Under the pieces are notes generated by a model. That model had not been told where the DNA came from. It did not search any database and saw only the letters and a list, made by a program, of their open reading frames with translations. Both the position numbers and the translations under genes were made by a program. Below are positions 1 to 64,000 of a stretch of DNA of 64,000 bases, one piece after another (the stretch's first letter is position 1; each line of letters starts with the position of its first letter). The DNA is from an uncultured Ferrovum sp. (GTDB lineage Bacteria; Pseudomonadota; Gammaproteobacteria; Burkholderiales; Ferrovaceae), in contig CAIVHB010000144.1 of the NCBI GenBank assembly GCA_903905585.1, positions 1 to 64,000 of the forward strand, written 5' to 3'.

Positions 1-1328
1 GATTCTGCCTGTCGATCTAAGCTAACCATCATCAGCCCCCCTTGACCAGAGGCGCTGTGGCTGAGTGCAAAAAACAGACTAGCCGTTCCCAATTGACCCA
101 CTAAAAAATCTCCACCCGCTCCTATCGTTGCCTGGTCTTGCGTAGCCTCAAGATGCAATTCACCCGTTAGTGAATCACTCAATCCCCTGCGAAAATTACC
201 TGAGCCAATCAGAGTACTGTAATCATTACTTTCAATGCCAAAGTTTTCTCGCACTAAACCAGCATCAAATGAAAAATCATCCAATCCTTTGCGCAGAAGG
301 GCCTGACTTCCATAAAAAGGAAGATTAATAATCTGTGAACGCCCTAAAAGATCCTTCACAACAAGCTGAACCATTCCAGCACCCGAAACGATTGGAAGGT
401 TTCTGATTTCGAAAGGTCCTGGTGGAACAGTCTGACGCGAAACAAGTGCATTATTTACAAACACATCCACTGTCGACGGTAATAGCGCTTGCCCCACAGC
501 ACTTTGAGGCACGTACGTCAGAAATCCTGGCTGGGTTTCAAAATTTGTTCCATAGTGAAATCCTCCAAAGCGAACAGCGCGGCCCCATGCCCCTGGGGAA
601 CTGATGGCATCACCAAGACGCAAAGTTTGCATTGTTTCTGGATGATCAATCGTCCAAGTGCTATCTAATCGCGTCGCACGGCTATCTGTAGAGGAATGCT
701 CTACGAGGACACTACTAGTTCCTACCCCAAGCGTATTAAAATATCCCAACTCGAATTGCCCAAATCGTTGTGAGGAACTTTCAGATTGCGCTCCGAGTAA
801 ATCATAATTGATGAACCCCCCAGAACCCGACCGGACCGAAGGAGGGTACGTTGAAGACTGAGACAAACGTTGTGTTTCTATAAATGCCTCTGGGCGTACT
901 TCAATTGCCAATGTCATTTTCTCGGCATTAAAGATATGAGAGATATCCTCGATTGCGCTTAATGGGTAGAAGTACTGTCCTTCATATTGAATGGCTTTAC
1001 TGACGGGTGGTGCTCGAAACCTCCAACCTTTTAGATCCTCTATCCAAATATAAAAAATACCGCGCTGATCCATCAGAACTTGGACAGTCTGATTTAACTT
1101 TTGCCCATCAATATCAACTTCTAGTAAAAGTGATTGATAAGAGGAAGAAGGGATCTCTTCAGTGTCCAGATCCACAACCAACACATTTTCCTGGGGCATA
1201 TCAAAGTAGTGTTGATCTCCCTGAGAGACCCCTGCAGCAGCAACAATCGGAAAAACTGTCCAGATCACTAATTGATTAAAAGAATTACGGCAAATCCAGG
1301 ACAGTTTCCGTATTGGTTTTCTAAGCAT
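1..1328 (-). CDS. Fimbrial usher protein, partial (C-terminus off window)
   Basis: Outer-membrane usher (FimD/PapC/CsuD family) that would receive chaperone-bound pilin subunits and assemble them on the cell surface. Only about the first 442 residues are present. An N-terminal hydrophobic stretch is followed by the usher N-domain, and then by barrel segments with family-typical wording such as LRLGDAISSPGAWGRAVRFG and VDVFVNNALVSRQTVPPGPF. I chose the ATG at 1328 because GAGAGG lies just upstream. An in-frame ATG at 1352 exists but has no ribosome binding site. It is the fourth gene of the operon, 55 bp after a pilin gene. The usher identity follows from these motifs; the Csu-type subgroup is inferred from the neighbouring spore-coat-U pilins. 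Confidence 0.9.
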   Translation of the reverse strand, partial: MLRKPIRKLSWICRNSFNQLVIWTVFPIVAAAGVSQGDQHYFDMPQENVLVVDLDTEEIPSSSYQSLLLEVDIDGQKLNQTVQVLMDQRGIFYIWIEDLKGWRFRAPPVSKAIQYEGQYFYPLSAIEDISHIFNAEKMTLAIEVRPEAFIETQRLSQSSTYPPSVRSGSGGFINYDLLGAQSESSSQRFGQFELGYFNTLGVGTSSVLVEHSSTDSRATRLDSTWTIDHPETMQTLRLGDAISSPGAWGRAVRFGGFHYGTNFETQPGFLTYVPQSAVGQALLPSTVDVFVNNALVSRQTVPPGPFEIRNLPIVSGAGMVQLVVKDLLGRSQIINLPFYGSQALLRKGLDDFSFDAGLVRENFGIESNDYSTLIGSGNFRRGLSDSLTGELHLEATQDQATIGAGGDFLVGQLGTASLFFALSHSASGQGGLMMVSLDRQAE

Positions 1329-1383
1329 CGGCCTCTCAAGATGACCAAGCATTTAGGGAACGATTTCAATTGATGTCTCATGA

Positions 1384-1929
1384 TCAGAAATTGATGGATG
1401 CGGTGACGGTATCTAAGTAGGTATCCACCGAAACATCTTGACCTGCTGCGATTGTTCCGCAGACGTTGTAAACCCTAGCTGTTTTAGCGGGTGCACTCGT
1501 TAAGGTGAGCATGCCCGCCCCTACATTGCTCCAAGCTATCGTTCCGGGAAAGGTGCAGATTGTATTTTCAGCATTACTAGGTGGTTGAAAGATGCTGTAT
1601 TGCAAAAGGTTGTTGGATGTCAGCCCCACCATTTGTCGCTGCGAACCATTCACATGCGCACCATCACCCATCCCTATCGTCATACTGGCTGACCCTTTAG
1701 CGCAGGCTACGCTGATTTGGCCTGTCGCATTGAGAGGAACAGTAGCATTTGTCCCAACGGGGTCATACACTGCAAATGCAAGTGCAGTTGTTGTAGTGAT
1801 TGAGCATATTTGCGACACAGATGCTGAAACAGAAATAGTTCTAGTAGCTGTTCCCGCTGCCAAGAGGTCTCCACAAAATAATGTTAAGCAGAGCGCGAGA
1901 AAATAATTTCGAATAGTTTTTTTGAGCAT
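1384..1929 (-). CDS. Spore coat U domain pilin subunit (copy 2)
   Basis: Secreted pilin of the archaic chaperone-usher (Csu) type, 181 residues. A signal peptide of about 24 residues ends near LLAAG. The mature part carries one SCPU domain with four cysteines (in QICSI, VAC, TIC and NVCG), enough for two disulfides, and ends in the strand-like ITASINF-type tail expected for donor-strand assembly. GGAG lies 8 bases before the ATG. It is clearly a paralogue of the pilin at 2728-3276, with long identical stretches such as TLTSAPA and NVCGTIAAGQDV. The order pilin, chaperone, pilin, usher places it between chaperone and usher. Whether it is a major or a tip-proximal subunit cannot be told. Confidence 0.88.
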   Translation of the reverse strand: MLKKTIRNYFLALCLTLFCGDLLAAGTATRTISVSASVSQICSITTTTALAFAVYDPVGTNATVPLNATGQISVACAKGSASMTIGMGDGAHVNGSQRQMVGLTSNNLLQYSIFQPPSNAENTICTFPGTIAWSNVGAGMLTLTSAPAKTARVYNVCGTIAAGQDVSVDTYLDTVTASINF

Positions 1930-1957
1930 GATTATGACTCCTTATTTGAAAAAACCC

Positions 1958-2713
1958 TTACGGTGTATCAAGAGCAATTTCAGTATCAACATTTTCAATA
2001 TCGGTGAATGCCTTCAGGCGCAAACGGGTACCGATTAATTTTTCGCCAATGTTAGTTTTCAAGAACCATTGATGACTTTGTCCCGCTAATACATAGCTTG
2101 AGACCGTATCACTGGCTATTGGCAATTCCACGCCAGGAACATACAAAGCCAAGTCAGTAATTTGGATGTGAGCATTGCCTTGATTTTTCAGGTTAACAAC
2201 TAAGTTTTTATCTGACGCGTGCTCAAGGTGCCAAACCATTTTGGGGACTGCGATCCCCTTTTGCATTTGAATAAAAACTGGGAGGCTTACGCGAAGCGCA
2301 ACCTGAACCGCAGATGCATTGCTTAGCGCCGCCGCAGGAAGCTCTTGTAAATTAATACGATAAGTCATTTCCCCCTTTAATTCTGAATGCTGTCGCAATG
2401 CCACACGAACAATCTGTTCTTGCTTTGGGTTGATGGTAAAAATGGGGGGGGAAATAATCAGTTCTTTGGTTGGGGTGTATACGTCTTTTCCATCTACTTG
2501 AGACCAAGCCACAACCTGAACCTGAATAGACGTTACTTGATCGCCATCATTGCTGATCGTAATGGCTGATGTTGTTTGCTCTGAAGTGAGCTCAACACGA
2601 ACAGGCTCTACATTCCAGCTAGCTGCACTGACTTCAAGTGAATGGATGAAAAGCAAAACGAAGCAAAAATAAATACTTCGTATTGGATTAAAATATTGAA
2701 TTAAGGGTTTCAT
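1958..2713 (-). CDS. Periplasmic pilus chaperone (PapD/CsuC-like)
   Basis: Periplasmic chaperone of 251 residues that would hold pilin subunits and deliver them to the usher. A signal peptide covers about residues 1-31 (hydrophobic core IYFCFVLLFIHSL). The first immunoglobulin-like domain follows (VEPVRVELTSEQTTSAITISN), then the subunit-binding strand region near SPPIFTINPKQEQIVRV and the second domain (about 150-250). It lies 14 bp downstream of the first pilin gene and 28 bp upstream of the second, so co-transcription is likely. It resembles archaic-type chaperones more than FimC, judged from the SCPU partners rather than from a search. Confidence 0.9.
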   Translation of the reverse strand: MKPLIQYFNPIRSIYFCFVLLFIHSLEVSAASWNVEPVRVELTSEQTTSAITISNDGDQVTSIQVQVVAWSQVDGKDVYTPTKELIISPPIFTINPKQEQIVRVALRQHSELKGEMTYRINLQELPAAALSNASAVQVALRVSLPVFIQMQKGIAVPKMVWHLEHASDKNLVVNLKNQGNAHIQITDLALYVPGVELPIASDTVSSYVLAGQSHQWFLKTNIGEKLIGTRLRLKAFTDIENVDTEIALDTP

Positions 2714-2727
2714 ATCATCTCACTTGA

Positions 2728-3276
2728 TTAGAAATTGATCGATGCAGTAATGGTGTCGGAGTAGCTATCTACCGCCACATCTTGTCCGGCCGCAATCGTG
2801 CCGCAGACGTTGTAGAACCTTGCTGTGTTGGCTGGAGCGCTTGTTAACGTCAATAGACCCGCGCCGAGACTGTTCCAGGGTAATGAACCTGGAAAACTAC
2901 AGAGGGCATTATCAAGATTACTGACCGGCTGAAAGATGTTGTATTGCAGAAGGTTGCTAGATGTACCCCCAAGCATTTGGCGCTGAGCCCCAGCCACATG
3001 AGTACCGTCTCCCATCCCAATCGTCAAACCAAAAGCGCCTTTAGAACACGCCACACTGATTTGACCTATGGCATTTAATGGAACCGTAGCATTGGCTCCA
3101 ACGGGATCATACAAAGCAAACGCAAGTGGGGTGGTTGTACTAATAGAACAGATTTGTCCTACTGAAGCAGTTACCGAAAAAGGATTGGTCCCTGAACCTG
3201 CAGCGTAAATATCTTTGCTTAAGACTAATAAGCAAAAAGCATAAGAATATTTCTGAATAATTTTTTTAAGCATCAT
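2728..3276 (-). CDS. Spore coat U domain pilin subunit (copy 1)
   Basis: First gene of the pilus operon, 182 residues. A signal peptide (about 1-25, ending IYAAG) precedes one SCPU domain with the same four cysteines as its paralogue downstream. AAGGAG sits in front of two consecutive ATG codons (3276 and 3273); the second has the same 8-base spacing as the paralogue, so either may be used. The mature regions of the two pilins are highly alike while the signal peptides have drifted, which suggests an old tandem duplication with selection on the folded part. Confidence 0.88.
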   Translation of the reverse strand: MMLKKIIQKYSYAFCLLVLSKDIYAAGSGTNPFSVTASVGQICSISTTTPLAFALYDPVGANATVPLNAIGQISVACSKGAFGLTIGMGDGTHVAGAQRQMLGGTSSNLLQYNIFQPVSNLDNALCSFPGSLPWNSLGAGLLTLTSAPANTARFYNVCGTIAAGQDVAVDSYSDTITASINF

Positions 3277-3618
3277 CGTTACTCCTTATCCCATGGAGTG
3301 GATGCTCGGCTGCAAGCTTATCTACGTATGTTCCTCACCGTACGTAATTAAAGCGAATTTCCGCTTATTTCGAAGTATTTTTTTTGAAATCAATCAATTC
3401 AATTTTCACCCATCAGCAATAAACGATGATATCGATCATCACCAAAAAAATTGAAATTAAGAATCAAACCTTTTGAAGGTGATGCAATGATTGATTAATT
3501 AGGGGAGAAAGAGCGCTCAAACACAGGTCATAAAAAAACACCGCAAAGGTAGGATTCGTGACCAATCTTTGCGGTGCAGTTCAAGGCGCGTTTTTTATTG
3601 CGCCAAATTAAAAATAAA
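3277..3618. other. Intergenic region upstream of the pilus operon
   Basis: This 342-bp AT-rich stretch holds no credible gene. It must contain the pilus operon promoter (leftward); I see no hexamer pair good enough to call. A near-palindrome, GATGAT-ATCG-ATCATC, lies at 3425-3440 and could be an operator. The right part contains the terminator of the antiporter gene (3532-3576). A short GGCGC/GCGCC hairpin lies at about 3586-3605. Confidence 0.6.
3532..3576 (-). terminator. Rho-independent terminator of the antiporter gene
   Basis: The arms CACCGCAAAG (3539-3548) and CTTTGCGGTG (3567-3576) form a perfect 10-bp stem. On the minus strand they are followed by seven T (3538-3532). It lies just downstream of the stop codon at 3619, so it ends leftward transcription of the oxalate module before the pilus operon. 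Confidence 0.85.
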
Positions 3619-4908
3619 TTATGTGTGTGCAGCTACATCGGCATCTGCAGAAGCTTTTGCGATCATCCTAGCCCGCATGGGTTTAAGGATAAACCATGCT
3701 GTCAACGCGGCAAGAATATTCAGCGTTGCAGCGATCACAAATACGATATGCCAACCCCCGTAAGCTTTGGAAAGTGTATTGGCATAAGGAACCATGAGCG
3801 CCGCAGTACCCTTAGCGGTATACAGTAATCCCGCATTTGCAGCTGCAAATGTTTTACCAAATGTATCGGCGCAGGTTGAAGGGAACAAGCTGTAAATTTC
3901 ACCCCAAGCGAAGAATACGAGGGCAGTGAGCACAATAAACAGAACGGGGTCTTGTCCGTATTCCGACAACAATAAAATCCCCACTCCCTCTAGGCTAAAC
4001 GCAATCAGCATGGTCAACTCACGGCCAATTTTATCTGACACCCAACCAAAGAAAGGACGCGTAGCGCCATTCAAAATACGATCCAAAGACAAGGCAAAAG
4101 GTAAAGCCGCCATGGTAATACCTGCCATTGAAACGGGAACGTCAGCAATCTTGAAGTCTTTGGCGATAGGCCCTAACTGGGCTGTTGCCATCAATCCACC
4201 TGCTGCCATCGCAACAAACATCAGGTACATCACCCAAAAAACAGGCTTACTCAGCACTTCCATGGGCTTGTAATCTCGACGCGTTTGTACAGGACCCCCA
4301 GAGGGCGCTGCAGGAAAACCAGAGGCTTGACGGGCATCCAACAGGAAAAAGGAAAGGATGACTACTGCCACGCCCTGACCAATACCGAAGTTAAAGAAGG
4401 CAGCCTCATATCCGCTTGTTTTTATCATGGATGCAATGGGCACCACGGTTAATGCTGAGCCCGCACCAAAACCCGCAGCAGTAAAACCAGCGGCTAGACC
4501 ACGGCGATCAGGGAACCATTTCAATGCATTACCCACACAGGTACCGTATACCGCGCCGGCACCCAATCCGCTCACGGCTGCGGCGGCATAGAGCATCCCC
4601 AAGGTATCGGCTTGTGAATTCATCACCCAACCAATACCGCATAGAATACCGCCAATCAACACCACAGGCCGGGGGCCGTATTTATCTACAAGATACCCTT
4701 CAACAGGAACCAGCCAAGTTTCAAGCAACACAAACAAGGTGAAAGCCCATTGAATCGACTCACGACCCCAATGATATTTGGTATCAATTGGCACTACGAA
4801 CAGGGTCCATCCGTATTGCAGGTTGGCAATCATGGCCATACAGGCCACACCAATAGCAAGTTGCAACCAGCGATTCACTGGCTTACCGTTAACTAATACT
4901 GAACTCAT
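3619..4908 (-). CDS. oxlT: Oxalate/formate antiporter-type MFS transporter
   Basis: Major facilitator protein with about 12 membrane spans, 429 residues. The likely job is oxalate uptake in exchange for formate across the inner membrane. It resembles Oxalobacter OxlT along its length: QYGWTLF in helix 1, WFPDRRGLAAGFTAAGFG, RPFFGWVSDKIGR and SLFPSTCADTFG. The two basic residues known to bind oxalate in OxlT (R272 and K355 there) are matched here by R284 and K366. I prefer the ATG at 4908, with GAGGA 8 bases upstream, over the GTG at 4923. It follows oxalyl-CoA decarboxylase by about 260 bp with a terminator-like hairpin between, so it may also have its own promoter. A carboxylate MFS with another substrate is the alternative. 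Confidence 0.83.
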   Translation of the reverse strand: MSSVLVNGKPVNRWLQLAIGVACMAMIANLQYGWTLFVVPIDTKYHWGRESIQWAFTLFVLLETWLVPVEGYLVDKYGPRPVVLIGGILCGIGWVMNSQADTLGMLYAAAAVSGLGAGAVYGTCVGNALKWFPDRRGLAAGFTAAGFGAGSALTVVPIASMIKTSGYEAAFFNFGIGQGVAVVILSFFLLDARQASGFPAAPSGGPVQTRRDYKPMEVLSKPVFWVMYLMFVAMAAGGLMATAQLGPIAKDFKIADVPVSMAGITMAALPFALSLDRILNGATRPFFGWVSDKIGRELTMLIAFSLEGVGILLLSEYGQDPVLFIVLTALVFFAWGEIYSLFPSTCADTFGKTFAAANAGLLYTAKGTAALMVPYANTLSKAYGGWHIVFVIAATLNILAALTAWFILKPMRARMIAKASADADVAAHT

Positions 4909-5028
4909 GACAGCGATCCTCACAGAGTCATTGAAGACTCATTTCTATTTATACAAAATGCCAAGGGGATATGAATTATAAAGTTACCTTCAACCGATTA
5001 GCTTGTTATTTATTTTTCTAATCATTTC

Positions 5029-5073
5029 AAAAAGTACTGACACCAACCCTTCAGATGAAAGGTTCATGTCAGT
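5029..5073 (-). terminator. Terminator-like hairpin between oxc and the antiporter
   Basis: ACTGACA (5036-5042) pairs with TGTCAGT (5067-5073), and the stem is extended by AACC/GGTT (5045-5048, 5061-5064). Read on the minus strand the hairpin is followed by ACTTTTTG. It lies about 100 bp after the oxc stop and about 120 bp before the antiporter start, so it could end the oxc message or attenuate read-through. Confidence 0.65.
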
Positions 5074-5172
5074 AAAAATAACACACCGATTAGCGGATTG
5101 AAACACCCCTTCATGCTGCGGCGCAACGAATCGCTACAGGACGATTCTTTTAGAATTCGCTTAATCGTCTAA

Positions 5173-6939
5173 TTATTGATGGGCTGAGGATGCAGCAGTA
5201 GAGGGATTGAGACTGGTCAAACGACCACTCTCTGTTCCTGCTGTTTCATCGATGATGGCATTAATCAAAGTGGGCTTACCAGAAGCGATGGATTGAGTCA
5301 GTGCCTCGGAGAGTTCCTCTGGGGTGGTGGCGGTGAAACCCATCCCGCCAAAAGCTTGCATCATCATTTCGTATTTAGCGTCTTTCACAAAAACGGTAGG
5401 CGCGACATCTGCTCCACCTGATACATTCACATCGGTTCCGCGATACACACCGTTGTTGTTGAACACAACCACAGTGATAGGAAGCTTGTAGCGGCAGATG
5501 GTTTCGACTTCCATGCCGCTAAAGCCAAACGCACTATCACCTTCGATGGCAACGACAGGAAGCCCCGTGGTAACAGTTGCACCAATCGAATAGCCCATCC
5601 CAATCCCCATAATGCCCCAGGTGCCGGAGTCAAGACGTTTTCGGGGTTGGTACATATCGATAATACTGCGAGCAAAGTCCAGTGTATTGGCACCTTCATT
5701 CACCACAATGACATCAGGACGTGTCTTCAATACATCGCGAATGGAGCGCAGAGCACTATGAAAATTCATCGGTGAGGGATTGTGTGCCAAGGTCTGCGCC
5801 ATCTTTGCCAGATTCTTGCTCTTGCGCTCGTCGATGGCAATGGTCCACTCAACATTCTCTTTGTTGAGCTCTGAATCAAATGCTCCTAATAGCGCGCTCA
5901 CGCATGAACCAATATCACCTATCAATGGTGCTTGAATAGACACATTGCTATCGATCTCTGTGGGCGAGATATCTATCTGGATAAATTTCTTTGGTGCGTT
6001 ACCCCACGTCTTACCTTTGCCATGAGCCAGCAACCAATTCAAACGTGCACCTATAAGCAGCACGGTATCGGCTTCGGCCAACACAAAGGAACGCGCAGCA
6101 GAAGCACATTGCGCATGATTATCAGGCAGGAGGCCTTTTGCCATCGACATCGGCAAATAGGGGATGCCCGATTTTTCAACCAGCGCTTTGATCGCTGCAT
6201 CGGCTTGCGCATACGCAGCGCCCTTGCCCAATATAATCAGAGGTCTTTTGGCTGACTTAAGTAGATGAATTGCACGCTCAATGGACTGAGGGGAAGGGAT
6301 TTGAGCAGGAACAGGATCGACTACTTTCACAATCGATTTTCTTCCTAATTCTGCATCGATGACTTGACTTAACAATTGAGCGGGCAAATCCAGATACACC
6401 CCCCCTGGGCGGCCAGATACCGCCGCACGAATGGCGCGTGCCACACCGATACCGATGTCTTCCGCTTTGTTGATGCGATAAGACGCTTTAGCGTAAGGCT
6501 TTGCGGCATTGAGCTGATCCATTTCTTCATAGTCGCCCTGCTGCAAATCGATAATCTCACGCTCACTGGATCCGCTGATCAAAATCATGGGAAAGCAGTT
6601 AGTGGTTGCGTTAGCTAGTGCAGTCAAACCATTCAAAAAGCCTGGCGCAGAAACCGTCATGCAAATACCCGGTTTCTGCGTAAGATATCCGGCTGCAGCA
6701 GCGGCATTGCCCGCATGTTGCTCATGACGAAAGCCGATGAAACGCATACCTTCTGCCTGTGCAAGACGACACAAGTCAGTTATGGGGATACCCACTAAAC
6801 CAAAAATGGTGTCGATGTTATTCGCTTTGAGTGCATCGATAACAAGATGAAATCCATTGGTGGTTGGGGCTCGATACGCAAGAGCTGTTGACGCGGCGCT
6901 TAAGGCTTCGGAATCCATGAACTTGCTCTCTATCGACAT
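5173..6939 (-). CDS. oxc: Oxalyl-CoA decarboxylase
   Basis: Thiamine-diphosphate enzyme, up to 588 residues, that converts oxalyl-CoA to formyl-CoA and CO2 in the cytoplasm. Three ThDP-family domains are visible. The catalytic set known from Oxalobacter Oxc is all present: E73 (RHEQHAG), Y137-E138 (GDYEEMDQ), Y499 (NNNGVYRG) and S571-G-R573. The metal/ThDP motif runs from G467-D468-S469 to N495. An internal ATG at codon 8 (6918) has GAGAG upstream, while the first ATG has no visible ribosome site, so the real protein may be 581 residues. It lies downstream of a Crp/Fnr-type regulator and upstream of the OxlT-like gene. A formyl-CoA transferase (frc), needed to make oxalyl-CoA, is not in the window. 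Confidence 0.95.
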
Positions 6940-6978
6940 GACAGTGAGAAGTCTATGCTTCTCGATTACCTCAAGTCA

Positions 6979-6992
6979 TTGACCTGGATCAT
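6979..6992. promoter_or_regulatory. FNR-box-like site 1 upstream of oxc
   Basis: TTGACCTGGATCAT matches the FNR/ANR consensus TTGAT-N4-ATCAA at 8 of 10 positions. Its centre is about 46 bp before the first oxc ATG. The neighbouring regulator has an FNR-type recognition helix. Binding is inferred. Confidence 0.55.
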
Positions 6993-7020
6993 TTTTTGGC
7001 TGTACCAAAAGGACAAATGT

Positions 7021-7034
7021 ATGACCCAGATCAA
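7021..7034. promoter_or_regulatory. FNR-box-like site 2 upstream of oxc
   Basis: ATGACCCAGATCAA has a perfect right half-site (ATCAA) and 8 of 10 consensus matches. It is nearly the reverse complement of site 1. The centres are 42 bp apart, four helical turns, which would put two dimers on the same face of the DNA. Confidence 0.55.
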
Positions 7035-7161
7035 TTTTTTGAAATAAATATTGATCATTAGGCAAAGAATAGCTTATACATGGATTGTGCTGCAAACCAC
7101 AATATTGATATGTAGAGCGGACCAGAGGGTGGGGAAAACAGCCAAGAATTGGGCGCTATGC

Positions 7162-7770
7162 CTACTTGGTGTGTTTAGACTTTAAACGGCTCAAGGTTTC
7201 GGGGGAGATGTTTAAATAAGCAGCCAATTCTTTTTGTGTAAGTAAATCGAAAAGATGACTGTATTTACGGATAAAACGCTCTACACGGCCAGATGCATCC
7301 AACATATGCAGCGTAATGGTATGCGCCATGATTTCACTCATAATGCGCATGACCTCATATTCAAAATGCTCTTTGAGCGAGGGGCGCTCAGCCAAGAACT
7401 CCATCCATTTTTGGACCGGTACTCTGGCTACCCTAGAGTGAGTGACGCAGGCAATTGAGTAAGGGGCATTTTTCTTTTGCCGCCATGCAGCGTAACTTGT
7501 CTCAATATCGCCATGAATGGCGAAACGCAAAATCATCCCTTTCGCATTTGCACTGCTCACAAAGCGCTTAAGGATGCCATCCAATACAAAATACTGCTCG
7601 AGTTGTTCATCCCCCTGTCTTAGCAATATCTCTGATTTTTTTAAATCTGAGATGTAAATATGACGCTCAAGCTCAGATAAGTCTTGATGACTTAAATGTT
7701 TCAGTATGACGTTCTGACCCAACTGAACGTTGATCAGAGTCCGATCTTGGTGCTTGAATAACTCCGTCAT
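7162..7770 (-). CDS. Crp/Fnr-family transcriptional regulator
   Basis: DNA-binding regulator of 202 residues. An N-terminal cyclic-nucleotide-binding-like beta-roll covers about residues 20-115 (FVLDGILKRF, LRFAIHGDIE). A dimer helix lies at about 120-150, and a C-terminal winged helix-turn-helix ends the protein (LTQKELAAYLNISPETLSRL). The recognition helix has E-T-L-S-R, matching the ETxSR residues with which FNR reads TTGAT. The cysteine cluster of FNR is absent (only one Cys is visible), so it should not sense oxygen through an iron-sulfur cluster. The gene lies upstream of oxc in the same direction with 222 bp between, where two FNR-like boxes lie. It probably controls the oxalate genes; the effector is unknown. 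Confidence 0.85.
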   Translation of the reverse strand: MTELFKHQDRTLINVQLGQNVILKHLSHQDLSELERHIYISDLKKSEILLRQGDEQLEQYFVLDGILKRFVSSANAKGMILRFAIHGDIETSYAAWRQKKNAPYSIACVTHSRVARVPVQKWMEFLAERPSLKEHFEYEVMRIMSEIMAHTITLHMLDASGRVERFIRKYSHLFDLLTQKELAAYLNISPETLSRLKSKHTK

Positions 7771-7834
7771 AGGCTTATTGAATGGGTGTAATCAAATTAA
7801 ACATGGGCCAGCATCCCAGAGGGCTCCTCTTCAT

Positions 7835-7909
7835 TGTGATCTCTTAATAGGATATTTCAGCAAACATTCAATAAAGTAAGCAAATACGTATTCAGTTTTC
7901 GAGATCACA
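7835..7909. promoter_or_regulatory. Long-range inverted repeat upstream of the regulator gene
   Basis: TGTGATCTC (7835-7843) and its exact reverse complement GAGATCACA (7901-7909) are separated by 57 AT-rich bases. Each contains TGTGA, the half-site of Crp proteins. The pair lies between the divergent starts of the regulator (7770) and the small gene (7957). It could be two operator halves bridged by looping; no intervening stem is evident. Confidence 0.4.
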
Positions 7910-7956
7910 TCCGTAAGACCTAGTGTGTGTTGTGAACTAAATTGGAATCTTCAAAA

Positions 7957-8136
7957 ATGAACTTAGACATTAAAGACAAATTAGATATTCAATCTGGTGT
8001 TTTCTATGGAACTCTATTTTTGGATTGCCCCGAAGAGATTGCTAATACTATTCGCGACAATCTCAGCAGACTTTTTGGTCATGTTGAACTCGCTCGCGTA
8101 AGCGGCGAAGCTTTTACTTTTGCAGTGAGTGCGTAA
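7957..8136 (+). CDS. Small protein of unknown function
   Basis: A 59-residue frame starting at ATG 7957; a TTG at 7942 would add five residues. I do not recognise a family. The protein is acidic at the start, has no membrane segment or cysteine pair, and reads like a folded alpha/beta piece (GVFYGTLFLDCPEEIANTI, then GHVELARVSGEAFTFAV). It is divergent from the Crp/Fnr gene. Its last 23 bases overlap, tail to tail, the end of the desaturase gene, so part of the frame could be constrained by the other strand. A weak GGA about 10 bases upstream is the only ribosome-site signal. Moderately likely to be real. Confidence 0.45.
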   Translation: MNLDIKDKLDIQSGVFYGTLFLDCPEEIANTIRDNLSRLFGHVELARVSGEAFTFAVSA

Positions 8137-9085
8137 GCACCTGAAGCAGTCTCTGAACACCTCGCTTCTGCTGACCCCAAAAGCTATGGCCATAGTCACG
8201 ACCATTTCTTTGATCGAATATCCCTGTCGGACCTTCATAGGGAATAAAGCGGGCACTATTAAAAAGAATATCCCAGATCGGAAATAACACTGCAAAGTTG
8301 CACCCTTGCAGAGCACCTTGATGCCCGAGATCAATAGCGTGATGTACGCGGTGAAAGTGAGGGCTTACAAGCAAACAATCTCCCCATTGGCCAAATGAGA
8401 GTTTAATATTGGCGTGTGCCAAGCTTTGCAAGAAACGTGTAAGAAGAGCCAAGAGCAAAAACTGACTGGGTGGCACTCCAATCACTAAAGCAATACCCGC
8501 AAACCAAGATGCCCCCAAAACATCATCGATGAGGTGATTACGGTCATCGGTCCATAAACTCATGCGCTGTTGACTGTGATGCAGCGCATGCAAAGCCCAC
8601 CACCACTCTAATCGATGCTGCAGCCTGTGTTGCCAATAAGCCGCAAAGTCTAAAACGATCAAGTATGCGATGAAGGTAGCGATAGGACGGTTAATAAGAA
8701 AAGGAAACAAACCTTCCAAGGTAAATGGAATAAATCCGTTAAAACGGAGCATGGCATCGATCGAATCGGCCAGCGGTTGAATGGCAATAAAAAAAAGTAA
8801 GGGCACCACACCAAGGCGATGCAAGAGGGTATAAATCACATCGGTACCCACCCCTTCTCTTGAAGACCATTTCTCGGCGGGGCGCAATGCTTCAAGAGGC
8901 CGCAAAACGAGGTACAAAGCTAAAACCTCTAGAATGCCAAACAAAAAAAATTCTACGCCATCAAAAGCAATTTCAAGCCAGTTATCTAATTGTAGTAGGT
9001 GAATGAGCGGCTCAACCGTGTTCTCAAAAACCAAGTCTTGTATATGAGAAAAAAATGGGCTTAATAGGTCGGTCACGCCAGGCAC
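8114..9085 (-). CDS. Sterol desaturase / fatty acid hydroxylase family protein
   Basis: Integral-membrane di-iron oxygenase of 323 residues. The eight-histidine signature is present: HRLQH (153-157), HALHH (166-170) and HFHRVHH (243-249), with several hydrophobic spans around it. Such enzymes hydroxylate or desaturate lipids; the substrate here is unknown. The start is GTG at 9085, only 22 bp after the deacetylase gene, so it is likely the third gene of the propeller-deacetylase-hydroxylase set. Its end overlaps the small convergent gene. Confidence 0.85.
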   Translation of the reverse strand: MPGVTDLLSPFFSHIQDLVFENTVEPLIHLLQLDNWLEIAFDGVEFFLFGILEVLALYLVLRPLEALRPAEKWSSREGVGTDVIYTLLHRLGVVPLLFFIAIQPLADSIDAMLRFNGFIPFTLEGLFPFLINRPIATFIAYLIVLDFAAYWQHRLQHRLEWWWALHALHHSQQRMSLWTDDRNHLIDDVLGASWFAGIALVIGVPPSQFLLLALLTRFLQSLAHANIKLSFGQWGDCLLVSPHFHRVHHAIDLGHQGALQGCNFAVLFPIWDILFNSARFIPYEGPTGIFDQRNGRDYGHSFWGQQKRGVQRLLQVLTHSLQK

Positions 9086-9107
9086 TCAATCATTGGGCCA
9101 TTAAACT

Positions 9108-9917
9108 TCACGGCGCAGAAACGATCTTTGCAAAACAAAACCCTTTCGCTTTGAGGCCTTGAATGAGCGGCTGAAATACCCGCACAAAAGGATCTTGGCG
9201 CGAACGTATTCCCAAATGCATCATCAAGACATCTCCTGATCTGATTCTCTTCAGCGCCCGCTCTAACAACAAGCTATTAGGATAGGTTACAGAGGACAAT
9301 TCATCCCCCAAAAAGCCTGCATCGCTCCAACCCACGTGTTTCGGAAAACCACATTGCTTTGCCCACTCTAAGGAGCGAGAGGTAGTCTTTCCCCCAGGGG
9401 CGCGCCAGATTGTGCTGAGATGCTGTCCTGTGATCTCAGCAAAGCGAGTATCCACCTTTTTCATTTCCTGACAAAACTCGGCCTGATCCATGACTAGTGT
9501 AGAACGATCTGAACGAGAGGTTCTCAGCCTGCCGTCAGCAAGATCTTCTCGGGCAGTAGCGTGGCTCCATGTGTGATTACCAAAGGCGTGGCCATCTGCC
9601 ACCAAGCGCTTCCAAAACGGAACCCAGCGCGAGTCTAAAACACGATCTCCGTAAGCGGTCTCTTCATTGGCAATGAAAAAAGTAGCCGGAATTTTTTCTG
9701 TTTGAAGCACATCTGCTATTTGCTCCGCGGCAGTCATACTACCGGTATCTATCGTGAGATATAAGGTACCGGATTGGCAGTGCTCCGAATCTGCATGACG
9801 CGTGGCTGCATAGGAGGCAAGAGGAATAAAAAAAATCATTCCCATGACAAGCACAACCACTAAGAATGAAGCTGGCTTGGCTTTAATCGCTGTGACTGTA
9901 TTTAGAGCACCCATCAT
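9108..9917 (-). CDS. Polysaccharide deacetylase family protein
   Basis: Exported or membrane-anchored NodB-homology protein of 269 residues, expected to remove N- or O-acetyl groups from a cell-envelope or other polysaccharide. A hydrophobic signal segment lies at about 17-36 (SFLVVVLVMGMIFFIPLASY). The NodB domain begins at TLYLTIDTGS. The metal histidines H115 and H119 (GNHTWSH) and the WRAPGG motif (R172, P174) are present. The usual TFDDG motif reads TIDTG, so the first Asp (D57) is kept and the second, a metal ligand in classical enzymes, is Thr. Two ATGs (9917 and 9914) directly follow 14 copies of a 7-bp repeat whose GAGA units would act as the ribosome site. Activity is therefore uncertain. 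Confidence 0.83.
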   Translation of the reverse strand: MMGALNTVTAIKAKPASFLVVVLVMGMIFFIPLASYAATRHADSEHCQSGTLYLTIDTGSMTAAEQIADVLQTEKIPATFFIANEETAYGDRVLDSRWVPFWKRLVADGHAFGNHTWSHATAREDLADGRLRTSRSDRSTLVMDQAEFCQEMKKVDTRFAEITGQHLSTIWRAPGGKTTSRSLEWAKQCGFPKHVGWSDAGFLGDELSSVTYPNSLLLERALKRIRSGDVLMMHLGIRSRQDPFVRVFQPLIQGLKAKGFCFAKIVSAP

Positions 9918-9918
9918 T

Positions 9919-10016
<98 letters not shown>

Positions 10017-10025
10017 TTCTATACC

Positions 10026-10982
10026 TTAGCGCGGAACATGGGATGCAAAGAAAATACCATGGGGAGAACGCCCCACCGGAACCACATGGGATAGCTTAAA
10101 AGTCTGCATATCAATCACACTCACTTGGCGCAGCCAGCGAGAGGTAACCCACAACTCTTTACGGTCTGCAGAAAGCTCCATGCAGTCAGGCCCACCAGGA
10201 ACTGCAAAGGTATTTTCTACTTTCATGGTATTGACATTCAGTATAGAGACCGTGTTATCCACCCGGTTAGAGACCAGGAAACGCAAACCATCTCCCATCG
10301 AAAACAGGTTATGTGCGCCTTTACCAGTCTGAATTTTTTGTATCACGCGATGGTTTTGCCAATCTACTACTGCCACATCATCCTCACCCATTACGCCGAC
10401 GAGTAAGTTACGCCCATCAGGGGTGATCACAATACCAGCCGGGGTTTTTCCGACAGGAATCACCCAGGCAACTTTTCGGGCAAGCAAGTCTATTGCAGCA
10501 AGCTGATCCGACCCTTGAAGGGTGACGAATAAAAAGTGATTACTGGGATCAAAAACAAGATGCGATGGCGTCTTTGGCAAGCTGAATCGCATCTCCAGCC
10601 TAAAGCCCTCTGCTTGATAAATATCTACCCGATCTAATCGTAAGGAAGTGGTGGCAAACCACTTTTTATCCGCACTAAAAGCGAGTTGGTAGGGGTCACT
10701 AATATTTGATAAGCGTGATTTAATTTGGCCTGAAATAGGGTCAAGAAATACCAAATCATTGCTCACAGAGTTTGCAACCATCAGCGCGCTATTGTCTGGC
10801 AGACTCATAAGATGATGAGGTTCACGCCCTACATATATTTTCTTGATTTCTTGATAAGTGGTTTTATCCACTAAACTCACCGTACCATCACCGGAATTCA
10901 GGACAATCGCCACTTCAGCTTGGGCTAGCCCTATCCAGCACACTATCCCTAAAAGGATAGTTCTCACCAAAAGGACTCGCAT
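10026..10982 (-). CDS. YVTN-type beta-propeller protein, exported
   Basis: 318 residues with a signal peptide (about 1-22, ending GLAQA) followed by about seven 40-residue blades. Blade signatures include SGDGTVSLVDKTT, GREPHHLM, VGKTPAGIVITPDGR, VDNTVSILN and VGRSPHGIFF. Such YVTN propellers are periplasmic or surface scaffolds; no catalytic or haem-binding motif (CxxCH) is visible, so the function is unknown. It is the first gene of a leftward set with the deacetylase and hydroxylase. Its stop codon happens to be in the same frame as the deacetylase start at the present repeat number. Confidence 0.82.
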   Translation of the reverse strand: MRVLLVRTILLGIVCWIGLAQAEVAIVLNSGDGTVSLVDKTTYQEIKKIYVGREPHHLMSLPDNSALMVANSVSNDLVFLDPISGQIKSRLSNISDPYQLAFSADKKWFATTSLRLDRVDIYQAEGFRLEMRFSLPKTPSHLVFDPSNHFLFVTLQGSDQLAAIDLLARKVAWVIPVGKTPAGIVITPDGRNLLVGVMGEDDVAVVDWQNHRVIQKIQTGKGAHNLFSMGDGLRFLVSNRVDNTVSILNVNTMKVENTFAVPGGPDCMELSADRKELWVTSRWLRQVSVIDMQTFKLSHVVPVGRSPHGIFFASHVPR

Positions 10983-11061
10983 CAGGTAGACTCCAAAAAT
11001 TGAATACTTGATTTAACGCTTTGCGTCACTGTATAGACGACAAGATACCATACCGATACCC

Positions 11062-11607
11062 ATGAAGTTCTGCAGCGCTTGTGGCGCCTTTGTTGATCAA
11101 CGCGTCCCCGCAGGGGATACCCTTCCACGCTATATTTGCGATGGATGCGAAACTATTCATTACGAAAATCCTAAGCTGGTAGTAGGCTGCATTCCAGAGT
11201 GGGGAGATCAAATCTTATTGTGCCGACGCGCCATTGAACCTCGCCATGGATTCTGGACGCTACCCGCTGGTTTTTTAGAAAACGGAGAAAGCGCATCCGC
11301 AGGTGCGGTCCGCGAAACATTAGAAGAAGCCGAAGCTCGGGTGGAAATTGGTGAAATGTTTAGCTTCTATAATCTCACGCACATCAACCAAATCTACGTC
11401 ATGTTTAGGGCGCGTTTATTAGACCTCAACTTTCGCCCAGGAACCGAGAGCTTAGAAGTAAAGCTTTTCACAGAAGAAGAAATTCCTTGGAACGAGATGG
11501 CATTTAGAACCGTCGGCGAAACACTTAAACACTATTTCGCCGACAGAAAGAGGGGGGCATTTACGCTTCACATGGGGGACATGCCCCCACCGCCCTCCCC
11601 TTATTAA
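11062..11607 (+). CDS. Nudix hydrolase with N-terminal zinc ribbon
   Basis: 181 residues. A Cys4 zinc ribbon (C4, C7, C26, C29) is followed by a Nudix fold. The Nudix box runs from G70 through E76, R84-E85 and E88-E89, but the usual Gly near its end is Glu (EEAEA). The family cleaves nucleoside diphosphates linked to another moiety; the zinc ribbon suggests a NADH-pyrophosphatase/YfcD-like group, but the substrate is not predictable. The gene is divergent from the propeller gene with 79 bp between, and its last four bases overlap the end of the chemoreceptor gene. Confidence 0.87.
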   Translation: MKFCSACGAFVDQRVPAGDTLPRYICDGCETIHYENPKLVVGCIPEWGDQILLCRRAIEPRHGFWTLPAGFLENGESASAGAVRETLEEAEARVEIGEMFSFYNLTHINQIYVMFRARLLDLNFRPGTESLEVKLFTEEEIPWNEMAFRTVGETLKHYFADRKRGAFTLHMGDMPPPPSPY

Positions 11608-13613
11608 TCGAGTTTGAAGCGCACCATAGAGCGCTGCAAATCCAAGGCCAAAGACTCAAGATGAGAGGCTGCAGCTAGGGTATCTGTTCCACTTTCTGAA
11701 GTTTGCGCAGTCATCCCAGCAGAAGTCTCAACATTCAAAGCAATTTGATTGATCGCAACGCTTTGTTCATTGACTGAGTTACTGATATCACTTACTCCAT
11801 TGCAAGCTTGTTCAACGGCGTTGCGCGCTGATGCCATTGATTCCATCACTTCAGTGAGATGTTTGGTAGACGATTCAACTGCAATACGACTCTGACCAAC
11901 AGTCTTCTCAAGAGTCTGAGATTGCAGTGTCAGTGCATTGGTCACTTCATCTATATGAGAAGCAGACTGCCCTGATTTTTCTGCCAGTTTTCGAACCTCA
12001 TCCGCAACCACTGCAAACCCTCGACCCTGCTCACCTGCGCGTGCTGCCTCAATTGCCGCGTTCAAAGCCAATAAGTTGGTCTGATCCGCAATATCTTTAA
12101 CCTGTCGAGTCATTCCTGCAATTTGGCTGGCACTTTCAATAAACGCATGAATAGAAGAAGAAATCGCTTCAACTGCGACATTGATACGATCCATTTCACG
12201 ACTTAAGCCCTCGATACGCTCGTTCCCATTTGAGGTCAGCTGCAAGCTGTGATACGCCTGTTGAGACACGTCGCGGGCATTGCCTGCAACAGAACCCACA
12301 CTGGTAGACATTTCTTCTACGGTTGCGGCCATTGAAGCAATAGAACGATTTTGTGTTTCCGATGCAGTTGCGATCGCACTGGCATTTCTGGTTAGTTGCT
12401 GCGCTGAGGTCGCTACTTGGTCCGAACCGCTTCGAACGGAGGCCACAATCTCACGTAATGCCAAGGACATTTGTGACAAAGATTGGATTAAGACCCCAAT
12501 TTCGTCTTGTCGAGTGACCTCAGGTTGAACAGACAAATCCCCTTTCGCTACTGCATGTGTCAGACGTGATGCCTCGTTTAGCCCTTGATGAATGGAGCGC
12601 GTAATAAAATACCCCAACAGAACACCTAATCCAGCTAAAGCGAGCAGTCCTGCTATCAAAAATAGGAATTGCTGACGCCCTGAATGAACTCTACCTGTTA
12701 ACAAATCCGAAAGTTCAGGGAGAATTTTATCTTCCAATGCAAACTGTTTATCAATTGCTTGGGTAGCCGTTGCGAAATAGTCTTCCACTGAATAATTAAT
12801 TTGATCTGCTGCAAAAACTGTCCTGACCAATTCCGTCAGCTCTTGAGCGGATTTGTTTGACTGTGCAAGATCATCTTTAACCAAGTCAGCGAGTTTGGGA
12901 TCTGCTGCGCTGGCTTTTTCTAATTCCCGACGGAATAAATGCGCATTATCTTCAATGCCTTGGATCAAGCTAAATACGACAGCTTTGTCTTGGAGGCTGG
13001 CATTCTTTGCAATTAAGATGGCACTACCTTTGCCACGCAATTTGGCGATACTTTCGGTCAAGGCAGGAAGGTGAACAGTTGAAGCTATCACCATATGATA
13101 AGTGGGGCCATCCGGATCTAAAGACAGTCCATAAGCATCAATTAACAGATCATTAAAAACCAACAAATCTGCAATTGTCTCACTATGCTTTGCCATACTT
13201 TCGTTGGCACTAATGGTCTTGTTCGCAACTGCAGTAGAAACGGAATTCCATTCTGCATGAACTTTTTTCCAAGCGGCTTTCAAGCCGTCGTCAGCGATAC
13301 CTTGTTCTACTAATTTATCTAATTTTATATAAAGGGCGTCTGCCTCTTTATAAGCTGATTCGCGTTTTTCGCTGGCCGACGTATCGCCCGATAGTACGAT
13401 GGCTGAGAATCCACGGTGCTTCTGGGTAGCACGCAAGAGATCTAAAGTCACTCGTAGAGGTGCTATGCCTTGGAGTTCTGTAACCGCTGTGTCGATGTTT
13501 CCGGAATTAATTTGGATGTAGAACCAAGATGGCACAGCTTGCAACACAAGCCCCAACAGTCCTATTAAAAAAAATTTTTTCCAAAGAACAAGGTTATCGA
13601 GAAACGAAGTCAT
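11604..13613 (-). CDS. Methyl-accepting chemotaxis protein
   Basis: Inner-membrane chemoreceptor of 669 residues when started at the ATG at 13613, which has AGGA six bases upstream; longer in-frame starts at 13625 and 13652 lack such a site. Layout: membrane span 1 (KKFFLIGLLGLVLQAVPSWF), a long helical periplasmic sensor of about 290 residues, span 2 (FLFLIAGLLALAGLGVLLGY), a HAMP domain, and the signalling helical hairpin with the conserved tip IADQTNLLALNAAIEAARAG. The C-terminus (MVRFKLD) has no CheR/CheB tethering pentapeptide. The ligand is unknown. No che genes are nearby. Confidence 0.93.
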   Translation of the reverse strand: MTSFLDNLVLWKKFFLIGLLGLVLQAVPSWFYIQINSGNIDTAVTELQGIAPLRVTLDLLRATQKHRGFSAIVLSGDTSASEKRESAYKEADALYIKLDKLVEQGIADDGLKAAWKKVHAEWNSVSTAVANKTISANESMAKHSETIADLLVFNDLLIDAYGLSLDPDGPTYHMVIASTVHLPALTESIAKLRGKGSAILIAKNASLQDKAVVFSLIQGIEDNAHLFRRELEKASAADPKLADLVKDDLAQSNKSAQELTELVRTVFAADQINYSVEDYFATATQAIDKQFALEDKILPELSDLLTGRVHSGRQQFLFLIAGLLALAGLGVLLGYFITRSIHQGLNEASRLTHAVAKGDLSVQPEVTRQDEIGVLIQSLSQMSLALREIVASVRSGSDQVATSAQQLTRNASAIATASETQNRSIASMAATVEEMSTSVGSVAGNARDVSQQAYHSLQLTSNGNERIEGLSREMDRINVAVEAISSSIHAFIESASQIAGMTRQVKDIADQTNLLALNAAIEAARAGEQGRGFAVVADEVRKLAEKSGQSASHIDEVTNALTLQSQTLEKTVGQSRIAVESSTKHLTEVMESMASARNAVEQACNGVSDISNSVNEQSVAINQIALNVETSAGMTAQTSESGTDTLAAASHLESLALDLQRSMVRFKLD

Positions 13614-13726
13614 GGCAATCCTCATAATGGGCAGCGGAACAACAGCCATCATGATAAGCGGCTATCGTTACAATTTTTTAGGCATAAGAAAAATGCCCAT
13701 TTCCAGCAATTTTGACGCCCTAAAAT

Positions 13727-13757
13727 AAAAAAGGGAAGGTTTTTATTCTTCCCTTTT
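13727..13757 (-). terminator. Rho-independent terminator after htpG
   Basis: AAAAGGGAAG (13729-13738) and CTTCCCTTTT (13748-13757) form a 10-bp stem with a 9-base loop. On the minus strand it is followed by TTTTTTATTTT. It lies 37 bp after the htpG stop. Confidence 0.8.
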
Positions 13758-13793
13758 GTACTTATACTTTACTTATGCGCTTAAGACCTTGAT

Positions 13794-15668
13794 TTAAGAC
13801 TGAAGTAAGAGTGAATTGAGTCTTCGCACAAAGGCTGAAGGATTATCTAAATGCCCGCCCTCTGCCAAAATACTTTGATCTAATAGGAGTTGGCTCCACT
13901 CTCCCACCTTGGCAATATCTGATTCAGCATCTAAACGCTGAATCAACGGATGGCTAGCATTGATTTCTAAAATGAGCTTATCTTTAGGAATATCCTGCCC
14001 TGCTGCTTTTAACATTCGGGCTAGATGGCCTGATATCGCTCCCTCAGGAACAACAACGCAAGCGGGTGACTCTGTTAGCCTTTGAGAAATGCGGACATTC
14101 TCTACACGCTCACCTAAAGCTTCTTGCATTGTTTCACACAGTTTCTTGAGATGATCATTATCTTCAGGTTTAACTTTTTCTTCGTCGCTTGCTCCTGGAA
14201 TTTTAGTCAAATCGAGATCGCCTTTGGCTACCGACACAAAAGACTTTCCCTCAAACTCATGCAGATGGCTCGCCACCCATTCATCTACCCGATCAGACAG
14301 CAAGAGTACTTCAATACCGCGCTTCTTAAAGACTTCAAGGTGAGGACTATTCTTCGCGGCCGACCATGAGTCTGCCGTGACATAGTAAATAGCTTCCTGA
14401 CCTTCTTTCATTGTAGACACATACTCGGCAAGGCTCACTTGCGCATCACTTTGTTCACTACGCGTGCTAGGGAAACGCAATAAGCTAGACCATTTTTCGC
14501 GATTAGCATGCTCCTCACCTGCACCTTCTTTGAAGGCTTGTCCAAACTCAGTCCAGAAGGTTGCGTACTTTTCAGGAGAGTTGGCCGCTAAGTCTTCTAG
14601 CAAGCCTAAAACCTTTTTAGTGCAACCCGCACGAATGGCATCGATGTCTTTGCTTTCTTGCAGGATCTCACGGGAGACATTTAAGGGTAAATCATTCGAG
14701 TCAATGACTCCTCGCACAAAGCGCAAATAATTAGGCAGCAGCTTCTTGGCGTCTTCCATAATAAAGACACGTTTCACATAGAGCTTGATGCCGTTCCTTG
14801 GCTCACGATCCCATAAATCAAAAGGTGCGCGAGCGGGGATATAGAGAAGTTCAGTATATTCTTGACGACCTTCCACTCTGGCATGACTCCAAGCAAGAGG
14901 CGGCTCAAAATCATGCGCTACATGCTTGTAGAACTCCTGATATTGCTCGTCCGTAATTTCACTTTTGGGGCGCGCCCATAATGCACTAGCTTGATTAAGG
15001 ACCTCGTCTTTACCATCCTTATCCTTACCTAGAATAGGCAACTGAATATGGTCGGAGTAGCGTCGCACAATATTGTGCAGTTGCCAGGTCTCTAGCAGGC
15101 TGTCCTCGCCCTCACGCAGATGAAGCGTCACCGATGTGCCGCGCGGTGCTTCGCCAACGGCTTCTAATGTGTAACTTCCATCCCCTGCAGATTCCCAGCG
15201 AATCGCCGAGTCAGCAGGACCACCTGCCCGCCGGGTGACGAGTGATACCTTGTCTGCCACGATAAAAGCAGAATAAAACCCCACCCCGAATTGCCCAATA
15301 AGACGGGCGTCTTTGGCATCATCACCCGTCAAGCGACCTAAAAACTCTTTTGTACCCGATTTGGCTATGGTGCCGATGTTCTCGATCACTTCCTCGCGAC
15401 TCATCCCAATACCATTGTCACTGATGGTAATGGTGCGCGCATCTTTATTGGCCTCAATCCGTACTTTAAGTTCAGCGTCGTTTTCTAGCAGAGTGGGGTG
15501 CTGTACAGCTTCAAAACGAAGTTTGTCGCATGCATCTGAACCATTCGATACCAGTTCGCGCAGGAAAATCTCTTTATTACTGTAAAGGGAGTGAATCATT
15601 AACTGCAGAAGTTGCTTCACTTCTGCTTGAAACTGCATTTGCTCTGGGGCTTGAGTGGTTTGTGTCAT
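13794..15668 (-). CDS. htpG: Molecular chaperone HtpG (Hsp90)
   Basis: Cytosolic ATP-dependent chaperone of 624 residues, normal for bacterial Hsp90. The N-terminal GHKL ATPase shows the helix [30 protein letters not shown], the nucleotide-binding SDNGIGM and [11 protein letters not shown]. The middle and C-terminal dimerisation domains follow. It has its own downstream terminator. It sits between the nudF-like gene and the chemoreceptor, with 49 bp upstream to nudF. Confidence 0.97.
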
Positions 15669-15717
15669 GAGGTCCTCAATAAAAAATAGCTTGGACCATA
15701 AATGGGGTTGCTGTCGA

Positions 15718-16284
15718 TTATTTCAAGTTTCTTCGACGTCGATCCCAGGTAAGAAGAGCCGCTTGGGTTTTACTGTCTTGAATGTGTCCCGCATCCAGCC
15801 AGGCCATTGCCTCTTCAAAAGGCAGAAGAAAACACTCTAGAAACTCTTCTTCATCTCGCTGAACATCTCCCAAGGTAAGGCCTTGGGCAAGATAGATGTA
15901 AACCCGCTCATCGGTGTAGGCAATAGCCACATCATGTTCTAGTAGCAGTGACCATTCGCGCGCTTCCCATCCCGTCTCTTCTCGCAACTCGCGCCGCGCT
16001 GCGCGTTCAGGGGGTTCGCCTGAATCAATTTTACCCGCAGGGATCTCGATGTAGTGGCGCCCCGAGGGATAGCGATACTGCCATTCCAAGACGACTTGAT
16101 CATCATCCGTTAAAGCAAGAATGGCTGCTGCACCGGGGTGCTTAATGTATTCGCGCTCAGCTTCCCCACCATTTGGCAAACTGACACGATCGTTTTGAAC
16201 CTTAAGTAAACGCCCTGAGTAGATTTCCCGCCCTTCAATCTGATGCTCGGTGAAATCCTCAGTTGGCAGAGGCTTAGGGTTCAA
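15718..16284 (-). CDS. nudF: Nudix hydrolase, ADP-ribose pyrophosphatase-like
   Basis: 188-residue Nudix enzyme, probably cleaving ADP-ribose to AMP and ribose-5-phosphate. The Nudix box is complete: G84, E90, R98-E99, E102-E103 and G105 (AGKIDSGE to REETGW). The start is TTG, and its TTGA overlaps the nuoN stop codon, so it is translationally coupled to the end of the NADH dehydrogenase operon. No ATG is near. The gene symbol is the likely family, not proven. Confidence 0.85.
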
Positions 16285-17729
16285 CGCAGCGATTGCACCA
16301 CGGCGTGGTTCAGCAAGGACATAAGAGGTTGAGGCAATATGCCTAAGACAAAAATTGCAATCCCATTCAATGAGAGTAAAACACGCATATCAAACTCTCC
16401 CTCAATAGGGTGCGTATCTTCTGGCTCATCCATATACATCACTTTAATGATACGCAGATAATAGAAAGCACCAACCAAAGACAGCATCACTGAGAACACA
16501 ACCAACCAGGTATATCCTGCTGCAAGAGCGGCACGGAGTACCGACAATTTTGCAAAAAAGCCCACGGAAGGCGGAATACCTGCCATCGATATCATCACCA
16601 TCAACATCACTAAAGCGAACCAAGGGCTACGTTTATTCAAACCCTTGAAATCCTCTATGGTTTCAGCTTCAAATCCAGCACGCGAAAGAAGCAGAATCAT
16701 TCCAAATGCGCCTAAGCCCATCAAACTGTAGGTTGAAATATAGAAGCTTGCGGCGGCATAACCCTGCTGACTCGCAGCTAAGATACCCAGCAAAACAAAG
16801 CCCATGTGAGAAATAGTGGAATAGGCCAGCATACGTTTGATATTCGTCTGGGCAATCGCTGTGATGTTTCCTAGGGCCAAGGAAAGGACTGCAACCACGA
16901 TCAACATTTGTTGCCAATCGGATGCTAAGGGCGCCAAACCTTCTCCGAGTAAGCGGATAAAGAAAGCAACGCCTGCTATTTTAGGAGCAGTTCCGATGAA
17001 CAATGTCATGGAGGTAGGCGCGCCCTCATAAACATCTGGAATCCACATATGGAAGGGAACAACACCCAATTTAAAGGCTAAACCTGCAACAATAAACACT
17101 AGGCCAATGGTTGCCACTTGATGGTCAACTGTTCCCGTAGAAAGTGCTGTAGCCACTTGCTGAAGTCCTAGCGCACCCGTTGCACCATAGATCATCGACA
17201 TCCCGTACAACAGCAAGCCAGAAGCAAGCGCCCCCAACACAAAGTATTTCATCGCGGCCTCGGTTGAGCGCGCGGAGTCGCGCTGCAAAGCAACGAGCGC
17301 ATATTGTCCCAATGCCAAAAGTTCCAATCCGAGGTATAAGGTAAGAAAATGGTTAGCTGAGATCAACACCATCATTCCCAAGGTAGCAAATAGCATTAGG
17401 GAGAAATACTCACCTTTGAACATATCTCTTTGAACAGAGTAAGCGCGAGTGTAGGCAAAAATAATGGATACCGTAAGGAGTGCCAGCACCTTGAGCGTTC
17501 GACCTAGGGTGTCATCCACAAACATATTGCTGAAGGTATAGACCGGAGCACTATGCGGCATAGAAACCAATGCAAGCACGGTTACCAAGATCGCAACTTG
17601 GCTTAAGAAGTAGGTTAGATTGCGCTGAGCATCATCGAGAAATAGGTCCACCACCAATACAACTGAAACCAAGGACAGCAGAATAATTTCAGGGAGGGCC
17701 GGGGCGATATTGGGAATTGCGGTCATCAT
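16281..17729 (-). CDS. nuoN: NADH-quinone oxidoreductase subunit N
   Basis: Antiporter-like membrane subunit of complex I, 482 residues with about 14 spans, one of the three proton-translocating modules. Conserved parts include LGLELLALGQYALVAL, the KLGVVPFHMWIPDVYEGAP stretch with the key Lys, and KRMLAYSTISHMGF. Last of the 14 nuo genes, 10 bp after nuoM and overlapping the following Nudix gene. Confidence 0.96.
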   Translation of the reverse strand: MMTAIPNIAPALPEIILLSLVSVVLVVDLFLDDAQRNLTYFLSQVAILVTVLALVSMPHSAPVYTFSNMFVDDTLGRTLKVLALLTVSIIFAYTRAYSVQRDMFKGEYFSLMLFATLGMMVLISANHFLTLYLGLELLALGQYALVALQRDSARSTEAAMKYFVLGALASGLLLYGMSMIYGATGALGLQQVATALSTGTVDHQVATIGLVFIVAGLAFKLGVVPFHMWIPDVYEGAPTSMTLFIGTAPKIAGVAFFIRLLGEGLAPLASDWQQMLIVVAVLSLALGNITAIAQTNIKRMLAYSTISHMGFVLLGILAASQQGYAAASFYISTYSLMGLGAFGMILLLSRAGFEAETIEDFKGLNKRSPWFALVMLMVMISMAGIPPSVGFFAKLSVLRAALAAGYTWLVVFSVMLSLVGAFYYLRIIKVMYMDEPEDTHPIEGEFDMRVLLSLNGIAIFVLGILPQPLMSLLNHAVVQSLR

Positions 17730-17739
17730 CGTGCGGGCC

Positions 17740-19224
17740 TCAAATCTTCTTCATCGTTGTCTGCTGAATCAATTTATTCACCGAAGCATGCATAGGTTCA
17801 GTGAATGGCTTGGGGTAGATTCCCATGGCAAGCGTTGCCACAGCAAGAATCGCGAGCAAAGCAAATTCTCTGCGATTGATATCTTTTAATTCGCGCACGT
17901 GATCATTTGCAACTTCACCAAATATCACTCGCTTATACATCCAAAGCGTATAGGCAGCCCCAAAGATCAATGCGGTGGCGGCAAAGAACGCGTACCAGAA
18001 ATTGGCCTGAAGAACACCTAAAGTCACAATGAACTCACCAATGAAACCACTGGTTCCGGGAAGCCCCGCATTCGCCATTGCAAATAACATGAAGAAAGCT
18101 GCAAATTTAGGCATTGTATTCGCCACACCGCCATAGTCTGCAATTTTACGGGTATGCATACGGTCATACAAAACACCGATGCACAAAAACATGGCGCCAC
18201 TGACAAATCCATGAGAGATCATCTGCATTAAACCGCCTTCAATCCCAAACTGGTTGAAGACAAAGAAGCCCAAGGTTACAAAGCCCATGTGAGAAATGGA
18301 GGAGTAAGCCACTAACTTCTTCATATCAGCTTGAACCAATGCAACCAAGCCAATGTAAACAACTGCAATCAATGACAGTGTAATCATGAAACCAGACAGA
18401 TAGTGCGCTGCATCGGGAGCAATCGGAAGATTGAAACGCAAGAATCCATAGGCGCCGATTTTTAAGGTGATCGCGGCAAGTACAACCGATCCCCCGGTGG
18501 GCGCCTCAACGTGTGCGTCAGGTAACCAGGTATGTACCGGCCACATGGGTACCTTGACTGCAAATGACATGAACATCGCCATGAAGATCATAATCTGCAC
18601 GTTCAATGGCATTTGCAAAGCCTGGAATGCAGAGATCTCAAAACTCTGACCTGACTTCAAGTACATGTAAATAAAAGCGGCGAGCATCAGCAGCGAGCCC
18701 AACAAGGTGTACAGGAAGAATTTAATCGCTGCAAACACACGTCGTGGGCCACCCCAAACTCCGATGATAATAAACATCGGAATGAGCATTGCTTCGAAGA
18801 ATACGTAAAAAAGAATGGCGTCTAAGGAGGCAAACACCCCGTTGATCAAGCCAGACATCATCAAAAAAGCTGCCATATATTGCGCTGGGCGATCTTTAAT
18901 CACCTCCCAACCTGCTACAACAACCAATACCGTAGTAAAACTATTTAGCAGAATAAACCACATACTGATCCCATCAATTCCGAGATGGTAATTGATATGG
19001 AACGACGGAATCCAAGGGCTAAATTCGGCAAATTGCATGGATGCAAGAGCGGGATCAAAGCGCGTATAAAGCGGCACGGCAACCACTAGGCCAGCAAGGC
19101 TTCCGAGAAGAGCAAGTTTTCGTGCCAAAGGTGCTTTGTCTTGGCCTGAGCCAAGCAAAATCACAAGTACTCCAGCAATGATCGGAACCCAGATCGACAG
19201 GCTGAGGTAAGGGGTCATGGTCAT
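17740..19224 (-). CDS. nuoM: NADH-quinone oxidoreductase subunit M
   Basis: Antiporter-like proton-pumping subunit of complex I, 494 residues with about 14 spans. NYHLGIDGISMWF near the start, the helix-5 glutamate in FYVFFEAMLIPMF, VPMWPVHTWLPDAHVEAPT and KKLVAYSSISHMGFV are family hallmarks. It lies between nuoL (20 bp) and nuoN (10 bp). Confidence 0.96.
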   Translation of the reverse strand: MTMTPYLSLSIWVPIIAGVLVILLGSGQDKAPLARKLALLGSLAGLVVAVPLYTRFDPALASMQFAEFSPWIPSFHINYHLGIDGISMWFILLNSFTTVLVVVAGWEVIKDRPAQYMAAFLMMSGLINGVFASLDAILFYVFFEAMLIPMFIIIGVWGGPRRVFAAIKFFLYTLLGSLLMLAAFIYMYLKSGQSFEISAFQALQMPLNVQIMIFMAMFMSFAVKVPMWPVHTWLPDAHVEAPTGGSVVLAAITLKIGAYGFLRFNLPIAPDAAHYLSGFMITLSLIAVVYIGLVALVQADMKKLVAYSSISHMGFVTLGFFVFNQFGIEGGLMQMISHGFVSGAMFLCIGVLYDRMHTRKIADYGGVANTMPKFAAFFMLFAMANAGLPGTSGFIGEFIVTLGVLQANFWYAFFAATALIFGAAYTLWMYKRVIFGEVANDHVRELKDINRREFALLAILAVATLAMGIYPKPFTEPMHASVNKLIQQTTMKKI

Positions 19225-19244
19225 CTCAAATTCATCCAGCCCGA

Positions 19245-21194
19245 TTAGGCTTTGAAGAGCCAGATTGTCAGCAGCGCAAAGACGCCGAAGATCATCATGA
19301 AGGCATAGTTATAAAGGAAACCCGTTTGCAGTCGGCGGATCAGTGAAGAAGCACGCACTACAAGTGATGCAGAACCGTGGACCATACCACCGTCAATTAA
19401 GGTCTGATCGCCCACTCTCCACAACCCTCCCCCCATACTCAGGGCGCCACCGGCGAAAACAATTTCATTAAAGCGATCAAAATAATATTTGTTTTCAAGC
19501 ACACGGTAGATAGGACCAACACGATTCTTGATGGCTTCAGGAATATCAGGTCGCACTAAATAGAAATATGCTGATGTAGCAATCCCTGCGACCGCGAGGA
19601 TGAAGGGAGGCGCCATCATTCCATGCAAGGTGAACGCCACTATTCCATGCCATTCTTCACGCAGAACTGACATGGGTCCTTCAGGGGCTAAATAGATCGA
19701 TTGTCCAAAGTAATCCCCAAACAACAAGGGCTCTATCCCCATGAAGCCTGCAAAGAAGGACGGAATCGCTAACATGATGAGGGGAAAGGTAATCACCCAT
19801 GGGGATTCATGCAGATGTTCTTTGGTGTGATGGTCCATGCGCTCTTCACCATGAAAGGTCATAAACAACATACGGAATGAGTAGAAGGCAGTAATAAATA
19901 CACCTGCCATCACGGCAAATAAGGCGTAGCTGCTTCCCACTGCATGAGATGCCTGAACCGCTTCAATAATTGCATCTTTTGAGTAAAAGCCGGCGAAGGG
20001 TGGAATCCCTGCCAACGCAAGTGAACCGACCACTGCTGTCCAATAAGTAATGGGCAAATGCTTTCTCAAACCACCCATGTGACGCATGTCCTGCTCATGA
20101 TGCATCGCGTGTATCACACTACCCGCACCCAAGAACAACAGAGCCTTGAAGAAGGCATGCGTAGCCAAATGGAAAATAGCGACAGGGTAAGCAGAGACAC
20201 CAAGAGCTACGGTCATGTAGCCCAATTGCGACAAGGTTGAGTACGCCACCACACGTTTGATGTCGTATTGAATGATACCCAGAAAAGCCATCAATAATGC
20301 TGTTGTCGCCCCAATGATTAAAACCACCGAACGCGCTGTCGGGGAAAGCTCAAATAGCGGGGACATGCGCGATACCATGAAGATGCCTGCGGTCACCATT
20401 GTTGCCGCGTGAATCAGCGCTGAAATAGGGGTGGGGCCTTCCATCGAATCAGGCAACCAAACATGCAATGGCATTTGAGCTGACTTACCCATCGCACCGA
20501 TGAAAAGCAAGATGCAAGTTACCGTCATCAAAGACCATGGCGATCCAGTAAAGAGCTCTATCGTATCGTTGATGTGTGAGGGGGCCGCATTGAATACTGT
20601 TTGATAATCGAGTGAACCAAAGTGCGCCAGAACCAAGCCTATTCCTAGCAAGAAACCAAAGTCACCCACCCGGTTGACCAAAAAAGCTTTCATGTTGGCG
20701 TAAATTGCTGTGGGGCGGGTAAACCAAAAACCTATCAGCAAGTAGGAAACCAAGCCAACGGCTTCCCAACCAAAGAACAATTGCAAAAAATTGTTAGACA
20801 TGACCAGCATCAACATCGCAAAGGTGAAGAGCGCAATGTAGCTAAAGAAGCGCTGATAACCTGGATCTTCATGCATATAGCCAATGGTATAAACGTGAAC
20901 CATCAGAGATACAAAGGTCACTACAACCATCATCGTCGCGGTCAAAGGATCAATGAGGAAGCCAATTTGCAAAGGCAATGTCCCGATGGTGATCCAAGTA
21001 TAGAGCGCTTCGTTAAAATGAAAGCCATGGCTAAATACTTCATTTGCGACAAATAAGGAAATGAACAAGGCCACGGCCACACCTAGGATGGTGGCCAAAT
21101 GCGCGCCCGTCTTGCCAATGGTCCGACCTAGAAGCCCCGCCATAAGGGAACCGAATAGGGGCGCTAGGGGAATCAATACGAGTAATGATTTCAT
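19245..21194 (-). CDS. nuoL: NADH-quinone oxidoreductase subunit L
   Basis: The distal proton-pumping subunit of complex I, 649 residues. About 16 spans are expected, including the long lateral helix near the C-terminus that clamps the other antiporter modules. QLFFGWEAVGLVSYLLIGFW, MPLHVWLPDSMEGPTPISAL and KRVVAYSTLSQLGYM are diagnostic. Ten bp downstream of nuoK. Confidence 0.96.
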   Translation of the reverse strand: MKSLLVLIPLAPLFGSLMAGLLGRTIGKTGAHLATILGVAVALFISLFVANEVFSHGFHFNEALYTWITIGTLPLQIGFLIDPLTATMMVVVTFVSLMVHVYTIGYMHEDPGYQRFFSYIALFTFAMLMLVMSNNFLQLFFGWEAVGLVSYLLIGFWFTRPTAIYANMKAFLVNRVGDFGFLLGIGLVLAHFGSLDYQTVFNAAPSHINDTIELFTGSPWSLMTVTCILLFIGAMGKSAQMPLHVWLPDSMEGPTPISALIHAATMVTAGIFMVSRMSPLFELSPTARSVVLIIGATTALLMAFLGIIQYDIKRVVAYSTLSQLGYMTVALGVSAYPVAIFHLATHAFFKALLFLGAGSVIHAMHHEQDMRHMGGLRKHLPITYWTAVVGSLALAGIPPFAGFYSKDAIIEAVQASHAVGSSYALFAVMAGVFITAFYSFRMLFMTFHGEERMDHHTKEHLHESPWVITFPLIMLAIPSFFAGFMGIEPLLFGDYFGQSIYLAPEGPMSVLREEWHGIVAFTLHGMMAPPFILAVAGIATSAYFYLVRPDIPEAIKNRVGPIYRVLENKYYFDRFNEIVFAGGALSMGGGLWRVGDQTLIDGGMVHGSASLVVRASSLIRRLQTGFLYNYAFMMIFGVFALLTIWLFKA

Positions 21195-21203
21195 AGTGGG
21201 CGA

Positions 21204-21509
21204 TCAGTCCTTCAAACTATTAAGGTCGTCCACGTTAATCGTCGACAGATTACGGAACAGCACCACCAGAATGGCTAAGCCAATTGCTGATTCGGCAGCA
21301 GCTACGGTCAGAATAAAAAACACAAAAATCTGTCCGGCGGTATCGTGCAGGTAATGAGAGAAAGCAATGAAATTGAGATTAACAGCCAAGAGCATCAACT
21401 CGATGGACATCAAGAGAATAATCACGTTTTTGCGATTCAAAAAAATACCAACAACGCTGATCGCAAAGAGAATCGCAGCAAGAACCAGGTAGTGAGATAA
21501 AGTGATCAT
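21204..21509 (-). CDS. nuoK: NADH-quinone oxidoreductase subunit K
   Basis: Small membrane subunit of complex I, 101 residues with three spans. The two membrane glutamates of the proton path are present ([13 protein letters not shown] and [11 protein letters not shown]). The start overlaps the nuoJ stop (ATGA), so the two are translationally coupled. Confidence 0.96.
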
Positions 21510-22117
21510 GATGCTTCTCCCTGACCTTCAGTCTTCATATCCACCATACGAACTCGATCTTCGCGACGCACTCTAACCTGCTCAGCAGGATTCTGATATT
21601 TGGTGCCTTTACGACGTCGAAGGGTTAGAGCTATCGCTGCCACAATCGCTACCAAGAGAACCACCGAGGCAAGTTCAAAGGGATACACATAGGTAGTGTA
21701 TAGCTGCATACCAAGCTCACGCGTATTGCTGTATCCCTCTGGAGCAGGAACAAGATTGGAACCGAGATGATTGAAACGTGGGGTCATCACCGACAGTACC
21801 AATTCGCCCACCATCAACAAAGCAACCAAACCACCTAAAGGGAAATATTTCCAAAACCCCTCACGTAACTGATCCAGGTTGATATCTAGCATCATCACCA
21901 CGAAAAGAAACAGCACCATTACAGCACCTACATAGACGAGCACCAGACTAATCGCCAGGAATTCGGCTTCAAGCAACATCCAAAGCCCCGATCCAGAAAA
22001 GAATGCGAGCACAAGGAATAAAGCTGCATGAACGGGGTTTCGGGAAAGAATGACACCAATTCCCCCGGCTAATAGCAGCGTCGCAAACGCATAAAAAACA
22101 AAAGTCGAGAATTCCAT
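21506..22117 (-). CDS. nuoJ: NADH-quinone oxidoreductase subunit J
   Basis: Membrane subunit of complex I with five spans, 203 residues. The conserved helix-3 region reads [20 protein letters not shown]. The charged C-terminal tail ([20 protein letters not shown] and beyond) is cytoplasmic and longer than in E. coli. It overlaps nuoK by four bases and lies 41 bp after nuoI. Confidence 0.95.
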
Positions 22118-22158
22118 CAGGGTTCAGCTCTCCAGTTCTTTCATCTGTGATTCAGCGT

Positions 22159-22647
22159 TCATCGGTAAGCTGCATCAGAAGCACGATCACGTGCAATCTG
22201 CTCTTCTAGTCTGTCACCCACCGCTAAAAGCATAGGTTTGGTGTAATACAAATCACCACGTTTTTCACCGTGATATTCAAAATGGCGTGTCTCAACAATG
22301 GAATCGACCGGGCAGGATTCTTCACAGAAGCCGCAGAAAATACATTTGGTCAAATCGATGTCGTAACGCGTCGTGCGGCGCGAGCCATCAGCGCGCTTCT
22401 CTGATTCAATGGTAATCGCCAAAGCAGGACACACCGCTTCGCACAATTTGCAAGCTATACAGCGTTCTTCACCGTTGGGATAACGACGCAAGGCGTGTAG
22501 ACCACGAAAGCGTGGTGATTGCGGCGTTTTTTCTTCGGGATATTGAATAGTGATTTTACGTGCGAAGAAATTTTTGCCTGTGAGTTGCATTCCTTTCAGC
22601 AACTCACTCAGCATCAGACTTCCAATAAATTCTTTGATGGCACCCAT
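22159..22647 (-). CDS. nuoI: NADH-quinone oxidoreductase subunit I
   Basis: Peripheral-arm ferredoxin subunit, 162 residues, carrying clusters N6a and N6b that pass electrons towards NuoB. The two 4Fe-4S motifs are intact: [12 protein letters not shown] and [12 protein letters not shown]. Nine bp after nuoH. Confidence 0.97.
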
Positions 22648-22656
22648 GGAATTTCC

Positions 22657-23697
22657 TTAGTGGAACCAGATATTAATGATTGGGAGTTGGCGAATTGGTG
22701 CCTGCATCAACAATGCGACGACAAGTAGCCAAGTTAATGAAATCGGAATGAGCACCTTCCAGCCCAAGCGCATGATCTGGTCATAGCGATATCGAGGGAA
22801 TGTGGCGCGAGACCATAAAAAGAGGAAAAGCACACAGGATGTCTTCAGCAACAACCAAATCATCCCGGATGGCAGGAAAGAGAAGGGTGCAAGCCATCCA
22901 CCCAAAAACATAATACTGGTTAGGGTTGAGATCAGAATCATGTTGGCGTATTCAGCCAAGAAAAACACAGCAAAGGTCATGCCGGAATATTCAACATGGA
23001 AACCGGCAACAATTTCAGATTCGCCTTCAGCTACGTCAAAAGGTGCGCGGTTGGTTTCTGCCAGGCCAGAAATGAAGTACACAACAAATAACGGAAACAG
23101 CGGCACAAAATTCCATTGCAGAAACCCCAGTGTCCCAGTTTGCTGTTGAACAATTTGTATGAGGTTCAGGCTGTGAGACATCACCAAAACTCCGACAAGC
23201 GCAAAACCCATCGCAATTTCATAGGCAACGATCTGAGCTGCAGAACGCATTGCACCCAAGAATGCATATTTAGAATTTGAGGCCCAACCTGCGACCACTA
23301 CGCCATACACCCCCATTGAGGTGATCGCCATAATGTAGAGCAAACCCGCATCAATGTTAGCCAAAACAAGTTCCGGCGAGAATGGAACGACAGCCCATGC
23401 CGCCATTGCTGGCATGATGATCAACACAGGGGCAAGGACAAACAAGAAGCTGTTTGCATCGCTAGGCACCACAATCTCTTTGGTCATTAACTTCAGAGCA
23501 TCGGCGATAGGTTGCAAGAAGCCCATCGGCCCCACGCGGTTAGGGCCCTTACGTACTTGCATGGCGCCGATCACTTTGCGCTCAGCTAAGGTCAGATAAG
23601 CCACCGCCCCAAGCAAGGGAAGGACAATCAGAACGATACGAAATAATGCCCAAACCAAAGGCCAGGCGGCACCGAAGAACGCCTGCAGTTCAGCCAT
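22657..23697 (-). CDS. nuoH: NADH-quinone oxidoreductase subunit H
   Basis: Membrane subunit at the junction with the peripheral arm that forms much of the quinone chamber; 346 residues and about eight spans. [19 protein letters not shown] near the start and [20 protein letters not shown] in the acidic loop are diagnostic. It lies 39 bp after nuoG. Confidence 0.97.
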
Positions 23698-23736
23698 GAA
23701 GATCGTCCTCTATGAAAAATTTATCTAATTTGCGCA

Positions 23737-26133
23737 TCATGTTAAACGCTCAATGTGAACTGCGCCTGAAGTGATGCCAATAGCAGAGGTTTCAGGCCAT
23801 GCTGCAGGAATTCTTGCCACACCCATGACGAGATGCTCATCGGTGACTACAGGCAGATCAGCATAGGCATCTAGATGTTTAACGCGAACTAACTCCCCCG
23901 CTTGCACATGCAAGGACTGAGCGGTTTCAGGATGCATCACCACACTTGCTTTCCAGCCATCAGCACGGGCCTGCAAGGAGGGGGAACGACGCACAATCGA
24001 ATCGGCTCTGTAAATAGGCGTTTCTGTTGCGCGTTCCAAATAATGTCCCGGCATCAAACCGTTGGGTACTGGGGGTAATACATCTTTAGCATGGGCATTC
24101 AGAGGGTTAAACGCATAGCGATGAACACGATCAGACAAGTCTTTGCCCATCGATGTACGAAGACCCTCTATATCCTCAAAATCAAAGCCCGGGAGAGCGA
24201 GCAGATTGGCCAGAACACGCAAGACTTTCCAGGCAGGACGACACTCGCCCAAAGGTTTAACCGAAGCAGAAAAAGACTGCAAACGCCCTTCAGTATTCAC
24301 AAAACTTCCCGCAGTCTCGCTAAACGGCGCAATGGGCAGAATCACATTTGCATATTCTGAGACTTGGGAAGTGAAACTGGTCAGCGCAATGACGCAACGA
24401 GCAGACTTCATTGCTGAAACTGCTGCAGCACCATCAGCAGAATCGAGATCAGGTTCTGAACCTAACAATAGATAGGCTTCTCGACCATGAGAAATCAAGT
24501 CGCTGGCAGGTTTGCCTTGAATCGCATCATGACCAAATGGACCATGGCTTGGAACCGCACCAACAATATCTGCACCTACGCTATTTGCAGCCTCGCCAAT
24601 CACCCCAAAGCTGGATTGGGTAAGGCGAGCTAATTCTTCGCCCATCACATATAACTGACTAAACTCAGGATGGTGCTGCGCAAAATTACCTAACATCACC
24701 GCAGAGTGTTCCCCTTGCAGTAAGCTGGCGGCAATCTCTTGAGCCTCAGCACTTACCATCACATTTTCAATGCCAAATGATGCGGGCAGCACATGACCGG
24801 TTTGATGCGCCACTGCTGATAGCACTTGAGCTAAGGCATTAGGCAACTCGGAGGGCTTCACAAACAGAGAAGCGCCTTTAGCTATTGCTAGGTCATCATT
24901 GGCAATATGAATGAGATGAAGCTTTGAACCCTTGCGCGCAGCTTGTCGCAGACGCACTGCAATCAAAGGATGGTCTTTGCGCAAACTCGAACCAATCATC
25001 AAGCTGGAATTTAGCTGAGAGACTGCGGCGACCGTCATTCCTAACCAAGGCGCACCTTGCACAGAAGAATCAAGGCGGAAATCGGTTTGCTTTAAACGAT
25101 GATCAACGTTACCACTGCCTAGACCGCGAACTAAGGCTTGCAACAGATACAGCTCTTCTAAGGTCTGATTAGGGCTTGCTAATGCTGCGATTGCATCAGG
25201 GCCTGCAGAAGAATGTAAAGCTTGACGTAGGCCCTCTACCGCAAAATCAAGCGCCTCCTGCCACGTGCTTTCTGCCCACTGACCATCACGCTTAATCATG
25301 GGCTTCACTGCGCGATCAGAGGCACTCAGTGCATCATAAGAAAAGCGGTCTTTATCGGATAACCAGCATTCATTCAGCGCTTCATTCACGCCAGGCAATA
25401 CACGCATCACGCGGTCAGCCTTAGATTGAATGACCAAATTAGATCCTAAGCTGCAATGCGGGCTGATAGAACGACTACGACGCAATTCCCAAGTACGCGC
25501 GGAAAAACGGAAAGGTTTGCTAGTCAGCGCCCCAACTGGGCAAAGATCAATCGCATTTCCGGAAATTTCAGAATCAACGGTATGGCCCATAAAAGCCATG
25601 ATCTCAGAGTGTTCTCCGCGACCACCCATCCCTAATTCCATAATGCCCGCAATCTCTTCACCATAGCGCACACAACGGGTGCAGTGAATACAGCGAGTCA
25701 TATCAGTAGAAATCAGAGGACCCAGATCTTTGTTGGCGACCACACGCTTTTCTTCTTGATAGCGCGAACCGCTTCCACCATAACCCACAGCCAAATCTTG
25801 AAGTTGACACTCTCCACCTTGGTCGCAAATGGGACAATCTAGCGGATGGTTGATCAACAAGAATTCCATTACGGCTTTTTGCGATTTCACTGCAAATTCA
25901 GAATGCGTAAATACCTTCATCCCCTCAGCCACAGGTGTCGCGCATGCTGGTAAGGGTTTAGGCGCTTTTTCAACTTGCACCAAACACATGCGGCAATTGG
26001 CAGCGATCGACAGTTTGTTGTGATAACAGAAATGAGGAATCGCAATGTTGAGCTGTCGCGCAGCATCCATCACGGTGCGTCCGGGCTCAATCTGGGTGGC
26101 CTGTCCGTCGATTTCAATATTCAGCAAAGCCAT
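23737..26133 (-). CDS. nuoG: NADH-quinone oxidoreductase subunit G
   Basis: Largest peripheral-arm subunit, 798 residues. An N-terminal 2Fe-2S ferredoxin domain (CYHNKLSIAANCRMC) is followed by the cysteine-histidine motifs HPLDCPICDQGGECQL and CIHCTRC for 4Fe-4S clusters. A long molybdopterin-oxidoreductase-like region that binds no cofactor in complex I then follows, with a C-terminal molydop-binding fold. It starts two bp after nuoF. Confidence 0.96.
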   Translation of the reverse strand: MALLNIEIDGQATQIEPGRTVMDAARQLNIAIPHFCYHNKLSIAANCRMCLVQVEKAPKPLPACATPVAEGMKVFTHSEFAVKSQKAVMEFLLINHPLDCPICDQGGECQLQDLAVGYGGSGSRYQEEKRVVANKDLGPLISTDMTRCIHCTRCVRYGEEIAGIMELGMGGRGEHSEIMAFMGHTVDSEISGNAIDLCPVGALTSKPFRFSARTWELRRSRSISPHCSLGSNLVIQSKADRVMRVLPGVNEALNECWLSDKDRFSYDALSASDRAVKPMIKRDGQWAESTWQEALDFAVEGLRQALHSSAGPDAIAALASPNQTLEELYLLQALVRGLGSGNVDHRLKQTDFRLDSSVQGAPWLGMTVAAVSQLNSSLMIGSSLRKDHPLIAVRLRQAARKGSKLHLIHIANDDLAIAKGASLFVKPSELPNALAQVLSAVAHQTGHVLPASFGIENVMVSAEAQEIAASLLQGEHSAVMLGNFAQHHPEFSQLYVMGEELARLTQSSFGVIGEAANSVGADIVGAVPSHGPFGHDAIQGKPASDLISHGREAYLLLGSEPDLDSADGAAAVSAMKSARCVIALTSFTSQVSEYANVILPIAPFSETAGSFVNTEGRLQSFSASVKPLGECRPAWKVLRVLANLLALPGFDFEDIEGLRTSMGKDLSDRVHRYAFNPLNAHAKDVLPPVPNGLMPGHYLERATETPIYRADSIVRRSPSLQARADGWKASVVMHPETAQSLHVQAGELVRVKHLDAYADLPVVTDEHLVMGVARIPAAWPETSAIGITSGAVHIERLT

Positions 26134-26135
26134 GA

Positions 26136-27437
26136 TTAAGCGGCCTCTGCGTGGTTGTGCGCGGCGCCTGAACCCACCAAACAGCGCTTATGCTGAATGT
26201 GGTATTCAAACTCAGAGCGGAAGTGCGTTACAAAACTCTTCACGGGCATTGCTGCTGCATCCCCTAAAGCGCAAATAGTACGACCAGAAATGTTATCCGA
26301 CAGATTAAGCAACAAATCTAAATCTTCAGGGCGCCCTTGTCCCTGTTCGATACGATGAATCACTCGGTACAGCCAGCCCGTTCCCTCACGACAGGGAGTG
26401 CACTGACCGCAAGACTCTTCGTGGTAGAAATACGAAAGGCGCTCTAAGGCTTTCACCATGCAAACCGTTTCATCCATCACGATGACAGCACCTGAACCCA
26501 ACATTGAGCCAGCTTTAGCGATGGAATCGTAGTCCATGTCGGTATTCATCATAATTTCTGCAGGCAAAACAGGGGCCGAGGAACCTCCTGGAATAACCGC
26601 CTTTAACTTCTTACCACCGCGCATGCCCCCTGCCATTTCTAGCAATTCAGCAAATGGAGTTCCCAGCGGGATTTCAAAATTACCAGGGCGCTCAACATGC
26701 CCGGAAACTGAAAATAGTTTGCAGCCGCCATTATTAGGCTTACCAATTTCCAAGAAATGCTGACCGCCTTGCAAAATAATGTAAGGCACCGACGCAAAAG
26801 TCTCAGTGTTATTGATGGTAGTTGGTTTACCGTACAAACCAAAACTTGCCGGAAACGGAGGCTTAAAACGTGGCTGCCCTTTTTTGCCTTCTAAAGATTC
26901 AAGCAATGCAGTCTCTTCACCACAGATATATGCACCATAACCATGTGCGTTGTATAACTGAAAGTCAAAACCTGAACCCATGATGTTATTGCCTAGATAC
27001 CCTGCTGCACGAGCCTCTTCAATCGCCTCTTCGCAGCGCTCATACACAGACCAGATTTCTCCGTGAATATAGTTGTATCCCGCTTTGGCTCCCATGGCAT
27101 AACCGCCAATGATCATTCCTTCAATAAGCGCATGTGGGTTATAACGAAGAATGTCTCGGTCTTTAAACGTGCCGGGCTCACCCTCATCAGAGTTGCACAC
27201 CACATATTTGTCCCCAGTGTAATTCTTGGGCATGAAACCCCATTTCACTCCAGTGGGAAATCCAGCTCCACCTCGGCCTCTGAGGCCGGACAGTTTAACC
27301 TCGGCAACCACTTCATCCGGAGTCATTGGCTTAGTCAAAATTTTGCGCAGGGCTTCATAACCTCCACGCTGAACATAATCAGCTAGGCGCCAAGTGCGGT
27401 CACCGTCTAGGCCACCCGTTATTGCTTGATTATTCAT
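26136..27437 (-). CDS. nuoF: NADH-quinone oxidoreductase subunit F
   Basis: NADH- and FMN-binding entry subunit, 433 residues. [13 protein letters not shown] forms the nucleotide site, [14 protein letters not shown] the FMN region, and [12 protein letters not shown] with the later Cys in GRTICALGD holds the N3 4Fe-4S cluster. The start overlaps the nuoE stop by ATGA. Confidence 0.97.
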
Positions 27438-27907
27438 TTAAGGTCCTCTAGCAATTGATCCACATCTGCAATGCTCATTTTGCAATGAATGGCTTTGTTG
27501 TTGACTAACAGCACGGGGGCATCACCGCACGCCCCAAAACATTGACCTTCTTTAAGGCTAAAACGTCCATCCTGCGTGACTTCGTTGAAGCCAATGCCGA
27601 GTTTATCCATTAAATATTTCTGGGTATCCAGAGCACCAGACAATGCGCATGGCAGGTTAGTACATAAGGTCAACTTGTGACGCCCCATGGGTTTGAGATT
27701 AAACATCTCATAGAACGATGCAACTTCATACACCGCCATAGGGGCCATTTCGAGGTAGTCGGCTACTGCTTGAATGACATCTGGCGATAGCCAGCTATGT
27801 TCGTCCTGAGCAATGGCTAAGGCTGCGATCACAGCAGACTGCTTTCGGTCTGCCGGGTATTTTGTGACCTCATGATCAATGAGGCTACGTGCGTGTTGAC
27901 TGAGCAT
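27434..27907 (-). CDS. nuoE: NADH-quinone oxidoreductase subunit E
   Basis: Thioredoxin-fold 2Fe-2S subunit of the NADH module, 157 residues. The cluster ligands are in CTNLPC and CFGACG. I chose the ATG at 27907, one base after the nuoD stop, because the longer frame to 27970 would run back over the nuoD end and add residues unlike the family. Four-base overlap with nuoF. Confidence 0.95.
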
Positions 27908-27908
27908 A

Positions 27909-29162
27909 TTAGCGGTCAATTTCCCCAAAAACGATATCTTGTGTGCCAATGATTGCAACCACGTCGGCAATCATATGACCCCGTGCCATCTCATCTAGAG
28001 CAGCCAAATGCGGGAAGCCAGGCGCGCGAATTTTTAAACGATAAGGCTTGTTCGCACCATCTGATACTAGGTACACACCAAACTCACCTTTAGGCGCTTC
28101 AACAGCTGCATAGGCTTCACCTGGAGGAACGTGAAAGCCCTCAGTAAACAATTTAAAGTGATGGATGAGCGCTTCCATATTTCCCTTCATGGATTCGCGA
28201 GCGGGGGGCGTCAGTTTATGGTTATCGCTGATCACAGGACCAGGGTTATTGCGCAACCAATCAACGCACTGACGAATAATTCTATTGGATTGACGAAACT
28301 CTTCGATACGCACCAAATATCGATCGTAACAGTCCCCGTTTACCCCAACAGGAATCTGGAAATCTATTTTGTTATAGACTTCATAAGGTTGCTTCTTTCG
28401 CAAATCCCACTCTACCCCTGATCCACGCAACATTGGCCCAGTAAAGCCCAAGGCCATGGCGCGCTCAGGCGAAACTACGCCAATCCCAACTGTTCTTTGT
28501 TTCCAAATACGATTATCGGTGAGCAAGGTTTCATACTCATCCACATAACCAGGAAAGCGATGGGTGAAGTCTTCAATAAAATCCAGCAAAGAGCCTTCGC
28601 GATTTGCATTAAGAGAACTGAGTTTTCCATCCGTACTCTTTTTGTGCTGCAAATGTTTTGGCATGCTATCGGGAAGATCTCGATAGACTCCACCCGGGCG
28701 ATAGTAAGCAGCGTGCAAACGGGCACCCGATACTGTTTCATAGCAATCCATTAAATCTTCTCGTTCACGGAAGGCGTACAAGAAAACTGTCATTGCACCT
28801 ACGTCCAGGGCGTGTGCACCTAACCATAAAAGGTGATTAAGAATTCGAGTGATCTCATCAAACATCACGCGGATGTATTGGGCACGCACAGGAACATCCA
28901 CACCCAGCAACTTTTCGATGGACATCACATAGCCATGCTCATTACACATCATCGAGACGTAATCTAGACGATCCATGTAAGGGACGGATTGCAAAAATGT
29001 GCGCTGCTCGGCCAGTTTTTCAGTGCCACGATGAAGCAAACCAATATGCGGATCCGCCCGCTCGATGACTTCACCATCTAATTCCAAAACCAGACGCAAC
29101 ACGCCGTGAGCCGCAGGATGCTGGGGCCCAAAATTCATTGTGTAATTTCTAATCTCTGCCAT
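27909..29162 (-). CDS. nuoD: NADH-quinone oxidoreductase subunit D
   Basis: 49-kDa subunit related to hydrogenase large subunits, 417 residues, forming the quinone site with NuoB. It starts with [20 protein letters not shown] and shows [12 protein letters not shown]. It is separate from nuoC, as in most betaproteobacteria and unlike the fused NuoCD of E. coli. Eight bp after nuoC. Confidence 0.97.
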
Positions 29163-29170
29163 ACGACGCC

Positions 29171-29773
29171 TTAGACCTGAGTGTCGCCGTAATGCTCTTC
29201 GCGGACGATGCGAGGAACGTTATTGCGAGGTTCAATACTGACGGGTTGGTAAATAACGCGCTGTTGCTCTGCGTCATAGCGCATCTCGACATGGCCTGAG
29301 ATGGGAAAGTCTTTCCGGAAGGGGTGCCCCACAAATCCGTAATCAGTGAGGATGCGACGCAAATCAGGGTGACCATCAAAAACAATACCCATCACGTCAA
29401 AGGCTTCACGCTCATACCAGTTGGCGTTGGGCCAGACTTCAACGAGCGATTGCATCATCGGGTAGTCATTATCCTGACAGAAGGCCTTGAGGCGAATGCG
29501 CATATTGTTTTTGATTGATAACAAATGCACGACAATTCCATACCTAGGAGCGTCGACCTCGTGACCTGCATACTCCGACCAATCCATGCCACACAGATCA
29601 ATTAACTGTTCAAAGTGCAGATGGGGCTGATCGCGTAAGGCGACTGCAACCTGAAACCAATCATTAGCATTGATTTTAAGATTGATTTCACCATGCTGAA
29701 GGGTGAGTTGGCATTCAATGCCGGGTAAGGCTTCTTGAATCTCTATGAGCCGTCGCTCGTGCATGTCTGACAT
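29171..29773 (-). CDS. nuoC: NADH-quinone oxidoreductase subunit C
   Basis: 30-kDa peripheral subunit, 200 residues, without cofactors. The family signature [22 protein letters not shown] is seen here as [10 protein letters not shown] followed by HPDLRRIL and GHPFRKDFP. Two bp after nuoB and eight bp before nuoD. Confidence 0.96.
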
Positions 29774-29775
29774 GA

Positions 29776-30258
29776 TTAGGCTGCCCGTGCGATGGTATTA
29801 GTACGGCGAATCTTCTTCTGCAATTGAATGATGCCGTAAAGCAATGCTTCTGCTGTGGGAGGGCAACCCGGCACGTATACATCCACTGGAACGATACGGT
29901 CACACCCTCTCACCACCGAGTAGCTGTAATGGTAATACCCCCCCCCATTTGCACAACTTCCCATCGAAATGACCCAACGAGGTTCAGCCATCTGGTCATA
30001 CACTTTGCGTAAAGCAGGTGCCATTTTGTTGCATAGGGTGCCGGCGACGATCATTAAGTCAGACTGACGGGGACTGGGACGAAACACAATACCAAAGCGA
30101 TCTAAATCGTAACGAGCGGCTCCAGCCTGCATCATCTCAACTGCGCAACAAGCCAGGCCAAATGTCATGGGCCATAACGATCCTGTGCGGGTCCAATTGA
30201 TTACTGCGTCAAGCTTCGCGGTGACGAAACCTTCACTCATTACGCCTTCAATTGACAT
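29776..30258 (-). CDS. nuoB: NADH-quinone oxidoreductase subunit B
   Basis: Subunit holding the terminal cluster N2, 160 residues. Ligand cysteines are in [20 protein letters not shown] and [11 protein letters not shown]. Together with NuoD it forms the quinone-reducing site. 43 bp after nuoA. Confidence 0.97.
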
Positions 30259-30301
30259 GATGTCTCCAATTAGTTTCAGCCAACAATTTAACTAGGAACT
30301 A

Positions 30302-30658
30302 TTACTCCCACTCGAGAGCACCCTTCATCCATTCATAAATGAAGCCTACAACCAATATCCCAAGGAAAATGACCATCGCAATAAAACCGGGCCAGCCTAT
30401 TTCTCGTAACACAACCGCCCAGGGAAACAGGAAAGCAATTTCTAGATCAAAAAGGATGAAAAGAATGGCGACGAGATAATAGCGCACATCAAATTTCATA
30501 CGGGCATCTTCAAATGCCTCGAAACCACATTCATAGGGTGAATTTTTTTCAGCGTCAGGACGATGTGGCCCGATAAGCCGACCCAGTAGGATAGGCCCAA
30601 CTCCAACCAGAATCCCGACGAGAATGAATAACAATACTGGAAAATAGTTTTGCAGCAT
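30302..30658 (-). CDS. nuoA: NADH-quinone oxidoreductase subunit A
   Basis: First gene of the operon, a three-span membrane protein of 118 residues. The conserved loop reads [20 protein letters not shown] and contains the Cys of the hinge near the quinone chamber. The leader in front of it contains a short GC-rich hairpin and then the tRNA-Leu gene. Confidence 0.96.
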
Positions 30659-30674
30659 GGCTCATTTCCACTGA

Positions 30675-30689
30675 CCGGGTATATCCCGG
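30675..30689 (-). other. GC-rich hairpin in the nuo leader
   Basis: CCGGG (30675-30679) and CCCGG (30685-30689) form a perfect 5-bp stem around TATAT. It lies about 17 bp upstream of the nuoA ATG, close enough to affect ribosome access. It is not followed by a T run, so it is not a terminator. Confidence 0.5.
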
Positions 30690-30793
30690 ACCCGCCAGAT
30701 TTGCTCTGATCAGGTACCCTTTGGCGCGACCGCCGCAAGGCTTGGGTTATCAATCAATTAGGGCAGCACAAACATGCTAACCCACTCAAATCG

Positions 30794-30878
30794 TGGTGCC
30801 GATGAGCAGACTCGAACTGCTACGGCTTTCGCCACCGCCCCCTCAAGACGGCGTGTCTACCAATTTCACCACATCGGC
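30794..30878 (-). tRNA. tRNA-Leu (GAG)
   Basis: An 85-nt gene with encoded CCA. The acceptor stem is GCCGATG/CATCGGC. The anticodon stem is CCGTC/GGCGG around the loop TTGAGGG, giving anticodon GAG. The long variable arm expected for tRNA-Leu is present, as is TTCGAGT in the T arm. It lies between secG and nuoA, the usual place in proteobacteria. Confidence 0.97.
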
Positions 30879-30921
30879 ATGTTACTGAGATGACAACGCC
30901 TAAATAATTACTGAATTAAGC

Positions 30922-31329
30922 TTATTTATTTGCTGGACCTGCGGGCAAAGCTGCACCAGCAGGAACAGATGAAACAGGTATTTCTTGCGAGCGTGAGGAA
31001 CCCGCCGAAGGCGGTAATTCACTCGTTGGTACTTTGGGTACATCTTCAGAGGTCACTGCGCCGGCGCGTTCCATCACGCTACTACCGTGCACACGATGAC
31101 TAGACAACCAAGACAAGCCTAGGCTCGTCAAGAAAAATACAGCGGCTAGAATCGCCGTTGAACGACTCAAAAAATTAGCCGAACCACTTGAACCAAATAA
31201 ACTGCCAGCCGAACCACTTCCGAAAGCAGCGCCCACATCTGCGCCCTTACCGTGCTGAATTAACACAAGCCCGATGACACCGGCCGCAGCCAAGACATGA
31301 ACTAACCAAACGAAATTTTCAATCATCAA
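30922..31329 (-). CDS. secG: Preprotein translocase subunit SecG
   Basis: Small SecYEG subunit, up to 135 residues, that assists protein export. There are two membrane spans (about 5-22 and 55-75) with GSGSAGSLFGSSGSANFLSRST between them, a SecG hallmark. A Pro/Ser-rich tail follows. The first codon is TTG, directly followed by an ATG at 31326 that is the more likely start. It lies between tpiA and the tRNA. Confidence 0.93.
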   Translation of the reverse strand: MMIENFVWLVHVLAAAGVIGLVLIQHGKGADVGAAFGSGSAGSLFGSSGSANFLSRSTAILAAVFFLTSLGLSWLSSHRVHGSSVMERAGAVTSEDVPKVPTSELPPSAGSSRSQEIPVSSVPAGAALPAGPANK

Positions 31330-31360
31330 TAAAGCTACCTAAGGAGTCCCTTCAGCCAAC

Positions 31361-32128
31361 CTATGACTTGAAAGCCTTGCCTATACTAAGGAATTCAGTA
31401 ATTACTAAGGAAGCGCCGCCAACTAAGACTCCATCAACGTCGCTTTGAGCCGCATATTCTGACGCATTCGCTGCTTTCACGCTACCCCCATAAAGGATAG
31501 AAACATTATCTGCGCTTGCCAAATCGACTTGTGCCAGCTTGTTTCTGATGTAGGCGTGAGCTTCTTGAACAGTATTGCCATCCGCATTTCGTCCGGTACC
31601 AATCGCCCATAATGGCTCGTAGGCAATTACAATTCCCTTCAGGGCATGGGGGTTTAATTGGGCAAGCAAGGGTTCCAGTTGCTCTGAAATCACATTGAAT
31701 GTAGCCCCGCTCTCGCGATCATGAAGCGTTTCACCCACACAAACCACTGGAATCAAGCCTGAATTAAGCGCAGCCAAGGCCTTTGAGGCAACCAAGGCAC
31801 TGGATTCTGCAAATCTTTGCCGACGTTCTGAATGACCGGCCAATACATAGCGACACCCAAATTCAAGCAACATGCTTGTGGCAATCTCGCCTGTGAAAGC
31901 ACCCCTGGACTCATTAGAAATATCTTGAGCACCCCAACTAATTGAAGTGCCATTTAACAGCGTTTGAGCTTGAGGAATATAAATGGCTGGGGGGCACACC
32001 ACGAACTCAACCGAAGAAGGAGGTACCTGACTGCTTTGATTTTCGGCAATAAGGCCTGAAAGCAATTCTTGGTTAGCGGCCAAACTTCCATTGAGTTTCC
32101 AATTTCCGATAACGAGATTTCTGGCCAA
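31361..32128 (-). CDS. tpiA: Triosephosphate isomerase
   Basis: Interconverts dihydroxyacetone phosphate and glyceraldehyde-3-phosphate; 255 residues. The N-terminal GNWKLNG (catalytic Lys), GHSERR (His), the catalytic Glu in AYEPLWAIGTG and LYGGSVKAAN are all present. The start codon is TTG at 32128: the family N-terminus MARNLVIGNWKLNG begins exactly there and no ATG is available. GGGAA lies upstream. It follows pstB after a 144-bp gap. Confidence 0.97.
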   Translation of the reverse strand: MARNLVIGNWKLNGSLAANQELLSGLIAENQSSQVPPSSVEFVVCPPAIYIPQAQTLLNGTSISWGAQDISNESRGAFTGEIATSMLLEFGCRYVLAGHSERRQRFAESSALVASKALAALNSGLIPVVCVGETLHDRESGATFNVISEQLEPLLAQLNPHALKGIVIAYEPLWAIGTGRNADGNTVQEAHAYIRNKLAQVDLASADNVSILYGGSVKAANASEYAAQSDVDGVLVGGASLVITEFLSIGKAFKS

Positions 32129-32272
32129 AACAATTCCCTTTTAATATGAAAAAGGACGAGAAGAACGACGTTGTAACATACGTCGCTGCTCCGCGTCCAA
32201 GGTCATCTTTTAACTATAGAAGCTTCAACAAAAATTTAACCGAAGCCAGCTATATAGGTGAATTGGGATGAA

Positions 32273-33052
32273 TTAACCAAACTTACCAGTAATATAATCT
32301 TCGGTGGCTTTCTGAACCGGCTTAGTGAAAATCTTGCTGGTATCGTCTAGCTCAATGAGTTCGCCTAAGTACATGTAGGCGGTGTAATCCGATACACGCG
32401 CAGCTTGTTGCATATTATGGGTTACGATCACGACCGTGTAATCCTTCTTCATTTCGTGCACGAGCTCTTCAATGCGCGCGGTAGAAATAGGATCCAGAGC
32501 TGAACATGGTTCGTCTAGCAAAATGACTTCTGGCTTAATGGCGATGCAACGAGCAATGCATAAACGCTGTTGCTGACCACCAGACAAACCATTGCCGTTC
32601 TGGTGCAGTTTATCTTTTACTTCATTCCATAAAGCAGCATTGGTGAGAGCCCATTCAACACGCTCATCCATCTCGGCATGTGAGAGGTGCTCGTATAAGC
32701 GCACTCCAAAGGCGATGTTGTCGTAAATCGACATTGGGAAGGGGGTGGGCTTTTGAAACACCATACCAACCCGTGCGCGCAGTGCCGTGGCATCTACACC
32801 GCTTTCAAGAATATCCGTACCATCTAATAGTATACGGCCGGTAGTGCGATTTTCTGGGTAGAGTTCATGCAGACGGTTAAAGGTGCGCAGTAAGGTACTT
32901 TTTCCGCAACCCGAGGGTCCGATAAATGCGGTCACCTTATTGGTAGGAATATCCATTGAGACATTTTTAATGGCGTGATACTTACCGTAGTAAAAGTTGA
33001 GGCCATCAACTTTGATTCGGGTTTCTTCTTTTGCGTGAGCAGCGATAGTCAT
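32273..33052 (-). CDS. pstB: Phosphate ABC transporter ATP-binding protein
   Basis: ATPase of the high-affinity phosphate importer, 259 residues. Walker A is GPSGCGKS (45-52), the ABC signature [16 protein letters not shown], and Walker [13 protein letters not shown]. It is the last of pstSCAB. No phoU follows; the next gene is tpiA. Confidence 0.97.
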
Positions 33053-33072
33053 GTCTATATCCTCTAAAACGG

Positions 33073-33933
33073 TCAGATCTTTTTACGGAATACAATACGG
33101 GCAAGGATATTTAAACCCAACACGCCGAAAGTAATCAAAATGGCACCCCCCCAAGCTAGACGGTGCCAATCGTCATAGGGACTCATTGCAAACTGGAAGA
33201 TCACCACGGGCAGATTTGCCATTGGGCCGTTGAGGTTCGCGCTATAGAACTGGTTATTTAATGCAGTAAACAGAAGCGGCGCAGTTTCGCCTGCTACACG
33301 CGCAATTGCGAGCAAGACACCCGTTGCGATACCAGCACTTGCTGCGCGGTATGAAACCGTGGTGATCATAATCCATTTAGGCGCTCCCAAGCCAACTGTA
33401 GCTTCCCGAAGGGCATCGGGAACCAGGCGCAACATATCGTCGGTGGTGCGAACTACCACGGGGATCACGATCAGGGCTAAGGCTAGTGCACCAGCGATAC
33501 CCGAAAAGTGCTTCATGGGAGCAACAACTACCGTGTAGATGAACAAACCAATCACGATAGACGGTGCAGAAAGCAAAATGTCATTGATAAATCGGGTTGC
33601 GGGTGCTAACCATCCCTTACGGCCGTATTCTGCCAGATAGGTTCCCGCCAAGATTCCAACAGGGGTACCAATCAACGTTCCTACCCCTGCCATCATTAAA
33701 CTACCAATGATGGCGTTGAACAAACCGCCTGTGCTTCCTGGGGCAGGAGTACTTTGGGTGAACATGGCCAAATCGAGGGCGTAAATTCCTTCATACAAAA
33801 GTGTAGCCAAAATCCACGTTAGCCAAAACAGTCCAAACACCATGGCGCAACCGGCCAAGATCAAATTGATCTTGTTGGTGAGCATTCGGCGCTTAAAAAT
33901 CTGGGTAGTGCTTGCGTCTAAGTGTTCAATCAT
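33073..33933 (-). CDS. pstA: Phosphate ABC transporter permease PstA
   Basis: Inner-membrane permease of the Pst importer, 286 residues, about six spans. The coupling-loop region reads [15 protein letters not shown]. It lies between pstC (15 bp) and pstB (20 bp). Confidence 0.95.
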
Positions 33934-33948
33934 TTCCCGAGGCCCCTA

Positions 33949-34953
33949 TTAACTGTGCGTGCCTTCGCTCTTAGCCAACTGAAGTAGCATCAATTTAGCG
34001 CAAGCGAGAACGATTGTTGTGATTAAGAACAGAATCAAACCTAATTCAATCAGGGATGAGGTATAGATTTCTTCAACGGCTTCTGTGAACTCACTCGCGA
34101 GTGAAGAAGCGATACTGGCACCGGGAGCCAACAAGGTTGTTGAGAGGCGATGTGTATTACCGATTACAAATGTCACTGCCATGGTTTCGCCAAGGGCACG
34201 ACCAAGACCCAACATAATGCCGCCGACCACACCAGCACGGGTATAAGGCAAAACCACTCTCCACACAACTTCCCAAGTGGTGGCACCAAGACCATATACA
34301 GATTCTTTCAACACAACAGGCACCAACTCAAACACATCACGCATCACCGCAGTAATAAATGGGATGACCATAATCGCCAGAATGATTCCGGCGGTGAGCA
34401 TACCAATTCCCATTGGGGGGCCCGCAAACAGGAAGCCAACAAATGGAACGTTTCCGAGCGTATTAATTAGGAAGGGCTGCACATATGTTGAGAATAAGGG
34501 AACAAATACAAACAATCCCCACATACCGTAAATAATGCTTGGAATTGCGGCCAACAGTTCAATCGCTGTTCCAAGTGGTCGCTTTAACCAACTTGGCGCC
34601 AACTCTGTTAAAAACAAGGCAATACCAAAGCTCACAGGCACAGCAATCAGCATGGCTATGAATGAACTCACTAGAGTTCCATAAATAGGGACTAAAGCGC
34701 CGAATTGTTCACCTACTGGATCCCATTCCGAATCGTAAAAAAACTTAAAACCAAATTTTTGAATGGCGGGCCAACTTCCAATCACTAAGGAAGCCAAGAT
34801 CGCGAGTAACAGCGCAAATACCAGGAAGGCAAACCCTTTGGTCACGGCTGCAAAAATCAAATCGCCTAATGCCCCCGCACTTCTTTTGTGCAGGTCCGGA
34901 CGTTTTGGAGCAGAAGCAACGGATGAAACCGTTGCTGAGCTAACTGAATTCAT
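33949..34953 (-). CDS. pstC: Phosphate ABC transporter permease PstC
   Basis: Partner permease of PstA, 334 residues, about six spans. [19 protein letters not shown] at the periplasmic side and [16 protein letters not shown], the ATPase-coupling loop, are typical. It is separated from pstS by 146 bp that hold a hairpin. Confidence 0.95.
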
Positions 34954-35060
34954 TGTGTCCCCTGAGAAATAGTGACTGGCAAATTATGTATAAATATGCC
35001 TTTTATTTCTGCATACCAGATCGGGTAAGTTGCCCTACCCCTTCAACAAAACAACATAAT

Positions 35061-35085
35061 AAAAAGGGGCCACATAAGGACCCCT
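35061..35085 (-). terminator. Hairpin between pstS and pstC
   Basis: On the minus strand AGGGGTCC pairs with GGCCCCT (one bulged T) and is followed by TTTTT (35065-35061). It starts 15 bp after the pstS stop. Such partial terminators commonly let the binding protein be made in excess over the permeases. Confidence 0.75.
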
Positions 35086-35099
35086 GTTCACTAAAACTT

Positions 35100-36143
35100 T
35101 TAGAATACTGGCTTACCAGCAGCATCCTTGATATTTGCTTTCCATTCGGTCTGAATCAACTTAATCACTGACTCAGGCATAGGAATGTAGTCCAACGCTA
35201 ATGCATCCTTGGATCCATTTTTGTAAGCCCAGTCAAAGAACTCCAACACCATCTTGCCGTTTTCAGGTTTGTCCTGAACTTTTTGCATCAAGATGAAGGT
35301 AGCACCAGAAATAGGCCAACTATCTTTGCCAGGCTCGTTGGTCAAAATTTCATAGAGGCCAGGTGCTTTTGCCCACTCAGCGTGTGATGCAGCTGCGCCA
35401 AAGGTTTTGTCATCGGGTTCTACAAAATTACCATCTTTGTTTTGCATTGCTACGAAAGTCATCTTGTTTTGGATGACATACGCGTACTCAACATAACCAA
35501 TAGAATTGGGTTGTTGTTTGATGGAGGAAGCCACACCTTCGTTACCTTTGCTGCTGATACCAGCTGGCCATTTTACAGAGGTATCGCTACCAATTTTTTC
35601 TTTCCACTCAGGACTGACTTTCGATAAATAGTTGGTGAAAATGAAAGTAGAACCCGAACCGTCAGAACGTGACACAGGCACAATCGCGGCATCGGGTAGC
35701 GTTACACCCGCATTGATTGCGGCGATTGCCGGATCGTTCCACTTGGTAATTTTACCCAAGTAGATGTTGGCAAGAACAGGACCAGACAACTTCAATTGAC
35801 CGGGTTTCACGTCTTTCAAATTTGCGACTGGAACCAAACCACCCACTACTGCGGGGAACTGGAATAAGTTGTCTTTAGCTAACTCTTCAACGGTCAAAGG
35901 CTTGTCAGAAGCACCAAAATCTACAGTCTTGGCTTTGATCTGCTTGATGCCACCACCACTACCGATGGACTGATAATTCAAGCCAATACCCGTTTTGGCT
36001 TTGTATGTTTCCGCCCATTTACCGTAGATAGGATAAGGGAAGGTTGCACCCGCACCCGTAATGTCAGCGGCTTGAGCGGAAACGGAAGCAAGGGCAGAGA
36101 CAACGCCCAAGGTAATCACAAACGAACGAAGGGAGAAGGCCAT
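35100..36143 (-). CDS. pstS: Phosphate-binding periplasmic protein PstS
   Basis: Captures phosphate for the PstCAB permease; 347 residues. The signal peptide ends at SAQAAD. The mature start ITGAGATFPYPIYGKW and the ligand loops (GASDKPL, SRSDGSGSTF) are typical. I chose the ATG at 36143, with GGAG 9 bases upstream, over a GTG at 36152. A Pho box lies about 100 bp upstream. Confidence 0.97.
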   Translation of the reverse strand: MAFSLRSFVITLGVVSALASVSAQAADITGAGATFPYPIYGKWAETYKAKTGIGLNYQSIGSGGGIKQIKAKTVDFGASDKPLTVEELAKDNLFQFPAVVGGLVPVANLKDVKPGQLKLSGPVLANIYLGKITKWNDPAIAAINAGVTLPDAAIVPVSRSDGSGSTFIFTNYLSKVSPEWKEKIGSDTSVKWPAGISSKGNEGVASSIKQQPNSIGYVEYAYVIQNKMTFVAMQNKDGNFVEPDDKTFGAAASHAEWAKAPGLYEILTNEPGKDSWPISGATFILMQKVQDKPENGKMVLEFFDWAYKNGSKDALALDYIPMPESVIKLIQTEWKANIKDAAGKPVF

Positions 36144-36241
36144 GGATAACACTCCAGGTAAGAATTTAGGTTAAGGGGGTTTATCGTCGAAATAATTTTA
36201 GGGATGCTAATCCCAATAGGTTAGGAGACTATCTACTTTTT

Positions 36242-36259
36242 GTGACAATCCCGTGACCT
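36242..36259 (-). promoter_or_regulatory. Pho box upstream of pstS
   Basis: On the minus strand AGGTCAC-GGGA-TTGTCAC gives two 7-base repeats with the 4-base spacer of the PhoB consensus (CTGTCAT-N4-CTGTCAT). It is about 100 bp before the pstS start. Binding of a PhoB not encoded in this window is inferred. Confidence 0.7.
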
Positions 36260-36301
36260 TACTTTTCTGTAAGCTTCTCCGCTCAATGCTGTTTGTATAT
36301 T

Positions 36302-37789
36302 TCAATCGACACGTAGATTTTTGATTCTCAATGAGAAGGGGGCACACTCCCAGCCAGCCTGCTCGGCTTCCAAATTTGCCTGCGTGAGCATATTCGCTGC
36401 ACTCCACTCTGAATCAATTTCTACCACCCACCCTTGGGCGCGTCCGCGAATGCGCAAATGCGGCAAGGTAAGGTCTGATCGACCACGATGAAACAGCACA
36501 GCCAACCTTAAACATAAAATGAGTAACCAGTCTTCGTTGCGGGTAACAAAGGAAAGGAGTTTTGCCATTCCCCCGCGTTGCGCCAGCAATAACAGCGCCA
36601 AATGATTTTGATCGCCGCGAGAGAACCCAGGCATATCGGCATTTTGCGCTATATAGGCTGAATGCTTATGATACCCACTGTAGGCAATCGATAACCCCAT
36701 TTCATGCAATCTGGCCGCCCAAGAGATCAATTGCCGATCCGCTTCATCCCCGTTATTCTCTAGCGCTTCCTCGTATAACTGGAGTGCCAGGGACTCTACG
36801 CGGGCGGCCTGCGCAACATCTACATGGTAGCGGCGCATTTGTTGGCGTACCGTCGCATTGCGGGCATCTTTATGCTCAAAACGCCCTAACATGTCGAACA
36901 GCACACCTTCACGCAAGCCACTATCAGTGGTTTGCATAGAGGTAATACCAAGTTCATGGAACACCGAGCTCATAATAGTTAATCCACCGGGAAATACGGG
37001 AACTCGCTCATCACTTAAACCGGGTAGATCAAGTTTTCTGACATCTCCACAGAAAAGAATTTGCTCACGTAACTGCTCCATACCCTCTAAGGTAATCAGC
37101 CCCGTCAAACCCCCTTTCTGCTCCAAGACCTCAGAAATGGCTCTAGCCGTTCCCGACGAACCAACCGCTTGCGACCAGTGAGAAGAATCAAACTCACCCT
37201 GAATGGTTTGAAGCTCAGTTGCTGCGGCTAATTCGGCCGCTTTCATCGCTTTGGTAGTGATTTTTCCATCAGGGAAATATTTACGGGTATGACTTACGCA
37301 ACCAATGAATAGACTTTCAAGACGCAGTGGCTTGAAGCGGTTTCCAATAATCAGTTCCGTCGAACCGCCGCCAATATCTACAACTAAGCGTTTTTCATGG
37401 CTACGCGGCAATGCATGAGAGACGCCCAGATAGATCAAACGCGCCTCTTCGTGACCAGCAATGATTTCTATAGGAAAGCCCAATGCCTGCTCAGCTTGCG
37501 CCATCAAGGCTGAGGCATTCTTTGCCACCCGCAAAGTATTGGTTCCTACTGCGCGAACTGCGCCAGGAGAGAAGCCTCGCAAGCGCTCACCAAACCGCTG
37601 TAAGCAAGCCAAGGCTCGCGCCCATGACGCGTCGTCTAAACGTTTATCTGCGCCTAGCCCGGCGCCTAATCGAACCGATTCCTTGAGGGAATCAAGTGAG
37701 TAGAATTGCCCATCAACGAGACGAGAAATCTGCAAACGGAAGCTATTAGATCCCAGATCTACTGCAGCTAAAGTGGAATGGTCAGTCAA
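36302..37789 (-). CDS. ppx: Exopolyphosphatase (Ppx/GppA family)
   Basis: Releases phosphate from polyphosphate ends; about 495 residues when started at TTG 37789. The actin-like fold motifs AAVDLGSNSFRL and VVDIGGGSTEL are present. The later HD-type helical domain begins near QQMRRYHVDVAQAARVESLA. The chosen TTG has AGGA and GGAG just upstream and gives the family N-terminus; a TTG at 37846 would add 19 unlikely residues. It is 71 bp after the acyltransferase gene and precedes pstSCAB, so phosphate release and uptake genes are adjacent. GppA activity is the alternative. Confidence 0.92.
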   Translation of the reverse strand: MTDHSTLAAVDLGSNSFRLQISRLVDGQFYSLDSLKESVRLGAGLGADKRLDDASWARALACLQRFGERLRGFSPGAVRAVGTNTLRVAKNASALMAQAEQALGFPIEIIAGHEEARLIYLGVSHALPRSHEKRLVVDIGGGSTELIIGNRFKPLRLESLFIGCVSHTRKYFPDGKITTKAMKAAELAAATELQTIQGEFDSSHWSQAVGSSGTARAISEVLEQKGGLTGLITLEGMEQLREQILFCGDVRKLDLPGLSDERVPVFPGGLTIMSSVFHELGITSMQTTDSGLREGVLFDMLGRFEHKDARNATVRQQMRRYHVDVAQAARVESLALQLYEEALENNGDEADRQLISWAARLHEMGLSIAYSGYHKHSAYIAQNADMPGFSRGDQNHLALLLLAQRGGMAKLLSFVTRNEDWLLILCLRLAVLFHRGRSDLTLPHLRIRGRAQGWVVEIDSEWSAANMLTQANLEAEQAGWECAPFSLRIKNLRVD

Positions 37790-37860
37790 ACGTCCTGTAC
37801 TCCAAAACAACGGGGTGGACGCTTCGCGCCCGGCCACCCGGGCCAAATTTCCACAGGACT

Positions 37861-38631
37861 TTATAGGATTCGATCGACTTCTGCACTACCCAAAAAGTGT
37901 CGGGCATAACGATGATCAATTTTTGATGTGGGTAACATCAACAATAAATCAGCTGTATTGAAGTCTGGATCCCATGCGGGTTCACCGCAAACAACCGCAC
38001 CAATGCGTAAATAGGCACGAATTAAAGCAGGAATATCTGCACTGTCTTCACCCGTTAGTTTTTCAAGTGGTAGACGGCATTTAGGAAACACCCGCCATTC
38101 AGCCGGCCCCATGCGGTCTCGCTCTAAACGGCGAAAAACAGCTGCCGCATATTGGCCACCGTCATGCATCGGCACACTGGCACATCCGAGAAGATACTGA
38201 ACGTTATTCCGCAAGATGAAGTCAGCCAAGCCAGCCCAAAGTAAGGTGATGGTGGCACCGCTGCGATAATCAGGATGCACACAAGCTCGTCCCATTTCCA
38301 TTATTTGGGAACGCATATGGGTGATTCGGGTGAGATCAAATTCGGTTTCGGAATAGAAGCCGCCTGCTTCTAAAGAACGATCACCCCCCAGAATACGGTA
38401 AGTTCCAACTACCTCGCCGGTAGCGGTATTTCGAACCAGCAAATGTTCACAGAATGGATCGTATTGATCTTGATCGATACCAGGGACCTCGGACTGAAGT
38501 CGTGCACCAAACTCTTCTGCAAACACGCGCCAACGCAAACGTTGAGCCTCTAAGACATCCTCACGCGTGGCAGCGAACTCAACTTTTAGTCGGGGACGCT
38601 CTTTTTTTTCGGTAATCTGTGTTTGAAACAT
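37861..38631 (-). CDS. OlsB-like N-acyltransferase (GNAT superfamily)
   Basis: 256 residues of the acyltransferase family that includes L-ornithine N-alpha-acyltransferase OlsB, which starts ornithine-lipid synthesis, a phosphorus-free membrane lipid made when phosphate is scarce. Typical features are RWRVFAEEFGA, the DQYDPFCEHLLVRN strand, MEMGRACVHPDYR and LLWAGLADF. No olsA is adjacent. It is co-directional with ppx and divergent from ppk, which fits a phosphate-linked role, but substrate specificity is inferred. Confidence 0.8.
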   Translation of the reverse strand: MFQTQITEKKERPRLKVEFAATREDVLEAQRLRWRVFAEEFGARLQSEVPGIDQDQYDPFCEHLLVRNTATGEVVGTYRILGGDRSLEAGGFYSETEFDLTRITHMRSQIMEMGRACVHPDYRSGATITLLWAGLADFILRNNVQYLLGCASVPMHDGGQYAAAVFRRLERDRMGPAEWRVFPKCRLPLEKLTGEDSADIPALIRAYLRIGAVVCGEPAWDPDFNTADLLLMLPTSKIDHRYARHFLGSAEVDRIL

Positions 38632-38692
38632 GGCTTAAGCAGCCTTTCTAAGGCAGATGACATTATAGGTTATATCAGTTCGATTGCAAAAC

Positions 38693-38707
38693 GATGACGG
38701 TGTCATC
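38693..38707. promoter_or_regulatory. Palindrome in the acyltransferase-ppk divergent region
   Basis: GATGAC-GGT-GTCATC is a perfect 6-bp inverted repeat in the 181-bp divergent region. Another GATGAC lies about 35 bp to the left. It may be an operator; the TGTCAT part also resembles half a Pho box. Confidence 0.35.
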
Positions 38708-38812
38708 ACATGATGATGATTTAAAGTTGAATCAAACTTTTCACCCTCCCTTCCCTCAATGGCAAATCAAGAGCAAAATTAGAGGCTTATATTCTATTGA
38801 ATTGCCTTCCTC

Positions 38813-40969
38813 ATGACTCATGCTCTACCCCGGCCCAAACATTTACTCAACCGGGAAATTGGTTTCATCGCATTCAATCGTCGCATCCTAGAGCTTGCAG
38901 AAGACCCCAAAGTTCCCCTGCTGGAACGGCTGCGCTACCTTTGTATAGTCAGCAGCAACTTGGATGAATTCTTCGAAATCCGGATTGCAGGCTTGCGCGA
39001 GCAAATTAAGTATAAGGCTGGACCCGGCGCAGACGGCCTTTCCGTTAAGGAGGTTTTTCATGAGGTCTCAAGGCAAACACATGATTTGGTTCAGCACCAG
39101 TACCATCTTCTCAACCATACAATCTTGCCTGATCTCAGCCAAGAAGGGGTGCGATTCTTGCGAAGAAGTGACTGGAATGACGCCCAGCGCTTGTGGGCAA
39201 AAGATTTTTTCCGCAAAGAAATTCTGCCTGTATTAACACCGATCGGACTGGACCCATCGCACCCTTTCCCGCGTATTCTCAATAAAAGCTTAAATTTTGC
39301 GATCGAACTAGAAGGTCGCGATGCTTTTGGCCGCGAATCGGTCAATGCGGTGGTTCAGGCGCCCCGCGCGCTCCCCAGAGTTATTAAGCTTCCTGAGGAG
39401 GTTTCAGGGTGCCAACACGGTTTTGTATTCCTTTCTTCGCTGCTTCACGCCCATGTAGGGGAATTATTTTTGGGCATGACCGTGAATGGCTGCCATCAGT
39501 TTCGCGTGACGCGCAACAGTGACTTAATGCTGGAAGAAGAAGAGATTAAGAATCTAAGAATTGCGGTTCAATCTGAATTAAGTCATAGGCAATTTGGCGA
39601 TGAAGTACGGCTAGAAGTTTCTGAAAGCTGCTCGCACAGCATGACCAAATTTCTTCTTAAGACATTTAGCTTAAATGATGAGGACCTTTACCGAGTTGAT
39701 GGCCCTGTGAACTTGGTCAGGCTTAACCAGGTTCCTGAATGGGTGGACCGCCCAGATTTAAAATTCACACCTTTTGTTCAGGCCCGTCCTCACGAACTCC
39801 CCCAAGGAGGGGATTTGTATGCTGCGATTAGAAAAAGAGATCTGCTTTTGCATCACCCATTTCAGTCGTTTGCTCCAGTTGTTGAATTCATTCAGACGGC
39901 TGCTAAAGATCCGAATGTCATGGCCATACGCCAGACGGTATATCGGGCCGGCACTGACTCTGAACTGATCGAAGCATTAATTCGTGCCGCGCAGCAAGGC
40001 AAAGAAGTCACTGTAGTCATTGAGCTCATGGCCCGCTTTGATGAGGAAGCTAATCTGAACTGGGCAGCACGCCTTGAGCAGGCCGGGGCCCACGTAGTAT
40101 ATGGAGTGGTTGGATATAAAACCCATGCAAAGATGTCTATGGTGGTCCGCAAAGAAAACGACATCATCAAGCGCTACGCTCATATCAGCACAGGAAACTA
40201 CCACTCTAGTACCACCAAGTTTTACACCGACTTTGGTCTGTTTACCTGCCAACCAGAAATCTGCTCCGATATCAACGAAGTCTTTTTGCAAATTACTGGC
40301 CTTGGGCAGCACGCTCCACTTCAGCGTCTCTTGCAATCCCCTTTTACACTGCAATCACAACTTATCGCTGCTATTCATCGCGAAGCTGATCACGCCAAAG
40401 CTGGCCGCGGGGGCTTGATCGTTGCTAAGATGAATTCATTAGAAGAGCCTAGCATCATCCAGGCACTGTATGAGGCCTCTCAGGCAGGAGTGAGAATTGA
40501 ACTCATCGTGCGTGGCATCTGTACCTTACGTCCTGGCATCCCGGGGATAAGCGATCACATTCGCGTGCGATCTATAGTCGGTAGGTTCTTAGAACATCCC
40601 AGAATTTTTTATTTTAGAGATGATCGCGCCAATAGCATTTGGCTCTCTAGTGCGGACTGGATGGCACGCAATTTTTTTAAACGCATTGAGATCTGTGTTC
40701 CGGTATTAGATCCTGCTGCAAAGCGCAGAATCATGCGCGAGGGATTGCGCGCCTACCTGCGCGATAACACGCAAACATGGATGATGGATAAAGATGGGGC
40801 ATACAAACGCCGGAGCCCAGGCCGTAGCCGCCCCTTTTCTGCGCAAAACTTTTTACTTAATGAAATTGCTCAAATAATCGCCGTGCCTGCATCCACCGCA
40901 GTGCATGATGAGAAAGCTCATCAGTCAGCCGAACCTAGCTCAACCCTAAAACTTCTTGGCTACCAATAA
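38813..40969 (+). CDS. ppk1: Polyphosphate kinase
   Basis: Makes polyphosphate from ATP; 718 residues. Domains follow the usual N, head, C1, C2 order. The two catalytic histidines of E. coli Ppk (H435, H592) correspond to H457 in RYAHISTGNYH and H595 in EHPRIFYF. It is the first gene of a rightward set with a CYTH-CHAD protein and sixA. No clear Shine-Dalgarno precedes the ATG. Confidence 0.97.
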   Translation: MTHALPRPKHLLNREIGFIAFNRRILELAEDPKVPLLERLRYLCIVSSNLDEFFEIRIAGLREQIKYKAGPGADGLSVKEVFHEVSRQTHDLVQHQYHLLNHTILPDLSQEGVRFLRRSDWNDAQRLWAKDFFRKEILPVLTPIGLDPSHPFPRILNKSLNFAIELEGRDAFGRESVNAVVQAPRALPRVIKLPEEVSGCQHGFVFLSSLLHAHVGELFLGMTVNGCHQFRVTRNSDLMLEEEEIKNLRIAVQSELSHRQFGDEVRLEVSESCSHSMTKFLLKTFSLNDEDLYRVDGPVNLVRLNQVPEWVDRPDLKFTPFVQARPHELPQGGDLYAAIRKRDLLLHHPFQSFAPVVEFIQTAAKDPNVMAIRQTVYRAGTDSELIEALIRAAQQGKEVTVVIELMARFDEEANLNWAARLEQAGAHVVYGVVGYKTHAKMSMVVRKENDIIKRYAHISTGNYHSSTTKFYTDFGLFTCQPEICSDINEVFLQITGLGQHAPLQRLLQSPFTLQSQLIAAIHREADHAKAGRGGLIVAKMNSLEEPSIIQALYEASQAGVRIELIVRGICTLRPGIPGISDHIRVRSIVGRFLEHPRIFYFRDDRANSIWLSSADWMARNFFKRIEICVPVLDPAAKRRIMREGLRAYLRDNTQTWMMDKDGAYKRRSPGRSRPFSAQNFLLNEIAQIIAVPASTAVHDEKAHQSAEPSSTLKLLGYQ

Positions 40970-40979
40970 GAAAAAAGAT

Positions 40980-42551
40980 ATGACTCTCACTCAAACTCCG
41001 GTTCCTTCAAAGGGTTTTCTTGAAGTTGAATTGAAGTTGGCGCTATCTGAAAATCAAATCGAGCGATTTAAACGACATCCCAGTCTCAGGCCCATTTCAC
41101 CCCATAGAGCTGTGGTATCCGAATTAGATGCTATTTACTTTGATACAGAGAAGCTTGAACTTCAATCAGAGGGCGTTGCAGTCAGGATGCGACAAGCGGG
41201 TTCCAAATGGGTACAAACAGTTAAAACGCGCGGGAGTACAGTAGGCGGCTTGCATCAACGCACCGAATGGGAATATCCCAGCGATGGCATCACTCTGAAC
41301 TTTGATGCAATTACAGACTCGGGCATTCGTGACAAGCTATCTGAACTCCTTCTAACAGACTCACTTAAACCTATTTTTCGTACACGATTTCGTCGCTGGG
41401 CCCGCTTATTAGTTTTACCAGATGGAAGCCAAATAGAATTAGCTTTAGATCAGGGCGTCATCGAAGCCGGAAATAAATCAGATCTCATTTGTGAAATAGA
41501 ACTAGAACTCAAATCTGGCAGACCAGAGGTATTGTTTGATATCGCTTTAGGCTTCATGCCAGACATTACTTTACGCCCAGAAATCCGAAGCAAGGCAGAA
41601 CGCGGCTATGTGCTGCATACAGGAATTGCTTCTGGTCCAAAGCGCATCCAAGTAGGAAATCTTCCGGGCGCTATTGCGCCACCAGAAGCTTGCGCACTAT
41701 TTGTAGAAACGGCACTCGAACAATTACAACGCAATTGGGCTGGAGCCATCGTTGGGGAAGATACCGAATTCATTCATCAGGCCCGGGTTGCTCTGCGCCG
41801 GCTGCGCGCAACCTTTGGAGTATTTCGTTCAGTGATTCCTATCGATGCAGCCTTGCCATTACGAAATGGTCTGCGCTCACTGATGAGCGAACTGGGGCCG
41901 GCACGCGACTGGGATGTTTTTTTAGCAGATACCTTGCCAGCATTGAAATCCAGCATGCCCAACGAACCTGGGCTTACCTGGCTACATCAAGAAGCACTGG
42001 CCGCCCGCAAAGAAGCACAGCAACGCGCAGCGCATGCACTACAGTCTGAAGATACACCCGCTTTGCTATTGCAGTTAGGTCGACTGGCCTGCCATCTTCG
42101 TGTTCCTACCACCCTAGCAAATCCAACAAAATCTCCCGGCAAAAAAGCTTTACCCGAATTTGCGCGCACGGTGCTGCGAAAACGCGCTCGGCGTGCGGAT
42201 GTAGATGCGCAGTCACTGACGCAATTAGATATTGAAGCTCGACATGCTTGGCGGATTACACTTAAAAAGTTGCGTTACTCAGGAGATTTTCTGGCACCTG
42301 TGTTTGGTCGCAAAGATCGCACTCGCCGCTGGATTGATGCCCTCTCTTCTCTTCAAGACATCTTAGGAAGCTTAAATGATGCAGCGACCACTGAACGACT
42401 CATCATGCAGTTGGCTCCTCGTACAAAAACTCAAAAAGAGATCGCTGCAACGTTGCGAGGCTTCACTGCTGGAGCAAGCTTCATCAAAATGCAGGAATTA
42501 GAAAAAGCCCGACTGAAACTAGAGCGATCACCTGAACCCTGGAAAAAATAA
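40980..42551 (+). CDS. CYTH and CHAD domain protein
   Basis: 523 residues from ATG 40980; a TTG at 40956 inside ppk is possible but less likely. The N-terminal CYTH/triphosphate-tunnel domain begins with EVELKLAL (the ExExK-like motif) and covers about 200 residues. The C-terminal CHAD domain, with conserved His/Arg helices (IHQARVALRRLRATFGVFR, WRITLKKLRYSGDFL), covers about 240-510. CYTH tunnels cleave triphosphates and CHAD domains bind polyphosphate, so a polyphosphate-bound triphosphatase is a fair guess. It lies 10 bp after ppk. Confidence 0.9.
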   Translation: MTLTQTPVPSKGFLEVELKLALSENQIERFKRHPSLRPISPHRAVVSELDAIYFDTEKLELQSEGVAVRMRQAGSKWVQTVKTRGSTVGGLHQRTEWEYPSDGITLNFDAITDSGIRDKLSELLLTDSLKPIFRTRFRRWARLLVLPDGSQIELALDQGVIEAGNKSDLICEIELELKSGRPEVLFDIALGFMPDITLRPEIRSKAERGYVLHTGIASGPKRIQVGNLPGAIAPPEACALFVETALEQLQRNWAGAIVGEDTEFIHQARVALRRLRATFGVFRSVIPIDAALPLRNGLRSLMSELGPARDWDVFLADTLPALKSSMPNEPGLTWLHQEALAARKEAQQRAAHALQSEDTPALLLQLGRLACHLRVPTTLANPTKSPGKKALPEFARTVLRKRARRADVDAQSLTQLDIEARHAWRITLKKLRYSGDFLAPVFGRKDRTRRWIDALSSLQDILGSLNDAATTERLIMQLAPRTKTQKEIAATLRGFTAGASFIKMQELEKARLKLERSPEPWKK

Positions 42552-42573
42552 GACCCAAATTAAGGAACGCGTC

Positions 42574-43032
42574 ATGGATTTAATTTTATGGAGACACGCT
42601 GAAGCAGAAGATGGCTTTGATGATTTGGCTCGCGCTCTAACTCCCAAGGGAAAAAAACAAGCCGCACGGATGGCACATTGGCTCTCCACGAATGTCCCTG
42701 CTCCTTGGACCGTCATCGCCAGTCCTGCACGCCGAACACAAGAAACCGTGACTGCCTTAAATTTACCCTTTGAAACCAATCAAAAATGTCGTCCTGGTGC
42801 GCATCCGGAAATTATTTTAGATGTAGCTGGATGGCCCTATGCAGAAGGCACCGTGATCATTGTGGGCCATCAACCCACCTTAGGATTGGCGGCAGCGCTA
42901 GCCCTTACCGGCCAACCCTATCCATGGAGTGTGCGCAAAGGCGCCATGATTTGGCTGACCTCACGTGATCGCGAGGGCGTATCGCCGGTTCAATTGCGTG
43001 CCTGCTTATCGCCAGATCTGATCTCCGAATAA
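42574..43032 (+). CDS. sixA: Phosphohistidine phosphatase SixA
   Basis: 152-residue histidine-phosphatase-fold protein that removes phosphate from phosphohistidine proteins. The catalytic RHA motif is at the start (LILWRHAEAED) and the second His in IIVGHQPTLG. AAGGAA precedes the ATG. Third gene of the ppk set, convergent with glmM, 13 bp apart. Confidence 0.9.
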   Translation: MDLILWRHAEAEDGFDDLARALTPKGKKQAARMAHWLSTNVPAPWTVIASPARRTQETVTALNLPFETNQKCRPGAHPEIILDVAGWPYAEGTVIIVGHQPTLGLAAALALTGQPYPWSVRKGAMIWLTSRDREGVSPVQLRACLSPDLISE

Positions 43033-43045
43033 GTAAAGCAAATCT

Positions 43046-44407
43046 CTAAGCTACTTTACTCGCTAACTCTGCTAATTGTTCAGCCAGCGCATGAACCTCT
43101 TGTAGATCTTCACCTTCTACCATGACGCGTAATAAAGGTTCGGTGCCTGAAGCACGCAAGAGTACTCTGCCTCTGCCTTTTAAGGTTTCCTGAACCCCCT
43201 CAGCAGCAGCCAGCACCTCAGGATGAACCTCTAAAGATCTTGGGTTCTCTACTCGAACATTAATTAAAACTTGAGGTAAGCGTCGCAAATCTCCCATCCA
43301 TTCCGATAGGCTCACTCCATTAGACCGAAGTGCCGCGAGCACCTGTAATGCAGCAACGGTGGCATCGCCTGTAGTGTGTCGGTCCAAACAAATAATATGT
43401 CCTGAATTCTCCCCGCCTAAAATCCATTTATTCTTCAATAAGGCTTCAAGAACATAACGGTCACCTACCTTAGCGCGCTCAAATGGTATTCCTTGTGCGG
43501 CAAAGGCGCGCTCAATTGCATAGTTTGTCATTAAGGTCCCAATTACCCCACCTCCCAATACACCATGCATATGGCGGTCTCGCGCAATTGCAAAGAGCAA
43601 ATCATCTCCATCAAAAACGCGCCCACTCGCATCACACATCATGAGTCGATCGCCGTCTCCATCGACCGCAATTCCAATATCAGCAGCTTTACTACGCGTG
43701 AAATTGGCAATGGCCTGAGTATAAGTTGCTCCACACTGGTCATTAATATTGATCCCGTCGGGGGCGTTTCCCATTACTTGAATATCTGCACCTAACTCAT
43801 GAAAAACTGGCGGCGTAACGTGATAACAAGCGCCGTGCGCACAATCTAAAGCAATTTTTAAACCCTTTAAATCCAAATCTGAAGGAAAAGTGCTCTTACA
43901 AAATTCAATATAGCGCCCAGGAGCATCATCTAATCGACGCACCTTACCCAATTCTTTGGATGAGCGAGTGTGCATGGGTTCTTCAAGACGCGCCTCAATC
44001 GCCAACTCCCACGCATCAGGTAATTTTGCTCCGGCACCATCAAAGAACTTAATACCATTATCGTCATAAGGATTATGCGATGCAGAGATCATCACTCCTG
44101 CCTGCAAGCGTAAAGCCTTTGTTAGATAAGCAACCGCCGGTGTAGGCATAGGCCCAACCAACAAGACATCGACTCCTGCTGCGCTAAAACCTGCTTCTAA
44201 GGCCGATTCCAACATGTATCCAGAGATACGCGTATCTTTTCCGATCAATACTTTAGGACGATTGGAACGCTCAGAACTTGAAATTAATTCAGCTCCAACG
44301 GCAAAGCCCAAGCGCAAAATAGCCTCAGGCGTGATGGGCAAAGTCCCTACCCTTCCGCGAATTCCATCGGTACCAAACCAGCGCCTCATTGTTGTGGGTT
44401 CATTCAT
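43046..44407 (-). CDS. glmM: Phosphoglucosamine mutase
   Basis: Converts glucosamine-6-phosphate to glucosamine-1-phosphate for peptidoglycan and LPS precursors; 453 residues. RRWFGTDGIRG opens the protein. The phosphoserine is S110 in SASHNPYDDNG, the metal loop DGDGDR follows, and LRASGTEPLLRVMVEG is near the C-terminus. The ATG at 44407 has GGAG seven bases upstream; a GTG at 44422 is less likely. 16 bp after folP. Confidence 0.97.
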   Translation of the reverse strand: MNEPTTMRRWFGTDGIRGRVGTLPITPEAILRLGFAVGAELISSSERSNRPKVLIGKDTRISGYMLESALEAGFSAAGVDVLLVGPMPTPAVAYLTKALRLQAGVMISASHNPYDDNGIKFFDGAGAKLPDAWELAIEARLEEPMHTRSSKELGKVRRLDDAPGRYIEFCKSTFPSDLDLKGLKIALDCAHGACYHVTPPVFHELGADIQVMGNAPDGININDQCGATYTQAIANFTRSKAADIGIAVDGDGDRLMMCDASGRVFDGDDLLFAIARDRHMHGVLGGGVIGTLMTNYAIERAFAAQGIPFERAKVGDRYVLEALLKNKWILGGENSGHIICLDRHTTGDATVAALQVLAALRSNGVSLSEWMGDLRRLPQVLINVRVENPRSLEVHPEVLAAAEGVQETLKGRGRVLLRASGTEPLLRVMVEGEDLQEVHALAEQLAELASKVA

Positions 44408-44423
44408 TATTTTGCTCCACACG

Positions 44424-45311
44424 TCAGGTTTCCATAGGGTTTAACTCTATGGCCGACCACACAGCCAAAGCATTATGCATTGCTGCCACATCGTGAACGC
44501 GAACGATCCGAGCGCCACGCTGCACCGCAGACAAGGCTGCGGCAATACTAGAATGCACACGATCGTCCGTACCTTTACCTGTTACCGCACCCAATACAGA
44601 CTTACGGGAGAGCCCCACAAGCAAGGGAAAATCTAAATCAAGTAAAGAGGATAAGCCTCGAAGCAGTTCAAGATTGTGTTGCACAGTCTTACCAAACCCA
44701 AAACCTGGATCTAAGCAAATACGCTGAGCGCCTATGCCGGCAATCCTAGCGGCCTCGGCGCGACGGCTTAAAAAGTCTCTAACTTCCAAGATCACATCTT
44801 CATAGCAGGGATTCATTTGCATGGTGAGGGGGTCACCCTGCATATGCATGATACAAACCCCCGCATCGCTATCCGAACAAGCCTCAAGAGCTCCTTCAGC
44901 GCGCAACCCATTTACATCGTTAACCATCGCAGCACCGGCTTTCAGCGCGCCAATCATGACCTCGGTATGGCGAGTATCAATGGAAACCAAATATCCTTCT
45001 TCAGCCAAACCCTTTACCACCGGAAGTACTCTCCGCAATTCTTCCTCTGGAGAAACGGGCTGAGCACCGGGACGGGTAGACTCTCCACCTACATCAAGAA
45101 TGGCAGCACCCTCGGCACCCAATTGACGACCATGAGCGAGTGCACGATCCACGGCCATATGTTTGCCACCATCTGAAAAAGAATCAGGGGTGATATTAAT
45201 GATCCCCATAATTTGGGGATGCCGCATATCCAATTGATAGGGGCCGCAATGCAAAAAGTGCCCCTTGGCGGGAGCACTCTTGGGAAATGACTGCAAGAAA
45301 AATGACCTCAA
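44424..45311 (-). CDS. folP: Dihydropteroate synthase
   Basis: Folate pathway enzyme joining p-aminobenzoate to the pterin pyrophosphate; 295 residues. Signature INITPDSFSDGG, then DVGGESTRPGA, DPGFGFGK and a C-terminal RVHDV. The start appears to be TTG at 45311 with GAG six bases upstream, 11 bp after the ftsH stop; another TTG five codons in is possible. Confidence 0.96.
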   Translation of the reverse strand: MRSFFLQSFPKSAPAKGHFLHCGPYQLDMRHPQIMGIINITPDSFSDGGKHMAVDRALAHGRQLGAEGAAILDVGGESTRPGAQPVSPEEELRRVLPVVKGLAEEGYLVSIDTRHTEVMIGALKAGAAMVNDVNGLRAEGALEACSDSDAGVCIMHMQGDPLTMQMNPCYEDVILEVRDFLSRRAEAARIAGIGAQRICLDPGFGFGKTVQHNLELLRGLSSLLDLDFPLLVGLSRKSVLGAVTGKGTDDRVHSSIAAALSAVQRGARIVRVHDVAAMHNALAVWSAIELNPMET

Positions 45312-45322
45312 ACTTTACTCAT

Positions 45323-47230
45323 TTAGGCCTCAGTGGCAGGTTGCACGGTTGCCGCAGGTGAAGCTGCGTTGCCAGCCCCAGAGCTTGTTGATGGGGGTGT
45401 TCCTCCTGAACCAGATGACGTTGGCTTAGGAGGGCGAGGATCTTGACCATTCATGATGTCAGCAATTTGATCGGCATCAATGGTTTCCCATTCCAGCAGT
45501 GCATGCGCCATTTTGTGCATTTTTTCAGTGTTGTCTTCGATGATTTTGCGGGCAACAGAGTATTGTTCATCAATGATTCGACGAATTTCCTGGTCCACTT
45601 TAAACATGGTGGATTCAGAAACATTCTTATGTGTGGTCACGCTTCGACCCAAGAATACTTCCCCTTCATTCTCGCCATAGACCATGGGCCCCATTGCATC
45701 GGACATACCCCATTGAGTCACCATTCGACGGGCCATTTCAGTCGCACGTTCGAAATCATTGCTCGCGCCGGTAGTCATTTGATTCATGAAAATTTCTTCG
45801 GCAATACGACCACCAAACAACACGGAAATATTTTGCAGAATCTGTTCACGATCCATACTGTAACGATCTTCCGTGGGTAACTGCATCGTCACACCTAGAG
45901 CACGACCACGGGGAATAATTGTGACTTTATGAACAGGGTCAGTGCGTTTTAAGCAACGCGCCACCACGGCATGACCTGACTCGTGATAAGCCGTATTCTT
46001 GCGCTCGTTTTCTGGCATCACAATAGAGCGCCGCTCGGCCCCCATGATGATTTTATCTTTGGCGCGCTCAAACTCAGTCATATCGACGAGCCGCTTGTTC
46101 GCGCGCGCAGCAAACAATGCAGCCTCATTGACCAAATTAGCCAAATCCGCGCCCGAGAAGCCAGGCGTGCCACGGGCAATAATGTCGGCCCGCACATCCG
46201 GTGAAATTGGGATTTTACGCATATGTACCAAAAGCACCTGCTCTCGACCACGAATATCAGGCAAGGGCACGACCACTTGACGATCAAAACGACCTGGGCG
46301 TAACAGAGCGGGGTCAAGCACGTCAGGGCGGTTGGTTGCAGCGATGACAATCACACCAGCCGTACCTTCAAAGCCATCCATTTCAACGAGGAGTTGGTTG
46401 AGCGTTTGTTCCCGCTCATCATTACCGCCGCCCAAACCTGCGCCGCGCTGACGACCTACCGCATCAATCTCATCAATGAAAATAATGCAGGGTGCACTTT
46501 TCTTGGCCTGCTCAAACATGTCACGGACGCGCGCTGCCCCTACACCCACAAACATTTCTACAAAATCTGAACCAGAAATACTAAAGAAAGGGACTTTGGC
46601 TTCTCCCGCAATGGCTCGCGCTAAAAGGGTTTTACCCGTTCCAGGGCTACCAACCATTAATACACCACGCGGTATTCTTCCGCCCAGTTTCTGAAACTTA
46701 GAAGGATCCCGCAGAAACTCAACCAGTTCGGCAACTTCTTCCTTGGCCTCATCTACCCCAGCTACGTCTGCAAAGGTAACGGGGTTAGTATTTTCATCCA
46801 GCATGCGCGCACGGCTTTTACCAAACGAAAACGCTCCACCTCGACCACCGCCTTGCATTTGACGCATGAAAAATATCCATACGCCCACCAATAGAATCAT
46901 GGGAAACCATGAGATCAGTATATTCATCAGTATGGAAGGTTCTTCCTCAGGCTTGGCCGTCACAGAAACACCGTATTTAAGCAGATCACTCACCAACCAT
47001 GGGTCTGAAGGGGCGTAGGTGACAAACGTTTTGCCGTCACTTTGCTCACCACGAATGGAGTGACCATCGATGACGACTTTTGATACATGTCCCTGCTTCA
47101 TCTCATCGATAAACTGGGAATAAGTCACCTGGTTGGAAGCAGACTGACGAGTACCAAACTGGTTTACCAGCATCATCAGAACCACGCCAATCACTAACCA
47201 GATGGCGATATTTTTAGTGAGATTATTCAA
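45323..47230 (-). CDS. ftsH: ATP-dependent zinc metalloprotease FtsH
   Basis: Membrane-anchored AAA+ protease of 635 residues that degrades misfolded membrane proteins and regulators. Two membrane spans (about 8-22 and 102-122) flank a small periplasmic domain. Walker A is GSPGTGKT (194-201), Walker B IIFIDEID (249-256), the zinc site HESGH (416-420). The C-terminus is a Ser/Thr/Pro-rich tail. The start codon is TTG with GAGGAG directly upstream; the sequence gives the family N-terminus there. Confidence 0.97.
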
Positions 47231-47290
47231 AATTACTCCTCAAACTGCGCGCTTTATTAACGCAAAAAAGCCTATTGATGGATTCTAATC

Positions 47291-47977
47291 CTATTCTTCA
47301 TCAGGTAAAGCAGTTTGTTGATGCTCTAAAACCTGCTGTTTCGCAGCTTCAATTGCTTCAGCTTTAGGTGTTTTACCCAATAAATAGACTTCTGGACTTC
47401 GATCTCGGGATGCCGCGGGCTTTCGCGTAGCCAATGTAACAAAGGACGCTCTCATTGACTTTACAAAAGGCTCAAAATCTACTCCATGAAAAACTTTGAC
47501 CAGAAAAGCCCCTTGAGGTTTCAGCGTGAGCAATGCAAATTCAAGTGCAAAACTCGCCAATTCCATTACTCGCGCTTGATCATACAGCTCCACACCACTC
47601 ATATTGGGGGCAAGATCCGAAAGAACAAGGTCTGCGCCGCCATCCGGTAGCCTTGAGAGTAAATCTGTTCGGATACCATGTTCTGTAAAATCACCTTGCA
47701 GAAACACCACCCCTTCCAGATCCTCCATTGGAAGAAGATCAATCGCCAGCACTTTGCCTTGTCGCCCAGTGCGTTGCCGGGCTACTTGTGACCACCCCCC
47801 TGGGGCAGCACCCAGATCAACGACTGCCCCACCTTGTTTGATCAGGCGATCACGATCATCTATTTCCATCAATTTGTATGAAGCACGAGAACGGTAACCC
47901 TCACGTTTTGCTTTCTGCACGTAAGGATCGTTAATGTGCTCCCGTATCCAGGCCCGACTAGTTCGAGTCGGCTTCAT
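47291..47977 (-). CDS. rlmE: 23S rRNA 2'-O-ribose methyltransferase RlmE
   Basis: SAM-dependent enzyme that methylates U2552 of 23S rRNA; 228 residues. YRSRASYKLMEID with the first catalytic Lys, the SAM motif VDLGAAPGGWSQVA, SDLAPNMSG with the catalytic Asp, and GAFLVKVF with the second Lys are visible. An unusual C-terminal extension (about 20 residues after LLGK) is present. It lies between yhbY and ftsH. Confidence 0.95.
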   Translation of the reverse strand: MKPTRTSRAWIREHINDPYVQKAKREGYRSRASYKLMEIDDRDRLIKQGGAVVDLGAAPGGWSQVARQRTGRQGKVLAIDLLPMEDLEGVVFLQGDFTEHGIRTDLLSRLPDGGADLVLSDLAPNMSGVELYDQARVMELASFALEFALLTLKPQGAFLVKVFHGVDFEPFVKSMRASFVTLATRKPAASRDRSPEVYLLGKTPKAEAIEAAKQQVLEHQQTALPDEE

Positions 47978-47993
47978 CTGTGCTTAATTCTGT

Positions 47994-48839
47994 CTAATCT
48001 CGAGTAGGTTTGCGCGGACCGCGAGGAACCGGTGGGCGATCGCCTGCTGACGCACGTGGCCGACCCGTGGAAGGCGCGCGCGGACGGTCACCACCAAACT
48101 CTGATCTTGCAGCTCGGGTAGCGCGGGGTCGATCAGAACCCCCCAAGCCCTCGCCTTCGGAGCGACGCGGCGCACGAGGACGGTCACCACCAAACTCTGG
48201 TCTTGCAGTTCGGGTAGCGCGGGGTCGATCAGACCCCCCCAAGCCCTCGCCTTCGGAGCGACGTGGCGCACGAGGACGGTCACCCTCATCATTACGCGTT
48301 CGATCTACCGAAAAGGCACCGCGCTCAGGAGGTTTAGCTCCATGCCCACGGCGTTCACGCTGCTCAAATCCCTCGCCACGACTGCGCGTGGACGGTGAGC
48401 GTGAAGCAGGGGAACGGGGTACCGTTGCGCCTCGACCGGCGGGCTCACGAACGCCCAATCGACGACGCTCCCCCGCTGTGGGTGCTCCTGGTCTCCCCAT
48501 ACCACTTCGGGCAACGGAAACGGGAGGAGTAGAGGGCGTAGCCTGAGTTTGAATTGAGTCCTCGGGACGTGGGCGCCAGAGAATAAGAATTTTTCCAATG
48601 TGCTGAACTGCAGCGCAAAACAATTTATCTGCGATGACAGCGAACATGTCTTCTCGTTCGGCTCGCTCAGCAGCCAGCACTCTGACCTTAATCAACCCAT
48701 GGGCGGCTAGTGCAACATCGACTTCTTTTAGAACAGCGGCCGAAGCCCCTCCTTGACCGATATGAACGGTCACATCGAGATCATGCGCCAAGCCTCTTAG
48801 CGCACTGCGTTGGGCGGGGTTTAATGTAATAGCAGTCAA
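47994..48839 (-). CDS. yhbY: YhbY-type CRM RNA-binding protein with long basic repeat tail
   Basis: Ribosome-assembly-type RNA-binding protein, about 281 residues, almost three times the usual 95-100. The CRM domain (about 1-95) shows LNPAQRSALRGLAHDL, VHIGQGGAS and the RNA-binding ERAEREDMF region. The rest is disordered, rich in Arg, Gly and Pro, and holds two copies of a 32-residue repeat (RPRAPRRSEGEGLGG then SDRPRATR). I chose the TTG at 48839 because the greA stop lies just upstream and its TGAGG forms the ribosome site; the longer frame to 48899 overlaps greA. The tail is GC-rich compared with its neighbours. Confidence 0.88.
   Translation of the reverse strand: MTAITLNPAQRSALRGLAHDLDVTVHIGQGGASAAVLKEVDVALAAHGLIKVRVLAAERAEREDMFAVIADKLFCAAVQHIGKILILWRPRPEDSIQTQATPSTPPVSVARSGMGRPGAPTAGERRRLGVREPAGRGATVPRSPASRSPSTRSRGEGFEQRERRGHGAKPPERGAFSVDRTRNDEGDRPRAPRRSEGEGLGGSDRPRATRTARPEFGGDRPRAPRRSEGEGLGGSDRPRATRAARSEFGGDRPRAPSTGRPRASAGDRPPVPRGPRKPTRD
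48082..48273. repeat. 96-bp tandem repeat in the yhbY tail
   Basis: Two nearly identical 96-bp units begin at 48082 and 48178 and a third, truncated after about 11 bases, begins at 48274. The units differ at only a few positions. Since 96 is a multiple of 3, each encodes 32 residues, themselves two related 16-residue halves (DRPRAP and DRPRAT). Confidence 0.95.
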
Positions 48840-48846
48840 ATGAACC

Positions 48847-49323
48847 TCAGATGTAGCGCACGTCGAGAATTTCATACTCGCGCGCACCGCCAGGAGCAAT
48901 GACTTCTGCCATGTCCCCAGCGCTCTTGCCGATCAAAGCACGTGCGATCGGTGAGCTAATGGAAATTTTGCCTTGTTTGATGTCGGCTTCATCATCGCCA
49001 ACAATCTGGTAAGTCACGCTGTGACCGCTTTCAGTGTCTTCTAAATCAACCGTTGCTCCAAACACACAGCGACCATCCGCATCCAGCTGTGATGGATCAA
49101 TGATCTGGGAATTAGAAAGCTTACCCTCCAAATCAGCAATGCGCCCTTCTATGAAAGATTGACGTTCTTTGGCCGCGTCGTATTCTGCGTTTTCAGATAA
49201 ATCACCCTGCGCACGCGCTTCCGAGATGGCTTGAATCACTTCTGGACGCTGAACATGCTTCAGGTTGTGAAGTTCTTGTTTCAGCTTTTCAGCGCCGATG
49301 ACTGTTAATGGGACTTTATTCAT
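48847..49323 (-). CDS. greA: Transcription elongation factor GreA
   Basis: Rescues backtracked RNA polymerase by stimulating transcript cleavage; 158 residues. N-terminal coiled coil (about 1-75) with the acidic tip in [11 protein letters not shown]-terminal FKBP-like domain ([14 protein letters not shown]). The start overlaps the carB stop by ATGA, so it is coupled to carB. Confidence 0.97.
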
Positions 49324-52300
49324 GCCGCCGGTTTCTCCTGCTGCAAGCTGCGCTGCAGTCCTTGTAAGTCATAAATTTCTGGTTGATCTGAAACACCCAT
49401 GCCTACACATGCTGCGCGCGCACCTGAAATAGTAGTGTAGTAGGTGATCCGCCCTTGCAATGCTGCATTACGAATAGACCATGAATCCTGAATCGCTCTC
49501 ACGCTCTCTTCTACTGTATTTACGATCAGGCTGATTTCTCGATTTTTGATCATATCCACAATATGTGGGCGCCCCTCAATAACTTTATTCACTTCTGTTA
49601 CCGACAAGCCCACTTCCTTAAGCGCAGCGGCAGTGCCTCGGGTAGCCACAAGTGTAAAACCCAGATTAGCAAGATTTTGTGCCACTTCCACAATCTTCTT
49701 TTTGTCGGCATTGCGAACACTTAAGAACGCCTTTCCTTCAGTAGGCAAACGAACCCCTGCAGCAAGCTGCGATTTGACGAAGGCCTCACCAAACGTCCGC
49801 CCCACGCCCATGACCTCACCGGTTGATTTCATCTCTGGGCCAAGAATAGTGTCGACCCCAGGAAATTTAATAAAGGGAAATACCGCTTCCTTCACTGAAA
49901 AATAACTAGGAACAATTTCATCAAACACATTCTGATCGGCCAAAGTACGGCCAGACATACAACGCGCAGCTACCTTAGCCAACTGTCGTCCTGTAGCTTT
50001 TGCAACATAAGGCACGGTCCGAGAAGCACGAGGATTCACCTCTAAGACATACACTGTTTCACCTTGTAATGCGAATTGAACATTCATCAATCCAACCACA
50101 TTCAACGCGCGGGCCATTGCAATGGTTTGCTGACGCAATACTTCTTGTATTTCTTCACTCAAACTAAAGGGGGGCAAAGAGCAAGCCGAATCCCCAGAAT
50201 GGACACCTGCTTGCTCAATATGTTCCATGATGCCGCCAATAATCACTTCTTGTCCGTCAGCGACGGCATCGACGTCCACTTCAACTGCGTCATTCAAAAA
50301 GCGATCCAACAGAATAGGCGAATCCGGGCCGACTGCAATCGAGCCTAAGCCGTCTCCCTCGCGCAAGGTATCCCGCAAATAGCGCTCTAAGTCACCCTGG
50401 TTATGCACAATAGCCATCGCCCGCCCACCTAAAACATATGATGGCCGAACCACCAAGGGGTAACCCAACTCTTGAGCTAATCGAAGCGTAGATTCACGAT
50501 CGTGAGCTGTTCGATTTTCTGGCTGACGCAAACCTAAATCATTGAGCAGTTGCTGAAAGCGCTTTCGGTCTTCAGCGCGATCAATGCTATCAGGTGTGGT
50601 ACCAATAATCTTGACACCATTGGCTTCCAATCCTCTGGCTAGCTTAAGTGGTGTTTGACCACCAAACTGCACGATCACGCCTTCAGGTTGTTCTACTGCC
50701 ACAATCTCTAAAACATCTTCAAGCGTAAGTGGCTCAAAGTACAAACGATCAGAAGTATCAAAGTCTGTTGAGACGGTCTCGGGATTACAATTCACCATGA
50801 TGGTTTCGAAACCATCCTCGCGCAGAGCTAGTGCTGCATGCACGCAGCAATAGTCAAACTCAATCCCTTGACCAATTCGGTTAGGCCCACCGCCCAACAC
50901 CATAATTTTGCGACGCTGCGTGGGAAGGGCTTCGCATTCCTCTTCATAGCTCGAATATAAATAAGCAGTATCGGTAGCGAACTCAGCTGCGCAGGTGTCC
51001 ACGCGTTTAAATACTGGACGCACACCAAGCTGATGCCGATGACGACGAACCGAAGCTTCTTCGGTTCCTAACAGATGCGACAATCGGCGATCTGAAAATC
51101 CCTGTCGTTTTAGACTGCGCATCACCGCGGCATCCAATGAGGCCAGTGCCCTTCCGCGCAACCCATCCTCGTTACGGATGAGGTCTTCAATTTGAGACAG
51201 GAACCACGGATCAATGCGGGAGAGGCGATGCACCTCATCCAAACTCATGCCGGTTCGAAAAGCTTGACCTACATACCACAATCGCAGAGGACCTGGATCT
51301 GACAATTCACTACCAATTTCTTCAGCAGTGGCTTCAATTTCATCAAATCCACATGCGCCAGTTTCTAATCCGCGCAAAGCTTTTTGCAAAGACTCTTGGA
51401 AACAGCGACCAATTGCCATCACCTCGCCCACCGACTTCATTTGAGTGGTCAGGCGATCATCAGCTTGCGGGAATTTCTCAAAAGCAAACCGCGGTATTTT
51501 AGTGACCACATAATCAATGGTTGGCTCAAAGGATGCCGGCGTGGCACCGCCAGTGATTTCATTTCGCAATTCATCGAGCGTGTAGCCGACTGCTAATTTG
51601 GCAGCGATTTTAGCAATAGGGAATCCTGTGGCTTTAGAAGCCAGGGCGCTTGAGCGCGATACGCGAGGATTCATTTCGATCACAATCATTCGGCCATTTG
51701 CAGGATTAATTGCAAACTGAACGTTAGACCCCCCCGTCTCTACCCCGATCTCGCGTAATACGGCGATCGAAGCGTCACGCATGATTTGGTATTCCTTGTC
51801 GGTCAGCGTTTGCGCCGGCGCGACGGTGATTGAATCACCGGTATGCACCCCCATTGCATCCAAATTCTCAATTGAGCAAATGATGATGCAATTGTCTGCA
51901 CGGTCTCGCACGACCTCCATTTCAAACTCTTTCCATCCAATGACCGACTCTTCAATGAGCAACTCTTTGGTGGGCGAAGCTTCAAGACCACGCTCGCAAA
52001 TGAGCAAGAACTCATCTTTGTTATAGGCAATCCCCCCCCCGCTTCCACCCATCGTGAAGGAGGGACGAATAATGGTGGGGTAACCCACTATGGCTTGCGC
52101 TTGCAATGCTTCTTCTATGCTGTGTGCCACTTCCGAACGAGGCGTATCTAAACCAATACGCTTCATCGCTACTTTAAATTTTTCGCGATCTTCTGCTTTA
52201 TCGATGGCTTCTCGATTCGCGCCAATCATCTGGACATTGAAACGATCCAACACGCCTTCGCGGGCTAAATCAAGGGCACAATTGAGTGCTGTTTGGCCGC

Positions 52301-52571
52301 CCATTGTTGGCAGTAAAGCATCAGGACGCTCACGTTCAATAATTCTTTCTAGCACGCGCCAATTGATAGGCTCGATGTAGGTCACATCGGCCATTTCAGG
52401 ATCAGTCATGATAGTGGCAGGATTCGAATTCACCAAAATGACGCGATACCCTTCTTCACGCAAGGCCTTACAGGCTTGTGCGCCAGAGTAATCAAACTCG
52501 CATGCCTGACCAATAACGATAGGGCCTGCGCCGATGATAAGAATAGAATGAAGGTCGTTGCGCTTTGGCAT
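49320..52571 (-). CDS. carB: Carbamoyl-phosphate synthase large subunit
   Basis: Makes carbamoyl phosphate for arginine and pyrimidines; 1083 residues. Two homologous ATP-grasp halves (about 1-550 and 551-935) each begin with a nucleotide motif ([38 protein letters not shown]). A methylglyoxal-synthase-like regulatory domain (about 936-1083) binds allosteric effectors. It is 33 bp after carA. Confidence 0.98.
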
Positions 52572-52604
52572 GGCTTAACCTAGTGATGAGCGTTCTGCTC
52601 AAGC

Positions 52605-53759
52605 TTACGCTTGAGCAGACTGCATGAGACCAATAAAACGATCGAACAAAGAAGAGACGTCATGAGGTCCTGGACTGGCCTCGGGATGTCCCTGAAAACT
52701 AAATGCAGGGCAGTCAGTGCGGGCAATGCCCTGCAAACTGCCGTCGAACAAAGATAGATGGGTAATCTTGAGGTTATCCGGTAATGTTTGTGGATCCACC
52801 GCAAAGCCATGATTTTGGCTAGTGATCATCACTTGTCCCGTCTCGGTATCTTGAACGGGGTGGTTTGCCCCATGATGACCAAATTTCATCTTTACAGTTT
52901 TAGCGCCTGAAGCTAAGGCTAACAATTGATGACCCAAACAGATACCAAACACAGGAATATTTTTTTTAAGCAAATCACTGATTGCCTGAATTGCATAATC
53001 ACATGGCTCTGGGTCTCCGGGGCCATTGGAAAGAAATATTCCATCTGGTTTCATTGCAATCACCTCATTTGACGAAGTTTTTGCAGGCACAACCGTTACA
53101 GCACAGCCCCGTTCTGCCAACATACGCAAGATATTGCGTTTCACACCAAAGTCATAGGCCACAACCTTAAACCGGAAGTTACCAGGATTAGAGTGCCCAG
53201 ATTCTAGTGACCATACACCTTCTTTCCAGTCATATGGCTTTGAACACGTTACGCTCTGCGCCAGATCCATTCCGGCTAAACCAGCAAAATCTTGCGCAGC
53301 CCGAAGAGCCTGCGCCTCATCAATATCACCTGCCATCACGCATCCTGACTGTGCGCCAAACTCACGGAGGCGACGAGTCAAGCGACGGGTATCGATTCCA
53401 TAGATAGCAACAATATCATGTCTATTTAGATAATCTGACAAGGACTCTGTTGCCCGCCAGTTCGACATCAAGATGGGTAAGTCACGAATGACCAAACCCG
53501 CCGCATGAACACCTGAAGATTCTTCATCTTCACTATTCACCCCAGTATTGCCAATGTGGGGGTATGTCAGCGTGACGATTTGTCGGGCATAGGAAGGATC
53601 AGTAAGGATTTCCTGATAACCCGTCATTGAGGTGTTGAATACTACTTCTCCGACACTCATGCCTTCAGCCCCCGCAGAAAAACCGCGAAAAACAGACCCA
53701 TCAGCAAGCACCAGGATTGCGGGCAGATTGCTGCTGGATTCGTGGCTGGAATGCGTCAA
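52605..53759 (-). CDS. carA: Carbamoyl-phosphate synthase small subunit
   Basis: Glutaminase that feeds ammonia to CarB; 384 residues from TTG 53759. The class I amidotransferase triad is seen in [10 protein letters not shown] (Cys) and [11 protein letters not shown] (His, Glu). I chose this TTG because GGAG lies four bases upstream, the length fits the family, and a promoter and hairpin occupy the region of the longer frame (to 53846). The leader is only about 60 nt. The gene is separated from dapB by the hairpin at 53786-53820. Confidence 0.95.
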
Positions 53760-53785
53760 GAGAGGCTCCGAGGGAATAGGACGTG

Positions 53786-53820
53786 AAAAACGGGAAGGAC
53801 CTATAGGCGGCCTTTCCCGT
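53786..53820 (-). terminator. Hairpin with T run in the carA leader
   Basis: On the minus strand ACGGGAAAGG pairs with CCTTCCCGT (one bulge) and is followed by TTTTT (53790-53786). It can end the dapB transcript, but it also lies at the extreme 5' end of the message from the carA promoter, where it could act as an attenuator or a stabilising 5' hairpin. Confidence 0.75.
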
Positions 53821-53828
53821 AACCTCGT

Positions 53829-53857
53829 AGTATAGCGAATTAGCAAGCACCCGGCAA
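53829..53857 (-). promoter_or_regulatory. Sigma-70 promoter of carAB
   Basis: TTGCCG (53857-53852), a 17-bp spacer, then TATACT (53834-53829): four and five matches to the consensus hexamers at ideal spacing. The start of transcription would be near 53822, about 60 bases before the carA start. Confidence 0.7.
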
Positions 53858-53883
53858 TGCGTGAAGGCCTGGGTGACTAAATC

Positions 53884-54693
53884 TTAGGCAAGCCCCAACA
53901 CGTCCCGCATGTCGTAAAAACCAGCTTGCCGCCCTTGCAAGAAATGCGCAGCACGGATAGCCCCACGCGCAAAGGTGGCTCGACTACTGGCTTTGTGAGT
54001 AATTTCCAGGCGCTCGCCTTCACCGGCAAATAAAACAGTATGGTCGCCAACAACATCGCCACCTCGAACTGTTGCAAAGCCGATAGTAGAGGGGTCACGC
54101 TCACCGGTCACCCCTTCTCGCCCAAACACTGCACAATCTGCGAGATTGCGTCCGACTGCTTCAGCGGCCACTTCCCCCATTCTTAAGGCAGTGCCAGAAG
54201 GTGCATCAATCTTATGGCGATGGTGGGCTTCAATAATTTCGATGTCATAGCCATGTTCCAGAACTTTGGCTGCTTTCGCGATCAAATCCAAGGCCAGATT
54301 CACCCCAACACTAAAATTGGGAGCAAATACGATAGGGACTTTTTTTCCCCAAGCGCGTAGCGCTTGTTTTTCCTCATCAGAAAACCCTGTGGTTCCAATT
54401 ACAGTCGTGCAATCCGTTTCCGCACACACTGCCAAATGCTTCAGGGTTCCTATTGGTCGCGTAAAGTCTATCAATACATCTGATTGCGCAAGCGCAGCTT
54501 GAATATTAGAAGTGATCTTAATACCGCTAGACCAACCAAGATAAGCTCCAGCATCTAATCCTAAGGAGGGATTTCCTTCCACCTCCAGTGCTGCACTGAG
54601 ATGGGATGCGGGATCTGCGCGAAGTACTTCAATCAAAATTTTTCCCATACGGCCTGATGCGCCCGCAATACAGATATTCAGTGGTTTAGCCAA
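53884..54693 (-). CDS. dapB: 4-hydroxy-tetrahydrodipicolinate reductase
   Basis: Lysine and diaminopimelate pathway reductase; 269 residues. The NAD(P)H site is GASGRMG, the substrate region [16 protein letters not shown]. The start is TTG at 54693 with GAG shortly upstream; no ATG is near and the family N-terminus begins there. 22 bp after bamE. Confidence 0.97.
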
Positions 54694-54715
54694 TTATCTC
54701 AAACCTTGTCTTAAC

Positions 54716-55276
54716 TTAGCGACGCTGGGGACCAGATTGATTCAAACCTGGATCATCTAATTTGGGAAGTGGCACAGGCAAACCAGAGTTGAGTGGCTTC
54801 TCCGTTGCATCAGAAGCCCCAACGGGTGCAGCACTCGAGGCCTCTTTTGGTGGAGCTGCTACCAAAGTAACGTCTCCCGTAATGGAAATCAAACGATCTT
54901 CCTTAAATAAGCAAGTAAAGCGACGCCATTCCCCAACCTGGCCATTCTTTCGGGTGTAGTAAACATAATCCCAGCGATCGGAGTGCATTACATCTGCGAG
55001 TAAGGGCGTTCCCAAGACCAGACTAACTTGGTTACGGGTCATTCCAGCCTTCAGGCGATCAATCATTTTTTGATCAACCGCCGTACCCTGCTGAATATCC
55101 AACGTATAAGGTTCTAGGTCTACGTTAGGAATCGAGGCGCCACTGGGCATGGAAGGCATGCTAGGCATGGAAGGCATACTCGGAACACTACATGCTGCCA
55201 AGCCTAATAGGGCAGACAAGGTCAGAATGCTCATGCACACGGTGTGCAAAGATTTGTAAATCAAATTAATTTTCAT
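54716..55276 (-). CDS. bamE: Outer membrane assembly lipoprotein BamE
   Basis: Lipoprotein of the BAM complex that inserts outer-membrane barrels; 186 residues. Signal peptide with lipobox GLAAC (C29). After four SMP repeats the BamE fold contains LKAGMTRNQVSLVLGTPL and WDYVYY. The C-terminus is Pro/Ala-rich. Here it reads in the same direction as fur, 67 bp downstream, whereas the two are often divergent in related bacteria. Confidence 0.92.
   Translation of the reverse strand: MKINLIYKSLHTVCMSILTLSALLGLAACSVPSMPSMPSMPSMPSGASIPNVDLEPYTLDIQQGTAVDQKMIDRLKAGMTRNQVSLVLGTPLLADVMHSDRWDYVYYTRKNGQVGEWRRFTCLFKEDRLISITGDVTLVAAPPKEASSAAPVGASDATEKPLNSGLPVPLPKLDDPGLNQSGPQRR
55146..55181. repeat. Four 9-bp tandem repeats in bamE
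   Basis: GGCATGGAA, GGCATGCTA, GGCATGGAA and GGCATACTC follow each other and encode the PSM repeats just after the lipid-modified cysteine. Copy-number change keeps the frame and would alter only the linker length. Confidence 0.85.
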
Positions 55277-55343
55277 AACTCGAAATCATACCTGAATACC
55301 CAGTACCTCATTAGAGCTGAATCTCTTTGTTATTTAGGCCAGC

Positions 55344-55844
55344 CTATCTGCGATGAGGACAAAGCTCTTTGGTGCATTCTGCATAAAGATGAAGAGAATG
55401 GTCGCGAATTAAAAAACCTCGCTCAGCAGCCACTTGTTCTTGTAAGCGTTCGATTTCAGGGTGAAAAAACTCTTCAACGCGATTGCAATTAAGGCATACC
55501 AAATGGTCATGATGTTCACCTTCATTGAGCTCGAACACCGCTTTACCGCTTTCAAAATGATGGCGAATGAGCAGACCAGCTTGCTCGAACTGGGTGAGTA
55601 CTCGATAAACCGTAGCAAGACCTATGTCTAGTCCATCAACAGTAAGGAGCCGATACACCTCCTCAGCACTAAGATGGCGACGCTCAGCTTGGCTCTCAAA
55701 TAACTGCAACACCCTCAATCTGGGCAATGTTGCTTTAAGACCCCGCGTTTTAAGATCAGGGTTTTTGAGATCAGGGCCTTTCAATTCGGAGTGTTTATGT
55801 TCCGAGCCTTTCAAGTGATGAGCGTCGCCCATAGGTTTTAACAC
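55344..55844 (-). CDS. fur: Ferric uptake regulator Fur
   Basis: Iron-responsive repressor, up to 166 residues. The winged-helix domain contains RGLKATLPRLRVL and IGLATVYRVLTQFEQAGL. The metal sites are in HHDHLVCLNC and the C-terminal CTKELC. The usual protein begins near the LKxxGLK segment; here about 25 extra residues precede it, with repeated LKG/LKN/LKT units. The frame opens at a GTG (55844); an ATG at 55832 with GAGG 11 bases upstream is a good alternative. It follows sucD by 9 bp. Confidence 0.94.
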   Translation of the reverse strand: MLKPMGDAHHLKGSEHKHSELKGPDLKNPDLKTRGLKATLPRLRVLQLFESQAERRHLSAEEVYRLLTVDGLDIGLATVYRVLTQFEQAGLLIRHHFESGKAVFELNEGEHHDHLVCLNCNRVEEFFHPEIERLQEQVAAERGFLIRDHSLHLYAECTKELCPHRR

Positions 55845-55853
55845 CTCTAGGTC

Positions 55854-56732
55854 TTACTTCAAGACAGATTTGAGTAATGAACCCATTTCAGAGGGATTTC
55901 GTGTGACCTTAATGCCACACTCTTCCATCACTGCCAGCTTTTCTTGAGCAGTCCCCTTACCTCCAGAAATGATGGCGCCGGCATGGCCCATTCGTTTACC
56001 CGGAGGTGCTGTCACCCCAGCAATAAAGCCAATCACTGGTTTACGCATGTTTGCTTTGATCCATCGAGCGCAATCTTCTTCATCCGATCCACCGATCTCA
56101 CCCACCATAATGACCGCTTCCGTTGCTGGATCTTCATTAAACAGACGCATTACATCAATGTGCTTCATACCGTTTACAGGGTCACCACCAATCCCCACGC
56201 AGCTTGATTGTCCCAAGCCTAATTCTCTGAGTTGACCCACTGCTCCATAGGTCAAGGTACCTGAGCGGGAAACCACGCCAATTGGACCTTTCTTATGAAT
56301 TTGACCGGGCATGATACCGATTTTAATTTCGTCAGGGGTAATCAGCCCAGGACAGTTTGGCCCAATCAGAAGAGTACGTTTACCCTGCATTTTGTAGCGC
56401 GTACGAATCATGTCGCGAACCGGAATCCCTTCAGTGATACAAATCACCAAATCCAGTTCCGCCTCAACTGCCTCATCAATTGCAGCCGCAGCAAATGGAG
56501 GCGGCACATAGATAACAGAAACCGTAGCGCCCGTTGCAGCTTTAGCTTCAGCAACAGAATTATAGATAGGGGTTCCTTCAAAATCCTGTCCCCCCTTTCC
56601 TGGGGTCACGCCTGCCACAAAACATTCGGCACCGTTTGCATATTCTTTACACATTCGGGTGTGGAATTGGCCTGTTTTACCCGTGATACCCTGGGTCATT
56701 ACGCGTGAATTTTTATTTATAAGTATCGACAT
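55854..56732 (-). CDS. sucD: Succinyl-CoA synthetase alpha subunit
   Basis: TCA-cycle enzyme subunit that binds CoA and carries the phosphohistidine; 292 residues. GITGKTGQFHTRMC, IGPNCPGLI and the active-site His in GHAGAIISGG are present. One base separates it from sucC. Confidence 0.97.
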   Translation of the reverse strand: MSILINKNSRVMTQGITGKTGQFHTRMCKEYANGAECFVAGVTPGKGGQDFEGTPIYNSVAEAKAATGATVSVIYVPPPFAAAAIDEAVEAELDLVICITEGIPVRDMIRTRYKMQGKRTLLIGPNCPGLITPDEIKIGIMPGQIHKKGPIGVVSRSGTLTYGAVGQLRELGLGQSSCVGIGGDPVNGMKHIDVMRLFNEDPATEAVIMVGEIGGSDEEDCARWIKANMRKPVIGFIAGVTAPPGKRMGHAGAIISGGKGTAQEKLAVMEECGIKVTRNPSEMGSLLKSVLK

Positions 56733-56733
56733 A

Positions 56734-57897
56734 TCACCCCCGTGCCGCCTTCACTACCTTTTCAGCAGCATCAGCCATATTAGACGCGGAAATAATCGGC
56801 AGTCCCGACTCCGCAAGGATCTTCTTGCCCAGCTCCACGTTCGTTCCTTCCAAACGTACGACCAAGGGCACACTCAATTTTACTTGGCGTGCGGCTTCCA
56901 CCACACCTGTCGCGATCACGTCACAACGCATAATCCCGCCGAAGATATTGACCAGAATGGCTTCAACATGAGGATTCGCCAACATCAACTTGAACGCTTC
57001 GGTCACTTTCTCTGTCGTGGCACCGCCGCCGACATCCAAGAAGTTTGCTGGGGAACCACCGTACAGCTTGGTGATATCCATGGTGGCCATCGCTAAACCA
57101 GCACCATTCACCAGACAACCAATATTTCCATCTAGCGAGATGTAAGACAGATCAAATTTTGAAGCGGCAATTTCAGCAGGATCTTCTTCATCCAAATCAC
57201 GCAGTGCAGTAATTTCAGGATGGCGATACAGCGCATTGGAATCGAAATTCATTTTGGCATCTAAGGCGACAACGCGACCGTCACCTGTGACTACCATGGG
57301 GTTAATTTCTGCCAAGCTTGCATCCGTTTCATCAAAGGCGTGATACAAGCCTTGCAACAACACGCGAGACTGAGCGATCAATTCAGTTGGCACACCAATC
57401 TTGGCCGAGACGTCATCGGCCTGGGCATCCGTTAGGCCGGCCATCGGATCAATAAATACGGTGTGGATTTTTTCAGGAGTGTGGGCAGCAACTTCCTCGA
57501 TATCCATACCGCCTTCGCTACTGGCCATCAGCGCAACGCGCTGCGTTCCGCGATCTACCACCATGCCAATGTAGAGTTCTTTGCGAATATCTGCGCCTTC
57601 TTCGATTAGCAAACGGCGCACTTTCTGACCTTCTGGGCTGGTTTGGTGCGTGATGAGTTGCATACCCATGATTTGGTTTACGAAGGTGGCAAACTCCTGA
57701 GCATTCTTTGCAACCTTGACTCCCCCCCCTTTACCGCGGCCGCCCGCGTGAATCTGGGCTTTCACTACCGCCACCGAACCACCCAGTGTTTCGTAGGCTT
57801 TTAAAGCCTCTTCCACAGAAAAGCAGGGAATGCCTCGGGGCGTGACCACCCCAAATTTGCGAAGTAATTCCTTCGCCTGATATTCATGAATTTTCAT
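56734..57897 (-). CDS. sucC: Succinyl-CoA synthetase beta subunit
   Basis: ATP-grasp subunit of succinyl-CoA synthetase, 387 residues when started at ATG 57897, which gives the family N-terminus [17 protein letters not shown]. The start upstream at 57921 would add eight residues. [12 protein letters not shown] and the C-terminal [13 protein letters not shown] are typical. First gene of sucCD-fur. Confidence 0.97.
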
Positions 57898-58012
57898 CTT
57901 TATTATTCTCGTAGATAGCACGAACCCGTAATTTTAACGGAAGCAGGCATCATTCGGCGTGTATTTGGTATTTTTTATACAAGCGCCAGAAAATCCTGTG
58001 CATTCGATGCGC

Positions 58013-58561
58013 TTAGGCTTTCTTAAACCAAGCAGGGTAATAGTGCTGGACAACCGGCCCCTCTAGACGCAAGGCATGGCATCGATCTAGGTGTGTGGGC
58101 TGCAGCTTGCTTACGTCTTCGTTTATTTCGCTTGCAAGTGTTTGAAATGCAGCCGTAGCCAAAGCTGATACCATTTCAGTCAAATGGGCACATCCTCTTG
58201 TTCCACCCAACACTTTTCTCACTGCATTGGTAAACCCTGGAGCGATCCGCAAGCCAATCAATTTTTTGTACTCTGGGGTGATGGTTTCGCATTGCCCTGC
58301 GTAAGGGCGAGCCGACATTACAGCCTCTGCATCAATAATCGTTAAGGCGGAATCTATCGTGATACGCATTCGCATATCATGAACAGGAACCCCAGCGGGA
58401 TGCACCCGCGTGACGTGACCAAAATCGTAGTCTTTAATATCAGTCAGGTGCCCTTCAATGTCCCACAAACCGTCTTCCCGCTTAAATCCCTGCAAAGAAA
58501 TCAGGCGCTGATGTAAGCGTTGCCTGGGCTGAGCAGTAGGCAAGAGCACGTCAACAGTCAT
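58013..58561 (-). CDS. DUF2889 family protein
   Basis: 182 residues matching the DUF2889 family, whose function is unknown. Conserved parts are RREDGLWDIEG-like KREDGLWDIEGHLTD, HDMRMRITID, and GFTNAVRKVLGGTRGCAHLTEM. No signal peptide or membrane span. GGAGG precedes the ATG, a strong ribosome site. It lies between TerC (78 bp) and sucC in the same direction. Confidence 0.85.
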   Translation of the reverse strand: MTVDVLLPTAQPRQRLHQRLISLQGFKREDGLWDIEGHLTDIKDYDFGHVTRVHPAGVPVHDMRMRITIDSALTIIDAEAVMSARPYAGQCETITPEYKKLIGLRIAPGFTNAVRKVLGGTRGCAHLTEMVSALATAAFQTLASEINEDVSKLQPTHLDRCHALRLEGPVVQHYYPAWFKKA

Positions 58562-58639
58562 ACTAATTCCTCCAGAAACTCAGGTCAGTACTCCCAGGGA
58601 AAAGGCTATTGGCAGCAGAAATCATCTCTGCACTTATTT

Positions 58640-59317
58640 TTAATTTGATGGCCGTGTTTGCCAAATACGACCTAATCCAATCCCTAGTAGCGCCGCGCAA
58701 AATAGAGGCGCTAAAACACCTTGGTAATGAAAAGGAATAGCGATTTGATCAAGTAACGCATCACTTACAATGAGTTCACCCGCCACCCAACCCAAGAGTC
58801 CTGCCCCACCAGCCACTAACATCGGCCACTTATCGAGTAATCGTGCAAGCATATCGCTACCTAATGCAACAAAAGTAAAACTCAACGCTATCCCTGTGAG
58901 CATTAAGGTCAAGTCACCACCAGCAGCGGCAGCAACTGCGAGAATATTGTCAGCGCTCATAATGGCATCGGCGATAATGACTTGACGGACTGCTCGCATA
59001 AGGGTGTTGGGGGAATTAGAGTGCGTGGAGTCATCGTCGTGAGGTTCCGTCATATTCCATCCCAACCATAACAGCGTGACCCCTCCAATAAGATGCAAAC
59101 CCGGAATTTCAAGCAAGCGCCATACCCCCAAACACAGGATGACGCGCATGATCACGGCGCCCATCACTCCAATCATGATTCCCGTGCGCCGCTGATCCTT
59201 AGGTAAACCTCGGGTCGCAATGGCGATGACAAGGGCATTGTCTCCACTCAAGAGAAGGTTTACACCTATAATTTGGACAAGGATGTTGCTATTACTAAGA
59301 AACCAATCGAGCGTCAT
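58640..59317 (-). CDS. TerC/YjbE-family membrane protein
   Basis: Integral-membrane protein of 225 residues with about seven spans. TerC-family signatures: LLSGDNALVIAIA and the acidic ADAIMSADNILAVAAAA. Members of this family are linked to manganese export or to metal loading of secreted enzymes. No manganese riboswitch could be recognised in its short leader. Divergent from the transglycosylase gene. Confidence 0.87.
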   Translation of the reverse strand: MTLDWFLSNSNILVQIIGVNLLLSGDNALVIAIATRGLPKDQRRTGIMIGVMGAVIMRVILCLGVWRLLEIPGLHLIGGVTLLWLGWNMTEPHDDDSTHSNSPNTLMRAVRQVIIADAIMSADNILAVAAAAGGDLTLMLTGIALSFTFVALGSDMLARLLDKWPMLVAGGAGLLGWVAGELIVSDALLDQIAIPFHYQGVLAPLFCAALLGIGLGRIWQTRPSN

Positions 59318-59436
59318 ATACTCTCACTGTTATGATTCATAAATTACGCGATAGATCGTCAAGCAATTCGAAGGGATTAAGCCCCAAATAAATACACTCC
59401 CACAATAGGGGTTGAGGGGTAACAACACTGTTTTTA

Positions 59437-61491
59437 TTGGGGGGAATCACTCTGAAGCGTGCCATTCTGAACTGGATTGTGATGATCGTTGCGGTAATCG
59501 GGCTAGCGCTCGGTTGGAGCGGTGCAGTCATGGCAGCGCAACCCAAAGCCATAGACCCCATTATTACCGCGCATGAAGCGTACATCAATCACGACATTTC
59601 AGCACTAGAAAAACTTGAGGGTCGCACTTCTCATCATTTGCTGTCTGGTTATGTTGAGTTTTGGTTGATGGAAGCCCGGCTTGGTAATGCCTTGCGACTC
59701 ATTCCCGCTTCCGACTTACATCGTTTTATGGCTAAAGAAAACGGCCCTTTGGGAGAGCAACTGCAACAAGATTGGATCAAAGCCGCAATTCAGCAACAGG
59801 ATTGGTCTGCTGTATTAAGTGAAATGCCCACTTACTCTGGCAATGACCCTGAATTGATATGTGGACTTCGCTCTGCACATCAAGCTCAAGGAGAAACCGA
59901 TACTCTGCAAGATATCAAAGCCTTGTGGTTCACTGGCAAATCTATGCCCGCCTCTTGCGACCCACTGTTTGCCAGATTACTTTCTGATGGGCGCCTCAGT
60001 TCCGATGATGTATTCCTTCGATTTCAATTAGCGCTCAATGCAGACAATCTTTCGCTAGCCAAAAACCTCAACCGCCAACTTGCACAATCTGACACGGCAT
60101 TATCCGATGAGAGTTTTAATTCAGTGGCATCTGAACCTAATAAATGGTTCAAACAAAATCTTCATCATGCAGTAAATCGCACTGATCGCGCCTTAATAGT
60201 CTATGCAATTAATCAAATAGCTCGCGCTGATCTGATCTTAGCAAATAACCTATGGGATCAATTACCAAGCGACTTCAATTCTGGAACACGCGCTCGGGGC
60301 TGGGCCAAGATTGGCATGCAAGCCTCTCTTAAACTCGACCCTTTTGCCATCACAGCTTTTAGACGAAGCCGTGAAGCCCCTCCTACCGACACAGAACTTG
60401 AATGGTGGGTGCGTTCGGCGCTCCGAGCTGGCTACTGGGATGATGTATTGCTGGCCACAGGAATGATGTCAGATACGGCAATGAATCTACCCGCTTGGCG
60501 TTATTGGCGAGCGAGAGCATTAAAGATTGCAGGTCGTCGCGATGAAGCTCAGACAATATTTATATCCATCAGCAAAGAACATGATTTTTATGGCCAGCTA
60601 GCCAGAGAAGAAATTGGAACCCCTCTGATTCTACCCAATGCGCTCATTTTAACCGAGGAAAACCTCGGTGCTTTGCGCTCCAAACCTGGCATTCAACGCG
60701 CTATTGCCTTATCTAAATTAGGACTACAAAAGGAGGCGGTAAGAGAATGGAATTTTGCAATTAGGGATCTTAAAGATCAGCAATTACTTGCCGCAGCTGA
60801 ATTAGCCAGACAGTCTGGATGGTATGACCGCATGATCGCTAGTGGAGAACGCGCAGGCCCCGAAAGTGATGCCAGCTTTCGTTATCCCATGCCTTTTAAG
60901 GATATGGTGCATAGTCACAGCCAAACTCAAGGGTTGGATGAGGCATGGATATATGGTTTGATGCGACAGGAAAGTCGTTTTCTAGCAGAGGCCCGATCGA
61001 GAGTAGGTGCATCGGGTCTTATGCAAATAATGCCAGCCACCGCCCGCTGGATTGCTAATAAATTAGGAGAAAGGAACTTCAAGGTCTCTCACGTTGAAGA
61101 CGCGGAAACCAATATAAAATTTGGTAGTTTTTATTTGCGCCATATCTTAGATGACTTGGGTCATCCTGTATTGGCGACAGCAGGTTACAACGCGGGTCCA
61201 ACTCGGGTTCGCAGATGGCTAGAAACCCATCCTCTAGAAGGCGCCATTTTTTGTGAATCCATTCCAATCAACGAAACACGAGACTATGTTAAAAAAGTCA
61301 TGGCAAATGCCACCATGTACAGCGCGCGATTAGGACAACCCACTAAAACCTTAAAAGCGCGTCTTGGCACCATTCAAGCGCTTGGTGGCTTAAAAGCCGC
61401 TGATAAAGAAGAGGTGATTTTAGATAATTTACCGGCCCCGACATCGCTTGCTGTTCCCCGATTTCTGAATGACTCAGTGAGTTCAAAATGA
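59437..61491 (+). CDS. slt: Soluble lytic murein transglycosylase
   Basis: Periplasmic enzyme that cleaves peptidoglycan with formation of 1,6-anhydro ends; up to 684 residues. A signal peptide (WIVMIVAVIGLALGWSGAVMA) leads to a long alpha-superhelical U-domain (about 40-480) and the SLT catalytic domain with the Glu in MRQESRF (E512), GLMQIMPATA and AGYNAGPTRVRRW. The start is unclear: TTG at 59437, or a CTG at 59452 that lies 7 bases after GGGGGGA; no ATG is near. The last four bases overlap the next gene. Confidence 0.93.
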   Translation: MGGITLKRAILNWIVMIVAVIGLALGWSGAVMAAQPKAIDPIITAHEAYINHDISALEKLEGRTSHHLLSGYVEFWLMEARLGNALRLIPASDLHRFMAKENGPLGEQLQQDWIKAAIQQQDWSAVLSEMPTYSGNDPELICGLRSAHQAQGETDTLQDIKALWFTGKSMPASCDPLFARLLSDGRLSSDDVFLRFQLALNADNLSLAKNLNRQLAQSDTALSDESFNSVASEPNKWFKQNLHHAVNRTDRALIVYAINQIARADLILANNLWDQLPSDFNSGTRARGWAKIGMQASLKLDPFAITAFRRSREAPPTDTELEWWVRSALRAGYWDDVLLATGMMSDTAMNLPAWRYWRARALKIAGRRDEAQTIFISISKEHDFYGQLAREEIGTPLILPNALILTEENLGALRSKPGIQRAIALSKLGLQKEAVREWNFAIRDLKDQQLLAAAELARQSGWYDRMIASGERAGPESDASFRYPMPFKDMVHSHSQTQGLDEAWIYGLMRQESRFLAEARSRVGASGLMQIMPATARWIANKLGERNFKVSHVEDAETNIKFGSFYLRHILDDLGHPVLATAGYNAGPTRVRRWLETHPLEGAIFCESIPINETRDYVKKVMANATMYSARLGQPTKTLKARLGTIQALGGLKAADKEEVILDNLPAPTSLAVPRFLNDSVSSK

Positions 61492-62444
61492 CTGTATTGA
61501 CAATTTTTCCTCCTAAGTCCATTGCTTTGCTGGGCGGCAGTGGATTTTTGGGCCGCGCCATAGCCCGTCAACTGGCTCAAGCCGGTTATCAAGTTAAAAT
61601 CCTGACGCGCAGCGCACATCGCGCGCAGGCGCTAACGGTCTTACCCCAAGTACAAGTCATCGAAATAGGACCGGAATCCGCTTCACTTTCAGAAGCACTA
61701 CTAGGCTGTTCTGCAGCAGTCAATTTAGTAGGTATCTTGCATGAATCGGGTTCAGCACAGTTCGATGAGGTGCATCTGGGTTTAGCTCAGAAATTGATCT
61801 CTGCTTGCACATCGGCGGGAGTGCACCGATTGATTCACATCGGTGCAATCGGCACAGACGCCAATGCACCCAGTCGCTATTTGCGCTCCAAGGCCGCTTC
61901 TGAGGAAGCAATTCATGCTTCAAAATTGGATTGGACTATCCTGCGCCCATCGGTGATATTTGGGCAGGAAGATCAATTCCTTAATTTGTTTGCTGATCTT
62001 GCCAAGGTAGCACCTATTCTTCCCTTGGCGTGTCCCAACGCTCAGTTCCAGCCCATACATGTTGAAGATGTCGCTCATGCGGTGGTGCGCTGCTTGACTC
62101 TTCCTGAGACCGCAGGAAAAACGCTAGAGCTTTGCGGCCCCAAAATATACACCCTGCTTCAACTCATTAAACATGTTGAAGAATGGATTGGGATTCGTCC
62201 GCCCATTTTAGGACTCAGCCTAGGATTGTCGATGCTTCAAGCCACGCTGATGGGTATGTTGCCCATTAAACTCATTACTCGGGATAACGTTCGTTCTATG
62301 CAGGTCCCGAATATTGCCAGCGGCCCCTTTCCGAGTATTTTGGGGTTTCATCCCGCCGCGATGGAAACCATCGTTCCCGCCTATTTATTCCCTCAGTTGG
62401 GGCGCGCTCGCTATGGCCAGATGAGACGTTTTGCCGGCCGATAA
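61488..62444 (+). CDS. NDUFA9-like NAD(P)-binding protein
   Basis: 318-residue atypical extended short-chain dehydrogenase of the group related to mitochondrial complex I subunit NDUFA9. The dinucleotide site GGSGFLGRAIARQL is at 15-28. NLVGILHESGSAQFDEVH, the catalytic-region SRYLRSKAASEEAI and RPSVIFGQEDQFLN are typical of this group. Function in bacteria is not settled. Its ATGA overlaps the slt stop. Confidence 0.85.
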   Translation: MTVLTIFPPKSIALLGGSGFLGRAIARQLAQAGYQVKILTRSAHRAQALTVLPQVQVIEIGPESASLSEALLGCSAAVNLVGILHESGSAQFDEVHLGLAQKLISACTSAGVHRLIHIGAIGTDANAPSRYLRSKAASEEAIHASKLDWTILRPSVIFGQEDQFLNLFADLAKVAPILPLACPNAQFQPIHVEDVAHAVVRCLTLPETAGKTLELCGPKIYTLLQLIKHVEEWIGIRPPILGLSLGLSMLQATLMGMLPIKLITRDNVRSMQVPNIASGPFPSILGFHPAAMETIVPAYLFPQLGRARYGQMRRFAGR

Positions 62445-62479
62445 AGTTTGAAAAAAGTTGATCTAATTAAGGTTTAAGA

Positions 62480-63601
62480 ATGAAGATTTACGAAGTAGGC
62501 GGAGCGGTGCGTGATCGCTTGCTTGGACGCCCCGTAGTGGACCGCGACTGGGTCGTAGTGGGCAGCACACCAACTGAAATGGCGTCACTGGGTTTTAAGC
62601 CGGTTGGTAGAGATTTCCCCGTTTTTTTGCATCCAGAAACCCATGAGGAATATGCTTTAGCGCGAACTGAACGCAAAGTTGCTCCCGGTTATCATGGCTT
62701 TACTTTTCATACCAGTCCCGATGTTTCCTTAGAAGAAGATTTGCGCCGACGTGACCTCACCATTAACGCGATGGCTAGCGGCGTAGATGGAAAAATCATC
62801 GATCCTTATGGTGGTCAGAACGATCTTAAAGCAGGGATACTGCGTCACGTCAGCGATGCATTTGCTGAAGACCCCGTGCGAATCTTGCGCTTAGCGCGCT
62901 TTGCTGCGCGCTTTCGCTTTAGCATCGCCCCAGAAACCATGGCTTTAATGAGTGAGATGGTTGAGGCAGGCGAGGTTTCTTCATTAGTGCCAGAACGTGT
63001 ATGGCAAGAATTCTCTAAAGGCTTAATGGAGCAACACCCCATTCTTTTTTTTGAAGCCTTAAATGATTGCGGGGCACTCACTATTTGTTTACCAGGTTGT
63101 GATGGGTTTGCTTCAAATGAGAATACAGCAACCCCGAGCCTACAGCGTGCAGCCAATCTGCAACTGGGTTTACCGGCCCGTATAGCGATTTTGGCGCTTT
63201 GTGAATCTGCGATGCTACCTTTATCTACCCACCTAAAATGGCCCTCTGCCTTGCAGGATCTAACGCGACTTTGCGTAGAGGGACGCTCCTTACTCTTACG
63301 AGAAGATTGGCCTTTAGAGTCATCAGCCCAATTGCTGGAACTATTTGAACTGGCCGATGCCTTCCGACGCCCACAGCGTTTGGAAGAGGCATTAACAGGG
63401 ATGGTATGTGTTCTTCCCGAGCGCATAGGCAAGAAACTAATGGTGACTATCTTGCAGGGACTTCGTGCTGCAAAAGCGGTAGATGCGGGTCACATTGCAG
63501 GTGAAACATCCGACCGCTCGCAAATCCCTATCTTAGTTCGTGCTGCTCGTGAAACTGCACTACGCCGAGTGCTTTATGAGTTTTCTTCACAATGCACTTA
63601 A
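62480..63601 (+). CDS. cca: CCA-adding tRNA nucleotidyltransferase
   Basis: Adds or repairs the CCA end of tRNAs; 373 residues. The class II head shows GGAVRD (7-12), the metal aspartates in DRDWVVVGS, and [11 protein letters not shown]. The neck follows ([16 protein letters not shown]). The bacterial Cca HD phosphohydrolase domain is missing: no HD pair is seen after residue 210, and the protein is about 40 residues shorter than E. coli Cca. 35 bp after the NDUFA9-like gene. Confidence 0.95.
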
Positions 63602-64000
63602 AGGCCTAGTTGTTGCTCAACACGCTTTTGCGAAGCGCATGAGAATTCCTGATCTTGTTGAGCAACCATACCCCTACTTGCAATGATCACTTTAAAGAGT
63701 TCGCCCATCTCAGCAGGGCTAAGTAGCTTTTGAAGTGCAGTTGTTTCCTTAAGCCAAGCAACTGAACCAGGCTCTAATCCTGTTGAAATAGCTTCTAACA
63801 CTCCTGCCCCAAGCAGAAACGCTGCTTGTGTTTGATAACGATCAAGATGAAGCCCTTGCTCGCTGAGTGCCCTAGCAATTGCCGTGAAATCGACGTGCGC
63901 AGTCACGTCCTGCAAGCCAGGGTATAAGAAAGGATCGTCGTGGGCATGATGACGGTAGTGGCACATCAAGGTGCCATTGCGCCGCTGAGGGTGATAAAAC
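63598..64000 (-). CDS. MidA/NDUFAF7-type methyltransferase, partial (N-terminus off window)
   Basis: C-terminal part, about 133 residues, of a SAM-dependent methyltransferase of the MidA family. The frame stays open to the window edge and reads [17 protein letters not shown] then [11 protein letters not shown], which is the family's conserved region. A TTG-ATG pair at 63969 is internal to the family and not the real start. The mitochondrial homologue methylates the NuoD homologue during complex I assembly. Convergent with cca, with three bases overlapping. Confidence 0.88.

Follow-up and report, generated by a model that had tools for sequence, protein, structure and literature searches.

A Crp/Fnr-superfamily protein and a palindromic FNR-like box as a candidate switch for oxalate catabolism in Burkholderiales

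The gene immediately upstream of oxalyl-CoA decarboxylase (oxc) in a 64,000-nucleotide stretch of an uncultured Ferrovum sp. genome (hereafter the window) probably encodes a dedicated activator of oxalate and formyl-CoA catabolism, possessing an FNR-type recognition helix and neither the cysteines of FNR nor the cAMP-contacting residues of CRP. The protein would represent a Burkholderiales orthologue group within the Crp/Fnr superfamily. From the conservation of a palindromic box, its linkage to the regulator and oxc, its spacing to a -10 element, the joint absence of regulator and box in one relative and the predicted fold of the protein, we infer DNA binding, activation and the existence of a ligand. 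An initial annotation, made from the sequence alone, had proposed a dedicated local switch that uses FNR-type sites and responds to a different signal, and this interpretation is supported.

The oxc locus and its two boxes

The regulator gene, oxc and an oxalate/formate antiporter gene follow one another in that order on the same strand (Table 1). Elsewhere in the window, two similar pilin/spore-coat-U-like proteins are encoded around a fimbrial-chaperone-like protein (1384-3276; named by eye from translation), and a plus-strand open frame of ~59 codons (7958-8137) runs divergently from the regulator gene, mostly inside the stretch that aligns with a same-genus genome, G004.

Table 1. Coordinates of the features at the oxc locus, in window numbering
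Feature	Position	Strand	Basis or remark
Oxalate/formate MFS antiporter, OxlT type	3619..4923	-	TIGR04259, 639 bits (cut-off 335)
oxc, oxalyl-CoA decarboxylase	5173..6939	-	TIGR03254, 979 bits (cut-off 739)
Predicted -10 hexamer TAGACT	6950..6955	-	23 nt from proximal box
Regulator-oxc intergenic regulatory region, 222 bp	6940..7161	-	Both boxes inside
Proximal box, ATGATCCAGGTCAA in oxc sense	6979..6992	-	Predicted centre -42.5; -10-like hexamer at conserved offset
Distal box, TTGATCTGGGTCAT in oxc sense	7021..7034	-	Predicted centre -84.5
Crp/Fnr superfamily regulator gene, 202 aa	7162..7770	-	cNMP-binding fold and HTH with ETLSR

In the forward strand the proximal and distal sites read TTGACCTGGATCAT and ATGACCCAGATCAA, respectively, and begin 42 bp apart. 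As the initial annotation had reported, both fit TTGATNNNNATCAA at eight of ten positions and are near reverse complements, the first being identical to the reverse complement of the second at 12 of 14 positions. Its description of a mirror-image pair did not stand: the term adds nothing, because each site is already palindrome-like, and the conserved unit is a single TTGACC-N2-GGTCAA box.

The loose pattern TTGACN5TCAA, with up to two mismatches, matches 247 times in the window against 225 expected from shuffles, a level so close to chance that either site alone is weak evidence. As a pair, the sites are not due to chance: none of 4000 Markov-simulated intergenic regions contained two sites of this kind by the weight matrix described next, with 26 containing at least one, and WTGAYCNNGRTCAW is found at five places in the 2.29-Mb assembly, two of them constituting this pair (reversed-pattern control, two places). 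A weight matrix built from 63 distinct 20-mers around the boxes of relatives, with the window held out, places the two sites fourth and fifth among all matches in the 64 kb, tied in score, the proximal site being fifth. The third-best match, TTGAGACTGGTCAA (5207-5220, minus strand), sits within the 3' end of oxc and precedes the antiporter gene by ~0.28 kb; it could either have a role at oxlT or be a chance occurrence. By their sequence, the window sites are weak copies of the conserved palindrome, from which they deviate by one outer T changed to A in each and by T at position 5 in two of the four half-sites.

Conservation of the box and its association with the regulator

The initial annotation made its proposal turn on conservation of the sites in relatives, and the box is indeed kept both beside the regulator gene and beside oxc or frc. 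Among 120 genomes, 28 oxc loci (one per genome) were collected, and a 10/10 TTGAY-N4-RTCAA box is present within 420 bp upstream of protein residue 27 in 25 of these. In the other three loci the match is poorer: the window has two 9/10 sites and G082 a single one, and in G004 no site reaches 8/10. The oxc genes of L025, L026, L031 and L065 are cut at the start and contribute no promoter to the count of boxes upstream of oxc. A first set of 35 regulator-centred loci (L128-L162; 571,214 bases), whose counts include distant TPP enzymes (25-26% identical) as oxc, holds 55 boxes, compared with a mean of 1.39 (maximum 10) for 59 permuted half-sites, and 29 of the 35 have a box no more than 450 bp upstream of at least one of oxc, frc and the regulator gene. 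The six loci with no box in these positions are L136, L139 and L155, which lie at contig ends or on short contigs, L148, L150 and L156; in the last, a pair of boxes spaced by 40 bp precedes fhs. In a second set of 48 further genomes of the order, which were not used to define the box and in which the distant TPP enzymes are kept apart, all 48 regulator loci carry the box in the 450 bp ahead of at least one of these three genes; 75 boxes occur in 470 kb, the mean for permuted patterns being 1.08 (maximum 9). A Betaproteobacteria MAG recovered in a scan of named genomes (L067) also combines box, regulator and oxc. True oxc is missing beside the regulator in L130, L132, L143, L149, L255, L262 and L266, where a TPP enzyme only distantly related to Oxc (25-26% identity) is found next to frc, with a box; the best NCBIfam match of the L130 copy falls below its cut-off, and this enzyme may be another acyl-CoA decarboxylase or lyase.

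The regulator itself is closely linked to the oxalate genes. Of the 120 genomes, the window's own included, 36 encode the regulator, 28 oxc and 45 frc-type genes, and 27 of the 28 that have oxc also have the regulator (Fisher 4.5e-18, without correction for kinship). In the second set, 47 of 48 loci have it no more than 5 kb from oxc or frc, the remaining one (L277) being near a contig end. Across a class-wide sample of 369 genomes it was detected at 1e-30 in one, the window's own, and a plasmid search at 1e-20 returned no regulator. Outside the order, 350 genomes of the class yielded, besides the window's own oxc, three sub-cut-off matches only, one of which has a 10/10 box ~1 kb away; three such matches are too few to serve as a control.

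An alternative is that the boxes are ordinary FNR sites through which oxygen-sensing FNR controls oxc, with the neighbouring regulator incidental or acting elsewhere. The genome of the window does encode such an FNR (L001), with cysteines in its N-terminal part and an ETVSR motif. Cross-binding is also plausible, given that boxes at ccoN loci take C or G in one half in 17 of 34 cases and that T stands at position 5 in half of the window's half-sites. Moreover, the exact palindrome TTGACCNNGGTCAA is not confined to genomes with the regulator: it occurs at 82 places in 50 of the 120 genomes (15 places in all 120 for the reversed control), with 39 places in 18 of the 36 regulator-bearing genomes and 43 places in 32 of the 84 others, some of which may be FNR sites. 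The strict palindrome is thus not diagnostic, and the argument rests on its position beside oxc, frc, fhs and the regulator rather than on its presence in a genome. Perfect TTGACC-N2-GGTCAA boxes also occur in two same-genus genomes in which no regulator was detected (L165, G004:C7 31558; L166, G002:C17 100183), and FNR is a possible owner of these.

Position, base preference and co-occurrence nevertheless make control by FNR very unlikely. Although an FNR-like protein (E <= 1e-20) is encoded in 101 of the 120 genomes, the box at oxc and frc tracks the regulator. The base preference of the two kinds of box differs: of the 36 boxes that precede oxc, frc, the regulator and (one) the antiporter, 24 have C/G at positions 5/10, against 2 of 34 boxes at ccoN loci (Fisher 7e-8). 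In the second set C/G is found in 40 of 54 boxes and T/A in none; these related sequences are not independent. G062 and G038 have the regulator and the box, yet no FNR match at 1e-20. Conversely, G004 possesses an FNR 81% identical to that of the window's genome and an Oxc 96% identical, but neither the regulator nor any box of at least 8/10 in the 420 bp upstream of oxc. Together, these genomes and the preference at positions 5/10 connect the oxc box with the adjacent regulator, and FNR was rejected as the main owner of the sites, box and regulator being found at oxc or frc where no FNR was detected and being jointly absent where FNR is present.

The comparison with G004 also bears on the history of the locus. 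Gene order is kept between the two genomes, and the 1.05 kb of the window that hold the regulator gene and both boxes (6931-7985) correspond to ~0.2 kb with no box in G004 (L164, G004:C111), where the nearest site found (9/10) lies ~0.5 kb upstream of oxc, inside the neighbouring gene. The oxc genes are more alike (91% DNA identity) than their flanks (78-79%), suggesting recombination, transfer or a stronger constraint on oxc.

The pairing of boxes is a more restricted feature than the box itself. Of 29 oxc promoters, 15 have one box, 11 have two (all in family f1) and three have none within the distance used; no promoter outside f1 has two 10/10 boxes. Within f1 the pair is present in 11 of 12 oxc genomes, the exception being G004, with a spacing of 39 bp in seven, 40 bp in three and 42 bp in the window. 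The placement of both sites on the same helical face, as originally suggested, therefore fits the 42 bp of the window but not the 39 or 40 bp of its ten f1 relatives. On these counts the mirror-image pair was rejected as the functional unit. The window's regulator groups with f32 proteins, and the single f32 oxc box aligns with the window's distal box. Since these f32 proteins are single-box ones, the pairs of the window and of the other f1 genomes may be independent, although the exact place of the window's regulator in the tree is unsure owing to its long branch. A reasonable, if unproven, history would have the module derive from an f32-like lineage, with the proximal box and its -10 element arising afterwards.

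The regulator protein and the geometry of its promoters

The neighbouring gene had been described as encoding a Crp/Fnr protein with an ETLSR recognition helix and no oxygen-sensing cysteines, and this description holds, the 202-residue product having ETLSR and a single cysteine. No cysteine column is conserved among 84 regulator sequences, the window's included, whilst E191-T192-x-S194-R195 is kept in all 84. Further invariant residues are K68, R69, R82, W96, H150 and H155, of which the two histidines are by themselves no proof of DNR/NnrR-type haem binding or a response to NO. The protein matches PF00027 at 32.3 bits (cut-off 27.5) and PF13545 at 26.2, slightly below the cut-off of 27. Its AF2 model (pLDDT 93.3) is matched by CRP and FNR structures at Z ~20, and the predicted cNMP-binding beta-roll, dimerisation helix and C-terminal HTH place it in the Crp/Fnr superfamily. 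A winged HTH is not predicted: the modelled chain ends with the recognition helix (190-201) and has no beta-hairpin wing. Likewise, 14 printed tails among the 84 regulators stop 5-14 residues past ETLSR/ETMSR. The missing wing alone does not exclude membership of the superfamily, as a similarly short protein, 3dn7, exists in the PDB. Several f1 genomes encode two or three regulator paralogues (G010, G011, G015, G020, G021, G024 and G025).

The position of the box relative to the promoter was assessed with a -10 score, a simple weighting devised for this analysis, from which the start sites are predictions. In 26 oxc promoters, including those of the window and L067, the mean score is highest, at 8.0, for an offset of 23 nt on the downstream side of the proximal box, other offsets scoring 1.9-4.5. 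The peak is again at 23 nt in the 41 box-oxc pairs of the second set (mean 7.5; median over all offsets 2.6), and also in nine fhs boxes with enough sequence (8.0). It is found at 22 nt in the eight box-frc pairs of the second set and in 34 boxes at ccoN loci, which are presumed FNR sites (6.6). If a centre of -41.5 is assumed for the ccoN boxes, that of the oxc boxes falls at -42.5; with these predicted starts, the promoters display the box centre near -41.5 and the fixed distance to the -10 element that characterize class II activator promoters. No -10 peak was observed in the regulator direction in the second set, and autoregulation is consequently not claimed.

In the window, the TAGACT hexamer at the 23-nt offset places the predicted transcription start near 6943, which would leave the ATG at 6918 usable as a start codon and the ATG at 6939 not. 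The oxc start is thus more likely to be at 6918-6916 (MDSEAL) than at 6939; AGAGAG precedes it at 6931-6926, and the open frame of the G004 copy also starts at MDSEAL. In the proposed mechanism, a regulator dimer would bind TTGACC-N2-GGTCAA palindromes via its E..SR recognition helix, the proximal box would replace the -35 element, and the dimer on this box would act as a class II activator that brings RNA polymerase to the -10 hexamer, with the distal box adding to activation. As the protein has neither the Fe-S cysteines of FNR nor the cAMP residues of CRP, it probably responds to a metabolite of the oxalyl-CoA/formyl-CoA pathway, although naming such a metabolite as the ligand is a guess.

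The same sites could in principle serve repression, the distal and/or the proximal one blocking polymerase until oxalate or a CoA thioester frees the protein. Crp/Fnr proteins can repress from some positions, and a box 23-28 nt before fhs, as seen in seven f1 genomes, would overlap the start region. Repression of oxc is nonetheless highly improbable, since the box-to-(-10) spacing centres on 23 nt over many oxc promoters, one base from that of the ccoN boxes, and a blocking site needs no such register.

Activation by a functional regulator, as preferred here, might still fail in this particular genome, where degenerate boxes and a fast-evolving regulator could have become inactive in a system that functions in relatives. 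The window's boxes are weaker than those of most relatives, and its regulator sits on a long branch (0.7), alone among the 84 in differing at L57 and T178 and departing also at H86 and Q98. These departures from near-invariant residues and the long branch make relaxation or a shifted specificity possible, and the branch and the weaker boxes allow for a decaying copy. The window's own genome also has no box before frc or fhs, and both regulator and boxes are missing from a same-genus genome. Decay is unlikely, however. No stop codon interrupts the 202 codons of the regulator frame, which also has the 46 invariant columns of alignment A1 (54 sequences), HTH contact residues among them, and the locus still offers two matching boxes together with a -10-like hexamer at the conserved spacing.

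Wider targets and comparison with known systems

The notion of a dedicated local switch holds in that the box at oxc and frc goes with the regulator rather than with FNR, but in relatives the system is not purely local: boxes are also found at fhs and at some other C1 or transport genes. Over both locus sets, 41 boxes are not upstream of oxc, frc or the regulator, and targets were named for all but 18, ten representatives being compared with NCBIfam. Seven precede formate-tetrahydrofolate ligase (fhs; L154, L156 twice, L157, L158, L162 and L281), four precede antiporters (L130, L288 twice and L289) and two PEP carboxylase (L148 and L150). One each precedes a 2-dehydropantoate-2-reductase-like (PanE-like) gene (L268) and a frame ending in a succinyl-CoA-ligase-alpha-like protein (L158); a further five lie before a transporter substrate-binding-like gene and three before a formyltransferase-like gene, both named by eye. 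The formyltransferase-like gene lies between the antiporter gene and oxc, with a box before or at its start (L145:6894-7826, L146:6828-7760 and L151:6830-7846). Its L145 copy has no NCBIfam match at 1e-60, and it possibly links formyl-CoA to folate C1 metabolism.

The association with fhs was examined in 58 upstream regions from 57 of 61 fhs genomes (G024, G025 and G030, which are cut, and G037, at a contig edge, were left out). A box is present in 16 of 28 regulator-bearing regions, leaving 12 with no box, compared with 2 of the other 30 regions (p 4e-5, without correction for kinship). Seven of the 16 box-positive regulator-bearing genomes belong to f1, with the box 23-28 nt before fhs, and these seven may represent one inherited sequence. 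In a more far-reaching model, slightly less likely than not, the regulators form an undescribed Crp/Fnr orthologue group whose effector is a CoA thioester or acid of the oxalate pathway, be it oxalyl-CoA, formyl-CoA, oxalate, formate or glyoxylate. Throughout the oxalotrophic Burkholderiales, this group would match the uptake and cleavage of oxalate to formate/C1 assimilation by way of fhs, PEP carboxylase and the PanE-like reductase, and would thus be the master regulator of oxalotrophy there.

Among the listed matches of a full-text literature search, as judged from titles and the starts of abstracts and mostly from papers outside subscription, neither a Crp/Fnr regulator of oxc/frc nor any transcription factor for oxc/frc in Burkholderiales was found. 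Oxalotrophy matters in plant colonisation by Burkholderia, and Burkholderia phytofirmans has a cluster of antiporter, oxc and frc, according to a paper that does not mention 'regulat' or 'FNR' (PMC3886118). The Methylobacterium regulator CstR is a CheY-like response regulator, and the report on it has no mention of 'Crp' or 'Fnr' (PMC13344952). In Cupriavidus necator, external glycolate might, via glyoxylate, induce the oxc-frc route, as is suggested in a paper that does not mention 'Crp' or 'Fnr' (PMC7486775); this would make glyoxylate a further ligand candidate. The terms 'regulator', 'Crp' and 'Fnr' do not appear in another paper (PMC12927642). With a conserved regulator, a defined 14-bp box and a promoter geometry, oxc/frc control in Burkholderiales becomes directly testable, and oxalate breakdown generally is a further reason for interest. 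The system also suggests that the FNR recognition helix has been reused, with a shift to C/G at one site position, in a protein that lacks the sensor residues of FNR and CRP.

FNR activators bind near -41.5 and recognize DNA through an E..SR motif. The regulator shares with FNR its fold (Aliivibrio fischeri FNR, Z ~20), the E..SR motif, which its residues and the TTGA half-sites of the neighbouring boxes suggest is used in the same manner, a palindromic 14-bp box like TTGATNNNNATCAA and an activator position near -41.5. It differs in having no N-terminal [4Fe-4S] cysteine cluster, in its score of 31.1 bits against the cut-off of 228 of the NCBIfam Fnr model, in the preference of its boxes for C/G at positions 5/10, in a -10 element at 23 rather than 22 nt and in the absence of a wing. 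With CRP/CAP it has in common the cNMP-binding fold and C-terminal HTH, aligned over residues 36-179, whereas its score is 33 bits against a cut-off of 266. The cAMP contacts of CRP, namely E72, R82, S83, T127 and S128, align with S92, A102, P103, I147 and M148 of the regulator in an ungapped alignment read by hand. The only PDB match of the family profile at 1e-10 (3.2e-14) is 3dn7, a short Crp/Fnr-like protein of 194 aa from Cytophaga hutchinsonii, aligned to its residue 191, in which Y and E replace the T and R of ETLSR (PEYLSEIRKK) and whose entry title reads 'cyclic nucleotide binding regulatory protein', with no further function. In its proposed role, the regulator can be likened to CprK (chlorophenols) and HbaR (hydroxybenzoate), Crp/Fnr sensors of another pathway and lineage that likewise combine an organic effector and an FNR-like box with a catabolic operon.
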